Assembly (NCBI RefSeq): GCF_900099805.1 | Contig: NZ_FNDR01000001.1 | Coordinates: forward strand, 1 to 64,000 | Length of the DNA: 64,000 bases | Origin: Variovorax sp. OV700 | Lineage (GTDB): Bacteria; Pseudomonadota; Gammaproteobacteria; Burkholderiales; Burkholderiaceae_C | Direction: 5' to 3' | In this document: positions 1 to 64,000 of the stretch, piece after piece | Layout: each line of letters starts with the position of its first letter | Position numbering within the stretch: the stretch's first letter is position 1 | The notes under the pieces: generated by a model | Database searches by the model: none | What the model was told of the DNA's origin: nothing | The model's input: the letters and a program-made list of their open reading frames with translations, nothing else | Made by a program: the position numbers and the translations under genes

Positions 1-218
1 GCCTTCGACTCATCCAGGGTCTTGGTGAAGGGCCGCGTCCACGCGAGGTTGTCCTTGGCCAGGCGGGACCAGAAGCCTTCGAAGTCCTGTTCGGCCTCCC
101 GGCACAGGGCCTCGTAGGCGGCCATGCCCGAGATGCGCGCGCCGGCGCTGGCGCGAGCGTCGGGCGGGAACACGCGGTTCTCGACGAGGACGGATTCGAT
201 GGGGTTGGGCATGCTCAT
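1..218 (-). CDS. acs: Acetyl-CoA synthetase, N-terminal part (partial at window edge)
   Basis: Only the first 72 codons lie in the window; the gene runs off the left edge. The visible part begins [19 protein letters not shown], continues through [17 protein letters not shown] and [17 protein letters not shown], and ends near [10 protein letters not shown]. This is the typical start of AMP-forming acetyl-CoA synthetases, which convert acetate, ATP and CoA to acetyl-CoA in the cytoplasm. The catalytic AMP-binding domain is outside the window, so a propionyl-CoA synthetase is not fully excluded. It lies 76 bp downstream of the solute-binding protein gene on the same strand. Its place in an alcohol dehydrogenase locus fits a role in using acetate formed from ethanol; that role is inference. 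Confidence 0.85.
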
Positions 219-294
219 GTAGTTTTCGGACACATCGTCCGTCGTTGTTTTGGTGTTGGTATCCGGTGGAATGCGACGGGCGCGATGCGTCAAC

Positions 295-1149
295 TCATGG
301 CGCCTGCCATGCGACGTGTCCCCCCTCGAACATCTTCTGCAGACGTCCGCCCTGCACCAGCGCATTGACGCTGGCTTGCAGCGCCTGGGCCAGGTCGGTT
401 GCGTCCTTCTTCACTGCCATGCCCACCGCCCAGCCGTTGCGCTGGATGCGTACCGAAGGCAGCGGCGCAATGGCAAAGCGCGCATCGCCGTGCAGCACCG
501 ACTCCATCTCGGAGGCGAGCCCCGCGGCAGCCGCCACCTCGCCGCGCTGCAGGGCGCGTGCGGCCTCGGCGCCGTCCTTCGGCTGTGTGTCGAGCTGGCC
601 GCGGTAAGCGCCGTTGTCGGCGCCGATCATGAGCCAGCCGGCCAGCGTCTTGCCGGAGACGGCCACCTTCGCATCGCCGAGCGCCGAGAGCGTTTCCAGC
701 TGCGGCAAGCGGTCCAGGCGCCGCGCCAGCACCACGCGCTCGCGGTAGTACGGCGCGAAGATGAGCGCCTGCGGCGTCTCGTCCATCAGCGGGCGGTCCA
801 CCGGAACGTGCAGCAATACATCGGCCGGACCAAAGCCGAGATAGTGGCCGCGCCACACCATGTTGCGCAGGTCGTCGCCCATGTTCTCGTCGGCCTGGAA
901 CGGCAGCAGCGAGAGCTTCACGTCCAGCGCGCCGGCCAGCGCGCGCGCCAGCTCGACATCGATGCCTTGGCCGGCCACATGGAACGGCGGCATGTCCTGG
1001 TAGATCGCTACGCTCAGCGTGCCGCGTGCGCGGATTTTCTCGATCGCACCCGCGCGCGCCGTGCCGGCGAGCGCGGCCACGCCGGCGGCCGCGGCCCAGC
1101 GCAGGCAGTCGCGGCGCGACAACTGCACGGAAGAAGGAAGTGTGTGCAT
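295..1149 (-). CDS. Quinoprotein dehydrogenase-associated periplasmic solute-binding protein
   Basis: A 284-residue protein with a twin-arginine type leader ([14 protein letters not shown]12-R13) followed by a family 3 solute-binding fold: an early strand [15 protein letters not shown] and a second lobe with [14 protein letters not shown]. It resembles the MxaJ/XoxJ-like binding proteins encoded next to PQQ-dependent alcohol dehydrogenases, whose exact job is unsettled (assistance in activating the quinoprotein, or ligand binding). No ABC permease or ATPase gene is nearby, which argues against ordinary uptake. It follows the cytochrome c-550 gene by 10 bp and is probably cotranscribed with it from the sigma-54 promoter at 1719-1733. 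Confidence 0.85.
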
Positions 1150-1159
1150 GGCAGCCGCC

Positions 1160-1678
1160 TCACATCGGCTTGTCGCGCCGAGTCTCCAGGTACGACTTGA
1201 TGGACCAGATCGCCTCCTGGTTCATCGTTCCTTCGAACGGCGGCATGTAGACGGCGCCATTGCGCGTGCGGCCACGCCGCACGGTGGTGAGGAAGAAGTC
1301 GTCGATCTCTTTCACGCAGGCCGCCTTGCGCGCGGCGTCCTTGAGGGCGGCGCAATCGTTGTCGAGCTTGCGCAGGTCGGGTGCGATGCCGCCGGAGATG
1401 GCGTCGATGCCGTGGCAGCGCGCGCAGTTCTGGTTGTAGGCGGACGTGCCGATCTGGACGGCCCCACCGTTGCCGCGGAACGGATTCTCCGCGCGCCACT
1501 GGTCGCCCAGCTTGGGCAGGGACGACGTGTCGACGGCCTGCGGCGTGACGTCGCCGTGGGCCCAGGCAGCGCCGGAAACAGCGATGGTCAGCATTGCCGC
1601 CAGCAGAGCACTGGCCGCCTTGCGCAGCCTCGGCGCACGCGCCAGGGGCCGCAGGGTCCGTGGATCGGGATTCATCAT
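1160..1678 (-). CDS. pedF: Cytochrome c-550 (PedF-like), periplasmic electron acceptor
   Basis: A 172-residue protein with a basic, hydrophobic signal peptide ending near AWAHGDV and one haem c site, CARCH (C85, C88, H89). The likely axial methionine is M145 in the YMPPF motif. It matches the single-haem c-550 cytochromes paired with PQQ alcohol dehydrogenases. I chose the ATG at 1678 because GGAGA lies just upstream; the open frame extends to 1762, but that extension runs through the -24/-12 promoter at 1719-1733 and cannot be coding if that promoter is used. The role as electron acceptor of the dehydrogenase at 4554-6347 follows from family knowledge and locus context. Confidence 0.85.
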   Translation of the reverse strand: MMNPDPRTLRPLARAPRLRKAASALLAAMLTIAVSGAAWAHGDVTPQAVDTSSLPKLGDQWRAENPFRGNGGAVQIGTSAYNQNCARCHGIDAISGGIAPDLRKLDNDCAALKDAARKAACVKEIDDFFLTTVRRGRTRNGAVYMPPFEGTMNQEAIWSIKSYLETRRDKPM

Positions 1679-1718
1679 GAAGGTCTCCGTTGTGGTGATG
1701 GGGAACCCGCACGAATGC

Positions 1719-1733
1719 GCAATCGCTGTGCCA
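1719..1733 (-). promoter_or_regulatory. Sigma-54 (-24/-12) promoter of the cytochrome c-550 gene
   Basis: On the minus strand the sequence is TGGCACA-GCGA-TTGC, an almost exact match to the RpoN consensus TGGCACG-N4-TTGCW, with the invariant GG and GC at the right spacing. Transcription should start near 1707, leaving about 29 nt to the ATG at 1678, with a GGAGA ribosome site between. The neighbouring sigma-54 activator gene (1956-4094) is divergent from it. Confidence 0.8.
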
Positions 1734-1773
1734 AGGCCCCATTGCTTCAAGCGGGAACACAAATTGCCTTAGC

Positions 1774-1796
1774 TGTACCGTCCCGGCGCCGGGACA
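1774..1796. promoter_or_regulatory. Candidate activator site (palindrome) between cytochrome c-550 and the activator gene
   Basis: A perfect 16-bp palindrome (1780-1795, GTCCCGGC followed by its reverse complement) sits inside a longer imperfect dyad TGTACCG-N9-CGGGACA (1774-1796). It is about 78 bp upstream of the expected start of the minus-strand sigma-54 promoter, a plausible place for an upstream activating sequence. That the AcoR-like activator binds here is inference. Confidence 0.4.
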
Positions 1797-1955
1797 GGCC
1801 CCCAAGGGCCGATTGCTGTGGCATCCTTACCTTCGCAGCGTCGGCTTCGAACACTTCGCCCCTGGAGGTGTTCCAAAATGAAGCGATCCAGTGAGAGCAT
1901 TCGAACTGGCCAGAGACAAGTTGCCGGCTCAAAGAAGCAGGACAGGAGACAGAAG

Positions 1956-4094
1956 ATGGTTGACGCCCTTCACGCCCCAGCCAGCCCACCCCAGGGCTGG
2001 ACCACGCCGTCGGCAATGGCCGTCACTCCACCTCGTGCCGGCCGCACCGAACTCATCGAGCAATGGCATCAGCGCTGCGCTGCTCTGGGTCTATCGCGCG
2101 TTGAGCGCCCAGACTTCGAGCCGATGAGGCGCAGCGATCTCGTGGTGGCGCGCGAGCGCAACCAGCGCCTGTTCACGCACGCGGCGCCGGTGATGGAGAT
2201 GCTGCTCGAACAGATCGTCGACACCGACAGCATGATCGTGCTGGCCGACACCACCGGCACCATCCTCCACTCCGTCGGCGACGACAGATTCTTGCAGCGC
2301 GCCAACAAGGTGGCGCTCACGCCAGGGGTGAGCTGGGCCGAGCATTCCAAGGGCACGAACGCCATCGGCACCACGCTGGTCGAGGAGACGCCGACGGTCG
2401 TGCATGGCGGCGAGCATTTCATCCACGCCAACAACTTTCTCACCTGTTCGGCCGCGCCGATCTTCGACCCCCGCGGCGAGATGCTGGGCGTGCTCGACGT
2501 CACCGGCGACCAGCACTCCTACCACCAACACACGATGGGCCTGGTGCGGATGTCGGCGCGCATGATCGAAAACCAGTGGTTGTCGGACGACTACGCCAAT
2601 CGACTGCGGCTGCACTTCCATGGCCGCGCGGAGTTCATCGGCACGCTGCTCGAAGGGATCATCGTCGTCGGCGCCGACGGCAAGATCCTGGGTGCCAACC
2701 GCAGCGCGCTGGACCAGCTCGGCATGAGCATCGCCGCGCTGCGCATGCAGAGCCTGGCGAGCCTGTTCGGCATCACGGCCTCGGCCGTGTTCGACCATTT
2801 CCGCGCGCCGCTGCCCGCGCCGATGATGCTGCACGCCGTCAGCGGACAGCTGTTCCATGTCAGCGCCCGGTTCAACGGGCCGCAGCGCGGGGTGGTGCTC
2901 GACATGCCGGTGACCTCGGTGGAAGCCCGCATGCCCGGCGAGGCGGGTGCCCGTGCAACACCCGCGGCGCGCGGCGATGACGCCGCGGCGCGACAGCCTT
3001 GCCCTCTCTCGAACCCGTCCTTCTCCGGCCTGCACTACCTGGACACCGGCGATGCGCAAATAGCGGTCACGCTGCAGAAGGTTCGGCGCGTCATCAACCG
3101 CGACATTCCGCTGCTCATCATGGGCGAGACCGGCACGGGCAAGGAGCTGCTTGCGCGCGCAGTGCACCAGGACTCGAACCGCGCCCGGCAGCCCTTCGTC
3201 GCGGTCAATTGCGCTTCCATTCCCGAGTCGCTGATCGAGGCCGAACTGTTCGGCTACGAGGAAGGCGCCTTCACCGGCGCGCGCCGAAAAGGCGCGGTCG
3301 GACGCATCGTGCAGGCCCATGGCGGCACGCTGTTCCTGGATGAGATCGGCGACATGCCGCTTTCGCTGCAGGCACGCCTGCTGCGGGCGCTGCAGGAACG
3401 CAACGTGACGCCGCTGGGCAGCCTCAAGTCGATTCCGGTGGACATCGCCGTGATCGGCGCCACGCACCGCAACCTGCGAGAGATGATCGGCGCAGGCACG
3501 TTCCGCGAAGACCTTTACTACCGGCTCAATGGCCTCGTGGTGCGGCTGCCGGCGCTGCGCGATCGCAGCGACTTGGACGTGGTGGCACGGCGCATCCTCC
3601 TGGCCGAATGCCCGCAGGACACGCCCGAGATCGCCCCTTCGGTACTGGCACTCTTCAAGGCCTATGCGTGGCCGGGCAACCTGCGCCAGCTGGCCAACGT
3701 GCTGCGCACCGCGGCTGTGATGGGCGCAGGCGAAAGCCACATCTGCGAACACCACTTATCGGACGACTTCCTGGAGGATGTAAGGCGCGTGCGACCCCAT
3801 GCGGCGCCGATCGCGGCAGCGCAGGCGCCGGAGCCCGTTCTCCCTCAGGCGACCACTCGATCGGAGCCCGCGAGCGCTGCCGCCGCGCCCGAGCACACGA
3901 TGCCTCCCTCGCGCGACGCCGAGCCCCTGCCCGCCGCTTTGCCCGAAGTCCCGCGCACGCTGGGGGAAGCCGAGATCGACATGATCCGCAGCGCCCTCGC
4001 GGCGGCCGACGGCAACATCTCCGTCGCCTCCAAGCGGCTGGGCATCAGCCGCAACACCATCTATCGCAAGCTGCGCTGGAACAAGGGCGAATGA
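1956..4094 (+). CDS. Sigma-54-dependent transcriptional activator, AcoR family (GAF - AAA+ - Fis HTH)
   Basis: A 712-residue enhancer-binding protein. The N-terminal sensor is of the AcoR type, with a GAF-like region at roughly residues 60-190 (MIVLADTTGTILHSVGD, SKGTNAIGTTLVEE). The AAA+ domain has Walker A GETGTGKE (390-397), the sigma-54 contact loop GAFTGA (437-442) and Walker B GTLFLDEIGD. The last 44 residues hold a Fis-type helix-turn-helix (NISVASKRLGISRNTIYRKL). I chose the ATG at 1956 because GGAGAC precedes it; the frame is open back to 1818 but lacks a ribosome site there. AcoR relatives respond to alcohols, acetoin or similar small molecules. Matching -24/-12 promoters in front of the cytochrome c-550 and dehydrogenase genes make it the probable local activator. 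The ligand is unknown. Confidence 0.92.
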   Translation: MVDALHAPASPPQGWTTPSAMAVTPPRAGRTELIEQWHQRCAALGLSRVERPDFEPMRRSDLVVARERNQRLFTHAAPVMEMLLEQIVDTDSMIVLADTTGTILHSVGDDRFLQRANKVALTPGVSWAEHSKGTNAIGTTLVEETPTVVHGGEHFIHANNFLTCSAAPIFDPRGEMLGVLDVTGDQHSYHQHTMGLVRMSARMIENQWLSDDYANRLRLHFHGRAEFIGTLLEGIIVVGADGKILGANRSALDQLGMSIAALRMQSLASLFGITASAVFDHFRAPLPAPMMLHAVSGQLFHVSARFNGPQRGVVLDMPVTSVEARMPGEAGARATPAARGDDAAARQPCPLSNPSFSGLHYLDTGDAQIAVTLQKVRRVINRDIPLLIMGETGTGKELLARAVHQDSNRARQPFVAVNCASIPESLIEAELFGYEEGAFTGARRKGAVGRIVQAHGGTLFLDEIGDMPLSLQARLLRALQERNVTPLGSLKSIPVDIAVIGATHRNLREMIGAGTFREDLYYRLNGLVVRLPALRDRSDLDVVARRILLAECPQDTPEIAPSVLALFKAYAWPGNLRQLANVLRTAAVMGAGESHICEHHLSDDFLEDVRRVRPHAAPIAAAQAPEPVLPQATTRSEPASAAAAPEHTMPPSRDAEPLPAALPEVPRTLGEAEIDMIRSALAAADGNISVASKRLGISRNTIYRKLRWNKGE

Positions 4095-4095
4095 C

Positions 4096-4147
4096 GGGGC
4101 CCATCTAAGGCCCCGGGGAATCCCTGTACCAGCGCCGCACGGCGCTG
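4096..4147. terminator. Two hairpins between convergent genes (terminator-like, with a repeated CTGTACCAG)
   Basis: Between the activator gene (ending at 4094) and the HiPIP gene (ending at 4196 on the other strand) lie two perfect inverted repeats: GGGGCC-N7-GGCCCC (4096-4114) and CAGCGCCG-CA-CGGCGCTG (4130-4147). Neither has a T-tract, so intrinsic termination is only likely, not shown. The second hairpin overlaps two direct copies of CTGTACCAG (4124-4132 and 4145-4153) spaced 21 bp apart, which could instead be a protein-binding site. Confidence 0.45.
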
Positions 4148-4195
4148 TACCAGCCTGGAGCAACTCGCGCGGGTCGATGTCGCATTCAAGCCCGC

Positions 4196-4543
4196 TCAGG
4201 CGGGTTTTCCCGCCCATGCCTGGCACCAACCCTTGGCCGCGATCTGCTTGCGGCCGAACATGGCGCAGCCCGCCCAGGCATCGGTGGGTGTGCCCTGCCA
4301 CATGGCGCAGTTCACGCACTCCTGCGTGGCCGCATGGCGGGGGTACTTCTTCTTGTCGACCGTCTTCGTGTCGTGCCTGTAGCCCAGCTGCACCGCCATC
4401 TCGTCGCTTTCCTCGACGTGCGGCGGCGCGGCCCATACGACGCTCACCGGCAGCGCCGCCAGCAGGCAGGCGCCGCCGGCTGCGCGGCCGACGAAGCTCC
4501 GGCGGGAAGCGTCGCCGCCCCCTTCAGTCTTGCGATTCGTCAT
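4196..4543 (-). CDS. High-potential iron-sulfur protein (HiPIP), Tat-exported
   Basis: A 115-residue protein with a twin-arginine leader (ASRRSFVGRAAGG, then a hydrophobic stretch ending near VVWAA) and a small mature domain with four cysteines, C76-x2-C79-x13-C93-x13-C107. The pattern and the motifs ECVNCAMWQG, AGCAMFG and GWCQAW fit the single cubane [4Fe-4S] cluster of HiPIPs, which are soluble periplasmic one-electron carriers. I start at MTNRKTEGG (4543), only 10 bp after the dehydrogenase stop codon, so the two are almost certainly cotranscribed. A HiPIP directly behind a PQQ alcohol dehydrogenase suggests that it takes electrons from it or from its cytochrome; that is inference. Confidence 0.88.
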   Translation of the reverse strand: MTNRKTEGGGDASRRSFVGRAAGGACLLAALPVSVVWAAPPHVEESDEMAVQLGYRHDTKTVDKKKYPRHAATQECVNCAMWQGTPTDAWAGCAMFGRKQIAAKGWCQAWAGKPA

Positions 4544-4553
4544 GCCGCGCTCC

Positions 4554-6347
4554 TCAGTGGGATGCCACGCGAACGTCGCCCGCACCCGCGGTGCGCGTTG
4601 TGCCGGCGGAAGGGATCTTGAAGACCCACACCATGCCGCCCTGCTCCAGCAGGTTGACCTTCTTGGCCACCTCGCCGCCCCACAGCGGCACCGCGCCGCC
4701 CCAGCCGGAGACCACGGCCACGTACTGCTCGCCGCCCTGCTGCCAGGTGACTGGCGGAGCGACCACGCCCGAACCGGTCTGGAACTCCCACAGCACCTTG
4801 CCCGTCTTGGCGTCGGCCGCCTTCAGGTAGCCCTCTGGCGTGCCCCAGAACACCAGGTTGCCACCGGTGGTGAGCACCCCGCCCCACAGCGGCGCGCCGT
4901 TCTTGACCTCCCAGGCGATCTTGCCGGTCTTCGGATCGACCGCGCGCAGCGCGCCGATGTAGTCCTCGTTGAGCGGCTTGATGGTGAAACCCGAGCCGAG
5001 GTAGGCCGCGCCCTTCTTGTAGGCCACCGGTTCGTTCCAGATGTCCATGCCCCATTCGTTGGCGGGCACGTAGAACATCTTCGTGTCGGGGCTGTAGGCC
5101 ATCGGCATCTGGTTCTTGCCACCCAGGAAGCCTGGCGCCGCGAAGACCGAATTGCCCTTCTTGCCGCCGTCGCCGTCGACCGGGTTGCCCGGACGGTTCG
5201 CGGCCACGAAGTTCGGCCGACCGGTCTTCAGGTCGATGCCGTCGGCCCAGGTCGTCTTCCTGACGAAGGGAAAGGCGTTGAGGAGCTGCCCGGTGGTGGC
5301 ATCGTTGACGTAGAAGTAGCCGTTGCGGTCGGCCTTGCCGCCTACGCGCCGACCATCCATGTCGAAGGTGACGAACTCGTTCACGCCGTCGAAGTCCCAG
5401 CTGTCGCTGGGCGTGTTCTGGTAGTGCCACTTGATCTGGCCGGTCTTCACGTCGATGGCCACGGTCGAGCACGAGAACAGGTTGTCGCCCTTGCGCAGAT
5501 GGCTGTTCCACGGCGCCGGGTTGCCGGTGCCGAAGTAGGCCAGGCCGGTCTTGGAATCGAAAGTGCCGCCCAGCCAGGTGGCCGCGCCGCCGGTCTTCCA
5601 GAGGTCGCCCGGCCAGCTGTTGTTGGTGGTGCCCGAGACACCCGCCTCCTGCTTGTTGCCGTCCTTGTCGTAGGTGTAGCCCATGTGGCCTTCCACCGTG
5701 GGGCGCGACCACACCATGCGGCCCGTCTTGGCGTCGCGCGCCTCGACACGGCCGACGATGCCGAACTCGCCACCCGACACGCCGGTGAGGATCAGGCCGT
5801 TGGCGATGATCGGCGCGGCGGTGGCCGAATAGCCGGCCGCGTAGTCGTCGATCTTCTCCTTCCAGGCCACGTCGCCGGTGTTCTGGTCGAGCGCCACCAG
5901 CTGGGCGTCGAGCGTGGCGAAGATCACCAGGTTGTCGTAAAGCGCCGCGCCGCGGTTGACGACGTCGCAGCAAGGCATGATGCCCTCGGGCAGGCGGTGC
6001 TCGTACTTCCACAGCTTCTTGCCGGTGGTGGCGTCGAGGGCGTAGATGCGCGAGTAGGAAGCGGTGACGAACATCTTTCCCTTGTGGATCACGGGCTGCG
6101 CCTCCTGGCCGCGCTGCTTCTCCCCTCCGAAGGAGAAGGCCCATGCCGGCACCAGCCGGGACACGGTGCCGGTGTTGACCTGCTTCAGCGGCGAATAGCG
6201 CTGGCCCTGGGTGTTCACACCCCAGGTCAGGACGTTGCCGTTGGCGGTGGCTTCGGACTGGATCATCTTGTCCGTGACTTGCGCGCCGGCACTGCCGGCC
6301 GCGGCCAGGCCGATGGCCATGAGCGCGTTCAAGAGCTTCAATTGCAT
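4554..6347 (-). CDS. exaA: PQQ-dependent alcohol dehydrogenase, predicted lanthanide type
   Basis: A 597-residue quinoprotein with a signal peptide (cleavage near SAGAQ) and an eight-bladed propeller rich in W-motif repeats such as [11 protein letters not shown] and [11 protein letters not shown]. The adjacent cysteine pair C126-C127 (MPCCD), which stacks on PQQ, is present. The catalytic aspartate lies in [10 protein letters not shown]318 is the base and D320 is the extra aspartate that coordinates lanthanides in XoxF/PedH; calcium enzymes have Ala or Ser there. The overall sequence is closer to ethanol (ExaA/PedH) than methanol dehydrogenases. It oxidises primary alcohols in the periplasm and passes electrons to cytochrome c. 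The start has GAGGAGA upstream, and a sigma-54 promoter lies at 6419-6433. No PQQ synthesis genes are in this window. Confidence 0.92.
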
Positions 6348-6418
6348 GGGGTGTCTCCTCGTGGGTGTGGATAGCGGCTCGGGCGTGCCATACAGGCATG
6401 CCTTCACGAGGATTGGGG

Positions 6419-6433
6419 GCAATGTCCGTGCCA
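6419..6433 (-). promoter_or_regulatory. Sigma-54 (-24/-12) promoter of the PQQ alcohol dehydrogenase gene
   Basis: The minus-strand sequence is TGGCACG-GACA-TTGC, which matches the RpoN consensus at all fixed positions. The predicted start is near 6407, about 60 nt before the dehydrogenase ATG at 6347. Together with the similar site at 1719-1733 it ties both transcription units to the AcoR-like activator. Confidence 0.82.
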
Positions 6434-6531
6434 CGCGCCAAGCGGCCTTCCAGGCGCCATCCAGGGCCTTTCTGGAGCTTTCGGTCGCGGGTTTTCCCGC
6501 TGCACTGCTACAAGGTCGAACGTTGCGGGAG

Positions 6532-6556
6532 CTGTGACCGTTGCATCTCGCCACAG
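6532..6556. promoter_or_regulatory. Candidate upstream activating site for the dehydrogenase promoter
   Basis: An interrupted dyad CTGTG-N15-CACAG is centred about 137 bp upstream of the predicted dehydrogenase transcription start, a usual distance for sigma-54 enhancers. The arms are short, so chance is possible. Confidence 0.3.
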
Positions 6557-6699
6557 TGGTCGTCAATCGCGACAACGCCGCGGTACCCATGACAAAACGA
6601 CCAGGCAGAAGTGGCCAAAACGCCCGTGCGCGGCCCGGCACCGAGGGCTACCGTGGTGCCATGTCTACTTCGACATGAACGCCACCCAGGAGCCAGCCA

Positions 6700-7230
6700 A
6701 TGAAGGATCGCATCAATCCACATGCCGCCCCGACTGCTCGCCTGATTCGCCGCGTTGCACGCTCCACCGCCGTGTTGGCCATCCTCCTGTCCTCAGCCTT
6801 GGCTGGGGCGCAAACAGTTGGCAGCCAGAAGGCGAACAAGAGCGAGATCCAGCGCGGCCGCTACCTGGTGATGATCGGGGGCTGCAACGATTGCCACACG
6901 CCCGGCTACGCTGCAAAGAACGGCGAGGTCGACGAGAAGCTGTGGCTGACCGGTGACGCCTTGGGCTGGTCCGGCCCGTGGGGCACCACATACCCGGTCA
7001 ATCTGCGCTTGTTCATGGCTGACATGAGCCAGCAGCAGTGGGTGAAGCATGCGCGCGCCATGACGCCTCGTCCGCCCATGCCATGGTTCAACGTGCGCGC
7101 GATGACCGACGCAGATTTGAAGGCCATCTACACCTACACCCGCTCGCTCGGTCGCGGCGGCGATCCGGCGCCCGCGTATGTTCCGCCGGGTACCAAGCCT
7201 GGTGGGCCGGTGGTGCAGTTTCCAGGATGA
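6700..7230 (+). CDS. Periplasmic mono-haem cytochrome c
   Basis: A 176-residue protein with an N-terminal signal/anchor (basic stretch then STAVLAILLSSALAGAQ) and one haem c motif, CNDCH (C62, C65, H66). It also has a likely axial Met in RPPMPWFN and a C-terminal part resembling the cytochrome subunits of alcohol/aldehyde dehydrogenases (MTDADLKAIYTYTRSLG). GGAG precedes the ATG by 8 nt. It is divergent from the PQQ dehydrogenase gene across 352 bp, so it is a second candidate electron carrier for that enzyme. The partner assignment is inference from position; the cytochrome c call is firm. Confidence 0.85.
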   Translation: MKDRINPHAAPTARLIRRVARSTAVLAILLSSALAGAQTVGSQKANKSEIQRGRYLVMIGGCNDCHTPGYAAKNGEVDEKLWLTGDALGWSGPWGTTYPVNLRLFMADMSQQQWVKHARAMTPRPPMPWFNVRAMTDADLKAIYTYTRSLGRGGDPAPAYVPPGTKPGGPVVQFPG

Positions 7231-7292
7231 ATGGCTTTCGCCGCAGGCGGGCCTGCCTGCGGGAGAGGTAACGTTGACGTGAAGGTGTGAGA

Positions 7293-7369
7293 TGGCCTGC
7301 CCGGAGGGGATCGAACCCCCGACAACCTGCTTAGAAGGCAGGTGCTCTATCCAACTGAGCTACGGGCAG
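7293..7369 (-). tRNA. tRNA-Arg (anticodon UCU)
   Basis: The minus strand folds as a complete cloverleaf: acceptor CTGCCCG/CGGGCAG, D-arm GCTC...GAGC, anticodon stem CCTGC/GCAGG with loop CTTCTAA (anticodon TCT), T-arm GGGGGTTCGATCCCCTC with one imperfect pair, discriminator G and an encoded CCA at 7293-7295. This tRNA reads the rare AGA/AGG arginine codons. No integrase or repeated 3' end is visible beside it. Confidence 0.95.
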
Positions 7370-7410
7370 ATTCCGGGCCGGACAGAAGAAGAAAGAAGCT
7401 TGGCTGGCAC

Positions 7411-7453
7411 GCAAGGTCTTGAACCTTCGCACCCGCGTCCCCAAGCAGGGGAC
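7411..7453 (-). other. Structured leader upstream of tRNA-Arg (hairpins, no gene recognised)
   Basis: The 284 bp between the tRNA 5' end and the next gene contain two stems on the tRNA strand: GTCCCC-TGCTT-GGGGAC (7453-7437) and AAGG-TTCAAGA-CCTT (7427-7413), the latter looking like a tRNA T-arm. A possible -10 box TAGAAT (7512-7507) followed by a GC-rich discriminator suggests that the tRNA transcript starts near 7500 and carries these stems in its leader. I could not build a full second tRNA from it, since no D-arm is present. It may be a degraded tRNA or a processing signal. Confidence 0.3.
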
Positions 7454-7653
7454 ACACCAGGCAAATCAGCGGCTTGGCCGCTTCTGCTTCTCGCCGGGAA
7501 GGCCGAATTCTACCCATACATCCACGTGCGGGCCTGTCGGTCCGCTGCCTGCAGCGTGGCAGCAAAGTTGGCGCCGCTCGTCGCCTGAAGGCCTACACCG
7601 CTGCGCGGGAGCGGCTGTCGCGGCATGATGCTGCCATCTGCAATCTTCAGCAT

Positions 7654-7965
7654 ATGCACACCGCCGAACCGGAACCTCGTCCGCTTTTCCCCTCGTGGTG
7701 GCGCCTGGGCGCGTTTGCCTATTCAGCCGCGGGCGTGGTGTGCGTGGTTGCATCCGCGGCTTTTCCGGAGAACGAGACGGCCATGCTGGCGGCCATCGCG
7801 GGGGCGTTGCCGTGGTCGCTGGTGTTGTTGACGCTCGATCTGGCGCCAGGCGTCGCGCAAACCGCACTCGTCGTTCTTGCGGGAGGGTGGGCCGTCAATG
7901 CGGCGCTGCTGTGGTGGCTGGCGCTCAGGCGCACCGCGCCCCGGACACCATCGCGGGGCGACTGA
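7654..7965 (+). CDS. Small membrane protein of unknown function
   Basis: A 103-residue protein starting MHTAEPEPRPLFPSWW, with about three hydrophobic segments (FAYSAAGVVCVVASAAF; MLAAIAGALPWSLVLLTL; TALVVLAGGWAVNAALLWW) and a short basic tail. I do not recognise a family. The open frame reaches back to 7474, but the upstream part is not hydrophobic, is Arg-rich and covers the probable tRNA promoter, so the ATG at 7654 is preferred. It stands alone between the tRNA and the PLP enzyme gene. Membrane location is a prediction from composition only. Confidence 0.6.
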   Translation: MHTAEPEPRPLFPSWWRLGAFAYSAAGVVCVVASAAFPENETAMLAAIAGALPWSLVLLTLDLAPGVAQTALVVLAGGWAVNAALLWWLALRRTAPRTPSRGD

Positions 7966-8107
7966 CCAGCTTTCTCTTGCGCCGGCACGGCAGACGCAAG
8001 GTGCCATCAGAATGCCTTTCGGTGCGATCATTTCGCCATTCGATTCCGCGTTCCTCGTCCTCGTTCGTCCCCGACGCAAACGCCCTCCCCGCATCTGAAA
8101 GTCCCTC

Positions 8108-9250
8108 ATGCTTCCTGACACGCAAGTCAATACACCGCTGATCGGCATTGCCGGTGGGCGGCAGTCGCTCGATACGCCGGCGCTCCTGCTCGACCTTGGC
8201 GCCCTCGCGCGCAACATCGAGCGGATGGCCGCGTTTGCCAAGGCCCAGGGCGTGGGCCTTCGGCCACACGTCAAGACGCACAAGTCCGTGGAGATTGCGC
8301 GACGCCAGGTGGCCGCAGGCGCCATGGGCGTGAGCTGCGTCACGCTGGGCGAGGCGGAGGTGATGGTCAAGGCCGGCATTCCGGGCGTACTGATCACCTC
8401 ACCCGCCGTCACCCCGAGCAAGATTGCGCGCGTGGTCAAGCTTGCCAGGCTCGCAGGCCCCGGTGGAATGATGGTGGTGGTGGACGACCCGCGCAACGCG
8501 GCCGACCTTGCCGAAGCCACGCTCGGCCTGACGCACCCGCTCGAGGTGCTGGTCGACTACGGCGCCGGCTACAACCGCACCGGAGCCGCCAGCGAGGCGC
8601 AGGTGCTCGAGCTCGCACGGCGCATTGCGGCCGAGCCGCGACTGAAGCTTCGCGGCCTGCAGGCCTATGCCGGCAATCTGCAGCACATCACCGACCGGCA
8701 ACAGCGCAGTGCCGCGGCGGCCGGCCTGCGCGAAACCATTGCGCACATCGTGGCCGAAGCCAAGCGCGACGGCATTCATTTCGAGATCGTCACGGGCGCG
8801 GGCACCGGCACCCATGACCTCGATGCACAGCGTGACGCATTCACCGAACTGCAGGCCGGCTCCTATGTCTTCATGGACGCGGAATACACGCAGGTGCTTG
8901 CTGGCCCGGCGCAGCCTTCGCCCTTCGAGGTGTCGCTGTTCGTGCAGACGGCGGTGGTGAGCACCCATGCGGCGGACTGGGTCACTGTCGATGGCGGCAC
9001 CAAGTGCTTTGCCACCGACAGTGGCGTTCCGCTGGTGGCGCGTGGCGCCGATCCGGCGAGCCGCTACGCCTTCTTCGGCGACGAACACGGCAAGTTGATG
9101 TTCGCGGGGGAACGGCCCGCGCTGGGCGATCGCATCGAGTTCGTCACGCCGCACTGCGACCCGACCGTCAATCTGCATGACGCCTACCATGTGGTCGACG
9201 GCGATACCCTGGTTGCGATCTGGCCGGTGGACGCCCGCGGCAGGCACTAG
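8108..9250 (+). CDS. D-threonine aldolase / D-serine dehydratase-like PLP enzyme (DSD1 family)
   Basis: A 380-residue protein with an alanine-racemase-like N-terminal barrel: LDTPALLLDLGALARNI, then RPHVKTHKS, where K56 is the expected Schiff-base lysine. The C-terminal domain carries the family's metal-binding His-Cys pair in TPHCDP (H349, C350). Members need PLP plus a divalent metal and act on D-3-hydroxyamino acids, either cleaving D-threonine to glycine and acetaldehyde or dehydrating D-serine. The sequence alone does not settle which. It is not in an evident operon. Confidence 0.85.
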   Translation: MLPDTQVNTPLIGIAGGRQSLDTPALLLDLGALARNIERMAAFAKAQGVGLRPHVKTHKSVEIARRQVAAGAMGVSCVTLGEAEVMVKAGIPGVLITSPAVTPSKIARVVKLARLAGPGGMMVVVDDPRNAADLAEATLGLTHPLEVLVDYGAGYNRTGAASEAQVLELARRIAAEPRLKLRGLQAYAGNLQHITDRQQRSAAAAGLRETIAHIVAEAKRDGIHFEIVTGAGTGTHDLDAQRDAFTELQAGSYVFMDAEYTQVLAGPAQPSPFEVSLFVQTAVVSTHAADWVTVDGGTKCFATDSGVPLVARGADPASRYAFFGDEHGKLMFAGERPALGDRIEFVTPHCDPTVNLHDAYHVVDGDTLVAIWPVDARGRH

Positions 9251-9280
9251 GCGCGCGCTGCCGACGGGACCTGCTTGCCC

Positions 9281-9592
9281 TCAGACGCGGGGCAGTGCTG
9301 CAAGGAAAGTGGACACGACGATGGCAGCTGCACGGTCCAGCTGAAGAATATCTGCCACTTCAAAGGAGTGCGGCACGGTGCGCCCGCTCGTTCCAAGCGG
9401 CTTGCGGATCTCGACAAGAACCTCGGCCGCCAGCTCGCGGTCGCTGCGCGGGCCACCGCCAGGGTGCATCACCCACTCATCGACCTGATCGAACGGGATG
9501 CTGCGAAAGACCCCGACGACGGGGACGTACTTGTAGCGATCCTCCCCCACCAGGATGGGCAGACTGAGGTTGCAGGAAAACGTGGTCGACAT
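9281..9592 (-). CDS. Hypothetical small protein
   Basis: A 103-residue reading frame starting MSTTFSCNLSLPILVGEDRY, with a balanced, protein-like composition (VPVVGVFRSIPFDQVDEWVM; RELAAEVLVEIRKPLG; DILQLDRAAAIVVSTFLAAL). It covers a stretch otherwise free of genes and uses the minus strand. No clear ribosome site precedes the ATG, and I recognise no family. The plus-strand frame over the same bases (from 9275) has a less natural composition, so I prefer this one. Confidence 0.45.
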   Translation of the reverse strand: MSTTFSCNLSLPILVGEDRYKYVPVVGVFRSIPFDQVDEWVMHPGGGPRSDRELAAEVLVEIRKPLGTSGRTVPHSFEVADILQLDRAAAIVVSTFLAALPRV

Positions 9593-9856
9593 GCAGAAAC
9601 GCCGTCGCAGACAAAAGAATTAATTGTTAAGGAATGTGACAGCAGCCACCACCCCTCCCTTACCTTCAATTTCAAGGCAAACGTGACCTTCATCACATAT
9701 AGGCAACTTTTTTGCCTTGACGGTCAGACGCCTGAAATAAAGATACTTAATTCTTACATATTGAAGGAGCTTGAGGCCGATTCACGTGCTATTTGGCTGC
9801 CGGAAGCCAAAAAATGCCGCGAAAGTTCGCCTTAATGCGCCTCGCGGGGGTCGCCC
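9593..9856. other. AT-richer intergenic stretch with a small hairpin (no gene seen)
   Basis: These 264 bp are visibly less GC-rich than the rest of the window (for example around 9610-9630 and 9730-9760). They contain a perfect 6-bp stem AGGCAA-N5-TTGCCT at 9701-9717. They could hold the promoter of the small minus-strand gene. I see no convincing coding frame or terminator. Confidence 0.4.
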
Positions 9857-10684
9857 TCAGGCCGGCGCGTCGAACCGCGGCGGGCGTCGCTCGATGTTGG
9901 CCTGCACGGCCTCGACCTGATTGCGGCTCCCGATCAGCGCCTGCTGCTCCACCGATTCGGCAATCAACAAGGCGCGCGCTTCCTGCGACAGCGACGCATT
10001 GAGAAGACGTTTGCCGGCGCGGATGGCGTCAGGGCTCTTGGCGGCGATGTCATGCGCCATTTGCAGCGCTTCCCCCAGCGGATCGGCCGCCAGGCGGGTG
10101 GCAAAGCCCAGCTGCAGCGCCTCCTCGCCCGAGAAGACGCGTCCCGTGAAGGTGAGTTCGCGCACCACGTCGCTGCGGGCAAGCCCGCGCATCAGCACCA
10201 TGCCGCCCATGTCGGGCACCAGGCCCCACTTGATTTCCATCACCGACAGCTTGGTGTCGGGCGCGACGATGCGGATGTCGGCACCCAGTGCCACTTGAAG
10301 GCCGCCGCCGAAAGCCACGCCATGCACGGCGGCTATGACGGGCACCGGCACCTCGCGCCAAGCCATCGCCACGTACTGGGCCGCATTCGAAATGCCATGC
10401 GTGCGGGCGGACAGATCGGCACCATCCGCGGCCGCGCCCAGCACCGCGCTGGCCGAGCCCTGCCCCATGCGTTCGAATGAAGCCATGTCCAGGCCGGCGC
10501 AAAAGGCCTTGCCCTGGCCCGACATCACCACCGCGCGCACCGTGGCGTCGCCGCACAGGGCCTTGCCCGCGTCGATCAGCGCGTCGAACATCGCGGGATC
10601 GAGCGCGTTCATCTTGTCGGCGCGTGCGAGCTGCAGTTGCACCACGCCGTCGGGGTGGCGGATCCATTCGATTCGGTCGAGCAT
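9857..10684 (-). CDS. Enoyl-CoA hydratase/isomerase family protein (crotonase)
   Basis: A 275-residue crotonase-fold protein. The oxyanion-hole segments GQGKAFCAGLDMASF and VHGVAFGGGLQVALGADIRI are intact. A glutamate in VMEIKWGLVPDMGG lies at the position of the first catalytic Glu of enoyl-CoA hydratase. The second family glutamate is not obvious, so an isomerase or other crotonase activity is possible. AAGGAGA precedes the start. It is monocistronic here, with the PhoX-like gene divergent on the other side. Its substrate cannot be told from sequence. Confidence 0.88.
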   Translation of the reverse strand: MLDRIEWIRHPDGVVQLQLARADKMNALDPAMFDALIDAGKALCGDATVRAVVMSGQGKAFCAGLDMASFERMGQGSASAVLGAAADGADLSARTHGISNAAQYVAMAWREVPVPVIAAVHGVAFGGGLQVALGADIRIVAPDTKLSVMEIKWGLVPDMGGMVLMRGLARSDVVRELTFTGRVFSGEEALQLGFATRLAADPLGEALQMAHDIAAKSPDAIRAGKRLLNASLSQEARALLIAESVEQQALIGSRNQVEAVQANIERRPPRFDAPA

Positions 10685-10776
10685 GCGATGTCTCCTTCGG
10701 TTTTCTTCGCGCCAGTATCGCCCCGCGCGGCACTCGGCGATGATGGCGGCTGTCGCCTACCCAACATCCTGGATTC

Positions 10777-12633
10777 ATGCCCCTGGACCGTCGCATTTTT
10801 CTGCAATCGGGTGCCGCCGCCGTGGTGGCGCTGCTCTACCGCAGCGGCGCCGGCGCAGCGTCCTCCGCTCCGGGCGGCCAGGCGGTGCTTGGCTTCACCG
10901 GCGTGCCGGCTTCGCTGCGCGATGCCGTCGTGGTTCCGCCGGAATACGAATGGCAGCTGCTCTACCCCTGGGGCACACCGACCGGCACGGCGGGGCAACC
11001 GATGCCGGCCTTTGCGCCCGACGGCAGCAACAGCGCGGACGAGCAGGCGCTGCAAGCCGGCATGCATCACGACGGGATGCATTTCTTTCCGCTCGCGACA
11101 TCCGGTCGCGCGCTGCTCGTGATGAACCACGAGTACACCGACGAACAGCTGCTGCACGCGGACGGCGTCAAGGAATGGAACGAGGGCAAGGTGCGCAAGT
11201 CGCTGCACGCAATGGGCGTCTCGGTCATCGAGATCCAGTGGACGCGCGAAGGCTGGCGCCAGGTACGGCCTTCGCCCTACGCGCGGCGCGTGCACGGCCG
11301 CACGCCGATGCGCATCGCCGGCCCCGCCGCCAACACGCCGCTGATGCGCACCGCCGCCAATCCAGCAGGCGACGAAGTGCTCGGCACCTTTGCCAATTGC
11401 GCGATGGGCGTCACGCCATGGGGCACCTACCTGACTTGCGAAGAAAACTTTCATGGCTACTTCGGTGGCCCGAAGGAAGCAGCGAAAGACATGACACCCG
11501 CACAGCGCCGCTACGGCACGGTGCCGGGCTCGCAATGGGTGGAGTATTGGCGCTTCGAAGAACGCTTCGACCTGAGCCGGCATCCGAACGAGCCGCATCG
11601 CTTCGGCTGGGTGGTCGAGATCGACCCCTTCGATCCCTCGGCCAAGCCCGTCAAGCGCACGGCGCTCGGCCGCAAGCGCCAGGAAAGCGCGACCTGCACC
11701 CTGGCCAAGGACGGACGCGTCGTGGTCTATATGGGCGACGACGCCAGGTTCGAATACATCTACAAGTTCGTGAGCCAGGGAAAGGTATCGGCTCGCGGCG
11801 GAAGTGCAGCCAACAGCCGCCTTCTCGATGAAGGCACGCTGTACGTCGCGCGCTTTGATGCCGACGGCCGCGGCCAATGGCTCGAACTCGTGCACGGCCG
11901 TAACGGCCTCGATGCAAGCAATGGCTTTGCCGACCAGGCGGAGGTGCTGATCCACGCCAGGCTGGCCGGGGACGTGCTGGGTGGCACCCGGATGGACCGC
12001 CCGGAGTGGATCGCTGTGCATCCGCAGACGGGCGAGGTGTACGTCACCCTCACAAACAACAGCCAGCGCGGCAACCCCGGCAAGTCGGTGCCCGATGCCG
12101 CCAACCCGCGCGCCGACAACCTCTTCGGCGGCATCCTGCGCTGGCGCGAAGACGACGCCGATGCCGGCAGCGCCAGCTTCGCCTGGGACCACTTCGCGCT
12201 TGCCGGCGATCCCGCGCAAGAGGGCAGCGGTGCGCGCTATCCGTCCGTCGATGCCGACATCTTCGGCAGCCCCGACGGCCTGCACTTCGACAGCGGCGGC
12301 CTGCTCTGGATCCAGACCGACATGAGCGGCCAGCTGATCGGCAAACCGCCCCATGCGTCGCTCGGAAACAACCAGATGCTCTGCGCCGACCCGTCGACGG
12401 GCCGCATCAAGCGCTTCCTGACGGCGCCGAACGGCAGCGAGGTCACCGGTTGCGTGGTGACGCCGGACCGGCGCACTCTGTTCGTCAACATCCAGCATCC
12501 GGGCGAGTCGCGCGACGATGGCACCGCCACACCGAACAGCGCATGGCCCGACGGCACGGCACCTGGCAATGCGCGCCCGCGCTCGGCGACCTTGGCCATT
12601 CGCCGGCGCGACGGCGGGATCGTCGGCACCTGA
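10777..12633 (+). CDS. PhoX-type alkaline phosphatase (DUF839), secreted
   Basis: A 618-residue protein with a twin-arginine-like leader (DRRIFLQSGAAAVVALLYRSG) and the PhoX/DUF839 fold: LLVMNHEYTDE, GTFANCAMGVTPWGTYLTCEENF, GWVVEIDPFDP and a late segment ADIFGSPDGLHFDSGGLLWIQTD. PhoX enzymes are monomeric, calcium- and iron-dependent periplasmic phosphomonoesterases or diesterases, often induced by phosphate starvation. I see no clear Pho box in the 92 bp to the divergent crotonase gene. The small DUF488 gene follows after 30 bp and may be cotranscribed. Exact substrate unknown. Confidence 0.88.
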   Translation: MPLDRRIFLQSGAAAVVALLYRSGAGAASSAPGGQAVLGFTGVPASLRDAVVVPPEYEWQLLYPWGTPTGTAGQPMPAFAPDGSNSADEQALQAGMHHDGMHFFPLATSGRALLVMNHEYTDEQLLHADGVKEWNEGKVRKSLHAMGVSVIEIQWTREGWRQVRPSPYARRVHGRTPMRIAGPAANTPLMRTAANPAGDEVLGTFANCAMGVTPWGTYLTCEENFHGYFGGPKEAAKDMTPAQRRYGTVPGSQWVEYWRFEERFDLSRHPNEPHRFGWVVEIDPFDPSAKPVKRTALGRKRQESATCTLAKDGRVVVYMGDDARFEYIYKFVSQGKVSARGGSAANSRLLDEGTLYVARFDADGRGQWLELVHGRNGLDASNGFADQAEVLIHARLAGDVLGGTRMDRPEWIAVHPQTGEVYVTLTNNSQRGNPGKSVPDAANPRADNLFGGILRWREDDADAGSASFAWDHFALAGDPAQEGSGARYPSVDADIFGSPDGLHFDSGGLLWIQTDMSGQLIGKPPHASLGNNQMLCADPSTGRIKRFLTAPNGSEVTGCVVTPDRRTLFVNIQHPGESRDDGTATPNSAWPDGTAPGNARPRSATLAIRRRDGGIVGT

Positions 12634-12663
12634 AGTTCATCGCGAGAAGAGAAGGAACTGCAC

Positions 12664-13053
12664 ATGAGCATCCGCATCGTTCGCCTCGGTACGCCACGCG
12701 CCAGCGGCGAGGGCCTTCGCATCGGCACCGTGCGCCGCCCGCCGCGCGGAGTCCCGAAAACCGAGTTCGCCTCGCAGAACTGGTATGACGTGTGGTACCC
12801 GAATCTCGCCCCGTCCGCGGAGACCATGAAGCTGGGCCAGGAAGCGGAAACACCCGCGCAATGGAACGCCTTCATGCGCAAGTACAAGGCCGAGATGGCC
12901 GAAGCCGACGCGAGCCGCAGCATCGACCTGCTGGCCGCCCTTTCACACAGTGCGGCGCTTTCCGTGGGCTGCTATTGCGAGGACGAGTCGCGCTGCCATC
13001 GCTCGCTGCTGCGCAGCCTGCTGGCCGAGCGCGGGGCGGACATCGCGAACTGA
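12664..13053 (+). CDS. DUF488 family protein
   Basis: A 129-residue protein with the DUF488 hallmarks: an early RRPPRGVPKTEFASQNWYDVWYP-like segment (given here by its key residues R, P and the WYD motif) and the C-terminal GCYCEDESRCHRSLL motif with paired cysteines and histidine. The family (YeaO-like) has no firmly assigned reaction. The ATG at 12664 follows AGAAGGA. It lies 30 bp after the PhoX-like gene on the same strand, and its stop codon almost touches that of the convergent GST gene. Confidence 0.85.
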   Translation: MSIRIVRLGTPRASGEGLRIGTVRRPPRGVPKTEFASQNWYDVWYPNLAPSAETMKLGQEAETPAQWNAFMRKYKAEMAEADASRSIDLLAALSHSAALSVGCYCEDESRCHRSLLRSLLAERGADIAN

Positions 13054-13054
13054 A

Positions 13055-13663
13055 TCACACCTGCGCAAGCGCCAGGAAGGCCGGCAGCTTTTCCGCATCG
13101 GCGGCAAAGGCAGCAAGCGACGGGTAATCGGCTGGCGCACTGACATCGGGAATCACCAGTTGCGTGAAGCTCCATGCCACGGCGCTCGTCAGAGCAGCCT
13201 GCCCCATGGAGGCTTCATCGGCCACCGCTGGCAGTTTCCGTATCTCGGCCTCGAGCCCGGCATAGGCGGCGGCCAGCTGGTTGCGCACCCTGTCGACCCA
13301 CGGGGCATGCTGCTTTTCGAGCGGGCGCAGTTTGCGCTCGTAGACGATCTGGACCGTCTTCTCGCACGCTGCGAGCGCGAGCCCCAGAACCCGCAGCGCA
13401 TGCTGCCGGGCCGCGCTGCCGGAAGGCATGAGGCTGCGGCCGGCGATCGTCTCCGCGTAGTCGATGATCAGCGAGGAATCCATCAGCAGCGTGCCGTCGT
13501 CGCACACCAGCGTCGGCGCCTTGACGACGGGATTGATTGCCTGGAACTGTTCGAAGGTGCTGAAGACCGAGACCGAGCGGTGTTCGAACGGAAGCCCCAA
13601 GAGGCGCAGCGAAATGGCCACGCGGCGCACATACGGCGAATCGAGCATGCCGACGAGTTGCAT
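13055..13663 (-). CDS. Glutathione S-transferase family protein
   Basis: A 202-residue cytosolic GST. The N-terminal thioredoxin-like domain reads MQLVGMLDSPYVRRVAISL, with the likely activating residue in DSPYV and the cis-proline region NPVVKAPTLV followed by LLMDSSLIIDYAE for glutathione binding. The C-terminal half is the all-helical domain (YAGLEAEIRKLP...LPAFLALAQV). Such enzymes conjugate or reduce small electrophiles with glutathione. The substrate is unknown. The SDR gene lies 75 bp upstream on the same strand, so the two may form a small operon. Confidence 0.88.
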   Translation of the reverse strand: MQLVGMLDSPYVRRVAISLRLLGLPFEHRSVSVFSTFEQFQAINPVVKAPTLVCDDGTLLMDSSLIIDYAETIAGRSLMPSGSAARQHALRVLGLALAACEKTVQIVYERKLRPLEKQHAPWVDRVRNQLAAAYAGLEAEIRKLPAVADEASMGQAALTSAVAWSFTQLVIPDVSAPADYPSLAAFAADAEKLPAFLALAQV

Positions 13664-13738
13664 CTTCTTTTCTCCTGAAAATCTTGTTGAAGCGCAACGA
13701 TACCGCGTGGCCGATGCCCGGGCGGCAGGCGGCGCTCG

Positions 13739-14641
13739 TCAGCGCTGCGCCTTGTCCTTCTGGTTCTGCGCCTCGATGCGCTCGCGCGCGGCCTGCCAGT
13801 CGTCGTCGCTCCATTGGCGAAGCTCGTAGAAGTTGCCGCCCGTGGCCAGCGCATTGCCCCCGTCCATCATGATGCTCTGGCCGGTGAGCCAGTCGCACTG
13901 CCCAGGCGCCATGAGAAAGGCCGCCAGGTTCTGCAGCTCGCTCATGCGGCCGGTTCGCGCCATCGGATTGGTCTTCTTGCTGCGCGCGCCGGGTTCCTCG
14001 CCGGGATTCAGCCGCTTGCTCATGCCCTCGGTCGGAATCTCGCCCGGCCCAACGGCGTTCAGGCGAATGCCATGGCGCGCCCACTCCACCGCCAGCGACT
14101 TGGTCATGACTTCGATGCCAGCCTTGCTCATGGCCGAAGGCACCACGTAGGGGCTGCCGTTGTCGACCCATGTGACGATGATGCTCATCACGCTGCGCAA
14201 GGCATCGCCCTCCTTCCATTTGCCGGCCTTGGCCTCGGCCACCCAGCGCTTGCCCACGGCCTGCGTGACGTAGAAACTGCCGTGAAAGACGATGTTTGCA
14301 ATGGCATCGAAGGCACGCGGCGACAGGCTCTCGGTCGGCGCCACGAAGTTGCCCGCCGCGTTGTTGACGAGCCCCGTGAGCCCGCCGCTCTGGAACAGGC
14401 TTTCCACCATCTCGTCGACGCTCTGCGCATTGCGGATGTCGACGCCGAAGGTGTCGATGCGGCGCCCCGGAAACTGCTGCCGCCACTCGGCCGCGGTTTC
14501 GTCGCAGACCGATTGGCGCCGGCCGCAGATGGCCACGTCGGCACCCAGGCCCAGAAAACGCTCGGCCATGGCACGGCCGAGGCCGGTGCCGCCGCCGGTC
14601 ACGAGAATGCGCTGGCCGCTCATGAGGGACGCTTCAAACAT
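13739..14641 (-). CDS. SDR family oxidoreductase, 2,4-dienoyl-CoA reductase-like
   Basis: A 300-residue short-chain dehydrogenase with the NADP-binding motif TGGGTGLG (15-22) and NNAAGNF. Its active-site strand VVPSAMSKAGIEVMTKSLA lacks the usual Tyr-x3-Lys tyrosine. The same departure occurs in 2,4-dienoyl-CoA reductases of the DECR type, as does the later segment LNAVGPGEIPTEGMSKRLNP, so I assign it to that group. These reduce 2,4-dienoyl-CoA during beta-oxidation of unsaturated fatty acids. I start at MFEASLM (14641), which has CCAAGGAGA upstream; the longer frame to 14698 has none. A CoA-transferase gene is divergent from it. Confidence 0.82.
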   Translation of the reverse strand: MFEASLMSGQRILVTGGGTGLGRAMAERFLGLGADVAICGRRQSVCDETAAEWRQQFPGRRIDTFGVDIRNAQSVDEMVESLFQSGGLTGLVNNAAGNFVAPTESLSPRAFDAIANIVFHGSFYVTQAVGKRWVAEAKAGKWKEGDALRSVMSIIVTWVDNGSPYVVPSAMSKAGIEVMTKSLAVEWARHGIRLNAVGPGEIPTEGMSKRLNPGEEPGARSKKTNPMARTGRMSELQNLAAFLMAPGQCDWLTGQSIMMDGGNALATGGNFYELRQWSDDDWQAARERIEAQNQKDKAQR

Positions 14642-14783
14642 GGTGGTCTCCTTGGTCGTTGCAACAGCGGCAAGAGGCGGGTCTGCCATTGCACGCACAT
14701 GCTACGCCGCAGCGGGTGACATGGCTTGCGAAATCTGGCTCCCCCGTCAAGTGAAAATGGCTGTAGCCCTGCACTCTGGAACT

Positions 14784-15668
14784 ATGCCCATGCCAAGTCC
14801 CGCCGCCTCCTCTTTTCAGCCGCTCGCGGGTGTCCGCATCTTGAGCCTGGCGCTCAACCTGCCCGGCCCCGCCGCCCTGTTGCGTTGCCGCGGAATGGGC
14901 GCCACCTGCGTGAAGCTCGAGCCGCCGGGCGGCGACCCGATGGCGCTCTACAACAAGGTCGCGTATGCCGCCATGCACGACGGCATTGCCGTTCAGACCG
15001 CCGACCTGAAGACCGACGCCGGGCAGGCACAACTGCAGGCCGAACTCGCCCGGACCGACGTGCTCCTGACCTCCTTCCGGCCTTCCGCCCTCGGCAAGCT
15101 GAAGCTGGACTGGGCCTCGCTCCAGTCGCGTCATCCCTCGCTGTGCCAAGTCGCGATCGTCGGCGCACCCGGTGCGCGCGCCGAAGAGCCGGGGCACGAC
15201 CTGACCTATGTCGCCGAAAGCGGACTCGTCACCGGTACCGAGCTGCCTCCAACGCTGTACGCGGACATGGGCGGCGCGCTGCTCGCCGCCGAAGCGGTGC
15301 TGCAAGCCACCGTGCACGCACGTTCGACTGCGGGCGCGAAAGGCATCTACCTTGAAGTGGCGCTCAATGCCTCGGCCGACTGGCTGGCGCTGCCGCGCAC
15401 CTGGGGCCTCACCCAGCCCGAAGGCGCGGTGGGCGGGGCGCACGCGGGCTACCGCGTCTACCCCTGCGCCGACGGACGCGTGGCTGTTGCGGCACTGGAG
15501 CCACACTTTGCGGCCCGCCTCTGCGAAGCCGCCGGCGTGGCGCCGCCCGACATGTTCGCCACGGCCACGCGGGAGGGCATTGCCGCGTGGTTTCGCACCC
15601 GCACGCGCGCCGAACTCGACGCCATGGCGCGCGAACGCGATGTGCCGTTGCTCACCCTGGCCGACTGA
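14784..15668 (+). CDS. Short family III (CaiB/BaiF) CoA-transferase
   Basis: A 294-residue protein beginning MPMPSPAASSFQPLAGVRIL, with the class III features LSLALNLPGPAALLRCRGMGA, VKLEPPGGDPM and a region PPTLYADMGGALLAAEAVLQ that contains the expected catalytic aspartate (YAD). Class III enzymes transfer CoA between acyl-CoA and a carboxylate. At under 300 residues it is about a quarter shorter than classical CaiB members (near 400), with the C-terminal part reduced; no frameshift is visible, so this is a natural short form. It is divergent from the dienoyl-CoA-reductase-like gene, 142 bp apart, suggesting shared acyl-CoA metabolism. Confidence 0.8.
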   Translation: MPMPSPAASSFQPLAGVRILSLALNLPGPAALLRCRGMGATCVKLEPPGGDPMALYNKVAYAAMHDGIAVQTADLKTDAGQAQLQAELARTDVLLTSFRPSALGKLKLDWASLQSRHPSLCQVAIVGAPGARAEEPGHDLTYVAESGLVTGTELPPTLYADMGGALLAAEAVLQATVHARSTAGAKGIYLEVALNASADWLALPRTWGLTQPEGAVGGAHAGYRVYPCADGRVAVAALEPHFAARLCEAAGVAPPDMFATATREGIAAWFRTRTRAELDAMARERDVPLLTLAD

Positions 15669-15671
15669 GTC

Positions 15672-16598
15672 TCAACGCTTCGTGCCGTCGCGCTGTCGGT
15701 CCTCTCGCTTGAGCGCCAGATAGGTGTCCAGATCGACCTCGTGCAGCTGCCGCGGATACTGCTCGGCGGCTGCGAACCAGGCACGCTCGCGCCGCTCGGC
15801 GGGTGCGCCGGCCCCGGACGAGAGATAGGCATCCAGAGTGAGAAAGTAGCGCATGGCATTGCGCTCCACCAGCCCGCGCAGGCCGCGGATGTATTCGGGC
15901 TGGCCGTCCGCGCCTTTGCCTTCCACGGTGAAGCCCACCTTGTCGCGGCCGAAGGTGGCAAGGTAGGCCTGCGTGGCCATCCGGACCATCATGTTGTGGT
16001 CGTAGCTGTAGCTGAAATGAAGGAAGCTCCTTCGATCGTCGAGCGCCACCGCTTCGAGCGTGACGCGGTAGTTGCTGGTGCCCAGCGGTCCGCTGGCCGC
16101 GTTCATCTCGACCGACAGGTACTCCGGCGTTGCACTGGCCACGCGATAGACGAAAGGCAACTCGAAAGCCTGCTCCACCGGCTTGTCGTAGCGCCGCACG
16201 ACGAACAGCGTCAGCATGTCTTGGCCCTGCGGCGCGCTGTCCGCGCGGCAGCGGCGATTGTTGATGTGCAGCGTGAGCAGTTCGCACCATTGGGACGACT
16301 GCTTGAGTGCGGCACTAATCGCAGGCAGCGGATGGTCCACTACCGCATGGATGTCGCCCTGCAGCCCGGTCGGCGTCTCTTGCGAATCGAGTTGGATCGG
16401 CCGCCCGAAACTGCTGCGCGCGAGCTTGCCGCTCATGCGCTGATGCGTGGCGCGCAACGCGTCGGCGGCGGCGGAAGCAGAAGCGGAGTTGCCCCCTGGC
16501 TCGGATGGCAACGCCGCAACATGGGCCGAAGCCGCGAACAGAACAGCCCCCGCCAAGGTGCGCAACCATGATGCCGGCGGAAAAATCGGACTGCTCAT
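15672..16598 (-). CDS. Secreted protein of unknown function
   Basis: A 308-residue protein with a signal peptide (FPPASWLRTLAGAVLFAASAHVAA). The mature part is alpha/beta-like, with two cysteines in SQWCELLTLHINNRRC and a later FSYSYDHNMMVRMATQAYLATFGRDK. I do not recognise a named family. I start at MSSPIFPP (16598) because it gives a clean signal peptide; the frame is open much further upstream but is Arg-rich there and overlaps the divergent DUF1294 gene. Its stop codon lies only 3 bp from the end of the convergent CoA-transferase gene. Confidence 0.75.
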   Translation of the reverse strand: MSSPIFPPASWLRTLAGAVLFAASAHVAALPSEPGGNSASASAAADALRATHQRMSGKLARSSFGRPIQLDSQETPTGLQGDIHAVVDHPLPAISAALKQSSQWCELLTLHINNRRCRADSAPQGQDMLTLFVVRRYDKPVEQAFELPFVYRVASATPEYLSVEMNAASGPLGTSNYRVTLEAVALDDRRSFLHFSYSYDHNMMVRMATQAYLATFGRDKVGFTVEGKGADGQPEYIRGLRGLVERNAMRYFLTLDAYLSSGAGAPAERRERAWFAAAEQYPRQLHEVDLDTYLALKREDRQRDGTKR

Positions 16599-16739
16599 GG
16601 GGCCACACCATACAACGAGTGGTCGCCGGCGCCGCTCAGCCGCCTCGTTTTGCCATTCGTGCGCGCCGCATGGAAGCCGGGCACGTCTGTGACAAGGGAG
16701 AATCGGACGCATGTGCCTCACCCCTGCTCGCCACCGACC

Positions 16740-17426
16740 ATGAAGCGCCAAGGCCGACTCGTACGCTGGGAGACCGAGCGCGGCTTCGGGTTCATCCGCA
16801 GTCCGGACGTGTCGGCCGACGTGTTCGTGCACCTGCGCGACTTCAGCGACCGGCAGCTGAAGCCGCAGGTCGGCATGGAGCTGAGCTTCGAAGAGATCCA
16901 CGTCGGAGGCAAGGGACCACGCGCCGTGGCCGTGCAGGCAGCGTCGGCCGGTGCCTGGCGGGCGCCGCCACCGAACCGTGCGCCGATCAGCAGCAACCGC
17001 CGTCCTGCACCTCGCGCAACTCTCGCACCGACGCGTCGCGCGAGTGCGCCCGAATCACCTGCTTCGTGGGGCGTTCTTTTCATCCTGGCCTACGGTGCGT
17101 TGCTTGGCGCAGCCGTCTGGTCCGGCCGCCTGCCAGCGCTGGCGCTCGGTGTCGTTCCAGCGTTGAGCTTGCTGACCTTCTGCGCCTATGCGCTCGACAA
17201 GAACGCGGCCCAGACGGGCCGCTGGCGCACGAAGGAGAACACCCTGCACCTGTTCGCGCTGACAGGCGGCTGGCCAGGAGCCTGGGCCGCGCAAAGACTC
17301 TTGCGCCACAAGTCGAGCAAGCGGAGTTTCCTGACCGTGTATCGCGTCACGGTCGCCGTTCACTGCGCCGCAGTGCTGGCCTGGGTTTTCTGGCTGGCGG
17401 GTGCTTGGCCGGCGCTCTGGCGTTAG
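16740..17426 (+). CDS. Cold-shock domain / DUF1294 membrane fusion protein
   Basis: A 228-residue protein with two modules. Residues 1-70 form a cold-shock domain with both RNP motifs (GRLVRWETERGFGFIRSP and ADVFVHLRDFS). After a basic Pro/Ala linker (about 75-110), residues 115-228 form the DUF1294 membrane domain with helices VLFILAYGALLGAAVW, ALALGVVPALSLLTFCAYALDK and a C-terminal AVHCAAVLAWVFWLAGAW. The motif YALDKNAAQTGRWRTKENTLH is typical of DUF1294. The fusion suggests a membrane-tethered nucleic-acid-binding protein; the function is unknown. The start is not backed by a strong ribosome site. Confidence 0.85.
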   Translation: MKRQGRLVRWETERGFGFIRSPDVSADVFVHLRDFSDRQLKPQVGMELSFEEIHVGGKGPRAVAVQAASAGAWRAPPPNRAPISSNRRPAPRATLAPTRRASAPESPASWGVLFILAYGALLGAAVWSGRLPALALGVVPALSLLTFCAYALDKNAAQTGRWRTKENTLHLFALTGGWPGAWAAQRLLRHKSSKRSFLTVYRVTVAVHCAAVLAWVFWLAGAWPALWR

Positions 17427-17454
17427 GCTCCTCTCCTGTCCACAAGGAACCTCT

Positions 17455-17838
17455 ATGCCATTCGTTCGAATCGAACTGTCGGATGCTTCGCCGGAAACGC
17501 TCGGTCCCGCCATCGGCGACGTGATCTACCAGGTAATGACCGAGACCATCAATGTGCCGAAGGACGACAAGTTCCAGGTCATCACGCGGCATGCCGCACA
17601 AGACCTGGTCCATCCGAAGAGCTATCTCGGGGTCGAATATTCACCGGGGTTCTTGTTGATTCAGATCACGTTGAACCAGGGTCGCACCATCGAGATGAAA
17701 AAGGCGTTCTACAAGCGCTTGGTCGACGACCTGCACCAGAAGCTGGGCATCCGGCGCGAGGACGTCTTCATCAACTTCGTCGAGGTGATGAAGGAGAACT
17801 GGTCGTTCGGGAACGGCGAGATGCAGTACGCGACCTAG
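17455..17838 (+). CDS. Tautomerase family protein
   Basis: A 127-residue tautomerase-superfamily protein with the N-terminal proline (MPFVRIELSD) that becomes the catalytic base after Met removal. It has the later family segment FLLIQITLNQGRTIEMKKAFYKRL and an extended C-terminus similar to malonate-semialdehyde-decarboxylase-like members. AAGGAAC precedes the ATG by a few bases. It follows the DUF1294 gene by 28 bp. The natural substrate cannot be assigned from sequence. Confidence 0.88.
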   Translation: MPFVRIELSDASPETLGPAIGDVIYQVMTETINVPKDDKFQVITRHAAQDLVHPKSYLGVEYSPGFLLIQITLNQGRTIEMKKAFYKRLVDDLHQKLGIRREDVFINFVEVMKENWSFGNGEMQYAT

Positions 17839-17860
17839 CGCCTGCCCACCGCGCGCCCGC

Positions 17861-20236
17861 TCAGCGCACCTTGCGCGAAGGCTTGCCGATCGGCTTGCTG
17901 CCGTTGTCCCGCGGCGGCAGGCCGGTGTGCTGCGTAAGGATGCGGCCCTTGGAAGGCTTCACCGGCGCCAGCCTGACCGGAGCCGATGCCTTGACGGCAA
18001 CCGGCGCAGTGGTCGAGTTCTTGCGCCGCGCGCTCGTGTAGCCGCCGTCGGTCAGCGGCTGCCAGGTCGGAATGAGATGGTGCTTGCCGTTGCCGATCAG
18101 GTCGGCGCGGCCCATCGCCTTGAGCGCCTCGCGCAGCAACGGCCAGTTGTTGGCGTCGTGGTAGCGCAGGAACGCCTTGTGCAGCCGGCGGCGCTTGTCG
18201 CCGCGCACGATGTCCACCGTCTCGCTGTCGCGCGTGATCTTGCGCAGCGGGTTCTTGTTGGTGTGGTACATCGTCGTGGCGGTGGCCATCGGACTCGGGT
18301 AGAAGGTTTGCACCTGGTCGGCGCGAAAACCATTCTTCTTGAGCCAGATCGCGAGGTTCATCATGTCCTCGTCGCTGGTGCCCGGATGCGCGGCAATGAA
18401 GTACGGAATGAGGTACTGCTTCTTGCCCGCCTCGGCCGAGAACTTCTCGAACATCTGCTTGAACTTGTCGTAGCTGCCGATGCCGGGCTTCATCATCTTG
18501 GTGAGCGGGCCCTGCTCGGTGTGCTCGGGCGCGATCTTCAGGTAGCCGCCAACGTGGTGCTGCACCAGCTCCTTCACGTATTCCGGCGACTGCACGGCCA
18601 GGTCGTAGCGCAGACCCGAGCCGATCAGGATCTTCTTGATGCCCCGCAGCGCACGCGCGCGGCGGTAGATCTTGATGAGCGGATCGTGGTTGGTGCCCAG
18701 GTTCTGGCAGATGCCGGGGTACACGCAGCTGGGCTTGCGGCAGGCGGCCTCGATCTCAGGGCTCTTGCAGCCGAGCCGGTACATGTTGGCCGTGGGGCCG
18801 CCCAGGTCGGAGATGGTGCCGGTGAAGCCGCTCACGCTGTCGCGGATGGCCTCGACCTCCTTGATGATCGATTCTTCCGAGCGGCTCTGGATGATGCGGC
18901 CTTCATGCTCGGTGATGGAGCAGAAGGTGCAGCCGCCGAAGCAGCCGCGCATGATGTTCACGCTGAAGCGGATCATTTCCCACGCGGGGATCTTGGTCGC
19001 GCCGTCGTGGCTGCCGTTCTCGTCGGCATAGCGCGGATGCGGGCTGCGTGCATACGGCAGGTCGAACACGTAGTCCATCTCGGCCGTGGTGAGCGGAATG
19101 GGCGGCGGGTTGATCCACACGTCGCGCGCCGTGGTGCCCTCGCCGTGCGCCTGCACCAGCGCGCGGGCGTTGCCGGGGTTGGTCTCCAGGTGAAGCACGC
19201 GGTTGGCGTGGGCGTAGAGCACCGGGTCGGCGCGCACCTGCTCGTACGACGGCAGGCGAATCACGCTGCGGTCGCGCGGAGGCACTTTGATCTTCGCGCG
19301 CTGCTGGAGCGCGGGGTTCGGCACGAAGGTGAGCGGCTTGATCGCCGGGTTCACGGGGTTCACCGCGGCGCCGGCTTCGGCGGCCTGTGCCACGGCCTGG
19401 GCCTCGTCTTCCTTCGCACAGGTAGCGCCGTTGGCCTTGGCCTGCTCCGACACCATCAGGTACGGGTTGACATGGGCCTCGACCCGGCCGGGCTCGTCCA
19501 CGCTGGTGGAGTTGATCTCGAACCACTCTTCGGGTGTGTCGCGGCGCACGAAGGCGGTGCCGCGCACGTCGGTGATCTGCTGCACCGGCTCCTTGGCGGC
19601 CAGGCGGTGCGCGATCTCGACGATGGCGCGCTCGGCGTTGCCGTAGAGCAGCAGGTCGCACTTCGCGTCGACCACGATCGAGCGGCGGACCTTATCCGAC
19701 CAGTAGTCGTAATGCGCAATACGGCGCAGCGAGCCCTCGATGCCGCCGAGGATGATCGGCACGTCGTTCCAGGCTTCCTTGCAGCGCTGCGAATAGACGA
19801 TGGCCGCGCGGTCGGGCCGCGCACCGCCGACGTCGCCGGGCGTATAGGCATCGTCGCTGCGGATCTTCCGGTCCGCCGTGTAGCGGTTGATCATCGAATC
19901 CATGTTGCCGGCGGTCACGCCGAAGAACAGGTTCGGTTTGCCAAGCGCCTTGAAGGGCTCGGCGCTCTGCCAGTCGGGCTGGGCGATGATGCCCACGCGA
20001 AAGCCCTGCGCCTCGAGCATGCGGCCGATCACGGCCATGCCGAAGCTGGGATGGTCGACGTAGGCGTCGCCGGTCACCACGATGATGTCGCAGCTGTCCC
20101 AGCCGAGCGCGTCCATTTCCTTGCGTGTGGTTGGCAGGAATTTGGCCGTGCCGAAACGGGCCGCCCAGTACTTGCGGTAGCTGGTCAGCGGCTTGGCGGC
20201 ACGCGCAAAAAAGGAGACGTCGACGGGGGCGTTCAT
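17861..20236 (-). CDS. ygiQ: YgiQ family radical SAM protein
   Basis: A 791-residue protein with an N-terminal B12-binding-like/UPF0313 region ([19 protein letters not shown]) and a radical SAM core whose cluster ligands are C432, C436 and C439 in [12 protein letters not shown]. The C-terminal extension is basic and disordered ([18 protein letters not shown]). YgiQ proteins bind a [4Fe-4S] cluster and cleave S-adenosylmethionine; their product is not known. I start at [15 protein letters not shown] (20236); the frame extends 71 residues further but crosses the intergenic region to the divergent MarR-type gene. The antisense frame of 787 codons on the plus strand is a GC shadow. Confidence 0.9.
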
Positions 20237-20351
20237 CAGTGGAGTGGACAGCGCTGTGGCGACGCTGTTGTGGGCAACCCTCAATTTTAGGGTTTTCCAG
20301 CATTCCTGTCGCGCTCGGCCTGGTTGGCTCGGTGGCGGCAAGGCCTTTATT

Positions 20352-20370
20352 TGATTGCCAAAGTCAATCA
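20352..20370. promoter_or_regulatory. Candidate operator of the MarR-GNAT regulator
   Basis: A perfect inverted repeat TGATTG-N7-CAATCA lies 5 bp before the preferred start of the MarR-type gene and in the region shared with divergent ygiQ. Its size and symmetry fit a MarR dimer site, so autoregulation is plausible. The longest possible start (20355) would lie inside this repeat, which argues for a downstream start. Confidence 0.5.
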
Positions 20371-20375
20371 TCAAC

Positions 20376-21338
20376 ATGACAATGGCAACCATGTCGAACA
20401 CTCTACCCGCTCCCGACGCCGCCGCAGTCAAGGCGATCCGGAAGTTCAACCGCTTCTACACGAGCCGGATCGGCGTGCTCGACCCCTATCTCGGAAGCGA
20501 CATGTCTTTGACCGACGTTCGGGTGCTGTACGAGCTGGCCCACAGGGAAATGCCCGTGGCCAGCGAGATCGGCCGCGACCTGAAGCTCGATGCCGGTTAC
20601 ATGAGTCGCATCCTGCGCCGCTTCGAGGCCGAGGGCTGGCTCACGCGCGAGCCCCACGCCCGCGACGCGCGACAAAGCGTGCTGCGCCTTACAGAAGCCG
20701 GCCACGCCGCATTTGCACCGCTGCAACAAAAATCGCGCGACGAGGCCGCCGCCCTGCTCTCCCCATTGCCCTCGCACGACCGTCAGCAGGTGGTCGATGC
20801 CATGATGCGCATCGAACGCCTGCTCGATCCGGCCTCCGCACCGGCGGCACGCACTCGCACGGTCGTACTGCGCGATCCGGTTCCGGGCGACATGGGGTGG
20901 GTGGTGCAGCAGCATGGCGAGCTGTATGCGCGCGAATACGGCTGGAACAGCGAATTCGAAGCCCTGGTCGCCGAAATCGTGGCCGAGTTCGTTCGCAAGT
21001 TTCAGCCGGCGTGGGAGAAATGCTGGATCGCCGAGCTCGACGGCGAACGCGTGGGCGCGATCTTCGTGGTGCGCAAATCGGCCACCACGGCGCAGCTGCG
21101 GCTGCTGCTGCTCGCGCCCGCGGCGCGCGGCCTGGGGCTGGGTGCGCGCCTGACCGACGAGTGCATTGCCTTCGCGCGCGCGAAGGGCTACCGAAAGATG
21201 GTGCTCTGGACCAACAGCTGCCTCGAGGCCGCGCGCGCCATCTACGCCAAGCGTGGCTTCAAGCTCGACAAGGCCGAGCCCTACGAAGGCTTCGGCCAGC
21301 AACTCGTGGGGGAGACCTGGTCACTCAAGCTGCGGTAG
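20376..21338 (+). CDS. MarR-type regulator fused to a GNAT acetyltransferase
   Basis: About 320 residues in two domains. The N-terminal half is a winged-helix MarR domain ([40 protein letters not shown], then the wing with [13 protein letters not shown]). The C-terminal half, from about residue 160, is a GNAT domain with the acetyl-CoA loop [17 protein letters not shown] and [19 protein letters not shown]. Such fusions are recurrent, but their acetylated target is unknown. Starts at 20376, 20382 and 20391 are all possible; I take 20376. Its 3' end overlaps that of convergent tctA by 14 bp. Confidence 0.85.
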
Positions 21339-22830
21339 AGGCCGCGCGCCGTCCCCTCTGCCACAGCTTCTTGAGCAAGGGGGCGAACCACACCAGCAGG
21401 ACCACGACGGCCAAACCCGCGGCAATCGGCCGCGACACGAAGCCAGCCAGGTTGCCGTCCGACTTGATCATGGAGGTGATGAAGTTTTCCTCCAGCATGC
21501 CGCCGAGCACCACGCCGAGGATGGCGGGAGCGATCGGAAAGTCGTTCTCCTCGAGCAGGTAGGCCACGATGCCGGCCACCAGCATCACACCCACGTCGAA
21601 CAGCGAGTTGTTGATGGCGAACGCACCCACCACGCAGAACAGCAGGATGAGCGGCATCAGCACGTTGCGCGGCACCCGCAGGATGCGCTTGGACACCTTG
21701 ATGCACAGGATGCCGAGTGGAATCATGATGATGTTGGCAATGATGAACAGCATGAACACCGCGTAGATGTTCTGCGGGTTCGTGGTGAACAGCGTCGGCC
21801 CCGGATTCAGGTTCTTCATGTAGAGCACGCCAATCACGATGGCCGTGATCGAGTCGCCCGGAATGCCGAACACCAGCGCCGGAATCCACGCGCCGGCCAG
21901 CGCGCTGTTATTGGCCGAGCCTGATTCGACGATGCCCTCGACATGGCCCGTGCCGAACTTCTCGGGCTCTTTCGAGAATTTCTTGCTCATGGCGTAAGAC
22001 ATCCAGGCCGCAATGTCGGCGCCGGCGCCAGGCAGCGCGCCCACCGCCGTGCCCAGCACGCTGCCGCGCAATATCTGCACCGGATACTTCTTGGCCAGCG
22101 CCCATTGGCCCGCCAGCACCCGGCCCACTTTCTCGACCACGATCTCCCCGGGCGGCAGCGTGTCGACGGCGAAGCGGATCACCTCCGAGATGGCGAACAT
22201 GCCGATCATCATCGGGATCATGCCGATGCCGCCGGTCATTTCGGCATTGCCGAACGTGAAGCGCGGAAAGCCCGCCGGATTGCCCAGCCCCACACAGGCC
22301 ACAAGCAAGCCGAGCAGCAGCGTGACGAGGCCCTTGAGCGGCCGGTCGGAGGTGATGAACACCGCGCAGGTCAGACCCAGGAGCACGAGCCAGAAGTACT
22401 CGAAGGAACTGAAGTTGAGCGCAAAGTCGGCAAGCACCGGCGCTGCCACGATCAGCACCACGGTGCCAAAAAGCCCGCCCACTGCCGAGAACACCAGGCC
22501 CGCGCCCAGCGCAGTCTCCGCCATGCCCTTTCGCGTCATGGCAAACGCCTCGTCGGTGTAGGCCGCGGATGCGGGGGTGCCCGGAATGCGCAACAGGCAA
22601 CCCGGGATGTCACCGGAGAAGATGGCCATGGCGGTGGACGTGACCATGGCCGCGATAGCGGGAATCGGCGGCATGAAGAATGTGACCGGCACCAGCAGTG
22701 CCACCGCCATGGTGGCCGACAAGCCCGGTACCGCGCCAACGAACAGGCCATAGAGCGAAGCCAGCACCATCACGAGGATGGTGTAGGGCTCGAAGACCAT
22801 CGAGAAAGCCTGCAAGAGTGCTGCCGACAT
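21325..22830 (-). CDS. tctA: Tripartite tricarboxylate transporter, large permease (TctA)
   Basis: A 501-residue, highly hydrophobic protein of the TctA family with about 12 membrane segments. The conserved early motif GAVPGLSATMAVALLVP and a matching later repeat GALPGAGADIAAWMSYAMSK are typical of this family. It is the main membrane subunit of a secondary carboxylate importer driven by ion gradients. I start at MSAALLQAF (22830), 16 bp after tctB. The substrate is set mainly by the binding protein; the 3-hydroxybutyrate dehydrogenase next door hints at a short hydroxy- or keto-acid, which is inference. Confidence 0.92.
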   Translation of the reverse strand: MSAALLQAFSMVFEPYTILVMVLASLYGLFVGAVPGLSATMAVALLVPVTFFMPPIPAIAAMVTSTAMAIFSGDIPGCLLRIPGTPASAAYTDEAFAMTRKGMAETALGAGLVFSAVGGLFGTVVLIVAAPVLADFALNFSSFEYFWLVLLGLTCAVFITSDRPLKGLVTLLLGLLVACVGLGNPAGFPRFTFGNAEMTGGIGMIPMMIGMFAISEVIRFAVDTLPPGEIVVEKVGRVLAGQWALAKKYPVQILRGSVLGTAVGALPGAGADIAAWMSYAMSKKFSKEPEKFGTGHVEGIVESGSANNSALAGAWIPALVFGIPGDSITAIVIGVLYMKNLNPGPTLFTTNPQNIYAVFMLFIIANIIMIPLGILCIKVSKRILRVPRNVLMPLILLFCVVGAFAINNSLFDVGVMLVAGIVAYLLEENDFPIAPAILGVVLGGMLEENFITSMIKSDGNLAGFVSRPIAAGLAVVVLLVWFAPLLKKLWQRGRRAASTAA

Positions 22831-22846
22831 GGGTGATGCTTTCCGG

Positions 22847-23320
22847 TTACCAGGCAATGGGCGTCAGAAGGCCCCAGGGAAGCGGCACGCGCAACAGCTT
22901 GTAGAACGCTGCATGGATGAGCAGCGTGGCAATCAAGGATATGAGCACCGCGCGGCCCGGCGGCACGCGCATCGCAAGCATCAGTGCCAGGAGCGAGATG
23001 GCCGCGGTGGGCAGGAACCCGAGCCACTCGGAGGCGAACACGTAAAACAGTACCGCGCCGATGACCAGTGCGGCAGCCAGCATATGGCGCGGCGATGCGG
23101 CCCAGTCGCCGAGCCGCACCCAGGCCACGGCGTGCCGCTGCCGCCAACCCTTGACCAGAAGCATGGCGCCGCTCACGCACAGCCCCACCGCAATCAGTCC
23201 CGGAAACAGCGCTGGCCCCACCTGTTGGCCGGGCATGCCGGGATAGCCTCGCACTACGGCCAGCACGAGAGCGCCGAGCGCCAGCAGAATGAATCCGAAG
23301 ACCGCGTCGTTGAACTTCAT
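22847..23320 (-). CDS. tctB: Tripartite tricarboxylate transporter, small permease (TctB)
   Basis: A 157-residue membrane protein with four hydrophobic segments (AVFGFILLALGALVLAVV; GLIAVGLCVSGAMLLV; MLAAALVIGAVLFYVFA; AVLISLIATLLIHAAFYKLL) and the PGMPGQQVGPALFPGLIA motif of TctB/DUF1468. It is the poorly conserved small subunit of the transporter. It lies between tctC (43 bp upstream) and tctA (16 bp downstream), giving the standard C-B-A order on the minus strand. Confidence 0.92.
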   Translation of the reverse strand: MKFNDAVFGFILLALGALVLAVVRGYPGMPGQQVGPALFPGLIAVGLCVSGAMLLVKGWRQRHAVAWVRLGDWAASPRHMLAAALVIGAVLFYVFASEWLGFLPTAAISLLALMLAMRVPPGRAVLISLIATLLIHAAFYKLLRVPLPWGLLTPIAW

Positions 23321-23363
23321 GGCGCTGTGCCTCCGGCACCTCCGCCCACGCCTTCCGCGGCAC

Positions 23364-24371
23364 TCACTTGACGATACCCACGGCCTTCATCGTGGCGCCG
23401 AGTTCGGCATCGGACTTCGCCATGTACGTCGCAAAATCATCAGGTCCCGCGTAGATCACGCCAAAGCCGCGCGACGCCATGAAGTCGGTGTACTCCTTGC
23501 TGGCCACCACCTTCTTGAGCGCGGCCGCCAGCTTGTCGCGCACGTCGGCGGGCAGGCCCTTCGGCGCGACGATGCCGCGCCATGCCGCCATCGACCAGTC
23601 GCTGCCGATGGCTGCCTTGAGCGTGGGCACGTTGGGGTACAGCGCCGAAGGCTTGTCGCTCATGACAGCAAGGCTCTTGATCTTGCCGGCATCGATCAGC
23701 GAGCGCGCCTCGGGCAGCGAGACGGGCGCGATGTCGACGCCACCCGCCACCACGTCCTGCAGGCCGGGTGCCGCGCCATTGCTGGGCACCCATGGCACTG
23801 CCGCGGGATCGATCTTCTGGTCGCGCAGAAGGCCCGCGATGGCCAGGTGCCAGATGCCGCCCTGCCCCGTGCCGGAAGCCTTCAATTTGCCGGGGCTTGC
23901 CTTGATGGCCGCCATCAGCTCGGCGACCGTCTTGTAGGGTGCGTCGGCGCGGACCTGGATGCCCGCCGGATCGAGGTTGGCAAGGCCGATCGGCGTGTAC
24001 CAGGTGCTGTTCAGCGGTGTGAGGCCCTGCCAATGCATCATGCCAATCTCGACCGTCGCCATGCCGACGGTGTAGCCGTCCGGCGGTGCGGCGGCAATGG
24101 CCGCGTGGCCGACCACGCCATTGCCGCCGGTGCGGTTGACGACCGTGAATGGCTGGCCGAGTTCCTTTTCGAGCAGGCTCGCGATGATGCGGGCCGTGGC
24201 ATCGGTGCCGCCGCCCGCACCCCACGGAACGATCAGCGTGACGGGCCGGCTCGGATACGCCTGGGCTGCCGCGGGAGCCGCCGCCGCAAACATTGCGAGC
24301 CCTGCCGCGACACCTGCGGCATGGGCCACGAAAGAGCGCCGTGAAAAGAAGCGGGCTGAAGGAACACGCAT
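23364..24371 (-). CDS. tctC: Tripartite tricarboxylate transporter, substrate-binding protein (TctC/Bug)
   Basis: A 335-residue periplasmic binding protein of the Bug family with a leader containing SRRSFVAHAAGVAAG and a cleavage region near AAAQA. The mature start YPSRPVTLIVPWGAGGGTDATAR and NRTGGNGVVGHAAIAAAPPDGYT are diagnostic. Bug proteins trap small carboxylates for TctAB. I chose MRVPSARFF (24371) because CCAGGAGAC lies just upstream. The gene is 127 bp downstream of the 3-hydroxybutyrate dehydrogenase gene on the same strand. Ligand unknown. Confidence 0.92.
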   Translation of the reverse strand: MRVPSARFFSRRSFVAHAAGVAAGLAMFAAAAPAAAQAYPSRPVTLIVPWGAGGGTDATARIIASLLEKELGQPFTVVNRTGGNGVVGHAAIAAAPPDGYTVGMATVEIGMMHWQGLTPLNSTWYTPIGLANLDPAGIQVRADAPYKTVAELMAAIKASPGKLKASGTGQGGIWHLAIAGLLRDQKIDPAAVPWVPSNGAAPGLQDVVAGGVDIAPVSLPEARSLIDAGKIKSLAVMSDKPSALYPNVPTLKAAIGSDWSMAAWRGIVAPKGLPADVRDKLAAALKKVVASKEYTDFMASRGFGVIYAGPDDFATYMAKSDAELGATMKAVGIVK

Positions 24372-24498
24372 GGTCTTTGTCTCCTGGCGAAAGTCATTGG
24401 TATGACGATTGAAAGGCAAGAAAGGTTTTTCTCACAGTTCGCTTGCCAGAGACATTAGGGTGAACCATCGTGTCCCGCATGCAGCGGGCGCTATTTCG

Positions 24499-25281
24499 CT
24501 ACTGCATGAACCAGCCGTGGCTCACCACCAGCGACTGGCCGGTCAGGGCATTGGTCGGGAAGGCCGCGAACAGCAGCGCCACGCGCGCCACGTCGTCGGT
24601 GGTGGTGAATTCGCCATCGACCGTCTCCTTGAGCATCACGTTCTTGATGACTTGCTCCTCGGTGATGCCGAGTGTCTTCGCCTGCTCGGGAATCTGCTTC
24701 TCGACAAGCGGCGTGCGCACGAAGCCCGGGCAGATCACGTTGGCGCGCACGCCATGCTTCGCACCTTCCTTGGCAACCGTCTTCGACAGGCCGATGAGGC
24801 CGTGCTTGGCCGTGACGTACGGCGCCTTCAGTAGCGAAGCCTCTTTCGAGTGCACCGATCCCATGTAGATCACGCTGCCGCCGCGGCCCTGCGCATACAT
24901 GTGCTTGAGGCAGGCCTTGGTGGTGAGAAAGGCCCCATCCAGGTGAATGGCCAGCATCTTCTTCCAGTCGGCAAAGCTGAACTCCTCGACCGGATGAACG
25001 ATCTGCACGCCAGCATTGCTGATCAGGATGTCGATGCCGCCGAAGGCCTTGGCAGCCTCTTCGACCGAGGCGTTGACCTGGTCTTCGCTGGTCACGTCGA
25101 CGGCCACGCCCATCGCCTGCGCACCCGTGGCCTGCAGTTCGGCCGCGGTGGCATCAGCGGCTTGCTTGTTGAGGTCGGCAATGACGACCTTGGCACCCTC
25201 GCGCGCAAACAGAATGGCAATTTCCTTGCCGATGCCGCTGGCCGAACCGGTGATGAACGCGACCTTGTCCTTGAGTTGCAT
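24499..25281 (-). CDS. bdhA: 3-hydroxybutyrate dehydrogenase
   Basis: A 260-residue SDR with NAD motif TGSASGIG (11-18), NAG, active-site GSVHSKEAS and PYVTAKHG (Tyr-x3-Lys), and the C-terminal SHGWFMQ typical of bacterial D-3-hydroxybutyrate dehydrogenases. It oxidises D-3-hydroxybutyrate to acetoacetate with NAD+ and is the step after PHB breakdown. The patatin-like gene lies 91 bp upstream and the tctCBA genes downstream, all on the minus strand, which suggests a hydroxybutyrate/PHB use cluster. Confidence 0.92.
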
Positions 25282-25372
25282 GGTGAATGTCCTTTGAGAA
25301 TTGGAAAGAAAGGGAAAGGAAAAAAGCGCGATTGCAAGAACCGGGCGAGCAAGGCTGCCGTTGAGCCGGCGT

Positions 25373-26578
25373 TCAGCGCAACAGCCCGGGACGCTTGACG
25401 CGCCCCAGCCCCGGCTCGCCGAGGTCGAAGGTGGTCACGCCGTTCACGGTGGCATCGCTGCGCAGGGTTTCGGGATGCGCCAGCGTCCGGCGCATGTCGC
25501 GCGCGCCCGCTTCCCAGTGCTCTTCGACCGCGGCGCGCGAGAACTCGTAGTCCTTCGATTCGAGCTCGTAGGGCTTGTCGCGGTAGATCAGGTGAAAGAT
25601 GTCGATGGGGTGGTGCGTGAGCTCGGCCTGTACCGCGAGCACCGAGGGGTCGTTGCGCAGGTGCGCGGGCAGCTTGGAGATCAGGTCCGCAATCGCTTGC
25701 TGAAGGTTCAGGTTGGCGGCCAGCGCATCGGTGTTCATGCGGGTGCGGCTCGAATAGGTGATGTCCTTCTGCCGCTCCTGCACGCCCGCCAGCGTGCGCG
25801 GCATCTCGCCGCGCGCATTGAAGAGATCGACCTGCAGCACGACCAGTGGTTCGGAGCGCGGGTGGATGTCGAGCACGTATTGCAGCGGCGTGTTCGAGAC
25901 GATGCCGCCGTCCCAATAGTCGTCGCCGTCGATGGTGACGGGCGCAAAGCCCGGCGGCAGCGCGCCGCTGGCCATGATGTGCTCCGGCCCGATACGCTGC
26001 CTGGTGTTGTCGAAGTACACCGAGTTGCCGGTGCGCACGTCGACCGCGCCCACGCTGAAGCGCGCCTCGCACGCGTTGATGCGGTCGAAGTCGATCAGGC
26101 GCTCGAGCGTGAGCTTGAGCGGCGCGGTTTCGTAGTAGCTCAAAAGCGGTGCCGCGGCACCCAGCAGCAGCGAAGGCGAGTAACGCGGTTCGAAGAAGCC
26201 GGGAATGCCCACCAGCGACGCCATGAAGGCGCTCCACTGGTTCTGCGTGGCGCGATCGCCCAGCCAGGCCGGCAGGCGCTGCGCCGGCCCGGAGGACACC
26301 AGGTGCCAGAACTCTCGCAGCCGGTCGACCCGCTTTTCGGGTGCATTGCCCGCGATCAGCGCCGCGTTGATCGCGCCGATCGACACGCCGGCAATCCAGT
26401 GCGGCTGCAGTTCGGTTTCGCTGAGCGCGGCATACACGCCGGCCTGGTAGGCGCCGAGAGCGCCTCCTCCCTGCAGCACGAGGGCCTTGCGCGCGGCGCG
26501 CATGTCATCGCGGCGCGCCTCGAAATTGCTGGAGGTCTTCTTGCTTGCAGTCCGGGGCTTCTGGGGCTTCGTCGTCAT
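25373..26578 (-). CDS. Patatin-like phospholipase/hydrolase (DUF3734)
   Basis: A 401-residue patatin-fold hydrolase with the oxyanion motif [13 protein letters not shown] (about 35-47), the nucleophile elbow GVSIGAIN (S66) and the aspartate dyad partner in WDGGIVSN (D223). The second half belongs to the DUF3734 extension ([28 protein letters not shown]). The N-terminal tail is Lys/Arg-rich, without a clear signal peptide. Members hydrolyse acyl esters. Its place before the 3-hydroxybutyrate dehydrogenase gene recurs in PHB-forming bacteria, so a role in releasing hydroxyacids is possible but unproven. Confidence 0.88.
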
Positions 26579-26627
26579 ATGGTGTCATTTGACACCAGCC
26601 CCGCGGCCGCAAGCTGACCAGGGCGCC

Positions 26628-27077
26628 TTACATCTTGGGCAGCATCTGTCCCCGGATTTCACCCGCGGGGTTGGCGGCGGTGTGGATGTTGGCGTACCAC
26701 TTGCCGGACATCAGGTCGGCCGCCTGCGCCGGTGTGAGTGTGGCCTGGCCTTCGATCGGGCTGGCCGGATTGGCAAACGGCAGCGCCACGCCGGCATTGG
26801 CGCCCGCAGCGGCGGGGCCGTGGAAGTGACCCGCAGTGGCGGGGCCGCTGAGGCCGGTGTAGGTGATCTTGTACTTCAGGACATTGGTGTCCTTGTTGAG
26901 CCAGGCCTCTGCCATGCCGCTGCCGCGCGTCATGTTGGGCGGCACTTCGCTGGCGGCGTTCATTGCGCCGCTGAAGCTCGCGGTGTTCGACTTGGACATC
27001 ATCCCGCAGCCGGCAAGCGCGGCAGTGGCCAGGCCCGCAATAAGGGTTGCGCGCAAAAAGGTGCCATATCGGTTCAT
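26628..27077 (-). CDS. CHRD domain lipoprotein
   Basis: A 149-residue protein with a lipoprotein signal: hydrophobic ATLIAGLATAALAGC with the lipobox cysteine at C24. The rest is one CHRD domain, shown by FSGAMNAASEVPPN, KYKITYTGLSGPATAGHFHGPA and the end WYANIHTAANPAGEIRGQM. CHRD domains occur in extracellular proteins of many phyla; their bacterial role is unknown. I start at MNRYGTFLR (27077), preceded by CAGGAGA. It is divergent from the DUF924 gene. Confidence 0.9.
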   Translation of the reverse strand: MNRYGTFLRATLIAGLATAALAGCGMMSKSNTASFSGAMNAASEVPPNMTRGSGMAEAWLNKDTNVLKYKITYTGLSGPATAGHFHGPAAAGANAGVALPFANPASPIEGQATLTPAQAADLMSGKWYANIHTAANPAGEIRGQMLPKM

Positions 27078-27182
27078 GAGTTTTATCTCCTGGGTTATGA
27101 AAACCGCTCCAGCATAGGCAGGCTGGGCGCAGGGCGTTGTCGGCCACCACCGCGACTTTGCGGGCTGAAAGAGAATGCGGTG

Positions 27183-27734
27183 ATGACCTCTCCCGACCTT
27201 CCCACCGCCCGCGACGTCGCCAGTTTCTGGCGCGATGCCGGACCCGAACGCTGGTTTGCCAAGAACGATGCTTTCGATGCCGAGTTCGGCACGCGTTTTC
27301 TCGCCGTGCACGAGGCGGCAGCCCGAGGCGAACTCAGCCACTGGGCGAAGGAGCCCGAAGGCGCGCTGGCCCTGCTGGTGCTGCTCGACCAGTTTCCGCG
27401 CAATACCTTTCGCGGCCAAGCGCGCGCGTTCGCGACCGACGCGATAGCCCTGGCGGTTGCCCGTGAAGCGATCGAGGCCGGCCTCGACCTCCGGATCGAC
27501 GAAGAGCTCCGGCGCTTCTTCTACCTGCCCTTCATGCATTCCGAATCGCTGGCGGACCAGGAGCGTTCCGTCGAGCTGAACGCGGCGCTCGATGCCAGCA
27601 CCCAGCGCTTCGCGATATTGCACCGCGACATCATTGCGCGCTTCGGCCGTTTTCCGCATCGCAACGAGCTGCTCGGGCGCACCAGCAGTGCGGAGGAACA
27701 GCGCTTCCTCGACGAAGGCGGCTTCGCGGGCTAG
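27183..27734 (+). CDS. DUF924 family protein
   Basis: A 183-residue protein of the DUF924 family: VASFWRDAGPERWFAKNDAFDAEF, then LALLVLLDQFPRNTFRGQARAF (shown by its DQFPRN core) and FFYLPFMHSESLADQE, HRDIIARFGRFPHRNELLGR. The fold is all-helical and TPR-like; the function is unknown. It starts 105 bp from the divergent CHRD gene. Its stop codon overlaps by 4 bp the stop of the convergent YihY gene. Confidence 0.9.
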   Translation: MTSPDLPTARDVASFWRDAGPERWFAKNDAFDAEFGTRFLAVHEAAARGELSHWAKEPEGALALLVLLDQFPRNTFRGQARAFATDAIALAVAREAIEAGLDLRIDEELRRFFYLPFMHSESLADQERSVELNAALDASTQRFAILHRDIIARFGRFPHRNELLGRTSSAEEQRFLDEGGFAG

Positions 27735-28654
27735 CCCTTTCGGGGCAGCGGAGCGGCGCGCGTCGGCGAAGGGTTGGCCGTTTCGGGGGCATCCTTGGCA
27801 TGCTTGAGCGAGCCGTAGGTTTTGGCATACACCCAGGTGAACTCGGCGCCCAAGAGAAAGATCTGCGCCGAGTAGTACACCCACACCAGCACCACCACCA
27901 GCGAGCCCGCGGCGCCATAGCCCGAGGCCACGCTGCTCTTGCCGATGTACAGGCCGATGAGGTGCTTGCCGATCGTGAAGAGCAGCGCCGTGACGGCGGC
28001 GCCCACCCACACGTCGCGCCACTGCACCTTGGCACGCGGCATGATCTTGTAGATCATCGCGAAGATCACCGTCACCATGGCAAAGCTGAAGACGAAGTTC
28101 ACCGCCTGCGCCAGGGTGGCCCAGGCACCGAACACCGGCGACCACCATTTGCCGAGCGCCGCCAGTGCCGCGCTTGCCACCAGCGACACCATGAGCAGGA
28201 AGCCGATGCCCATGATCATGCCGAACGACAGCAGCCGCACGCGCAGCAGTGTGAACAGGCCCTTGTTCCTTGCGCGCGCCGGTGCGCGCCAGATGCGGTC
28301 GAGCGCATCCTGCAGCTCGCCGAAAACCGTGGTTGCGCCAATCACCAGCAGGCCGATGCCGACCACCGTGGCCACGATGCCTTCGGCCGGTTTGTTGACC
28401 GCCTGCAGCATGCCCTGCACCGCGGCCGCGCCCTGCTCTCCCATGAGGCCCGAAAGCTGCAGGAAGATCTCACCTCGCGCCGCCTCTTGCCCGAACACCA
28501 GTCCGGCCACGGCGATGACGATCAGCAGGAGCGGCGCAATCGAGAACACCGTGTAGTAGGCCAGCGCGGCGCCCATGCTGGGCGCGTAGTCGTTCGACCA
28601 CGAAGCAACGGCCTCCTTGCAGAGATCGAAGAGCGCGCGAATTTGCATGGCCAT
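27731..28654 (-). CDS. YihY/BrkB family inner-membrane protein
   Basis: A 307-residue membrane protein with about six transmembrane segments and the family motifs DYAPSMGAALAYYTVFSIAPLLL (only the core MGAALAYYTVFS need be noted), FGELQDALDRIW and a late GYGAAGSLVVVLVWVYYSAQ. The C-terminus is a short charged tail. Members were once annotated as ribonuclease BN, which is wrong; their function is unknown. I start at MAMQIRALFD (28654); the frame extends 10 residues further upstream. Confidence 0.9.
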   Translation of the reverse strand: MAMQIRALFDLCKEAVASWSNDYAPSMGAALAYYTVFSIAPLLLIVIAVAGLVFGQEAARGEIFLQLSGLMGEQGAAAVQGMLQAVNKPAEGIVATVVGIGLLVIGATTVFGELQDALDRIWRAPARARNKGLFTLLRVRLLSFGMIMGIGFLLMVSLVASAALAALGKWWSPVFGAWATLAQAVNFVFSFAMVTVIFAMIYKIMPRAKVQWRDVWVGAAVTALLFTIGKHLIGLYIGKSSVASGYGAAGSLVVVLVWVYYSAQIFLLGAEFTWVYAKTYGSLKHAKDAPETANPSPTRAAPLPRKG

Positions 28655-28736
28655 GGAGTTTCTCGTCGAGTGATGCAGGGGCATGTCAGCCCGATGCCCG
28701 GCACGTTGCAGGCATGGCTACGATAATCGCACCCAC

Positions 28737-29327
28737 ATGCATCCGTCCCCTCCAGGCGCGGCAGCGCCGACCGTACCTCCGCAACCGACGTCGCCACGCG
28801 ACCTTTTTGTTTCATTCACCTGGCTTGCGCTGCAAGGATTCGGTGGCGTGCTGGCCATCGTCCAGCGCGAGATGGTCGAGAAAAAGCGCTGGCTCACGCC
28901 CGAGCAGTTTCTCGAAGACTGGGCCGTGGCCCAGGTGATGCCGGGTCCGAACGTGATCAACCTGGCCTTGATGATCGGCGACCGCTACTTCGGCCTGCGC
29001 GGCGCCATTGCCGCGGTGGCGGGCATGCTCGCGATACCGCTCGTCGTCATCCTGGTGCTGGCCGTGCTCTACGCCCATTACGCCGCCAATCCGCAGGTGG
29101 CGGCGGCGCTGCGCGGCATGGGCGCGGTGTCGGGTGGGCTGATTGCCGCGACCGGCATCAAGCTGATTCCGCAACTGCGCAAGCACCCGCTGGGCTTTGC
29201 CACCTGCCTGGCGTTCGTCGCGCTGGTGTTCGGCGCCATCGCAATCTTCAAGATGCCGCTCGGCTGGGTGCTGCTGGCCGTGGGGGGCGTGGCTTGCGCG
29301 TGGACCTGGCGGAGGATTAGCCCATGA
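28737..29327 (+). CDS. chrA: Chromate transporter, first half (ChrA domain)
   Basis: A 196-residue membrane protein equal to one ChrA domain: FTWLALQGFGGVLAIVQREMV, then VAQVMPGPNVINLALMIGDR with the conserved PGPN, followed by several hydrophobic helices. Its partner at 29324 carries the second domain; the two overlap by 4 bp (ATGA), so they are translationally coupled halves of a short-chain CHR pair rather than a frameshifted single gene. CHR proteins export chromate; the true substrate in this strain is not shown. Confidence 0.88.
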   Translation: MHPSPPGAAAPTVPPQPTSPRDLFVSFTWLALQGFGGVLAIVQREMVEKKRWLTPEQFLEDWAVAQVMPGPNVINLALMIGDRYFGLRGAIAAVAGMLAIPLVVILVLAVLYAHYAANPQVAAALRGMGAVSGGLIAATGIKLIPQLRKHPLGFATCLAFVALVFGAIAIFKMPLGWVLLAVGGVACAWTWRRISP

Positions 29328-29932
29328 GCCATATCACCATCGCCATGCAGTGGCACGACTGGCTCGCGCTCTTCGGCCAATACACGCTGCTGTCGCTGCT
29401 GTCGATCAGCGGCGCCATCACCACCGTTCCCGACATGCACCGCTACCTGGTCGCACAGCATGGCTGGCTGACCGACGCGCAGTTCAGTTCGTCGGTCGCC
29501 ATCGCCCAGGCTGCGCCGGGCCCGAACGTGCTCTTCGTGGCGCTGATGGGCTGGAACGTCGGGCTCAACGCCGGCGGCGGCATTGGCGCCGGGCCGGGTG
29601 CCTGGCTGCTCGGCCTCTTCGGGCTCCTGGTCACCATGGTCGGCATCATGCTGCCCAGCACCACCCTCACCTACCTTGCCACGCGCTGGGGACACCGCAA
29701 TCGCGAGCGGCGCGGCGTGCGCGCCTTCAAGCAGGGAATGGCGCCGGTGGTGGTCGGCCTGCTCATCGCCACCGGCTGGGTGCTGGCGGCGGGTAACCAT
29801 GCCGGCGACGCGCCCGCATGGCATCTGTGGCTGCTGAGCGCGGTGGCCGCGCTTATCGTCTGGCGCACGCGCGTCCACCTGCTCTGGCTGCTGGGCGCGG
29901 GTGCGCTGCTCGGCGCCATGGGCTTCGTCTGA
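29324..29932 (+). CDS. chrA: Chromate transporter, second half (ChrA domain)
   Basis: A 202-residue CHR-domain protein with LSLLSISGAITTVPDMHRYLV, the conserved AIAQAAPGPNVLFVALMGWN and a set of hydrophobic helices ending near the C-terminus (LLWLLGAGALLGAMGFV). It lacks an N-terminal extension and begins inside the stop of the preceding half. The pair probably works as a heterodimer. The aldo/keto reductase gene follows after 29 bp and may belong to the same transcript. Confidence 0.88.
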   Translation: MSHITIAMQWHDWLALFGQYTLLSLLSISGAITTVPDMHRYLVAQHGWLTDAQFSSSVAIAQAAPGPNVLFVALMGWNVGLNAGGGIGAGPGAWLLGLFGLLVTMVGIMLPSTTLTYLATRWGHRNRERRGVRAFKQGMAPVVVGLLIATGWVLAAGNHAGDAPAWHLWLLSAVAALIVWRTRVHLLWLLGAGALLGAMGFV

Positions 29933-29961
29933 TCCTCGTTCTCTTTTCAGGAAACAACTAC

Positions 29962-30927
29962 ATGTCGCAACTCCGCTCGCTCGGCCGCTCCGGCCTCCTG
30001 GTTTCACCGCTCGCCTTCGGCGGCAACGTGTTCGGCTGGACGGTGGACGAAGCCACTTCGTTCCGCTTGCTCGATGCCTGGCTCGATGCCGGATTCAACT
30101 TCGTCGACACGGCCGACGTCTATTCGAGCTGGGTTCCCGGCCACACCGGCGGCGAGTCCGAAACCATCATCGGCAAGTGGCTCAAGCAAGGCGGCAAGCG
30201 CAACCGCGTGGTGCTGGCCACCAAGGTCGGCAAACCGATGGGCGAAGGCAAGTCCGGCCTCTCGCCGGCCTACATCCGCGAAGCGGTGGAAGCTTCGCTC
30301 AAACGCCTGCAGACCGATTTCATCGACCTGTATCAGTCGCACGACGACGATGCCGCCACGCCGCTCGAAGACACACTGGGCGCCTTCGACGACCTCGTCA
30401 AAGCCGGCAAGGTGCGCGCCATCGGCGCCTCGAACTACAGCGCACCCCGGCTGGCCGAGGCGCTCGACGTGTCGGAGCGGCTCGGCATTGCGCGCTACGA
30501 AAGCCTGCAGCCGCTGTACAACCTCTACGACCGCGCGGTGTTCGAAGATGCGCTGGAGCCGCTGTGCCTGAAGCGCGAAGTGGGCGTGATCAACTTCTAC
30601 GCGCTGGCCGCCGGATTTCTCACCGGCAAGTACCGCACCGAAGCCGACGCCTCCAAGAGCGCACGCGGCGCCAACACCACCAAGAAGTACCTGAACCCAC
30701 GCGGCCTGCGCATTCTCGAAGCGCTCGACAAGGTGGCGCAGCAGTACAACGCAAAGCCGGGCCAGGTGGCCATCGCATGGCAGATCGCGCGGCCTTCGGT
30801 CACGGCACCGATCGCCAGCGCCACCTCCATCGCGCAGTTGGAGGAACTGGTGGTTGCCACCCAGCTGAAGCTCGATGCGGGCACCATCCAGATGCTGGAC
30901 CGGGCCAGCGCCGAAGACCCGGCCTGA
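29962..30927 (+). CDS. Aldo/keto reductase
   Basis: A 321-residue NADPH-dependent TIM-barrel reductase. The catalytic tetrad is visible: D and Y in NFVDTADVYSSW, K in VLATKVGKPM and H in LYQSHDDD. The start MSQLRSLGRSGLLVSPLAFGGN and VRAIGASNYSAPRLAEAL are typical of the YajO/YdjG-like group. These enzymes reduce aldehydes and ketones to alcohols. It sits 29 bp after the chromate transporter halves, perhaps by operon membership only. The substrate is unknown. Confidence 0.9.
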   Translation: MSQLRSLGRSGLLVSPLAFGGNVFGWTVDEATSFRLLDAWLDAGFNFVDTADVYSSWVPGHTGGESETIIGKWLKQGGKRNRVVLATKVGKPMGEGKSGLSPAYIREAVEASLKRLQTDFIDLYQSHDDDAATPLEDTLGAFDDLVKAGKVRAIGASNYSAPRLAEALDVSERLGIARYESLQPLYNLYDRAVFEDALEPLCLKREVGVINFYALAAGFLTGKYRTEADASKSARGANTTKKYLNPRGLRILEALDKVAQQYNAKPGQVAIAWQIARPSVTAPIASATSIAQLEELVVATQLKLDAGTIQMLDRASAEDPA

Positions 30928-30936
30928 GTCTGCCGC

Positions 30937-31458
30937 CTAACCGTCGACCGGATTCACCGGCGTCGAGAGAATCCGCTGGTAGAACGCCACGTCGAGCCAG
31001 CGTCCGAACTTGAATCCCGCCTGCCGCACGGTGCCGGCATGCTCGAAGCCCAGCCGCTCGTGAAGCCCGATGCTGCCGGCATTCGCGGCGTCGATCGCGC
31101 CGACCATCACGTGCACGTCGCGCGCAACCGCCTCCGCAATGATCGCCTCCATGAGCGTGCGGCCCAGGCCCGCGCCGCGGTGGCCGGCCTCGACATACAC
31201 CGAATGCTCCACCGTGTACTTGTAGGCGGGAAAGGCGCGGAAGGTGCCGTAGCTTGCAAAACCCAGCAGCTTGCCATCGTCGTCTTCCGCGCCGATCACG
31301 GGAAACCCGTTGGCGCGCTTGGTGGCGAACCACGCGGCCATGCTCTCGGGCGTGCGGGGTTTGTAGTCGTACAGCGCGGTCGAGTTGGCGATGGCTTCAT
31401 TGAGGATGGCGAGGATGGCGCCCGCGTGGGCTTCCTCGGTGCAGGGGACCAGGCGCAT
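30937..31458 (-). CDS. GNAT N-acetyltransferase, phosphinothricin acetyltransferase-like
   Basis: A 173-residue GNAT protein of the Bar/Pat type: ILAILNEAIANSTALYDYKPRT, the acetyl-CoA loop HRGAGLGRTLMEAIIAEA and the C-terminal SIGLHERLGFEHAGTVRQAGFKFGRW (key core LHERLGF). Relatives acetylate phosphinothricin, methionine sulfone or sulfoximine, or other amines. I start at MRLVPCTEE (31458). It is divergent from an XRE-cupin regulator gene across 72 bp, so that regulator may control it. Confidence 0.87.
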   Translation of the reverse strand: MRLVPCTEEAHAGAILAILNEAIANSTALYDYKPRTPESMAAWFATKRANGFPVIGAEDDDGKLLGFASYGTFRAFPAYKYTVEHSVYVEAGHRGAGLGRTLMEAIIAEAVARDVHVMVGAIDAANAGSIGLHERLGFEHAGTVRQAGFKFGRWLDVAFYQRILSTPVNPVDG

Positions 31459-31530
31459 GGGTGTTCCTTTCGACAAGCGACGGATTAAGTTGTGAACAGA
31501 TCGTCCAATATAGGAGAATAATAGTCTTAT

Positions 31531-32118
31531 ATGGGAAACAATTCATCTCCATCCGTCGAGCCTTCCGGGATCGACTCGCTCATCGCAAGCCGGCTGCTGG
31601 CGCTGCGCCAGGCCAAGTCGTTGAGCCTCGCGGAGCTGGCCGAGCTTTCGGGTGTCAGCAAGGCAATGATCTCGAAAGTCGAGCGCGCGGAAAGCAGCCC
31701 CACGGCCGTGTTGCTGGGACGGCTGGCCGCCGGCCTGGGCGTGCCGCTCGCGCAACTGCTGACCGAGGACAAGGGCGCGCCCCAGCGGCTGCGCAGCCGG
31801 GCCGAACAGGACGTGTGGCGCGATCCCGAGGCCGGCTACCTGCGGCGCCAGGTCGCGGAGCGCGATGCCGCCAGCGGCGTCGAGATGGTCGAGATCGAAC
31901 TGCCGCGCTCGGCGCAGGTCGGCTATCCGCGGTGGAGCGGCAAGCCGTATCGGCAATGCCTGTGGTTGCTCGAAGGAGCGCTGCGGGTGGACTACGGCGA
32001 CGAGCGGTTCGAACTGGCGACTGGTGATTGCCTGGATTTCGGCGTCGATCGGCCGCTGGTCTTCAAGGCGCTCGGCCGCACCGGATGCCGCTACCTGCTG
32101 GTCGCCTCCCCGGCATGA
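31531..32118 (+). CDS. XRE-family transcriptional regulator with cupin domain
   Basis: A 195-residue two-domain regulator. Residues about 19-75 are a helix-turn-helix of the XRE type (LLALRQAKSLSLAELAELSG, then SKAMISKVERAESSPTA). The C-terminal part, from about 115, is a small cupin barrel (QCLWLLEGALRVDYGDERFEL, GDCLDFGVDRPLVFKA). Such proteins sense a small ligand in the cupin and repress or activate a neighbour. The short AT-rich gap to the divergent acetyltransferase gene (31459-31530) contains a GGAGA ribosome site for this gene and probably its operator. Confidence 0.9.
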   Translation: MGNNSSPSVEPSGIDSLIASRLLALRQAKSLSLAELAELSGVSKAMISKVERAESSPTAVLLGRLAAGLGVPLAQLLTEDKGAPQRLRSRAEQDVWRDPEAGYLRRQVAERDAASGVEMVEIELPRSAQVGYPRWSGKPYRQCLWLLEGALRVDYGDERFELATGDCLDFGVDRPLVFKALGRTGCRYLLVASPA

Positions 32119-32232
32119 AGGCGCACGAGCAGTAGTAGGCAAGTTCCCACAGCGACTGGGGACGACGGCCTCTGCTGGCCACGGCATCGCCCGGGATACT
32201 GCAAGGCATCCAAAGCTTCCGGGGGAACAAGC

Positions 32233-32403
32233 ATGTCCTTTGCGCTCTACATGATCGGTTTTCTGATTTTCCTGGCCGGCGTCGCCTGGGGCGCTTCGGT
32301 GGCAGGCGTGCCCACGCTCTACATCGGCATCGGCGCGCTCATCATCCTGGGCATCGGCATCTTCAGCGCGGTGGCGCGCACGCGCAGCAAAGACCCGTCC
32401 TGA
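32233..32403 (+). CDS. Small two-helix membrane protein (56 aa)
   Basis: A 56-residue frame starting MSFALYMIGFLIFLAGVAWG, with a second hydrophobic helix (TLYIGIGALIILGIGIFSAV) and a basic C-terminus ARTRSKDPS. A purine-rich GGGGGAACAAGC lies just before the ATG. The two-helix layout with a glycine-rich turn is typical of small inner-membrane proteins found widely in proteobacteria, but I recognise no named family. It fills an otherwise empty gap between the XRE-cupin regulator and the FAD oxidoreductase gene. Confidence 0.7.
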   Translation: MSFALYMIGFLIFLAGVAWGASVAGVPTLYIGIGALIILGIGIFSAVARTRSKDPS

Positions 32404-32513
32404 AGCCGCCGCGCTTCGAGTTCACACAGGCTTCACGCCGCGCGCACATGGCGTAGCTAACTTTCGCGTGCGCACCGCAAGTCGCGGTGCACAACGCCAA
32501 AGTCAGCTCGCCC

Positions 32514-33722
32514 ATGTTCGCTTCAAGTTCCTTTTCTCGCTTCGACACCCCTCCCTTTTTCTCCGCCTGCCCTGCCCCGCCATCGGCAGGGGAGCGCAGT
32601 TCGAACACCGTGGTCGACCTACTCGTGGTCGGAGCGAGCTTCGCAGGGCTGGCCTGCGCCCGCGCCGCTGCATTGGCCGGCCTCCGCGTGATGGTGCTGG
32701 AGAAGAAGTCCAGCGCCGGCGCCAAGCTCCATACCACCGGGATCATCGTCAAGGACGCGGTCGACACGGTGCCCTGGCTCGCGGAAGTGCCGCCCGCCCT
32801 GGTGCGCCGCATCGACGGCGTGCGGCTCTATTCGCCCGACATGCGCCACGTGGACCTGCATGCGCCGGGCTATTGGTTCTGGGCCACCGACGCGCCCGCC
32901 CTGCTCGACTGGATGGTCGATTCAGCCCGTGCCAGCGGGGTTGACGTGCAGCTTGGCACGCTGTTCGAACAGGCGCTGTGGATGAATGACCGCTGGGAGA
33001 TTCCGCTGACCCACGGCCCTTGCCGCGGCACCTGCATTTCGGCCCGCTACATCGTGGGTGCAGACGGCCCGCATTCGCGCGTTGCCAAGGCCCTAGGGCT
33101 ATCGCGCAACACGCGCTTTCTCTACGGCATCGAGCATGAATATCGGGGCGCGCGCATGGCGCCCGATTTTCTCCATTGCTTCGTCGACCGCCAACTGGCG
33201 CCGGGCTACATCGGATGGGCGCTCGACGGCGTCGGCGTGAGCCAGATCGGACTTGCACGCCGCATGGACACGCAGGCTGCACCGGCGCTTCGGGTCGACC
33301 CGCTGCTGCGAAAGATTGCCTCGGTCGTCTCGCCCGGCGATGCGCCGCCCGTGGCGATTCGCGCGGGAATGATTCCGTGCGGCGGCGTGCTGCCCGTGGT
33401 TGCACGCGAACGCGCTCTGCTGGTGGGCGATGCGGCCGGCATGGTGTCGCCGGTCACGGCCGGCGGCATTCATACGGCGCTCCAGCATGGCGAGCGCGCC
33501 GGCGAGGCGATTGCGCGGTTCGTCCGCGGCGAGGTGGAAGACCCGGCGAGCTGGTTCGTGCGCAGCTATCCGCGCTTCCGGCTCAAGCGCGCGTTGCGCT
33601 GGGCTTTCGATCATTTCCAGAGCGATTGGATGTTCAACCGCCTGCTGGGTACGCCGCAGATGCGGCGCATGGCGGAACTGGTGTACTTCCACCGCAAGGC
33701 CAGCCCCTTGCCCAGGGGCTAG
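32514..33722 (+). CDS. FAD-dependent oxidoreductase (geranylgeranyl reductase-like)
   Basis: About 402 residues with an N-terminal FAD-binding fold (VDLLVVGASFAGLACARAA, then VMVLEKKSSAG), the second FAD contact YIVGADGPHSRVAKALG and the third motif ALLVGDAAGMVSPVTAGGIH. This is the layout of the geranylgeranyl-reductase/p-hydroxybenzoate-hydroxylase group. The electron donor and substrate are unknown. The frame allows a start at 32487 (nine residues more); neither has a strong ribosome site, and the first 30 residues are Ser/Pro-rich and probably disordered. It is convergent with rlmB. Confidence 0.82.
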   Translation: MFASSSFSRFDTPPFFSACPAPPSAGERSSNTVVDLLVVGASFAGLACARAAALAGLRVMVLEKKSSAGAKLHTTGIIVKDAVDTVPWLAEVPPALVRRIDGVRLYSPDMRHVDLHAPGYWFWATDAPALLDWMVDSARASGVDVQLGTLFEQALWMNDRWEIPLTHGPCRGTCISARYIVGADGPHSRVAKALGLSRNTRFLYGIEHEYRGARMAPDFLHCFVDRQLAPGYIGWALDGVGVSQIGLARRMDTQAAPALRVDPLLRKIASVVSPGDAPPVAIRAGMIPCGGVLPVVARERALLVGDAAGMVSPVTAGGIHTALQHGERAGEAIARFVRGEVEDPASWFVRSYPRFRLKRALRWAFDHFQSDWMFNRLLGTPQMRRMAELVYFHRKASPLPRG

Positions 33723-33732
33723 CAGCGCGTCA

Positions 33733-34479
33733 TCAGGCGCCGCGCTGCCGCATCGCCTCGTAGAGGCACACCCCGCTGGCCACCGAAACGTTCAGGCTCT
33801 CCACCGCACCCGCCATCGGAATGCTCACGAGCTCGTCGCAGGTCTTGCGGGTGAGCTGCCGCATGCCCTCGCCTTCGGCGCCGAGCACCAGCGCCAGGGG
33901 CCGCTTGAAATCGCTCTGGTAGAGGGTGCCGGGCGCATCGTCGCTCGTGCCGATGCACCAGATGTTGCGCTCCTTGAGCTCGTTCAGCGTGCGCGCCAGG
34001 TTGGTCACCATGAAGTACGGCACGGTCTCGGCGGCGCCGCTCGCCACCTTGGCCACCGTGGCGTTGATGCCGGCTGCGTGGTCCTTGGGGGCGATGACCG
34101 CATGCGCGCCTGCGCCATCGGCCACGCGCAGGCAGGCCCCGAGGTTGTGCGGATCGGTCACGCCGTCGAGCACCAGCAACAGGGGCACGGTGCCGGCCTC
34201 CTCGAGCCCTTCGAGCAATTCGTCGAGCGAGCGGACCTGCGCGATGGGTTCGACCCGGGCCACCACGCCCTGGTGGCCGTGGCTGCCGCTGAGCTTGGCG
34301 AGCCGGAGGCCGTCGGCCTCGACCAGCCGCACGCCGGCTTCCTGCGCGCGTACGATGAACTGTTTCATGCGCGCATCGCGCCGGCTGGTGTCGAACATCA
34401 CTTCGAGCACCGATTTCGGCGCGGTCTTGATGCGCACGCCCACGGCATGGAAGCCGAAGATCACTTTGGGAGAAGACAT
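33733..34479 (-). CDS. rlmB: 23S rRNA (guanosine-2251-2'-O)-methyltransferase
   Basis: A 248-residue SpoU-family methyltransferase. The N-terminal substrate-binding domain begins KVIFGFHAVGVRIKTAP. The trefoil-knot catalytic domain shows motif 1 VLDGVTDPHNLGACLRVADG, motif 2 ALVLGAEGEGM and motif 3 SIPMAGAVESLNVSVA. It methylates the ribose of G2251 in the peptidyl-transferase region of 23S rRNA. Length and motifs fit RlmB rather than TrmH. It is followed on the same strand by nothing close; the gene upstream is 33 bp away. Confidence 0.93.
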   Translation of the reverse strand: MSSPKVIFGFHAVGVRIKTAPKSVLEVMFDTSRRDARMKQFIVRAQEAGVRLVEADGLRLAKLSGSHGHQGVVARVEPIAQVRSLDELLEGLEEAGTVPLLLVLDGVTDPHNLGACLRVADGAGAHAVIAPKDHAAGINATVAKVASGAAETVPYFMVTNLARTLNELKERNIWCIGTSDDAPGTLYQSDFKRPLALVLGAEGEGMRQLTRKTCDELVSIPMAGAVESLNVSVASGVCLYEAMRQRGA

Positions 34480-34512
34480 CTGTCGATTATCGAGGGCTGC
34501 GCGCCCTCTCCT

Positions 34513-35493
34513 TCATGCAATAGGCAATCCGCTGTGCGCACGGGTCCGTTCGTCGTGCAGTTCCTGCACGGCCAGTGCGTTCGGGTGCACGCGCGCGCTG
34601 TTGCCTGCGCTTTCCAGGTACTGGCAGGCGGCATGGCCCTCTGCGGCCTTTTCATAGTGCGCAACCCACGCATCGCGCACGGGCAGCTTCTCGGGCGACA
34701 CGGGCCACACGCCCGGCCGCGGCCGGATGTGCTCGCCGATGCCGATGCGCCAGGGCTTGGCGCTCAGGCGGGCGCGAAAGCAGTTCTGGTTGCGGCACAT
34801 GCGCGCATAGGTCTTGTCCACGCCCAGCGCATGGAAGCAGTCCGCAACCGCCATGTCGGCCGGGCTGAAAACGTCGTGCATCGCCAGCACCCGGAAGCCG
34901 GCCGGCGTGCGATAGAGGCGCAGGTGCCAGTCGGGATGCTGATGAACGAAGCGCCCGATGCGGTCGGCCGCGCGCTTCTCGGGCGCGGGGTTGCTGCTGG
35001 CCTCGCCGCGCTTCTTGGCCAGGCCGATGCGATAGGCGACGATGAAGACCACGATGGCGGCGATGAGCCCGCCCTCCCAGGTCTTGGCAGTCCAGCCGCC
35101 GACGACGCCGGCGATGAGTGCGGGCGCAATTGCAAAGGCGAACAGGCTGCCGCGCAGGGGCTCGTCGAAATCGATGTCGACGAACAGCACGTCGGGCGTG
35201 TTGAGGCAGCGCGCGCCGTAGCTGTTGCGGGTGATGACGGTGTCGCCCTGCCGCTCGATGATCTCTTCGCGGATGGGCACGCCTTCGGCCCCGTTGTAGG
35301 CCAGCTTTCGCTCGCGGCGGTTGAGCTTCTCGCCACTGGCAATGCGATCGAACGCCTCTCTCGTGCGCTCGTCGGCATGCGCCTGCGCGGCGATCGGGCT
35401 GTCGTCGGACCAGCCGTAGCGCCGCACGGTAATCTGCTTGCCCGCCACCTGCTCCTGAATGCGGCCTTCGGCCCAGAACCGGGGGACGATCAT
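34513..35493 (-). CDS. Conserved membrane protein of unknown function
   Basis: A 326-residue protein starting MIVPRFWAEGRIQEQ. Two membrane helices lie at about 116-133 and 142-158, splitting a charged N-terminal half (containing LNRRERKLAYNG and LFVDIDFDEP) from a C-terminal half with LYRTPAGFRVLAMHD and TYARMCRNQNCFRARLSAKPWRIG. I recognise no named family. The aspartate pair and the RTPAGFR segment recall primase-like folds, but two helices between them make that doubtful. Its ATG overlaps the stop codon of the ABC ATPase gene (ATGA), so it is cotranscribed and may work with that transporter. Confidence 0.7.
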   Translation of the reverse strand: MIVPRFWAEGRIQEQVAGKQITVRRYGWSDDSPIAAQAHADERTREAFDRIASGEKLNRRERKLAYNGAEGVPIREEIIERQGDTVITRNSYGARCLNTPDVLFVDIDFDEPLRGSLFAFAIAPALIAGVVGGWTAKTWEGGLIAAIVVFIVAYRIGLAKKRGEASSNPAPEKRAADRIGRFVHQHPDWHLRLYRTPAGFRVLAMHDVFSPADMAVADCFHALGVDKTYARMCRNQNCFRARLSAKPWRIGIGEHIRPRPGVWPVSPEKLPVRDAWVAHYEKAAEGHAACQYLESAGNSARVHPNALAVQELHDERTRAHSGLPIA

Positions 35494-36212
35494 GCTTCGA
35501 GCGAGGCCACCAGCACGGGCCTGGACTCGTTGAGCGCCATGCGCCCGGCCTCGATGGTGATCCGGCGCTCGCACTGGGCCGCGATGCCGCGGTCATGGGT
35601 GACGAGCACAAGCGTGGTGCCAAGCTCGCGGTTGAGGTCGAACATCAGCCGCATGACCTGCTCGCCGGTCGCGAAGTCGAGGCTTCCAGTGGGTTCGTCG
35701 GCCAGCAGCAGGGCCGGCTGCACCACGAAGGCGCGGGCAAGCGCCACGCGCTGCTGTTCGCCGCCCGAAAGCACCTTGGGATAGTGGCCCAGGCGCTGCC
35801 CGAGCCCGACGCGCCCGAGCATCTCGGTGGCGGCCTTGCGGGCGTCCTTGCGGTCGGCCAGCTCGAGCGGCAGCATCACGTTTTCGAGCGCGCTCAGGTT
35901 GCCCAGCAGCTGGAAGCTCTGGAACACGAAACCCACGCGCTGGGCACGCAGCGCGGCGCGCTCGTCCTCGTCGATGGCGAAGATGTCGTCCCCCGCCAGC
36001 CTAACCGTGCCGCGGGTGGGCGTGTCGAGGCCGGCGATGATCGACAGCAAGGTGCTCTTGCCCGAGCCCGAGGCGCCGACAATGGCGGCAGTTTCCCGCG
36101 CCCCCAGGGTGAAATCGATGTTCTGCAAAATGTCGAGCGTGCCGGTCGAGTCGGTCACCGACTTGAACACGTGCTCGACAGCGACAATGGCATCAGGCGA
36201 GGGTTGGGACAT
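35490..36212 (-). CDS. ABC transporter ATP-binding protein (YbbA/LolD-like)
   Basis: A 240-residue ATPase of the MacB/LolD type with Walker A GASGSGKS (46-53), Q-loop VFQSFQLLGNLSALEN, signature LSGGEQQRVALARAF, Walker B LLADEPTGSLD and H-loop VTHD. In E. coli the ybbA-ybbP transporter genes lie next to tesA, and the same adjacency holds here. However, no YbbP-like permease is in the window; the downstream gene is a two-helix protein of unknown type. The ATG at 36212 shares the tetranucleotide CATG with the divergent tesA start. Confidence 0.87.
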   Translation of the reverse strand: MSQPSPDAIVAVEHVFKSVTDSTGTLDILQNIDFTLGARETAAIVGASGSGKSTLLSIIAGLDTPTRGTVRLAGDDIFAIDEDERAALRAQRVGFVFQSFQLLGNLSALENVMLPLELADRKDARKAATEMLGRVGLGQRLGHYPKVLSGGEQQRVALARAFVVQPALLLADEPTGSLDFATGEQVMRLMFDLNRELGTTLVLVTHDRGIAAQCERRITIEAGRMALNESRPVLVASLEA

Positions 36213-36891
36213 GAAAAGGCTTTTCGTTTTGAATCGACGTGACTTTATCTTGACCGCGGCCGCATTCGGCAGCGCAGGGACATCGGGGCTGGCGCAGGCC
36301 CAGGCCGCACAGGCTGCTGCGCCCCGCCAGCCGGTGATTCTGGTGCTGGGCGATTCGCTGAGCGCCGAGTACGGCCTCAAGCGTGGCGAGGGCTGGGTGC
36401 CCCTGCTCGAAAAGCGCCTCGCGGCGCAAAAGATCCCGGCCACGGTGGTCAATGCCAGCATCAGTGGCGACACCACCTCAGGCGGGCGAGCCCGCTTTGC
36501 CTCGCTGCTGACGCAGCACAAGCCCAGCCACGTGGTGGTCGAGCTTGGCGCCAACGACGCGCTGCGCGGCCTGCCGCTGCAGAACACCGAGGAAAACCTG
36601 CTGCAGATCACCAAGGCCGCGCAGGCCTCGGGCGCCAAGGTGCTGATCGTCGGCATCCAGGTGCCGCCCAACTACGGCGGCGACTACACACGGCGCTTCG
36701 AGGCCGTGTTCGGCAAGGTGGCCGGCGCCACCAAGGCCGCGCTGGTGCCGTTCCTGCTCAAGGGCGTGGCCGACGCGCCCGATGCGCTCTCGCTGTTCCA
36801 GGCGGACCGAATCCATCCCACCGCCGCGGCCCAGCCGCAGCTGCTCGACAACGTCTGGCCGGAACTGCGCAAGCTGCTGGCAGCCAAATAG
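36211..36891 (+). CDS. tesA: Arylesterase / thioesterase I (SGNH hydrolase, TesA-like)
   Basis: A 226-residue exported SGNH hydrolase. The leader contains NRRDFILTAAAFGSAG, a twin-arginine-like pattern. Catalytic blocks are all present: block I GDSLS (S49), block II ISGDTTSGG, block III GANDALR and block V DRIHP. TesA hydrolyses acyl-CoA, lysophospholipids and aryl esters in the periplasm. Its ATG begins one base before the divergent ABC ATPase start, so its ribosome site and promoter must lie in that gene's 5' coding region. A strong hairpin terminator follows. Confidence 0.92.
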   Translation: MKRLFVLNRRDFILTAAAFGSAGTSGLAQAQAAQAAAPRQPVILVLGDSLSAEYGLKRGEGWVPLLEKRLAAQKIPATVVNASISGDTTSGGRARFASLLTQHKPSHVVVELGANDALRGLPLQNTEENLLQITKAAQASGAKVLIVGIQVPPNYGGDYTRRFEAVFGKVAGATKAALVPFLLKGVADAPDALSLFQADRIHPTAAAQPQLLDNVWPELRKLLAAK

Positions 36892-36902
36892 GCGGGACTC
36901 AA

Positions 36903-36948
36903 AAGCAAAAAAGCCGCTGCAAGCCCGAAGGCCTGCGGCGGCTTTTTT
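36903..36948. terminator. Bidirectional intrinsic terminator after tesA
   Basis: An imperfect 12-bp stem (GCCGCTGCAAGC at 36913-36924 with GCCTGCGGCGGC at 36931-36942) is flanked by an A-run on the left and TTTTTT on the right. It can end transcription of tesA on the plus strand and of the small minus-strand gene at 36973-37176. Confidence 0.85.
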
Positions 36949-36972
36949 CGTCGAGAGCCCGGTTTCGAAGAA

Positions 36973-37176
36973 TCAACCGTTCTTGGTGGGCAGCTCGGGG
37001 ATGGTGGGCGGATCGCGTTCCAGCGAAGCGACGTCGGTTTCCGGGTCGCCCGGCGCAAGGCCATCGCTGCTTGGAGAGAGCTTCCGATTGGCCTTCTCGC
37101 GGAGCTTTTCTTCCTTCTTCTTCTTCTTGGCCAGCTCTTTCTGGCGCTTCTCGTAGCCGTAATTTGGTGTTGCCAC
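36973..37176 (-). CDS. Small lysine-rich protein of unknown function
   Basis: A 67-residue, very basic protein: (M)ATPNYGYEKRQKELAKKKKK, then EEKLREKANRKLSPSSDG and an acidic, Pro-rich end (ERDPPTIPELPTKNG). It starts with GTG at 37176, with AAGGAG five bases upstream, so it is likely real. The lysine-rich helix may bind nucleic acid or ribosomes. Similar short proteins are common in betaproteobacteria without an assigned role. It ends close to the shared terminator behind tesA. Confidence 0.75.
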   Translation of the reverse strand: MATPNYGYEKRQKELAKKKKKEEKLREKANRKLSPSSDGLAPGDPETDVASLERDPPTIPELPTKNG

Positions 37177-37245
37177 TGCTTCTCCTTGAGGCGAGACAGT
37201 CCCGGTGACTGTGCGTAGGCTACTGTAAGCGATAACGGTGTGGTC

Positions 37246-38208
37246 TCAAGGCAGCGGACCGGGAGCCGTTTCGAACTCGAACACACCTTGCAAACCCGGA
37301 TAGCGCTGGAACATGAACCAACCCATCGCCCCCGCGCCAGCCACCATGGCCAGGACCATTGCGGCCACCATCCAGCCGGCGTGCACACCCGGCGGCCATA
37401 GAAAAATCACGGGCAGCACCGGCAGCAGCGCGCCAACGGAAGACAGCCACATCCAGCGCCTGGGAGCCAGCATGGGTTCCCAAGTTTCCGGATCGATGCC
37501 GGCGTCGATGAACACCTCGGCCGCAAAGCGCAGGCGCGGCTCCGGCTGGGTTGCGAGGCGCAGCAGGAGTGCGCGCAGCAGCACGGCGCGGTTGCGAAAG
37601 CGCAGGACGCGCCCGGCGTCCACGGTCAGCGCCAGGGGCAGCTTGATCTCGGCGATGCCGCAGCCCCCTGCAGCCTGCTGCTGGAAGACCAGGCGCTTGA
37701 CGATGGCCTCGCCCGAGGCGAACTCGGTTTTCACGTCGCAGAAGCCGGCGGACGTGCGCCGCACGTCGCGCCAGGCGACGCCCCGCGGCGAGGCCGGATC
37801 GCCCCAACGCAGGCCCGTCGAGTCGATGCGGAACATCCCCCCGCCGACCCGCGAAAACTGGCGCACCAGGTGCCAGAGACCGCCGCCCAAACCGGCTGCC
37901 AGCACCAATCCGACAAGCACGACGACCGCTTCGTTGCCCTGAATGTTGGATCCCTCGCCCTCCAGCATCACCGCCGCACCGAGCGACAGCGCGACCAGCG
38001 CGAAAACAGCGATCAGCCCGCCGACAAGGAGCCGGGTCGCCCTCAGGTCCGGGACGCCTTCCAGCGGCCCAGCTTGCTCGAGCGCCTCCAGCACGGGCGC
38101 AGGAAGGGCCAGCACGCGCGGGACGACCCGGCCGGGCGCTGACGGCAATACCACCTCGCGCGCGGCCGGCAACGCAGCGGCACGAAGCTGGCGGCGCTTT
38201 CTCCCCAT
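37246..38208 (-). CDS. Membrane protein of unknown function
   Basis: A 320-residue protein with a basic N-terminal region rich in Arg, Ala and Pro (first 55 residues), two central helices (RLLVGGLIAVFALVALSLGAAV and AVVVLVGLVLAAGLGGGLWHL, given by their cores), a soluble domain (GGGMFRIDSTGLRW, VFQQQAAGGCGIAEIKLPL), and two C-terminal helices (SSVGALLPVLPVIFLW; MVAAMVLAMVAGAGAMGWFMF). I recognise no family. It is 13 bp downstream of the PLP enzyme gene on the same strand, so it may be cotranscribed with it. Confidence 0.7.
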   Translation of the reverse strand: MGRKRRQLRAAALPAAREVVLPSAPGRVVPRVLALPAPVLEALEQAGPLEGVPDLRATRLLVGGLIAVFALVALSLGAAVMLEGEGSNIQGNEAVVVLVGLVLAAGLGGGLWHLVRQFSRVGGGMFRIDSTGLRWGDPASPRGVAWRDVRRTSAGFCDVKTEFASGEAIVKRLVFQQQAAGGCGIAEIKLPLALTVDAGRVLRFRNRAVLLRALLLRLATQPEPRLRFAAEVFIDAGIDPETWEPMLAPRRWMWLSSVGALLPVLPVIFLWPPGVHAGWMVAAMVLAMVAGAGAMGWFMFQRYPGLQGVFEFETAPGPLP

Positions 38209-38221
38209 GGCGCGCGCGAAC

Positions 38222-39415
38222 CTACAGCCGCGCCAGCGCCTGCTGCAGGTCGGCCCGCAGATCTTCCACGTCCTCCAGGCCCACCGAGAAGCGCACCAGC
38301 GTGCCCTTGTAGGGCCACCGCGCGACGCTTGCGTCGCGCATCAGTCCGATGTCGTAAGGCACCACGAGGCTCACGGGGCCGCCCCACGAATAGCCGAGGC
38401 GAAAGAGGTTCAGGCTGTCGCAGAAGCGGTCGACCTGCTCGGTGCTGTAGTGCTCGTCGAACACGATCGAGAAGAGCCCGGCGGCCAGGTCGGCCGCGCC
38501 GCACAGCGCACGCCAGTTGGCATGGCCGGGCGATTCTTCGAGCGCGGGATGGAGCACCTGGGCGATCTCTTCGCGGCCACTGAGCCAGCGCGCCAGTTCG
38601 CGCGCCGAACGGTCGTGCGCGGCATAGCGCAATCCGATGCTGGGCAGCGAGCGCAGCAGGGTTTCCACATCGCCCACGCCGACGCCGAAGCCCATGCGCA
38701 TGTGGGTGAGCTTGAGCGCACGATGCAGGCGATCGTCGCGGGTGACGACGCTGCCCATCAGCACGTCGCCGCCGCCGCTCGGGTACTTGGTGAGCGCATG
38801 CACCGAGATGTCCACACCCTGCCCGCTGCCGTTGAAATCGAAAGGCGCGAAGGCCAGGCCCGCGCCCCAGGTGTTGTCCAGCGCGGTGACCACCCCGCGC
38901 GCGCGGCAGACGTTCACGAGCGCCGGCAGATCGGGAAACTCCATGGTCACCGAGCCCGCCGCCTCCACCCACACCAGCCGCGTGCGGTCCGACAGCTTGG
39001 CAGCCAGGTCGGCCGGGTTCATTGCGTCGTACATGCGGTGCGTGATGCCGAAGTTCGCCAGCTCACCGGTGGCCAGCGCCTTGTTGGGGCCGTAGGCGTT
39101 GTCGGGAATCAGCACCTCGTCGCCGCTTTTCAGGAAGGCAAAGGACACCAGCGAAATGGCCGCGAGCCCGCTCGGTACCAGCAGGCATTCGGTCCCGCCC
39201 TCGAGCGTGGCCAGGCGCTCCTCGAGCGTGAAGGTCGTTGGCGTGCCGTGCAGGCCGTAGGTGTAGCCGGCCTTGGTCTTCCAGTCGCGTGCGCGCATGG
39301 CAGCCACGTCGGCGAAGAACACGGTCGACGCCTTGAAGATGCCGGGCTGCGGCGCCGCAAAGTTGGCAGGTGGGGTGTAGGGGTGGTGGATCAGGGTCGT
39401 GGAGGGCTTGCTCAT
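38222..39415 (-). CDS. metC: Cystathionine beta-lyase (PLP transsulfuration enzyme)
   Basis: A 397-residue Cys/Met-metabolism PLP enzyme. The PLP lysine is K210 in SVHALTKYPSGG, and ALDNTWGAGLAFAPFDFNG contains the conserved aspartate for the pyridine nitrogen. The early YTYGLHGTPTTFTLEERLATLEGG (key core TPTTFTLEERL) and the tail KGTLVRFSVGLEDVEDL fit bacterial cystathionine beta-lyases, which split cystathionine to homocysteine, pyruvate and ammonia. Other gamma-family enzymes share these motifs, so the exact reaction is probable rather than certain. Confidence 0.85.
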   Translation of the reverse strand: MSKPSTTLIHHPYTPPANFAAPQPGIFKASTVFFADVAAMRARDWKTKAGYTYGLHGTPTTFTLEERLATLEGGTECLLVPSGLAAISLVSFAFLKSGDEVLIPDNAYGPNKALATGELANFGITHRMYDAMNPADLAAKLSDRTRLVWVEAAGSVTMEFPDLPALVNVCRARGVVTALDNTWGAGLAFAPFDFNGSGQGVDISVHALTKYPSGGGDVLMGSVVTRDDRLHRALKLTHMRMGFGVGVGDVETLLRSLPSIGLRYAAHDRSARELARWLSGREEIAQVLHPALEESPGHANWRALCGAADLAAGLFSIVFDEHYSTEQVDRFCDSLNLFRLGYSWGGPVSLVVPYDIGLMRDASVARWPYKGTLVRFSVGLEDVEDLRADLQQALARL

Positions 39416-39553
39416 GTGCAGATGCTAGCGCGGCCGCCGTCCGGATGAGCAACGAGGCTGCGGCGTCCCTCGGCCAAGGCTTGGGAAAGCAGCGGTGCAG
39501 CGCTCAGAATGACGCTCTGGCCCTGCTTGTTCTTTTTTTGGAAAGGCACCCTC

Positions 39554-40003
39554 ATGGCAATCCACGAGCTGTTCCCGTACCTTTGCGTCGACGATGCCGG
39601 CGCGGCCATCGATTACTACTGCAAGGTCTTCGAAGTGAAGGAGATCTTCCGCCTCACCGAGCCCAGCGGGCGCATCGGCCACGCGGAACTCGATTTTCAC
39701 AACGGCGCGGTTCTGATGCTTTCGGACGAATTTGCCGAATACAACATCCGCAGCGCCAAAACGCTCGGCGGCACCGCGGTGACGCTGCACCTGCATGTGG
39801 ACGATGCGGACGCGGTGGTGGCCCGTGCCGTCGCGGCCGGTGCCACGCTGGACATGGCGCCGCAAGACCAGTTCTATGGCGAGCGTTCCGGCGTGTTCCG
39901 CGACCCCTTCGGGCATCGCTGGAACGTGGGCCACAGCATCGAGAAGCTGACGCCGGAAGAAATGCAGCGGCGCTACACCGCGATGTTCGATTCGACCGGT
40001 TGA
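39554..40003 (+). CDS. VOC family protein (PhnB/glyoxalase-like)
   Basis: A 149-residue vicinal-oxygen-chelate protein with two beta-alpha-beta-beta-beta units: LFPYLCVDDAGAAIDYYCKVF with GRIGHAELDFHNGAVLMLSDE, and TAVTLHLHVDDADAVVARAV with FYGERSGVFRDPFGHRWNVGH. The metal-binding pattern of the PhnB-like group appears in GHAEL, HLHV and the FGHRW region. The reaction is unknown. GGAAAGG precedes the ATG. It is divergent from metC and convergent with the phosphoribosyltransferase gene. Confidence 0.88.
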   Translation: MAIHELFPYLCVDDAGAAIDYYCKVFEVKEIFRLTEPSGRIGHAELDFHNGAVLMLSDEFAEYNIRSAKTLGGTAVTLHLHVDDADAVVARAVAAGATLDMAPQDQFYGERSGVFRDPFGHRWNVGHSIEKLTPEEMQRRYTAMFDSTG

Positions 40004-40030
40004 GCGGGCAACCGGCGCGCGCGGATCAGG

Positions 40031-40555
40031 TCAGACTGACCACTTCTCCAGCAGCTTCTCGGGGCCGAGCGCGTCGTAACCTTCGAACGGTTGGTGGATC
40101 CAAGGGTTGGTGGCCAGGTACTCGACCGAGTAGTCGGGCGTGAAGGTCGACAGCGCCTTGGTCCAGAGCACCGCGCTGCGCAGCTCGCTGATCGGCTTGT
40201 AGTTGTTGCGCAGCATGTCCATGACCGCGTGCAGCGTGTGGCCCGAGTCGGCCAGGTCGTCCACCAGCAGCACCCTGCCCGCGATCTCGCCCTTGGGCGT
40301 GGTGATGAAGCGGGCGATGTCCAGGTGGCCCTGAACCGTGCCGGCATCGGCGCGGTAGGAGCTGGTCGACATGATCGCCAGCGGCTTGTCGAAGATGCGC
40401 GACAGCACGTCGCCGGGGCGCATGCCGCCGCGTGCCAGGCACAGAATGGTGTCGAACTGCCAATCCGACTGGTGAATCTTGATCGCCAGCTTCTCGATCA
40501 GGTTGTGGTACTCGTCGTAGCTGACGTAGAGATGCTTGCCGTCTTCGGTCAACAT
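40031..40555 (-). CDS. Purine phosphoribosyltransferase-like protein
   Basis: A 174-residue type I phosphoribosyltransferase with the PRPP-binding motif VLLVDDLADSGHTL and upstream ILCLARGGMRPGDVLSRIF. The C-terminal hood is short (YSVEYLATNPWIHQPFEGYD). This form resembles xanthine/guanine or hypoxanthine phosphoribosyltransferases that follow purA in betaproteobacteria. It would salvage a purine base to its nucleotide. It starts 18 bp after the purA stop and is therefore probably translated from the same mRNA. Confidence 0.85.
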   Translation of the reverse strand: MLTEDGKHLYVSYDEYHNLIEKLAIKIHQSDWQFDTILCLARGGMRPGDVLSRIFDKPLAIMSTSSYRADAGTVQGHLDIARFITTPKGEIAGRVLLVDDLADSGHTLHAVMDMLRNNYKPISELRSAVLWTKALSTFTPDYSVEYLATNPWIHQPFEGYDALGPEKLLEKWSV

Positions 40556-40573
40556 GGTGGGGTTCGTTCCTGG

Positions 40574-41920
<1,347 letters not shown>

Positions 41921-41928
41921 TCAAAAAT

Positions 41929-43089
41929 TCAGATGGCTCGGACTCGCCACTGCCCTGCTTGCTCGACGAGCTCGCGGTCGCAATGGAATTCATCGATTTC
42001 GCTGCCGTGGCCAGGGAGCACGCAGACTACGGTCTCGCCGGCCTTGCGCAATGCGGCAATGGCCTGGCGCAGGCCGGCCGCGTCGCTCCAGGGCGCGCGG
42101 ATGGCTGCGCGCAGCGGCCGTGCCGGCAGCACGCCGACCAGTTCGCGCACGTCGAGGCTGAAGCCCACCGCCGGGCGGTTGCGGCCGAACACGGCACCGA
42201 CTTCGTCGTAGCGGCCGCCGCGCACCAGCGCATCGGCCGCACCCGGCACGTAGATGCCAAAGCGCATTCCGCTGTAGTAGGCATAGCCGCGCAGGTCGGC
42301 CAGGTCGAAGCTGATCTGCCGTGCGGAATCGCCCTGCAGGCTGGCGGCAAGCTGCTTCAGGCCAGCCAGCGCCGCGCTCACGGCGGGCGTGCCCTTGAGG
42401 GCCTTGGCCGCCTCGTCGAGCACCGACGCATCGCCGTACAGCTGGACCAGTGCACGAAGCCCGTCGCGCGACGGTGCCGGGAAATCGCGCGTGAGCGCAT
42501 GCAACTCGCTCGCGTCCTTGGCAACCAGCGCCGCATGCACGCGCGCCAGCGCCGAGGCATCGACCGGCACGCCGGCGAACAGCGCCCGAACGATGCGCGC
42601 ATCTGCCAGGTCGACGATCAGGCCCTCGCCGATTCCCGATGCATGGAGGCAATCGAGCGCCAGCAACAGGACTTCGGTGTCGGCCTCGAGGCCGGCATGG
42701 CCGTAGATTTCGGCCCCGAACTGCAGCGGCTCGCGAGTGGCATGCGGGCGGTCGGGGCGGGTGTGGAGCACCGGGCCGCAGTAGCACAGGCGCGCCACGC
42801 CTTCGCGGTTCAGCAGGTGGGCGTCGATCCGCGCCACCTGGGGGGTGGTGTCGGCTCGCAGGCCCATGCTGCGGCCGGAGAGCTGGTCCACAAGCTTGAA
42901 GGTTTGGAGGTCGAGCGCCTCGCCGGTGCCCGACAGCAGCGACTCGAGATGCTCGAGCAGCGGCGGCATTACCAGCTCGTAGCCATAGCCACGGGCGGTA
43001 TCGAGCAGCTGGCGTCGAAGTTCTTCGATGTGGCGCGCCTCGGAAGGCAGCACATCGGCAATGTGATCCGGGAGGACCCAGGCGGACAT
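41929..43089 (-). CDS. hisZ: ATP phosphoribosyltransferase regulatory subunit
   Basis: A 386-residue protein with a histidyl-tRNA-synthetase-like catalytic core but no anticodon-binding domain: [21 protein letters not shown] at the start, [27 protein letters not shown] (motif 2-like) and a degenerate motif 3. That is the signature of HisZ, which pairs with the short HisG form to make the first histidine-synthesis enzyme and give feedback control. HisG is not in this window. The real hisS, with its anticodon domain, is at 50577-51887. Confidence 0.94.
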
Positions 43090-43132
43090 GGGGATCGGGG
43101 GCGTGGTTAAACCGGGATTCTACCGGGACGCG

Positions 43133-43321
43133 CTACCCCATTACCCAAAGCAGAAACAAACCCAGCAAGATGCTGCAGAGTCCGAAGAAGCGCAGCTGGC
43201 CGTCGCGCAGCTGCATCAGCTGGCCGAAACCGCGCCGCCAGCCGCCCGGCGACACGAAAGGCAGGATGCCTTCGATCACCAGGACCAGCGCCAGTGCGCT
43301 CCAGAAAATTTCGGCGCTCAC
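43133..43321 (-). CDS. DUF2065 small membrane protein (YjeT-like)
   Basis: A 62-residue protein with two helices, (M)SAEIFWSALALVLVIEGIL and FFGLCSILLGLFLLWVMG, joined by the conserved FVSPGGWRRGFGQLMQLRDGQ loop (core GGWRR). This matches DUF2065/YjeT, whose gene follows hflC in many proteobacteria. It begins with GTG, 19 bp after the hflC stop. The function is unknown; position suggests an accessory to HflKC or a neighbour only. Confidence 0.9.
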   Translation of the reverse strand: MSAEIFWSALALVLVIEGILPFVSPGGWRRGFGQLMQLRDGQLRFFGLCSILLGLFLLWVMG

Positions 43322-43340
43322 GACAGCCCGGCCTGCAGCC

Positions 43341-44243
43341 TTAGCGGCGTGGCGCGCTGCCCGCTGGCGTGCCGGCGCCCTGCATGGCGCGGAAGAAGTC
43401 CGACGAAGGGTCGATCACCATCACGTCGCTCTTCTTGTTGAAGCTCTGCTTGTAGGCCTCAAGGCTGCGGTAGAACTGCGCAAACTGCGGATCGCGGCCA
43501 AAGGCCTCGCTGTAGGCCGAAGCAGCCTGGGCATCGCCCTCGCCCTTGATCTTCTGGGCGTCGCGGTAGGCGTTCGCCACGATCACTTCACGCTGGCGGT
43601 CGGCGTCGGCGCGAATTTTTTCGCCTTCGGCATAGCCGGTCGAACGCAGTTCGTTGGCAACACGCTTGCGCTCGGCTTCCATGCGGCGATAGACGGATTC
43701 GGTGATGGCCTCCACATAGTCGACGCGCGTGATGCGCACGTCGACCACGTCCACGCCCCATGGCTTGGAGCCCTTAACCACCGCCAGCACTTCGCGTTGC
43801 ACATCGGCCATGAGCGCCTCGCGGCGCACCGAGATCAGGTCGCGCACGGTCCGCTTGTTGATGTTTTCCTGGAAGGCGTTGCGCACCACGCGGTTGAGCT
43901 GCATGGCGCCGGCGTTCTCGTCGAGCCCGACGTTGCGGATGTACGCCCGCGGATCGCTGATGCGCCAGCGCACATACCAGTCGATGACCACGCGCTGCTT
44001 CTCGGCCGTCAGCATGGGCTCGGTGTCGATGCTCGACAGCGTCAGCAGGCGCTTGTCGATGTACGACACGTTCTGGAACGGGGGCGGCAGCTTGAAGTTG
44101 AGCCCCGGCTCGATGATGACGTCCTTGATCTGGCCAAGGGAATAGACCACGCCGAACTGGCGCTGGTCGACCACGAAGAGGGTCGAGCTCAGCAGCACCA
44201 GCAAGACAAGGATCGACGAGGCGATGAATCCGATTCTGTTCAT
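43341..44243 (-). CDS. hflC: HflC, membrane protease modulator (SPFH)
   Basis: A 300-residue SPFH/band-7 protein. A single N-terminal helix (RIGFIASSILVLLVLLSSTLFVV) is followed by the SPFH domain (QRQFGVVYSLGQIKDVI, WYVRWRISDPRAYIRNVG) and a long coiled-coil region with RRMEAERKRVANELRSTGYA. HflC and HflK form a cage around FtsH in the inner membrane and temper its protease activity. It starts 17 bp after hflK, and the pair is clearly cotranscribed. Confidence 0.95.
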   Translation of the reverse strand: MNRIGFIASSILVLLVLLSSTLFVVDQRQFGVVYSLGQIKDVIIEPGLNFKLPPPFQNVSYIDKRLLTLSSIDTEPMLTAEKQRVVIDWYVRWRISDPRAYIRNVGLDENAGAMQLNRVVRNAFQENINKRTVRDLISVRREALMADVQREVLAVVKGSKPWGVDVVDVRITRVDYVEAITESVYRRMEAERKRVANELRSTGYAEGEKIRADADRQREVIVANAYRDAQKIKGEGDAQAASAYSEAFGRDPQFAQFYRSLEAYKQSFNKKSDVMVIDPSSDFFRAMQGAGTPAGSAPRR

Positions 44244-44260
44244 GTTTTTCCTGCCCTTGA

Positions 44261-45664
44261 TCAGCGCACGTCACGGTCGCGCGAACGGCCGTCGCGGGCG
44301 CGGGTTTCGCCCGTGGCTGGCGCCACCGGAATCACCGACGACTGGGCCGGCGCGGTACCGGCCACGCTGGGGCTGGCGGCATCGACGGGCGTCGCAGGGG
44401 GATTGTTGCCGCTCAGCTGCATGAGCTTGTCGAGCGGCAGGTACAGCAGGTTGGAGCCTTGCTTGGTGTCGACCAATACCTTGGTGGTACTTGCATAGAT
44501 CTGCTGCATGGCATCGGTGTACATGCGGTCGCGCGTGACCTGCGGCGCCTTCTGGTATTCGGCCAGCACTGCACTGAAGCGGCCGGCATCGCCTTGCGCC
44601 TGCGCAACAATGCGCGCCTTGTAGGCTTCGGACTCTTCCTTGAGGCGCGACGAGGTACCCGTCGCGCGCGGCACCACGTCGTTGGCGTAGGCCTGCGCAT
44701 CGTTCTTGGCGCGTTCGCGCTCCTGGCCGGCCTTGAGCACGTCATCGAACGCAGCCTGCACCTGTTCGGGGGGACGCACGCCGCCCTGCTGCAGGTTGAT
44801 GCCGACCACTTCGACACCGATTTCGTAGCGATCGAGAATGGTCTGCATCAGTTGCCGCACACGCGGAGCGATCTGATCGCGCTCCTCGGCCAGCGCCGCA
44901 TCCATCTTCATTTTGCCGACCACTTCGCGCACGGAGCTTTCAGCCACCTGGATGATGGTTTCGGCGGGCGACTTGCTCTGGTAGAGCCAGGCTCGCGCGT
45001 TGCTCAGGCGGTACTGCACCGCGAACTTGATTTCGACGATGTTCTCGTCCTCGGTCAACATGGCCGACTCGCGAAGGCCGGTGGATCGCACGATGGCATC
45101 GCGGCCCACATCCGTGGAGCGGATCTGCGAAGTCACCACGACTTCGTGGCGCTGGATGGGATACGGCAGCCGCCAGTTGAAGCCGGCGTTCACGGTGGCC
45201 TTGTAGTTGCCGAACTGGGTCACGACGGCTTGCTGGCCTTCGTTCACGATGAAGAAGCCGGTGCCGAGCCAGATGAGAACAGCCACTGCTGCAACCAGCC
45301 CGAGGCCGAAGCCTGCGTTTTTCATGTCGGGCCTGTAGCCGTTGCCGCCACCACCGCCGCCGTTGCTGCCACTGGGGCGGTTGCCGCCGCCCTTGCCGCC
45401 GAAAAAGCCGCCGAGCTTGCGATTGAGGTCGCGCCAGAGTTCATCGAGATCCGGCGGCCCCTGATTCGGGCCTTGACCGCGCGGGCGATTGCCATTGTTG
45501 TTGCCCGAAGGCGGTGGCGTCGGTGCGCCCGGGGGATCTGCGTCGGGGGGGCGATTGCCGGTTGGGCGGTCGCCGTTGGATGCGGGCTCGTCGCCGCGAC
45601 CCCACCGGCCATCGTTCAGGTTGAACATGCCCAGAAACCCTCTCCACGCTGGCTTTGCATTCAT
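44261..45664 (-). CDS. hflK: HflK, membrane protease modulator (SPFH)
   Basis: A 467-residue SPFH protein. The first 115 residues are low-complexity (Gly/Pro/Asn-rich, with SGNNNGN and GGGGGGN). One transmembrane helix lies at about 117-140 (FGLGLVAAVAVLIWLGTGFF). Then come the SPFH domain (NEGQQAVVTQFGNYKATVNA, TEDENIVEIKFAVQYRLSN) and the coiled coil (RLKEESEAYKARIVAQAQGD). It partners HflC around FtsH. I start at MNAKPAWRGF (45664); MFNLNDGRWG (45628) is an alternative. It lies 38 bp after hflX. Confidence 0.94.
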   Translation of the reverse strand: MNAKPAWRGFLGMFNLNDGRWGRGDEPASNGDRPTGNRPPDADPPGAPTPPPSGNNNGNRPRGQGPNQGPPDLDELWRDLNRKLGGFFGGKGGGNRPSGSNGGGGGGNGYRPDMKNAGFGLGLVAAVAVLIWLGTGFFIVNEGQQAVVTQFGNYKATVNAGFNWRLPYPIQRHEVVVTSQIRSTDVGRDAIVRSTGLRESAMLTEDENIVEIKFAVQYRLSNARAWLYQSKSPAETIIQVAESSVREVVGKMKMDAALAEERDQIAPRVRQLMQTILDRYEIGVEVVGINLQQGGVRPPEQVQAAFDDVLKAGQERERAKNDAQAYANDVVPRATGTSSRLKEESEAYKARIVAQAQGDAGRFSAVLAEYQKAPQVTRDRMYTDAMQQIYASTTKVLVDTKQGSNLLYLPLDKLMQLSGNNPPATPVDAASPSVAGTAPAQSSVIPVAPATGETRARDGRSRDRDVR

Positions 45665-45702
45665 TCGCTTCGTTCTCTTGTCAGTGGCGGGATTGTGCCC
45701 AA

Positions 45703-46872
45703 TCAATTGGCGGTATCGTGCAATTCAGTGTCGGCCTCTGGGGTCATCGTATCGCCCACGGAGCCCGACCGGCGGGCCAGCTCGGCGCGCAGCAAGGGCA
45801 CGCCCTCGCCGCTGCGAGCGCTAAGGAAGATACGCGGGACCCGCACGCCATCGATTTCCATATCGTCCTGCAGATGCAGCGGATGCTGCGCAGTTTCAAG
45901 AGCGTCGAGCTTGTTGAACACCAGAAGCTGCGGAACAGTGTCGGCGCCGATGTCGTGAAGAACGGATTGCACTTCGGCCATCTGCTCCGGGTAATGCGGG
46001 TTGGAAGCATCCACCACGTGCAGCAGCAAGTCGGCATCGACGGCCTCTTGCAGCGTGGCCTTGAATGCATCGACCAATCCGTGCGGCAGGTCGCGAATAA
46101 AGCCGACGGTGTCCGAGATGGAGACCTGTCGGCGGGCGTCGCCCAGATAGAGGTTGCGCGTGGTGGTGTCGAGCGTGGCAAAGAGCTGGTCAGCCGCATA
46201 GGCGCGCGCCTTGACCAGCGCATTGAACAGCGACGACTTGCCCGCATTGGTGTAGCCGACGAGCGAGATGTTGAAGGTCTCGCGGCGCTCGCGCTGGCGG
46301 CGCTGCGTGCCGCGCTGCTTCTGCACCTTGGCCAGGCGCTCGCGCGTGCGCTTGATCGATTCGCTGATCATCCGGCGGTCGAGCTCGATCTGCTTTTCAC
46401 CCGGGCCGCCCCGCACGCCTGCGCCGCCTGTCTGGCGCTCCAGGTGGGACCAGCGGCGAACCAGGCGCGTGCTCAGGTACTGCAACCGGGCAAGCTCGAC
46501 CTGCAGCTTGCCCTCGTGGGAACGCGCACGCTGCGCGAATATTTCGAGAATGAGAAACGTGCGGTCGTAGACCGCCACGTCGAGCTGGCGCTCGAGATTG
46601 CGCTGCTGCGCGGGGCTCAGCGACTGGTCGAAGATGACTTCGCTGGCTTGGTGCAGCGCGGCCAGTTCCTTGATTTCATCGGCCTTGCCGCTTCCAACGA
46701 AGAGCGCCGCATCGGGCGCTTTGCGTTTGCATATGAGGCGCGCGACAGGTAACAGGCCCGCGGTCTGCGCAAGCAGGCCGAGTTCCTCGAGTTCGCTGTC
46801 GAAATGGGGCAGCCCGAAATCGACGCCGACGAGAACGGCGGCGCCTTCCTGGCGGGAGTTCAATTCAGACAA
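45703..46872 (-). CDS. hflX: HflX ribosome-associated GTPase
   Basis: A 389-residue protein with the HflX N-terminal domain (VGVDFGLPHFDSELEELGLL, FVGSGKADEIKEL), a Gly-rich linker GAGVRGGPGEKQIELDRR and a GTPase domain with G1 GYTNAGKSSLFN, G3 DTVGF and G4 NKLD. HflX splits stalled or heat-damaged 70S ribosomes. The conserved N-terminus begins at a TTG codon (46872), since no earlier ATG in frame fits. It is 52 bp downstream of hfq, as in most proteobacteria. Confidence 0.94.
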   Translation of the reverse strand: MSELNSRQEGAAVLVGVDFGLPHFDSELEELGLLAQTAGLLPVARLICKRKAPDAALFVGSGKADEIKELAALHQASEVIFDQSLSPAQQRNLERQLDVAVYDRTFLILEIFAQRARSHEGKLQVELARLQYLSTRLVRRWSHLERQTGGAGVRGGPGEKQIELDRRMISESIKRTRERLAKVQKQRGTQRRQRERRETFNISLVGYTNAGKSSLFNALVKARAYAADQLFATLDTTTRNLYLGDARRQVSISDTVGFIRDLPHGLVDAFKATLQEAVDADLLLHVVDASNPHYPEQMAEVQSVLHDIGADTVPQLLVFNKLDALETAQHPLHLQDDMEIDGVRVPRIFLSARSGEGVPLLRAELARRSGSVGDTMTPEADTELHDTAN

Positions 46873-46924
46873 GCGGGATCAATATGGAAAAAGCGCGGCG
46901 GGGTTGCCGCCGCGCTCCGCGCGA

Positions 46925-47170
46925 TCAGGCTGCGGCGTCGTCGTTCTCGGCAGCCGAGAAGTTGACGGCACGACCCGGCACGATAGTGGAAATGGCGTGC
47001 TTGTAGACCATTTGCGTCACCGTATTGCGAAGCAATACGACGTACTGGTCGAAAGACTCGATCTGGCCCTGCAGCTTGATACCGTTCACCAAATAAATGG
47101 AGACTGGCACATGCTCGCGACGCAGGGTATTCAGAAACGGGTCTTGTAGAAGTTGCCCTTTATTGCTCAC
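46925..47170 (-). CDS. hfq: RNA chaperone Hfq
   Basis: An 81-residue Sm-like protein: [20 protein letters not shown] (distal/proximal RNA face), [20 protein letters not shown] (Sm1) and [11 protein letters not shown] (Sm2 with the KH pair), then a short acidic tail [12 protein letters not shown]. Hfq hexamers pair small RNAs with mRNAs. It starts with GTG at 47170, seven bases after a GGAG box; the longer open frame to 47239 would run through the promoter. The short tail lacks the extended Ser/His-rich region of gammaproteobacterial Hfq. Confidence 0.95.
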
Positions 47171-47211
47171 GATATTCTCCGTGTTCAAGAGTAGTTGTTG
47201 GAGAGATGACC

Positions 47212-47239
47212 TTAACACAGGGTTTCTGCGCCGCAGCAA
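47212..47239 (-). promoter_or_regulatory. Candidate sigma-70 promoter of hfq
   Basis: Upstream of hfq on the minus strand, TTGCTG (47239-47234) and TGTTAA (47217-47212) are separated by 16 bp, placing a start near 47205 and a 5' leader of about 35 nt. This is a fair but not perfect match to a housekeeping promoter. Confidence 0.4.
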
Positions 47240-47333
47240 TCGGGGCCAAAAGCCTTTGAAAAATAACGGTTCTCAAAAGGCGGAACTTCCGGCCAAGCCG
47301 TAGCTCATTGGCTGCCAACGGCCGCCAAGCCCG

Positions 47334-48677
47334 TTATTCGTCTTTGTCCGCAAACGGATTTTGCGAGCTTTTGAACTGGATGCGCAAGGGCGTGCCCACC
47401 AGATCGAACTCCTTGCGGAAACGCCCTTCGAGAAAGCGCTTGTAGGCCTCGGTCACGTGCTCCAGCGAATTGCCATGGATGATGATCACCGGCGGATTCA
47501 TGCCTCCCTGGTGCGCGTAGCGCAGCTTGGGACGGAACATTCCCGCGCGCTTGGGCGACTGGAACTGCACGGCTTCCAGCAGCAGCCGGGTCAGCACGGG
47601 CGTCGACATCTTGCGCGTGGCCGACTTGTGGGCCTGCGCAATGGCCTGCCACACGGGGCCGAGGCCCTGGCGCTTGATGGCCGAGATGAAGTGCAGCGAC
47701 GCGAACTTGAGGAACGGCAGCCGGGTTTCGATCTGGCGCTGGATCTGCTCGCGCTGGTAGCTGTCGACCGCGTCCCACTTGTTGATGGCAATCACCACCG
47801 CCCGTCCGCTTTCGAGGATGTAGCCGGCAATGTGCGCGTCCTGGTCGGTCACGCCCTGCGTGGCATCGAGCAGCAGCAGCACGACGTTGGCCGACTCGAT
47901 GGCCTGCAGCGTCTTGACCACCGAGAACTTCTCGATCGCCTCGAACACCTTGCCCTTGCGGCGCAGGCCGGCCGTGTCGATCAGCTCGAAGCGCTGGCCA
48001 TTGCGCTCGAACGGCACCGATATGGCGTCGCGCGTGGTGCCCGGCAGGTCGAAGGCCACCAAGCGCTCTTCGCCGAGCCATGTGTTGATCAGCGTGGACT
48101 TGCCCACGTTGGGCCGCCCCGCTACCGCCAGCTTGATCGGCTTGTTGACGTCGTCTTCTGTGTCCTCGTCCTCGGGATCGGGCAAGTTCAGCGGAGCGAG
48201 CGCCAGTTCGACCAGGTCGCGCATGCCCTGCCCGTGCGCGGCGGACACGCCGTGCACGTCACCGAAGCCGAGTTCGTAGAAGTCGACCAGCTTGGTGCCG
48301 TCGTGCATGCCTTCGGCCTTGTTGGCCGCCAACACGCAAGGTTTGCCCAGCCGGCGCAGTTCGTTGGCAATGTCGTGGTCTTGCGCCGAAAGGCCCTCGC
48401 GGGCATCGACCACGAAGATCACCACGTCGGCCTCGGCCACGGCCTGGCGCGTCTGCTTGGCCATTTCCTTGTAGATGCCGCTGCCGGCGTCGGGCTCGAA
48501 GCCGCCGGTGTCGATCACGATGAATTCGTGCTTGCCCAGGCGGCCGTTGCCGTAATGGCGGTCGCGCGTGAGCCCGGCAAAGTCGGCGACGATGGCATCG
48601 CGCGTCTGCGTCAGGCGATTGAACAGGGTCGACTTGCCGACGTTCGGACGCCCGACCAGTGCCACGACCGGCTTCAT
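47334..48677 (-). CDS. der: Ribosome-assembly GTPase Der (EngA)
   Basis: A 447-residue protein with two tandem GTPase domains. The first has [12 protein letters not shown] (9-20) and DTGGF; the second has [21 protein letters not shown] and [10 protein letters not shown]-terminal KH-like domain follows ([20 protein letters not shown], core GGMNPP). Der acts in late 50S subunit assembly and is essential. It follows bamB with 51 bp between them on the same strand, the usual hisS-yfgM-bamB-der order. Confidence 0.96.
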
Positions 48678-48728
48678 GGCCGGCCTTTCATGGGCGCGGT
48701 TTTCATGGTCGGGCCTTGCAAGAAAAAG

Positions 48729-49871
48729 TTATTCAGGGCGATAGCCAAACACACCGCCGTTCGCAGTCACAACGACAACCGTGTTGCCAGCCATCACCGG
48801 AGTGACGCCGATGGCAGAGCCGTCGGGCGTGACGCGGTTGAGGAGCGCGCCGTCTTCGCGCGAAACGAAATGCAGCGTTCCCGTACTTTCGCCGATGACC
48901 AGCGAACGTCCCACGGCCAGAGGGCCGGTCAGGACGCGGTTCTTGAAGCGGGTCGACTGCCAGGCGCGCTCGCCGTCTGCACGACGCCAGGCCACGACGC
49001 TGCCGTCGCTCTCGGTGCCGTAGACGAAGCCTTCATCGCCGCTGACGCCTTCGGCGCCCACTGCGGGCTTGCTCCAGAGCAGTTGGCCGCGCGCGGTGTC
49101 GACGCAGCCGACATTGGCGTAGTAGGCCCGTGCGCAGACTATGTCGCCGGCACGGCTCACGCTGCCCGTCAGATCGACCAGGCGCTCCACGTCGTTGGTG
49201 CCGCGCGGTGCCGCAATCGGTGCTTCCCAGCGCGAGGTGCCGTTGGCGGGGTTGATGCCGACCAGCCGGCCGCCGATGCCCGACACCAGCGTATCGCCCA
49301 CCGCAACCAGGACACCCGACTTCTTCAGAACGAGGTTCTCGGCGGTACGCTGCTGCAGCCAGAGGCGGCGGCCGCTCTGGCCGTCCCAGGCGCTGAGGCT
49401 GCGGTCGGCGGTCTGCACGAAGATGCGCCGGCCGGCCACCAGCGGCGCGGTGAAGGCTTGGGCCGAGAGCCGCTGCTTCCACAAAACCTTGCCGCCTTCG
49501 ATGGCCACCAGTTCGTTGTTGGTGGTGACTACCGCGGCCAGCGAACCGTCGCTGCCAACGCCCGCCGCCAACGTGGCGCCCGCATTGGCGCGCCAGGTCT
49601 CGCGGCCGGCACGGGCGTCGATGGAGACCACGGTGCCGTCAGACCCGGCCAAGGTGACGATGTCGCCGCTGACGTCGGTAGCAAGCGGGAAGCTCACGGC
49701 CGGGATGCGCACGCTCCATGCCTGGCGCACGCCAAACAACGCAGGGTTGGCAGGCAGTTCGGCCGGCTTGGGCTTGCTGGTGCCGGAGCAGGCGGCCAGC
49801 ATTGCTGCCAGCAGAATGGCCGAGCCCGCACGCAGGGCGGTCGATTCAGGCATGAGACGCTTGAAATTCAT
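48729..49871 (-). CDS. bamB: Outer-membrane assembly lipoprotein BamB
   Basis: A 380-residue lipoprotein with lipobox LAAC (C28) and an eight-bladed PQQ-like propeller, seen in repeats such as GTVVSIDARAGRETWRANAG, LSAWDGQSGRRLWLQQR and LVGINPANGTSRWEAPI. BamB supports BamA in folding outer-membrane beta-barrels. It starts 7 bp after the yfgM stop, so the two are tightly linked. Its propeller motifs resemble those of the PQQ dehydrogenase, but it lacks all PQQ-binding residues. Confidence 0.95.
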   Translation of the reverse strand: MNFKRLMPESTALRAGSAILLAAMLAACSGTSKPKPAELPANPALFGVRQAWSVRIPAVSFPLATDVSGDIVTLAGSDGTVVSIDARAGRETWRANAGATLAAGVGSDGSLAAVVTTNNELVAIEGGKVLWKQRLSAQAFTAPLVAGRRIFVQTADRSLSAWDGQSGRRLWLQQRTAENLVLKKSGVLVAVGDTLVSGIGGRLVGINPANGTSRWEAPIAAPRGTNDVERLVDLTGSVSRAGDIVCARAYYANVGCVDTARGQLLWSKPAVGAEGVSGDEGFVYGTESDGSVVAWRRADGERAWQSTRFKNRVLTGPLAVGRSLVIGESTGTLHFVSREDGALLNRVTPDGSAIGVTPVMAGNTVVVVTANGGVFGYRPE

Positions 49872-49878
49872 ATTGCGA

Positions 49879-50571
49879 TCAGGAAGTTTTGGGTGCTGCT
49901 GGCGTGACGGTGATCACGGGTGCCAGGCTCTTCGGGTCGACGCCGGCCGCATTGAGCTTGAATTCCACCAGGCGGCGGTAATCGGACGTCGCGCCAAGGC
50001 CGGTCCACGCCTTGCGGTATTCGGCCTGCGCTTCATCGCGCTTGCCCTGGGCCATCAAGATGTCGCCCTTGCGGTCGGCCACCAGCGGTTCGAATTCCTT
50101 GGGCACGTTGCCTGAAAGCTGTTTGAGCGCTTCGTCGTAGGACTTGCTGTCCAAGAGCTCGGCCGCGAGCCGCAGCTTGGCAACCGCCTGGTAGCCGGGG
50201 TCGACGGCGCTTTGCGCCACCCAGCCGAGGGCTGCGCGCGAGGCTTCGAGATTGCCCTTTTCGTACAGCGTCTTGGCGGCCAGCAAACCGGCTTGCTGCG
50301 CATAGGCCGTGCCGGCAAAGCGCTCCTTCATGTCGCCGAGCACGCGCTGGATGCGTTCCACGTCGCCGGACTGCGTGCTGCGTTCGACCTCGTCGTAGAG
50401 CGCAGCGGCCTGCGCCGCCTTGTTGCGCTGGAAGTACTGCCAGCCGTTCCAGGCCACGAAGGCACCGGCCACGAGCAGCACCACCCAGGTGATCAGGGTG
50501 CCGTAGGTGTTCCAGAAATGCTTGAGCTGGTCGAGCTGTTCCTGTTCGTCGAGATCGAGATGGGTTGCCAT
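49879..50571 (-). CDS. yfgM: YfgM-like ancillary translocon protein (TPR)
   Basis: A 230-residue protein with a cytoplasmic start (MATHLDLDEQEQLDQLKHFW), one transmembrane helix at about 24-44 and a periplasmic TPR-like region (AKTLYEKGNLEASRAALGWV, GDILMAQGKRDEAQAEYRKA). YfgM is thought to link the SecYEG translocon to periplasmic chaperones. The gene is 5 bp downstream of hisS and 7 bp upstream of bamB, an arrangement shared by most beta- and gammaproteobacteria. Confidence 0.92.
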   Translation of the reverse strand: MATHLDLDEQEQLDQLKHFWNTYGTLITWVVLLVAGAFVAWNGWQYFQRNKAAQAAALYDEVERSTQSGDVERIQRVLGDMKERFAGTAYAQQAGLLAAKTLYEKGNLEASRAALGWVAQSAVDPGYQAVAKLRLAAELLDSKSYDEALKQLSGNVPKEFEPLVADRKGDILMAQGKRDEAQAEYRKAWTGLGATSDYRRLVEFKLNAAGVDPKSLAPVITVTPAAPKTS

Positions 50572-50576
50572 GCGTA

Positions 50577-51887
50577 TCAGATGTTGGGAGCCGGCGATTG
50601 TAGGGTGGCGGCCCAGGCGGCCACTTCGGCGAGCGGCCGGGAGGTTTGCGCGCCGCTGCCGTCGCGCAGCGACTTGAGAGTCACTTCGCCGCGCGCAAGT
50701 TCATCGGCGCCGAAAATCAGCGCGTAGGTGGCGCCGCTGGCGTCGGCCTTCTTGAACTGGGACTTGAAGCTTCCCATGCCGTCGACCGTGGCGGCATGCA
50801 TCTGCACGCGGACCCCGGCGTCGCGCAACTGCTGCAGAGTGCGCAGCACGACCGGCATGGCCGCCGCATCGGGCACCACGGCATAGACGTCGGGCACTGG
50901 CGCGGCAATGGCGGCGCCCTGCTCTTTCATCAGGTCGAGCACGCGCTCGACGCCAATGGCCCATCCCACCGCCGGTGCCGGCTTGCCGCCGATCTGCGCA
51001 ATGAGGTCGTCGTAGCGGCCGCCGGCGCACACCGTGCCCTGCGAGCCCAGGCGATCAGTGACGAACTCGAACACGCTGAGGTTGTAGTAGTCGAGGCCGC
51101 GCACCAGCCGCGGGTTGATGGTGTAGGCCACGCCGTTGGCATCGAGGATGGCCCTGAGGCCATCGAAGTGCGCCAGCGATTCGGCACCCAGAAAGTCGAT
51201 CAGCCGGGGGGCGGACTCGACCACCTCCTTCATTGCCGGATTCTTGGTGTCGAGAATGCGCAGCGGATTGCTGTGCAGGCGGCGCTTGCCGTCCTCGTCG
51301 AGCTTGTCGGCGTGCTTCTCGAAGTGGGCAATGAGCTGGGCGCGGTGCAGCGCGCGCTCGGCGGGCTGCCCCAGGCTGTTGAGCTCCAGGCGAACGTCGG
51401 TCAGCCCGATGGCCTTCCACAGGGCGTTGGCCAGCAGGATCAGTTCGGCATCGACGTCGGGGCCGGCAAAGCCGAGCGCCTCGGCGCCGATCTGGTGAAA
51501 CTGGCGAAAGCGCCCGCGCTGCGGCTTCTCGCGCCGGAACATCGGGCCGGTGTACCAGAGGCGCTTGCCGCCGTCGTACAGCATGTTGTGCTCGATCACC
51601 GCGCGCACGAGGCCGGCGGTGTTCTCGGGCCGCAGCGTCAGGTGGTCGTTGTCGCCGTATTTGTCGGAGCGGTCCTGGAAGGAGTACATCTCCTTCTCGA
51701 CGATGTCGGTCACCTCGCCGATGCCGCGCACGAACAGCGCCGTGTGCTCCAGGATGGGCGTGCGCACGTTGCGATACGCAAAGCGGCCCATCAGGTCGCG
51801 CACGGTGGCCTCGAGCCACTCCCAGCGCGCCGATTCGGGCGGCAATATGTCGTTCATGCCTTTGACGGCATTCAGTTTTTCAGCCAT
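50577..51887 (-). CDS. hisS: Histidyl-tRNA synthetase
   Basis: A 436-residue class II synthetase: [20 protein letters not shown] at the start, motif 2 in [20 protein letters not shown], the histidine-binding [15 protein letters not shown] and motif 3 near [12 protein letters not shown], then a C-terminal anticodon-binding domain ([20 protein letters not shown]). It charges tRNA-His. I start at [10 protein letters not shown] (51887), 14 bp after the ispG stop; the open frame upstream is a shadow of ispG. Confidence 0.96.
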
Positions 51888-51901
51888 GAGTCTGCGGAGG
51901 T

Positions 51902-53175
<1,274 letters not shown>

Positions 53176-53179
<4 letters not shown>

Positions 53180-54165
53180 GATGTCACCTCGAAACGCGCC
53201 ACGCCGCCGCCGCGCGTGACAGGCTTCAGATCGTAGGGCTTTCCGCGCACCTGCACATCGACCGCCGATGCCCGGCCCACCACCACCGACAGCGGCAGCG
53301 CGCCCGACAAACCGACGGTTTCGCCGGCCTTCAGGCTGCGGCGCAGCAGCTGCTTGCCACCGGCTTCCGTGACCGTGATCCAGCATTCTTCGCGCGCGAC
53401 GAAGACAAGCGGCTGGTTGCCCCCTGCAGCGGTTGCGGTGGCCGACATGGGCACTGCCGACGCGGCGACGGCGCTGGTGCCGGCCGCGGGCAAGACCGCC
53501 GAGGGGGCAGTGCTAGCCGCCGGTGCGGCAGCTGTTGCAGAAGTCGCAGGCGTTGCAGGGGCCACGGGCGTGACCGGTGCGTTTTCGACGACGACGCCCG
53601 GCGCGCCTGGCGCCGGTGCGGCTGTGGGCGCCCCGGCCACCGAGCTTGCATCGCCCTCGCTGCGCGTGGTCCAGCGCGACACGGCGGCGCCAACCTGGTC
53701 GAAGACCGATTGCGGCAGCCAGAACAACACGGCCGCGCCAAGCAGAAGCAGCGCCACCACCATCAACAACGGACGCGACGGAAGTCCACTGGAGCGGCCA
53801 CCGCTCCAGCGCGGCGTGCCTGAAACGATGTCGCCCTTGAGCGTGCGGTCGGCCGTTGCCAGCGGCGCGCGCTGCGCCCCCGGCAGCTTTGCCAGCACGG
53901 GAGCGGGATCGATGCGCAAGGCGCGGCACACGCTGCTTGCCAGTGCCCGGGCAAAGACCGGGTCCGGCAGCGAGCCGATGTCGTCGGCCTCGAGCGCCAT
54001 GAGTTTTTGCGGCGGCACCTTCAGCGCCGCAGCCACCATTTCGATGTGCAGTCCGTGCGCCTCGCGTGCTTCGCGAAGTATCTCGCCGGCCGTCTTGTGC
54101 GTGATGTCGCCTTCCTCGAGCGGCAGTGCCGCGGAAGTGCCGAACTCCGAAACCCGTTCAGTCAT
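53176..54165 (-). CDS. rodZ: RodZ-like cell-shape protein
   Basis: A 329-residue protein with an N-terminal helix-turn-helix ([34 protein letters not shown]), one transmembrane helix at about 131-150, an Ala/Pro/Thr-rich periplasmic linker and a C-terminal DUF4115 domain ([20 protein letters not shown]). RodZ links MreB filaments to the wall-elongation machinery. The long low-complexity linker (about 165-250) is notable. It overlaps pilW by 8 bp and ispG by 4 bp. Confidence 0.88.
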
Positions 54166-55012
54166 TGAAATTCCCGCGCTCGTACGCTATTGCCTCCCGG
54201 GATTGCGGGAAGCGCCGTTGCAGTTGCCCTCCCAACTGCGCCACAGCTTCGCGGTTGTTGAGCCGTCGTTCGATCTTGACGCCAAGCCAGAGCGTTTCGG
54301 CATTGGCCGAAGGACTGTTGTTGACGCGTCGGATGTAGAACTGCGCACGCTGCCATTCCTCGCGCTGCGCCAGCAACGAAGCCAGGTTGAGCCCGATCAC
54401 CGGATTGCCGGCGTCGATCTCGTAGGCCTGCATGAGGCTTCGCTCCGCCTCCGGACGCTGGCCGGCCCTGAGTTGGCAGACACCCTGCGTCATGAGCGTC
54501 TTGGCCCGGTCCGTGTAGCTCGGCACCGCAAGGGCAGCTGTGAACTGCTGCGCCGCATCGCCAAAGCGGTTCTGCTGGCACAGCAGCCAGCCATAGTTGT
54601 GCCGCACGTTGGGATCGCGCGGGCTGATGGCAGTGGCGCGGCGGAAACTGTCTTCGGCCATGCCGGCGTCCTCGAGCCGCATGTAGACGAGGCCGCGCAG
54701 GTTGTAGGCGTCGGCGTTGTTGGGGTCGGCGGCCAGTGCCTGCTTGATCTCGTCGAGCGCCACGGTGTTCTGGCCATGCTCGAAATAGCCCGAGGCCAGC
54801 TCCATGCGCAGCCGGGCGCGGCGTTGCCGGCTGGACTCGTCCGATTCGGTGACGATCTCGGTGCCCTTGCCGGAACTGGTATCGGCCAGACTGGTGGTGG
54901 TGGTGCGCGTATTGACGCAGCCTGCGAGCAGAAACGCCACGGCGACACCGGCAACGCTTGCGGCCAGCAGCCGCTGTGCGCTCGCGGTTGCCATCGGAAA
55001 GGCCATGCTCAT
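54158..55012 (-). CDS. pilW: Type IV pilus biogenesis/stability lipoprotein PilW (PilF)
   Basis: A 284-residue lipoprotein with lipobox LLAGC (C32) followed by about six TPR units (AYNLRGLVYMRLEDAGMAED, NYGWLLCQQNRFGDAAQQFT, LNLASLLAQREEWQRAQFYI). It matches PilW/PilF, the pilotin that helps assemble the secretin PilQ. I start at MSMAFPMATA (55012); the open frame beyond this runs into rlmN. It lies 4 bp after the rlmN stop, the same order as in Neisseria and Pseudomonas. Confidence 0.9.
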   Translation of the reverse strand: MSMAFPMATASAQRLLAASVAGVAVAFLLAGCVNTRTTTTSLADTSSGKGTEIVTESDESSRQRRARLRMELASGYFEHGQNTVALDEIKQALAADPNNADAYNLRGLVYMRLEDAGMAEDSFRRATAISPRDPNVRHNYGWLLCQQNRFGDAAQQFTAALAVPSYTDRAKTLMTQGVCQLRAGQRPEAERSLMQAYEIDAGNPVIGLNLASLLAQREEWQRAQFYIRRVNNSPSANAETLWLGVKIERRLNNREAVAQLGGQLQRRFPQSREAIAYERGNFND

Positions 55013-55016
55013 TGGG

Positions 55017-56168
55017 TCAATGCTCCTGGGGGACGGTCTTGCGAACCGGATGCAAAACAACAGGGCGCTCCGAAACGACGCGGCGCTGGGCCATGCGTTC
55101 GGCCGCGCGGGTACGGTCCTTGACATCGCCGGCCAGCTGTCCGCAAGCGGCATCGATGTCGTCGCCGCGCGTCTTGCGCACGGTGGTCACCAGGCCCGCC
55201 TCGCTCAGCGTCCTGGCGAATGCCAGCACGCGCGGCTGCGGCGAACGCAGGAGGCCCGAGGCCGGAAACGGGTTGAATGGAATCAGGTTGAACTTGCACG
55301 AGATGCCATGGGCGCGGACGAGTTCCACCAGCTGCCGCGCGTGCTCGGGCTGGTCGTTGACGCCGTCGAGCATGCAGTACTCGAAGGTGATGAAGTCGCG
55401 CGGCGCATGCGCCAGATAGCGCTTGCAGGCCTCGATCAATTCGGCGATCGGATACTTGCGGTTGAGCGGCACGAGGTCGTCGCGCAACGCGTCGTTGGGC
55501 GCATGCAGCGACACCGCCAAGGCCACGGCGCAGTCAGTACCCAGGCGGTCGATCATCGGCACCACGCCGGAGGTCGACACCGTGACGCGGCGACGCGAGA
55601 GCCCGTAGGCGTTGTCGTCCAGCATGGTGCGCAGCGCGGGCACCAGAGCGGTGTAATTCTGCAGCGGCTCGCCCATGCCCATCATCACGACGTTGGAGAT
55701 GACACGTTCGCTGCGCTTCAGGTGCTTGCGCAGGAAATGCTCCGCAAACCACAGCTGGGCGACGATTTCGCCCGTGCTCAGGTTGCGGCTGAAGCCCTGA
55801 TGCCCCGTGGAGCAAAAACGGCAACCCACCGCGCAGCCGGCTTGAGACGACACGCACAGCGTGCCGCGGTCGTCTTCGGGAATGAATACGGCTTCGACGG
55901 CATTGCCGTCGCCGACGTCGAACAGCCACTTGATCGTGCCGTCCTTGGATTCGTGCTGCGTGAGGACAGAAAGGGCCTCCACGCGAGCGGTGGTGGCGAG
56001 CTTTTCGCGCAGCGACTTGGCCAGATCGGTCATCTGGGCGAAGTCGCTGGCGCCACGCTGGTGGATCCAGCGGAACAGCTGCGTGGCGCGGAACCGCTTC
56101 TCGCCGAGCTTTTCGCAGAACGCAGCCAGCCCCTCGAGATCGAATTCGAGCAGGTTGGCCGTGGTCAT
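55017..56168 (-). CDS. rlmN: Dual-specificity 23S rRNA/tRNA adenine-C2 methyltransferase RlmN
   Basis: A 383-residue radical SAM enzyme with cluster ligands C112, C116 and C119 in [10 protein letters not shown], and a conserved C-terminal cysteine in [12 protein letters not shown] that forms the covalent RNA intermediate. The N-terminal accessory domain ([20 protein letters not shown]) is also typical. It methylates C2 of A2503 in 23S rRNA and A37 in some tRNAs. The C-terminus extends about 20 residues past the active cysteine. It follows ndk by 21 bp. Confidence 0.95.
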
Positions 56169-56189
56169 GAAATCAGCCGGGATACGGCT

Positions 56190-56615
56190 TCAGCGCGCGT
56201 AGACGTTGAGGCCGGCGAAGAAGAAGGCCACTTCGTTCGCTGCGGTTTCAGCAGCGTCCGAACCGTGCACGGCGTTGGCGTCGATGCTGTCGGCAAAGTC
56301 GGCGCGAATGGTGCCAGGGGCCGCCTTCTTGGGGTCGGTGGCGCCCATCAGGTCGCGGTTCTTGGCGATGGCGTTCTCGCCTTCGAGCACTTGCACGAAC
56401 ACGGGGCCGGAGATCATGAACTCGACCAGGTCCTTGAAGAAAGGACGCTCTTTGTGGACCGAGTAGAACTGCTCGGCTTCGTTGCGCGACAGATGCACCA
56501 GCTTGGCGGCGACGATCTTGAGGCCGGCAGCTTCGAAGCGGGAAACGATCTTGCCGATGACGTTCTTGGCGACGGCGTCGGGCTTGATGATGGAGAGGGT
56601 ACGTTCGATAGCCAT
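56190..56615 (-). CDS. ndk: Nucleoside diphosphate kinase
   Basis: A 141-residue enzyme of standard length with [16 protein letters not shown], the nucleotide site [18 protein letters not shown] and the phospho-accepting H117 in NAVHGSDA. It keeps nucleoside triphosphate pools balanced. It is the first gene of the ndk-rlmN-pilW-rodZ-ispG-hisS-yfgM-bamB-der run on the minus strand. The 151-bp gap upstream must hold the promoter. Confidence 0.96.
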
Positions 56616-56709
56616 TGAAGTGCTTCCTGAGCTTTGATTTTGAAGTGTTTTGTCACAACTGCAACGAATTTGTTGCGTCGTACGTCGACAAAGCCTCTGA
56701 TTTTAACCG

Positions 56710-56752
56710 GCGCAGCCCCCGGGATTGGTGAAAACCCCGCGAAAGGCTGCGC
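56710..56752 (-). terminator. Hairpin terminator candidate after the RluB-like gene
   Basis: GCGCAGCC and GGCTGCGC (56710-56717 and 56745-56752) form an 8-bp stem with an inner CGGG/CCCG stem, 14 bp after the stop codon of the pseudouridine synthase gene. The following TTAAAA is a poor T-tract, so termination strength is uncertain. Confidence 0.4.
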
Positions 56753-56766
56753 TGAACTGCTGGCTT

Positions 56767-58569
56767 TCAGCGTCCGCGGCGCCGATTTCCGCCCGGCCCG
56801 CCGCCACCGCCGCCACCGCCGCCGAAACCGCCGCCCGACGGGCCGCCGCCGCGGCGCCCCGGTCCCTGGCGCTGTTCCTTGCGCTGGCGTGAAAAGCTGT
56901 CGGCACCGATGTAACCGAGCGAGGTCTTCATCGGATCGGGTTGGTTCGCGCCACTTGGCGGACGTTCGTCGCCCTGGCGGTTGCCGCGGTTGCTGCTGTT
57001 GTTGTTGTTGCCACGGCGTCCTTGCGGCGGCATGCCTGCATTACCACCACCGCCACCGCCGCCCCGGTTGGCGCGCCCTCCGCGCTCGCCGCGCGGCGGC
57101 CGGCCGTCGCCCAGCGGATTCGGTATGGGTGCGTCGCGGCCCTCATCGCGCGGCGGCTGGCCGCCACCGGCATTGCGATTGCCGCGCCGCTTCTTGTTGC
57201 GGCCGTTCCGGCCGCCGCCCGCGCCGTCTTGTCCGCCCGGGCCGCGTTGTTGCTGCTGCGGGGGACGCGGTGCGCCGCCGCCCGACGCCTGGAACAGCGC
57301 GTTGATGTCGCGTTCGTCCAGCTCCATCCAGGCGCCACGCTTCAGGCCGCGCGGCAGCACCATGGCACCGTAGCGGATGCGGATCAGGCGGCTGACCGCG
57401 TGGCCCACCGATTCGAACAGGCGCCGCACTTCGCGGTTGCGGCCTTCGGAGATGGTGACGCGGTACCAGTGGTTGGAGCCCTCGCCGCCGCCCTCTTCGA
57501 TGGTGCCGAACTGGGCCATGCCGTCATCGAGCCGAACGCCTTCGAGCAGGCGCTTTTTCTCCTCGGCATCGAGCGCGCCCAGCACGCGCACCGCGTATTC
57601 GCGCTCCAGGCCGAAGCGGGGGTGCATCAACTGGTTGGCCAGGTCGCCGGAGCTGCTGAACAGCAGCAGGCCTTCGGTGTTCAGGTCAAGTCGGCCGACC
57701 GATTGCCACTTGCCCTGCTGAAGACGCGGCAGCTTGCGGAATACCGTGGGGCGGTTCTGCGGGTCGTCATGCGTCACGACTTCGCCGACAGGCTTGTGGT
57801 ATGCGATGACGCGCGGCGGAGGCGGCGCAATGCGGTAGCGGATCGGCTTGCCGTTGATCTTGACCTGGTCGCCGTACTGGATGCGCTGGCCGATGTGGGC
57901 CGGCTCGTTGTTGACCGAGATGCGGCCCTGAAGAATCAGCTGCTCCATCTCGAGACGCGAGCCCAGGCCCGCTTGCGCCAGCACCTTGTGCAGCTTGGGC
58001 GAATCGGCTTCGGGCAGCAGCACCCGCTTGAGCGGCGGGACCTCGGGGCTCTCTTCGTCGGCATCGAACTGGCCAGAGATGACGTCCGCGAAACGGATGG
58101 GCTCCGGCGGCGGCGCATTGCGCTGCTCGCGCTCGGCGGCCCGGCGTGCGCGGTCGAGGTCGTCCTCTTCCTCGTCGGGCTCTTCTTCCTCTTCTTCGTC
58201 GTCGTCATGGGCGCTGCCGCGGGCAGGTTCTTCGACGCGACGCTCCGGGCGCTCTGCATCTGCGGCGGTAGCCGCAACCTCGACTGGAGCCTCGGAGACC
58301 GGAGCAGCGGCCGGGGCCGCATCCGTCACAGGCTCGGAAACCTCGGCAGCCGCGGGTGCTGCGGCGTCGCCTTCGACGGCCTGCTCTGCGGCCTTCTTCC
58401 GGCGCGGGCGCCGTTTCTTGGGAGCTTCGCCCTCGCCGGCCGCCGTGGATTGGACATCCGCGCCAGCGACCGAAGACTGGCCGGACGCTTCCGTCGTCCC
58501 CGCTTCGTTTTTCTCGGCTTCGGGCGGGACCGGCACGATGGCCGCGTCGTCGATGTCGGAGGAGCTCAT
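56767..58569 (-). CDS. rluB: RluB-type 23S rRNA pseudouridine synthase with long disordered tails
   Basis: A 600-residue protein; the enzyme core is only about residues 190-425. It comprises an S4 RNA-binding domain ([20 protein letters not shown]) and the RsuA/RluB catalytic domain with the active aspartate D295 in [13 protein letters not shown]. The N-terminal 190 residues are acidic and Ala-rich (with a run of Glu/Asp near 122-138). The C-terminal 170 residues are Gly/Arg/Asn/Pro-rich with RGG-like repeats. RluB makes pseudouridine 2605 in 23S rRNA. It overlaps scpB by 4 bp (ATGA), a common pairing. Confidence 0.9.
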
Positions 58570-59426
58570 TGGTTTTTTCCGGGGGAAACAGCGTGGGGAT
58601 CGGCCTCGTCGGGCGACGGGACTTCGGATTCGAGTTCAGCGGGAAGCTCGACTTCCGGGACGGCCGGGATTTCTGCGGGCTCTTCAGTGGAAGCCGCATC
58701 CTCGGCGAATTGCGCAGCGGCAGCTTCAACGGCTTCGACGGCCTCGGCCGCTTCGGGGGCTTCGGCGGACGGCAAGGCAAGTTCGGTGTCTGCTTCCAGC
58801 TCCGCTTGCGTCATGGCGGAAGCATCGGCATCGGAGTCACCGGAAACGTCCATTGGCAGCCCCGGCTGGTTGCCCGAGGCCTGGTCGAGCGCATCGACGA
58901 GCGCCGCCTGCTGCGCCGGCGTCTCGATCAGCGGCAGCTGGTCGAGGGATCCCAGGCCGAGGTCGTCGAGAAACTGGCGCGTGGTGGCATAAAGCGCGGG
59001 CCGGCCGACGGTTTCGCGGTGGCCGATCACCTCGACCCAGCCGCGGTCTTCGAGCTGCTTCAGGATGAGCGAGTTGATGGTGACGCCGCGAATGTCTTCC
59101 ATGTCGCCGCGCGTGACCGGCTGGCGGTAGGCAATGATGGCCAGCGTTTCGAGGGCGGCGCGCGTATAGCGCGGCGGCTTCTCGGGATGCAGGCGATCGA
59201 GGTGGTCGCGCATCTCGGGCCGGCTCTGAAAGCGCCAGCCGCTGGCGACGTTCACCAGCTCCAGGCCGCGTTGCGCCCAGTCTTCCTGCAGTTCAAGCAA
59301 CAGCACCTTGATGGTGTCCGCACCCAGCTCGTCGTCGAACAGCACGCGCATCTCGCGCACTGGCAGCGGCTGGCTCGAACAGATCAAGGCGGTTTCGAGA
59401 ATGCGCTTGGCATCCGCCGTATTCAT
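58566..59426 (-). CDS. scpB: Segregation and condensation protein B
   Basis: A 286-residue protein with the two winged-helix domains of ScpB ([40 protein letters not shown], core [30 protein letters not shown]) in the first 190 residues, then an acidic, Ala/Glu/Pro-rich tail to the end. ScpB joins ScpA on SMC to form bacterial condensin. No scpA gene is in the window. It is translationally coupled to the RluB gene. Confidence 0.93.
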
Positions 59427-59553
59427 GGTTCGCGTTATCCGGGAAAAGGCGTCTCAGGGACGCTTGTTCAGAAGGATGGAAGAAGGCGCTGCCGGCACGC
59501 GGCGAGTGCAACGCAAGGCCGGCATCGGGGTGGCCGGCGCGGCCCTCGGGCCG

Positions 59554-60579
59554 TCAGGCGCGATTGTAATCCAGCCCCCAGGCCTGCAACGCATGAACGA
59601 GATCGGCGGGCGGAAGAGAGCGGAACTCCATCGGCGCCTGCGTGACGGGATGCACGAACGCAAGCCTGAAGGCATGCAGCGCCTGCCGCTCCAGACCCGC
59701 GGCCGGCGCCCCTCCGTAGAGGGCGTCGCCAACCAGCGGATGCCCGATCGACGCCATGTGCACGCGGATCTGGTGGGTCCGGCCGGTTTCGAGGGTGCAC
59801 CGCACGGCGCAGCCCTGGGCATTGCTGTCCAGCCGCTCGATGAGCGTGCGCGCCGTCTTGCCCGCGTGGCGCTCCAGATCGACCACGGCCATGCGCAAAC
59901 GGTTGCGCGGATCGCGGCCGATGGGTGCGTCCACCTGCCGGGCCGCGGCTCCTGTCCAGGGTTTGTGGCCGATGGCGAGGTATTGCCGCTTGACCTCGCG
60001 CGCCGCGATCAGCGCCACCATGGCATCCATGGCGGCGCGGGTACGCGCCACGACCATCAGCCCGCTGGTGTCGCGGTCGAGCCGGTGCACGATGCCTGCG
60101 CGCGGCAGCAGCGAAGCTTTTGGATCGAGCGCCAGCAGGCCGTTCAGCAGCGTGCCGCTCCAATGCCCCGGAGCCGGGTGCACGACAAGGCCGGCCGGCT
60201 TGTCGACGATGCGCAGGTGCTCGTCCTCGTGCACCGTGACGATGTCCATGGCCTCGGGCCGGAAGGCCTGGCTCTGGGGCGTCGGGCGCAACTCGATGCG
60301 CCCGGCCTGGCCGGCGCGAACGGTGGCGGAAGCCTTCTGCACCGTGCGCCCTTGCAGTTCCACGGCGGCGGCTTCGATCAGCTGTTGCAGATAGTTGCGA
60401 GAAAATTCCGGCACCAGCGCAGCCAGCGCGCGGTCCAGCCGCAGGCCATGTTCCGCCTCCCCTATGACGAAGGGCCGCAGTTCGCTGGGCTCGACCGGGT
60501 CAGCGCCCTCATCGACCTCGGCCGTGTCAGGGGCAATGTCCAGGGGGTCGGTCGATATAATTGAGGGCAACTGTTTCAC
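59554..60579 (-). CDS. rluD: 23S rRNA pseudouridine synthase RluD
   Basis: A 341-residue RluA-family enzyme: an N-terminal S4 domain (LRLDRALAALVPEFSRNYLQ, QAGRIELRP) and a catalytic domain with the active aspartate D168 in HRLDRDTSGLMVVA and LETGRTHQIRVHMASIGHPL. RluD modifies positions 1911, 1915 and 1917 in helix 69 of 23S rRNA. The frame starts with GTG at 60579, 14 bp from the divergent bamD start; a downstream start is possible because the first 40 residues are acidic and poorly conserved. Confidence 0.92.
   Translation of the reverse strand: MKQLPSIISTDPLDIAPDTAEVDEGADPVEPSELRPFVIGEAEHGLRLDRALAALVPEFSRNYLQQLIEAAAVELQGRTVQKASATVRAGQAGRIELRPTPQSQAFRPEAMDIVTVHEDEHLRIVDKPAGLVVHPAPGHWSGTLLNGLLALDPKASLLPRAGIVHRLDRDTSGLMVVARTRAAMDAMVALIAAREVKRQYLAIGHKPWTGAAARQVDAPIGRDPRNRLRMAVVDLERHAGKTARTLIERLDSNAQGCAVRCTLETGRTHQIRVHMASIGHPLVGDALYGGAPAAGLERQALHAFRLAFVHPVTQAPMEFRSLPPADLVHALQAWGLDYNRA
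60556..60561 (+). promoter_or_regulatory. -10 box of the bamD promoter
   Basis: A perfect TATAAT lies 33 bp before the bamD ATG, giving a leader of about 26 nt. I see no good -35 box at 16-18 bp spacing. The box falls inside the first codons of the divergent rluD frame, which either means overlapping signals or that rluD starts further in. Confidence 0.5.
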
Positions 60580-60593
60580 GAAAGCCGTATGTG

Positions 60594-61400
60594 ATGTTTC
60601 GCGCCAAATTATCGGTCCCCGCCTGGATCGCGCTCAGCGCGGTAGCGCTGCTTGCAGCCGGCTGCTCTTCCACCAGCGTCGACAAGACGGCGAACTGGAG
60701 CCCCAACCGCATCTACGCGGAAGCCAAGGACGAAGCCGGTTCCGGCGCCTACGACAAGGCCGTGCCGCTGTACGAGAAGCTCGAAGGCCGCGCCGCAGGC
60801 ACGCCGCTCGCGCAGCAAGCCCAGCTCGAAAAGGCCTACGCCCAGTACAAGTCGGGCGAAAAGGCCAATGCCATTGCCACCATCGATCGCTTCCTGAAGC
60901 TGCACCCGGCCAGTCCGGCGCTCGATTACGCGCTCTACCTCAAGGGCGTGATCAACTTCAACGACGACCTGGGCATGTTCGCCTTCCTGACGCGCCAGGA
61001 CCTGTCCGAACGCGACCAGAAGGCCGCCAAGGAATCGTTCGAATCGTTCAAGGAGCTGGCAACGCGCTTCCCCGATTCGCGCTACACGCCCGACGCGCGC
61101 CAGCGCATGAACTACATCGTGAACTCGCTCGCCCAGTACGAAGTGCACGTGGCGCGCTACTACTACTCGCGCGGCGCCTACCTCGCAGCCATCAATCGGG
61201 CGCAGCTTGCGCTTTCCGACTATCGCGAAGTGCCCGCGCTCGAAGAGGCCCTGTACATCATCGTCCGCTCCTACGATGCGCTCGGCATGAAGGACCTGCG
61301 AGACGACGCCCAGCGCGTGCTGACCACCAACTACCCGCAGAGCGAGTACCTGGCCCGCGGCTTCAAGGGCAAGGACGATCCGTGGTGGAAGGTCTGGTGA
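60594..61400 (+). CDS. bamD: Outer-membrane assembly lipoprotein BamD
   Basis: A 268-residue lipoprotein with lipobox LAAGC (C24) and five TPR-like units (IYAEAKDEAGSGAYDKAVPL, LEKAYAQYKSGEKANAIATI, YYSRGAYLAAINRAQLAL). BamD is the essential partner of BamA in outer-membrane protein insertion. I start at MFRAKLSVPA (60594); the frame extends 11 residues upstream from a TTG but would overlap the TATAAT box. An intrinsic terminator follows the stop codon. Confidence 0.95.
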   Translation: MFRAKLSVPAWIALSAVALLAAGCSSTSVDKTANWSPNRIYAEAKDEAGSGAYDKAVPLYEKLEGRAAGTPLAQQAQLEKAYAQYKSGEKANAIATIDRFLKLHPASPALDYALYLKGVINFNDDLGMFAFLTRQDLSERDQKAAKESFESFKELATRFPDSRYTPDARQRMNYIVNSLAQYEVHVARYYYSRGAYLAAINRAQLALSDYREVPALEEALYIIVRSYDALGMKDLRDDAQRVLTTNYPQSEYLARGFKGKDDPWWKVW

Positions 61401-61412
61401 TCCGGTAAAAAG

Positions 61413-61437
61413 AAGCCCTTCGGGGCTTTTTCTTTTT
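61413..61437. terminator. Intrinsic terminator after bamD
   Basis: AAGCCC-TTCG-GGGCTT (61413-61428) is a stable tetraloop hairpin followed by a T-rich run (TTTTTCTTTTT) on the plus strand. An A-rich run precedes it, so it may also end the convergent helicase transcript, whose stop is at 61493. Confidence 0.92.
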
Positions 61438-61492
61438 CTTCGTCTTCTCGATCTGGTCAGGCGCGCTTGCGACGACCCCGCGGCCTTCTTCT

Positions 61493-63550
61493 TCAGGCCG
61501 ACAGCGAATTCTTCAGTTCGGCGATGGCCGCCTCGAAATCCGCTTCGCTCTCCAGCCGCCGCATCGGTGGCAGCGCGGCCAGCAGCCGCCGGCCGTAGCC
61601 CATGGCAACCAGGCGGGTGTCGCAGATCGCAAGCACCCCGCAGTCCGTTTCGCGGCGAATCAGCCGCCCTGCCCCTTGCTTCAGCGCCACGGCCGCCTCG
61701 GGCAGCGAATAGTCGCTGAACGAACTGCGCCCCTGAGCTTCGAGGCGCTGCGAGCGCGCCTCCACCAAAGGGTCGTTGGGCGGAGGAAACGGCAGCTTGT
61801 CGATCACCACCAGCTGCAGCGCATCGCCCGGCGCATCGAAGCCTTCCCAGAACGATGCGGATGCGACCAGCACGCAGCCGACACGCCCCGCGTCCGCGCC
61901 TTCGCGGAAGCGGTCCATGAGCACGCGCTTGGGCAATTCGCCCTGGACCAGCACCTCGGGCCGCACGTCGGCTTCGAGCCGTTCGAACTGCTGCTTCATC
62001 TCGTCGCCGATGGCGCGCAAGGCACGCAGCGTGGTCGTCAGCACCAGCGTGCGGCCACCCAGTTCGGCAGCGCCGCGCGCCGCCAGTTGTGCCACGCGCA
62101 CGCTGTGCGCGGCATCGTTGGGTTTTGGAAACACGCGCGGCACGTAGAGCCCGGCCTGCGCTGCATAGTCGAACGGGCTCTGCACCCGCAGCACCTCGGC
62201 ATCGCCCAGGCCGCACGGCTCGGTGAACCAGCGCAGCGTGGGTTCGTCGCCCAGCGTGGCGGAGGTGAAGACCCAGGCGCGGCCGCTGTCTTCCGGCGCC
62301 GCGCGGCTGTCTTCCTCTTCGCCGTAAGCATTTCGATTGTCCCGATCGATCTTGAGCACGCGCGTGCGCATGGCCTCGGCGATGTCGAGCGGCGATTCGA
62401 CCAGGCGCAGCTGCGTACCCACGTCGACCCAGCGCACGGACTCCACCTCGCAGGGCAGCGCGAAACGCGCCGCACGCTTGGCGAGTTGCTGCGCCCGCTC
62501 GTGCAGGCGCACGAAATCCGGAGAGATCTCGCTGACGGTGTCGAGCCCTTCCGCTGCTAGCTCAAAGGCATGCTGCAGGGCATCGAGCGCACCCTGCCAG
62601 AGGTTCGGGTCGATGCCTTCAGGCGCCGGGCCGACCCAGCGCAGCTTGGTCCCGGGCCACTGCTTGCCGACCGCAAGGCGCAGCTCGCGCGCAGCACGCT
62701 CGACGCCCGCCACCAGTTGCTGCCAATCGACCAGCCCGCGCGCATGCTGCAAGCCCGCGCCGAGCAGATCGCGCGCGAAATCGAGCGCCTGCCCGCTGCC
62801 TAGCTGCGCCCCAAGAAACTGCACGCCGGTCTCGTTGAGCTGGTGGGCCTCGTCGAATACCACCACGCTCACCGTGGGCAGCAGCTCCGCCATGCCGGTC
62901 TCGCGCACCGCGAGGTCCGCGAAGAACAGATGGTGATTGATGACCACCACGTCGGCCGCGAGCGCCTCGCGCCGCGCCAGATTGACGTGGCAGGGCTTGA
63001 ACTGCGGGCATTGCGCGCCAAGGCAGTTCTCGCGCGTGGAAGTGATGAGGGGAATGAGCGGCGAGCGCTCGTCAAGCCCCGGCAGCTCGGCCAGGTCGCC
63101 GGTCCGGGTGGCTTTGGACCATTGCTCGATCTTGGCGAGCGTTCGCAGGCTGCCCCGCTCGGGCAGCGAGGCATCGTGGCGAGCCAGGTCGAGCCGGTGC
63201 AGGCACAGATAGCTCGCACGGCCCTTGAGCAGCGCCGTTCGAACCGGCAGTTCGAGCGCCTCGACCAGGCGCGGCAGGTCGCGGCCGAACAATTGGTCCT
63301 GCAGGGTCTTGGTGGCGGTGGACAACAGCACGCGCTCGCCGCTCAGCAAGGCTGGCACGAGGTACGAAAAGGTCTTGCCGACGCCTGTTCCGGCCTCGAC
63401 CACCAGCACGCCTCCCTCTTCGATGGTGCGGGCGACGGCCAGCGCCATTTCGGTTTGTCCCCCGCGTTCGCGGAACTGCTCGGCCGCGCGGGACAGGACG
63501 CCTCCCTGCGCGAAGGCGTCGCGCACCTTGTCCTCGAGTGTTTCGGTCAC
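61493..63550 (-). CDS. dinG: ATP-dependent DNA helicase, DinG/YoaA type
   Basis: A 685-residue superfamily 2 (XPD-like) helicase with Walker A AGTGVGKT (53-60), DEAH box VVFDEAHQLNE and motif VI GAGRLIRRETD. Four cysteines that would hold a [4Fe-4S] cluster lie in YLCLHRL and ENCLGAQCPQFKPC. This fits YoaA/DinG helicases that unwind damaged or R-loop DNA. It begins with GTG at 63550 and overlaps the upstream DUF465 stop by 4 bp (GTGA). The frame continuing to 63946 is a shadow of that gene. Confidence 0.9.
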   Translation of the reverse strand: MTETLEDKVRDAFAQGGVLSRAAEQFRERGGQTEMALAVARTIEEGGVLVVEAGTGVGKTFSYLVPALLSGERVLLSTATKTLQDQLFGRDLPRLVEALELPVRTALLKGRASYLCLHRLDLARHDASLPERGSLRTLAKIEQWSKATRTGDLAELPGLDERSPLIPLITSTRENCLGAQCPQFKPCHVNLARREALAADVVVINHHLFFADLAVRETGMAELLPTVSVVVFDEAHQLNETGVQFLGAQLGSGQALDFARDLLGAGLQHARGLVDWQQLVAGVERAARELRLAVGKQWPGTKLRWVGPAPEGIDPNLWQGALDALQHAFELAAEGLDTVSEISPDFVRLHERAQQLAKRAARFALPCEVESVRWVDVGTQLRLVESPLDIAEAMRTRVLKIDRDNRNAYGEEEDSRAAPEDSGRAWVFTSATLGDEPTLRWFTEPCGLGDAEVLRVQSPFDYAAQAGLYVPRVFPKPNDAAHSVRVAQLAARGAAELGGRTLVLTTTLRALRAIGDEMKQQFERLEADVRPEVLVQGELPKRVLMDRFREGADAGRVGCVLVASASFWEGFDAPGDALQLVVIDKLPFPPPNDPLVEARSQRLEAQGRSSFSDYSLPEAAVALKQGAGRLIRRETDCGVLAICDTRLVAMGYGRRLLAALPPMRRLESEADFEAAIAELKNSLSA

Positions 63551-63750
63551 GCGGGTTCTCTTGGATCGAGCACGTTCTCGAGCCGCGCGATCTGGTCGCG
63601 CAGCGCAAGTCGGCGTTTTTTCAAGCGCCGCAGCAGCAGTTCGTCTTGCGGCGAAGCCTCGGCCAGGCGGTCGATGGTGGCGTCGAGGTCGGCATGCTCG
63701 ATGCGCAGCTCGATCAATTGGCGGGAAAGGGAATGGAGATTGGAGTCCAA
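63547..63750 (-). CDS. DUF465 small coiled-coil protein (YdcH-like)
   Basis: A 67-residue, highly charged helical protein: DSNLHSLSRQLIELRIEHAD, then LLLRRLKKRRLALRDQIARL. The pattern matches DUF465/YdcH, found widely in proteobacteria and of unknown function. The conserved N-terminus begins at a TTG codon (63750) after AAATCT-free sequence, so the start is inferred from family fit. Its stop overlaps the helicase start. Confidence 0.85.
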   Translation of the reverse strand: MDSNLHSLSRQLIELRIEHADLDATIDRLAEASPQDELLLRRLKKRRLALRDQIARLENVLDPREPA

Positions 63751-63856
63751 CGGTGGCGATGCGACGTATTCCGCCGCAGCTCGTGTTCACTCGATAATAC
63801 GTCCTGGTTCGACCTCCCGAGAAGATAGAAAGCGCGCCGCTGGCGCATTTGCGCTC

Positions 63857-64000
63857 ATGACCCAAGGCTTTCGACTTGCCGCCGCCACCGGACTCCACAA
63901 GGGAGATCGCCCCTACCAGCAGGACCAGGTCCTGATGATGAGCCATCCGCGCATGCCCGGCTGCATGCTCTGCGTCATTGCAGACGGCATGGGCGGCCGC
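63857..64000 (+). CDS. PP2C-type serine/threonine phosphatase, N-terminal part (partial at window edge)
   Basis: The last 48 codons of the window start MTQGFRLAAATGLHKGDRPY and reach VIADGMGGR. GDRPYQQDQ corresponds to the usual xxRxxNQD metal-site motif (here with Gln in place of Asn), and ADGMGG is the second PP2C motif with the metal-binding aspartate. Such phosphatases remove phosphate from Ser/Thr residues, often opposing an Hanks-type kinase. The rest lies outside the window. It is divergent from the DUF465 gene, 106 bp apart. Confidence 0.82.
   Translation, partial: MTQGFRLAAATGLHKGDRPYQQDQVLMMSHPRMPGCMLCVIADGMGGR

Follow-up and report, generated by a model that had tools for sequence, protein, structure and literature searches.

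A PedH-type alcohol dehydrogenase with a lanthanide-type metal site, a linked HiPIP subfamily and sigma-54 promoter-like sites in Variovorax sp. OV700

PQQ-dependent alcohol dehydrogenases differ in the metal that they hold beside the cofactor, and one of the closest described systems for the locus considered here is PedH of Pseudomonas putida KT2440. The metal ligands in its structure 6ZCW are tabulated as Glu199, Asn281, Asp323 and Asp325, the last of which binds the lanthanide (PMC11845868). Purified PedH shows activity with the lanthanides from La to Tb but none in conditions that suit the calcium enzyme PedE (PMC5487730), and it can apparently bind Ca2+ when rare earths are absent (PMC11845868). 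The Ser-type PedE of Methylopila retains 50-80% of its activity when lanthanides are added (PMC10409515), and the choice between a D-x-D motif and a Ser is therefore an imperfect predictor of metal use. Electrons leave PedH of P. putida one by one to the cytochrome PedF (PMC12997753), and the electron acceptors named for such enzymes in the works cited here are c-type cytochromes, PedF (PMC12997753) and XoxG (PMC11845868). Regulation in P. putida involves the PedS2/PedR2 switch, and exaA of Azospirillum brasilense is a PQQ alcohol dehydrogenase gene already known to be sigma-54-dependent (PMC6115532). Roles published for HiPIP carriers include photosynthesis, iron oxidation and respiration (PMC10654088, PMC12113256), with potentials from +0.05 to +0.5 V (PMC10654088).

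The locus lies in a stretch of 64,000 nucleotides at the start of contig NZ_FNDR01000001.1 of the soil bacterium Variovorax sp. OV700, here called the window. Its dehydrogenase shares with PedH of P. putida KT2440 (6ZCV/6ZCW) the family, the four metal ligands and the vicinal cysteines; in both organisms, genes for PedF and a PedG-like protein are linked to it. The window genome differs from KT2440 in having no detected PedE partner and in carrying a HiPIP gene that adjoins pedH; as to regulation, P. putida uses the PedS2/PedR2 switch, and the window locus carries a promoter-like site of the sigma-54 type together with the gene of an enhancer-binding activator. The exaA gene of A. brasilense Sp7 is served by a LuxR-type response regulator, whereas a GAF-AAA-Fis activator is encoded alongside in the window. 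ExaF of Methylorubrum extorquens is counted with the same PedH/ExaF-type family. PedE/ExaA (1FLG) fall in the same overall family at 56% identity, with Ser at the column of D320 and a separate clade, and XoxF (4MAE) has the D-x-D metal site in common with the window enzyme but shows far lower similarity (369 vs 802 bits) and also forms a separate clade, to which the genome's own XoxF belongs, unlike the window enzyme. The window HiPIP shares with known carriers (PF01355; 1hlq, PioC/Iro) the four-Cys family and a leader peptide, and departs from them by the MFGRK that follows its third cysteine and by its linkage to PedH in the genome. Together with the proposed sigma-54 control, this PedH-specific HiPIP sets the locus apart as a variant of the known PedH systems.

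The dehydrogenase and its metal site

The pedH-type gene occupies 4554..6347 on the minus strand (start ATG 6345-6347, stop 4554-4556) and encodes a PQQ alcohol dehydrogenase of 597 aa with a signal peptide recognised by eye. The protein scores 744 bits against NCBIfam TIGR03075 (PQQ-dependent methanol/ethanol dehydrogenase; cut-off 480), and the solved structures rank as PedH 6zcv (802 bits), PedH 6zcw (801), ExaA 1flg (645), XoxF 4mae (369) and XoxF 6dam (364), so that its full-length homology is nearer to PedH than to ExaA or XoxF. Identity is 62% to P. putida PedH and 96% at the protein level to the counterpart in V. beijingensis. A FastTree phylogeny places the protein inside the PedH clade, of which P. 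putida PedH is the outermost member (0.99), separate from the ExaA/PedE-like proteins and outside the XoxF clade.

The metal site can be located codon by codon on the minus strand. W317 is encoded at 5397-5399, the catalytic D318 (PedH Asp323) at 5394..5396 and D320, the lanthanide-type second aspartate (PedH Asp325), at 5388..5390. These positions make 5388-5399 exactly the W317-D318-F319-D320 segment, which aligns without gaps to P. putida PedH; the residue numbers 318 and 320 are correct if translation begins at the ATG at 6347. The two further ligands are N276 (5520..5522, PedH Asn281) and E194 (5766..5768, PedH Glu199), and the vicinal cysteine pair typical of PQQ alcohol dehydrogenases, C126-C127, lies at 5967..5972; the coordinates of these residues were computed from the ORF start. 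In an alignment of 137 rows, all four metal ligands match those of PedH. The PedH clade contributes 110 rows (the window protein, 80 named loci and 29 others, with a few genomes counted twice), and Asp stands at both aspartate columns, N at 276, E at 194 and the two cysteines at 126-127 in 110/110 of them. At the D320 column, Ser is found in ExaA 1FLG and in each of the 10 PedE-type rows read out of 30 matches. A chance occurrence of the short W-D-F-D motif is excluded by the TIGR03075 score and by its position on the metal site of solved structures.

These results bear out the initial annotation, which had read aspartates 318 and 320 in an active-site WDFD at 5388-5399 and had taken the second to be a lanthanide ligand that calcium enzymes such as ExaA replace with Ala or Ser: the minus-strand codons, the ligands tabulated for 6ZCW (PMC11845868) and the alignment all agree, D320 falls on the Asp325 column of PedH rather than away from the metal site, and the tree puts the enzyme with PedH, apart from the ExaA/PedE-like proteins. 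Its further proposal of a rare-earth-dependent ethanol-type dehydrogenase is likewise supported by the alignment and the clade placement, as a prediction of metal use. Membership of the calcium type (PedE/ExaA), which would call for Ser, Thr or Ala at the second position where Asp is present, and membership of XoxF were both ruled out by alignment and tree. By homology, the protein is a further member of the known PedH/ExaF-type family, a conclusion that follows from the alignment, the placement in the PedH clade and the invariant Asp of PedH rows against the Ser of PedE-type rows; the motif alone is ordinary. The metal-site alignment, the clade placement and the published metal response of PedH together support a reading of the lanthanide type, and the 597-aa enzyme is a predicted rare-earth-dependent PQQ alcohol dehydrogenase. 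An AlphaFold2 model of the dehydrogenase reached pTM 0.78 and mean pLDDT 69.6, with pLDDT below 50 at residues 194-196, 276-292 and 314-322, that is, at the metal site.

A PedH-like protein with some departures from this pattern was seen at locus L150 (G061:C101, minus strand). It has 67% identity, keeps the D-x-D as WDFDAMSV and carries Lys at the column of R341, a residue invariant in 14 aligned rows; a PedH-like protein of genome G317 (66% identity) may resemble this type.

A PF13360 profile search, followed by inspection of the loci, revealed two further PQQ alcohol dehydrogenases in the genome. The first, at about 186.7-188.3 kb of the contig that carries the window, is a XoxF of the Asp type (WDFDGINE) and groups with 4mae in the XoxF branch. 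The other is a type II quinohaemoprotein on contig C36, with WDYTST (Thr at the D320 column) and a C-terminal haem motif recognised by eye. Two additional weak PF13360 matches lie on contig C29. A PedE/ExaA copy was not found in the genome, the protein query returning only the enzyme itself and XoxF at E up to 1e-100. Within the window, the absence of a calcium-type copy noted at the outset also stands, since the only other matches to PF13360 (PQQ_2, BamB family) fall in a frame of 394 aa (C30:48741-49640). Behind XoxF, about 180 kb from pedH, a solute-binding frame was recognised by eye as XoxJ-like (L010, G000:C30:184000-190000). The capacity for PQQ biosynthesis is indicated by pqqB, the one pqq gene searched for (C30:200146-201063; 389.5 bits, cut-off 245).

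The lack of a calcium copy is unremarkable in the family. Among 399 family genomes, with at most three candidates scored per genome, 83 have a PedH-clade match (at least 66% identity, partial genes included) and 30 a PedE-like match (52-56%); 16 have both and 14 only the PedE-like one, 97 genomes in total. A PedE-type match is thus absent from 67 of the 83 PedH-bearing genomes on this scoring.

The HiPIP beside pedH and its relatives

Immediately downstream of pedH, with its ATG 10 nt after the pedH stop, a minus-strand gene at 4196..4543 encodes a HiPIP of 115 aa with an N-terminal RRSF leader, twin-arginine-like by eye. Assignment to the family is given by PF01355 (76 bits, cut-off 22) and by four cluster cysteines read by eye as C-x2-C-x13-C-x13-C. 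The PDB match of the protein is 1hlq, a HiPIP from Rhodoferax. This gene is the sole PF01355 match found in the genome. The counterpart region of V. beijingensis (L050:10152-14371) has about 4.2 kb between the HiPIP gene and the sigma-54 regulator gene that is absent from the window (about 4173-4193); this segment encodes a protein of the beta-lactamase fold and a Fer4_5 protein.

A HiPIP gene lies within 8 kb of pedH in 9 of the 80 named PedH loci, always on the same strand, and this count is a lower bound because flanks are short at some loci. Seven of the nine are at 21-149 bp (four Variovorax, one Roseateles and two metagenome-assembled Burkholderiales), and the remaining two, both Curvibacter, are at 4.7-4.8 kb. 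The linked proteins share a sequence mark: MFGRK follows the third cysteine in 14/14 PedH-linked HiPIPs, Curvibacter included, and in 0/40 of the unlinked HiPIPs read (the unlinked set derives from 96 matches, 6 of them linked, with 40 of the other 90 read). In an IQ-TREE phylogeny of 54 rows, the 14 linked HiPIPs group together, split from all others by a branch supported at 97/89, in a tree built on 76 columns only and with a bootstrap that had not settled.

A profile built from 11 linked HiPIPs was searched in the 399 family genomes. Its scores split into 16 matches at 133-148 bits, all with CAMFGRK, and a remainder at 127 bits or less; the best 30 matches were read, and the last 14 of these all lack MFGRK. 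To take in the lower-scoring matches as well, the same genomes were scanned with a DNA pattern for C[AS]MFGRK. It found 18 places, namely the same 16 HiPIPs and two places, in G252 and G365, that are not HiPIPs and have no PedH within the 3 kb examined. PedH precedes all 16 C[AS]MFGRK HiPIPs on the same strand: 14 follow it within 0.3 kb (57-250 bp, with distances taken from the mature part of the HiPIP), and two, in G194 and G389, at 4.8-4.9 kb. Nine of the 16 genomes (G201, G228, G194, G227, G356, G380, G156, G366 and G293) are independent of the definition of the group, and in all nine the genes are linked. No PedH was found near the 14 next-best HiPIPs in flanks of up to 1.5 kb, two of which reach a contig end sooner. 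A search of 369 genomes from the wider class yielded 4 matches at E up to 1e-24, and none of them was an MFGRK HiPIP from outside the family. Chance proximity of just any HiPIP to PedH was ruled out by the separate clade and the 16/16 linkage. In the genomes sampled, the MFGRK HiPIPs form, by sequence and linkage, a PedH-specific subfamily.

The pair is nevertheless an accessory trait, because four genomes of the same genus (G122, G215, G285 and G347) have neither a detected PedH nor an MFGRK HiPIP. The MFGRK HiPIP is absent from 67 of the 83 PedH genomes of the sample. On the PedH tree (14 rows with the HiPIP label and 94 without; the duplicate row L014 was dropped, and L090, with 218 bases downstream, was left unlabelled), the label requires at least 6 changes. 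Adjacency in the window suggests that pedH and the HiPIP gene would be transcribed together, an arrangement that cannot be universal given the gaps of 4.7-4.9 kb in G194, G389 and Curvibacter and the genes that intervene in Curvibacter L055, where a TonB receptor gene on the opposite strand and a two-component system separate pedH from the HiPIP gene. The intervening L055 genes (L055:9942-14311) encode the TonB receptor, a HAMP histidine kinase and a LuxR-type regulator, possibly a set for metal uptake and sensing.

Among the matches listed in a search of open-licence literature, none was found to connect a HiPIP with an alcohol dehydrogenase of the PQQ type; the few joint hits on the two topics were PMC10654088, PMC12113256 and PMC7350009.

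PedF, other neighbours and sigma-54 sites

Cytochrome c550 PedF is encoded at 1160..1678 on the minus strand (TIGR04494, 199 bits, cut-off 122), and no second match was found in the genome at E up to 1e-5. Next to it, at 295..1149 on the same strand, lies the gene of a periplasmic solute-binding protein, PedG/MoxJ-like by a weak TIGR03871 match of 26 bits that is far under the cut-off of 212; homologues of this protein adjoin PedF in 18 of 71 loci without the HiPIP, and also in L050. PedF is present in 15 of the 16 MFGRK-HiPIP genomes and in 30/30 of the PedH genomes without this HiPIP that were searched (30 of 67 such genomes). The one exception, G389, has the HiPIP and no PedF match, and is a draft of about 260 contigs. 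For the genomes searched, this distribution rules out the HiPIP as a replacement for PedF and indicates that it adds to PedF.

Two other candidates for parts of the module were considered. A divergent small c-type cytochrome is encoded at 6700..7230 on the plus strand (PF00034 at cut-off, 21.3 bits); no homologue was reported across the 80 PedH loci, which leaves it unsupported as a component. A NosR-like protein was rejected as a fixed part of the module, with matches in 22/80 PedH loci and none found in this genome in a search run without a positive control. Fer4_5 proteins, NosR-like by eye, were seen at L055:5426-7657 (-) and L050:11163-13277 (-), the latter with an FMN-binding match. A tRNA-Arg(tct) gene (7293-7369, minus strand) stands beside the alcohol dehydrogenase cluster.

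Promoter-like sequences of the sigma-54 (-24/-12) type precede both pedH and pedF. The site TGGCACGGACATTGC lies at 6419..6433 on the minus strand, 71 nt before the pedH ATG, and TGGCACAGCGATTGC at 1719..1733, also on the minus strand, 40 nt before the pedF ATG; both contain the exact core. Across the 64 kb, TGGCACN5TTGC is matched exactly at these two places, both on the coding strand, where 0.22 would be expected; two matches were reached in 1 of 100 shuffles. With 1-2 mismatches permitted, counts in the window are at chance level, so that the argument rests solely on exact matches to the core and on conservation of the core in related loci. Of 79 PedH loci, 45 carry a site with no more than one mismatch in the 330 bp that precede the match start, and 34 do not; the corresponding numbers are 2 for the reverse strand and 0.3 for shuffled sequence. 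Stretches further upstream gave 0/73 and 2/68, and the inside of the gene 0/80. Among the nine HiPIP loci, the site shows no more than one mismatch in three (L052, L063 and L076) and two mismatches in the other six. The upstream TGGCAC-N5-TTGC and its conservation in orthologues thus mark these sites as promoter-like by sequence. A sigma-54 enhancer-binding activator with GAF, AAA and Fis HTH domains is encoded at 1956..4094 on the plus strand (PF00158, 224 bits; GAF; HTH_8), and its N-terminal 390 residues are matched in 31 of the 80 PedH loci.

Electron routes and biological meaning

The reading that best accounts for this locus, to which we assign a probability of roughly 0.6, combines a lanthanide-type PedH, a dedicated extra HiPIP carrier and sigma-54 control of both pedH-hipip and pedF. 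PedH would oxidise alcohols in the periplasm using PQQ and a light lanthanide, with D320 probably supplying the extra carboxylate that holds ions of the La-Nd type beside PQQ, by analogy with PedH of P. putida. Electrons would leave the enzyme singly for the cytochrome PedF, as in P. putida, and the HiPIP would supplement PedF by taking PedH-derived electrons, directly or via PedF, towards a terminal oxidase; the potential range published for HiPIPs permits such a transfer. Sigma-54 and the GAF-type activator encoded at 1956-4094 would switch on pedH-hipip, and pedF together with the gene behind it.

The evidence of clade and linkage makes an extra, dedicated electron carrier for PedH the most likely role of the HiPIP. 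As this distinct HiPIP was seen only beside such enzymes in the sampled genomes, it suggests an undescribed electron route off PedH. The HiPIP would be dispensable for PedH function, because PedF is kept in 15/16 HiPIP genomes and 67/83 PedH genomes are without the MFGRK type. The wider proposition, that the MFGRK subfamily is a dedicated physiological electron acceptor of lanthanide-dependent PedH in Burkholderiales, stands at about even odds.

Linkage by itself is compatible with reduction of the HiPIP by either PedH or PedF. A serial route from PedH through PedF and the HiPIP to the oxidase is accordingly a branch of the preferred explanation, with odds that overlap, and can be held tentatively, at somewhat below even odds. 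It gains from the joint presence of PedF and the HiPIP in 15 of the 16 HiPIP genomes and from the same promoter-like site before pedF and pedH in the window, while the HiPIP accompanies pedH, not pedF, in the 16 genomes, and the draft genome G389 has the HiPIP without a PedF match (about 260 contigs).

Unlikely, though to be taken seriously, is an ordinary PedH that passes all its electrons to PedF beside a HiPIP co-inherited as a neighbour for other redox needs, such as stress or transfer from bc1 to the oxidase. The near-constant presence of PedF (45 of 46 PedH genomes searched) and the scarcity of HiPIP genes within the flanks of up to 8 kb (just 9 of 80 PedH loci) are what such an arrangement would lead one to expect; it fits poorly with the separate clade of the PedH-linked HiPIPs, with the company of PedH in 16/16 C[AS]MFGRK HiPIPs of the 399 genomes, with a pair kept together despite at least 6 label changes on the PedH tree, and with the finding of no second HiPIP in this genome. 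Dependence on calcium, or roughly equal use of Ca2+ and Ln3+ despite D320, is highly improbable for this enzyme: the apparent Ca2+ coordination by PedH without rare earths (PMC11845868) and the tolerance of lanthanides by the Ser-type Methylopila PedE, at 50-80% activity (PMC10409515), lend it something, against four metal ligands identical to those of 6ZCW and a purified PedH inactive in the conditions of calcium PedE and active from La to Tb (PMC5487730).

For the preferred reading, a lanthanide PedH served by its own HiPIP under sigma-54 control, the consequences lie mostly beyond the metal site. The lanthanide motif alone would make this enzyme one more PedH; the linked HiPIP would matter more and yields a prediction open to direct test. 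The apparent sigma-54 wiring may point to control of pedH by a cue that is not the metal, for example the alcohol, and many of these pedH-bearing bacteria show no PedE partner to switch to. If the HiPIP does accept electrons from PedH, an iron-sulfur route would lead out of a lanthanide quinoprotein.
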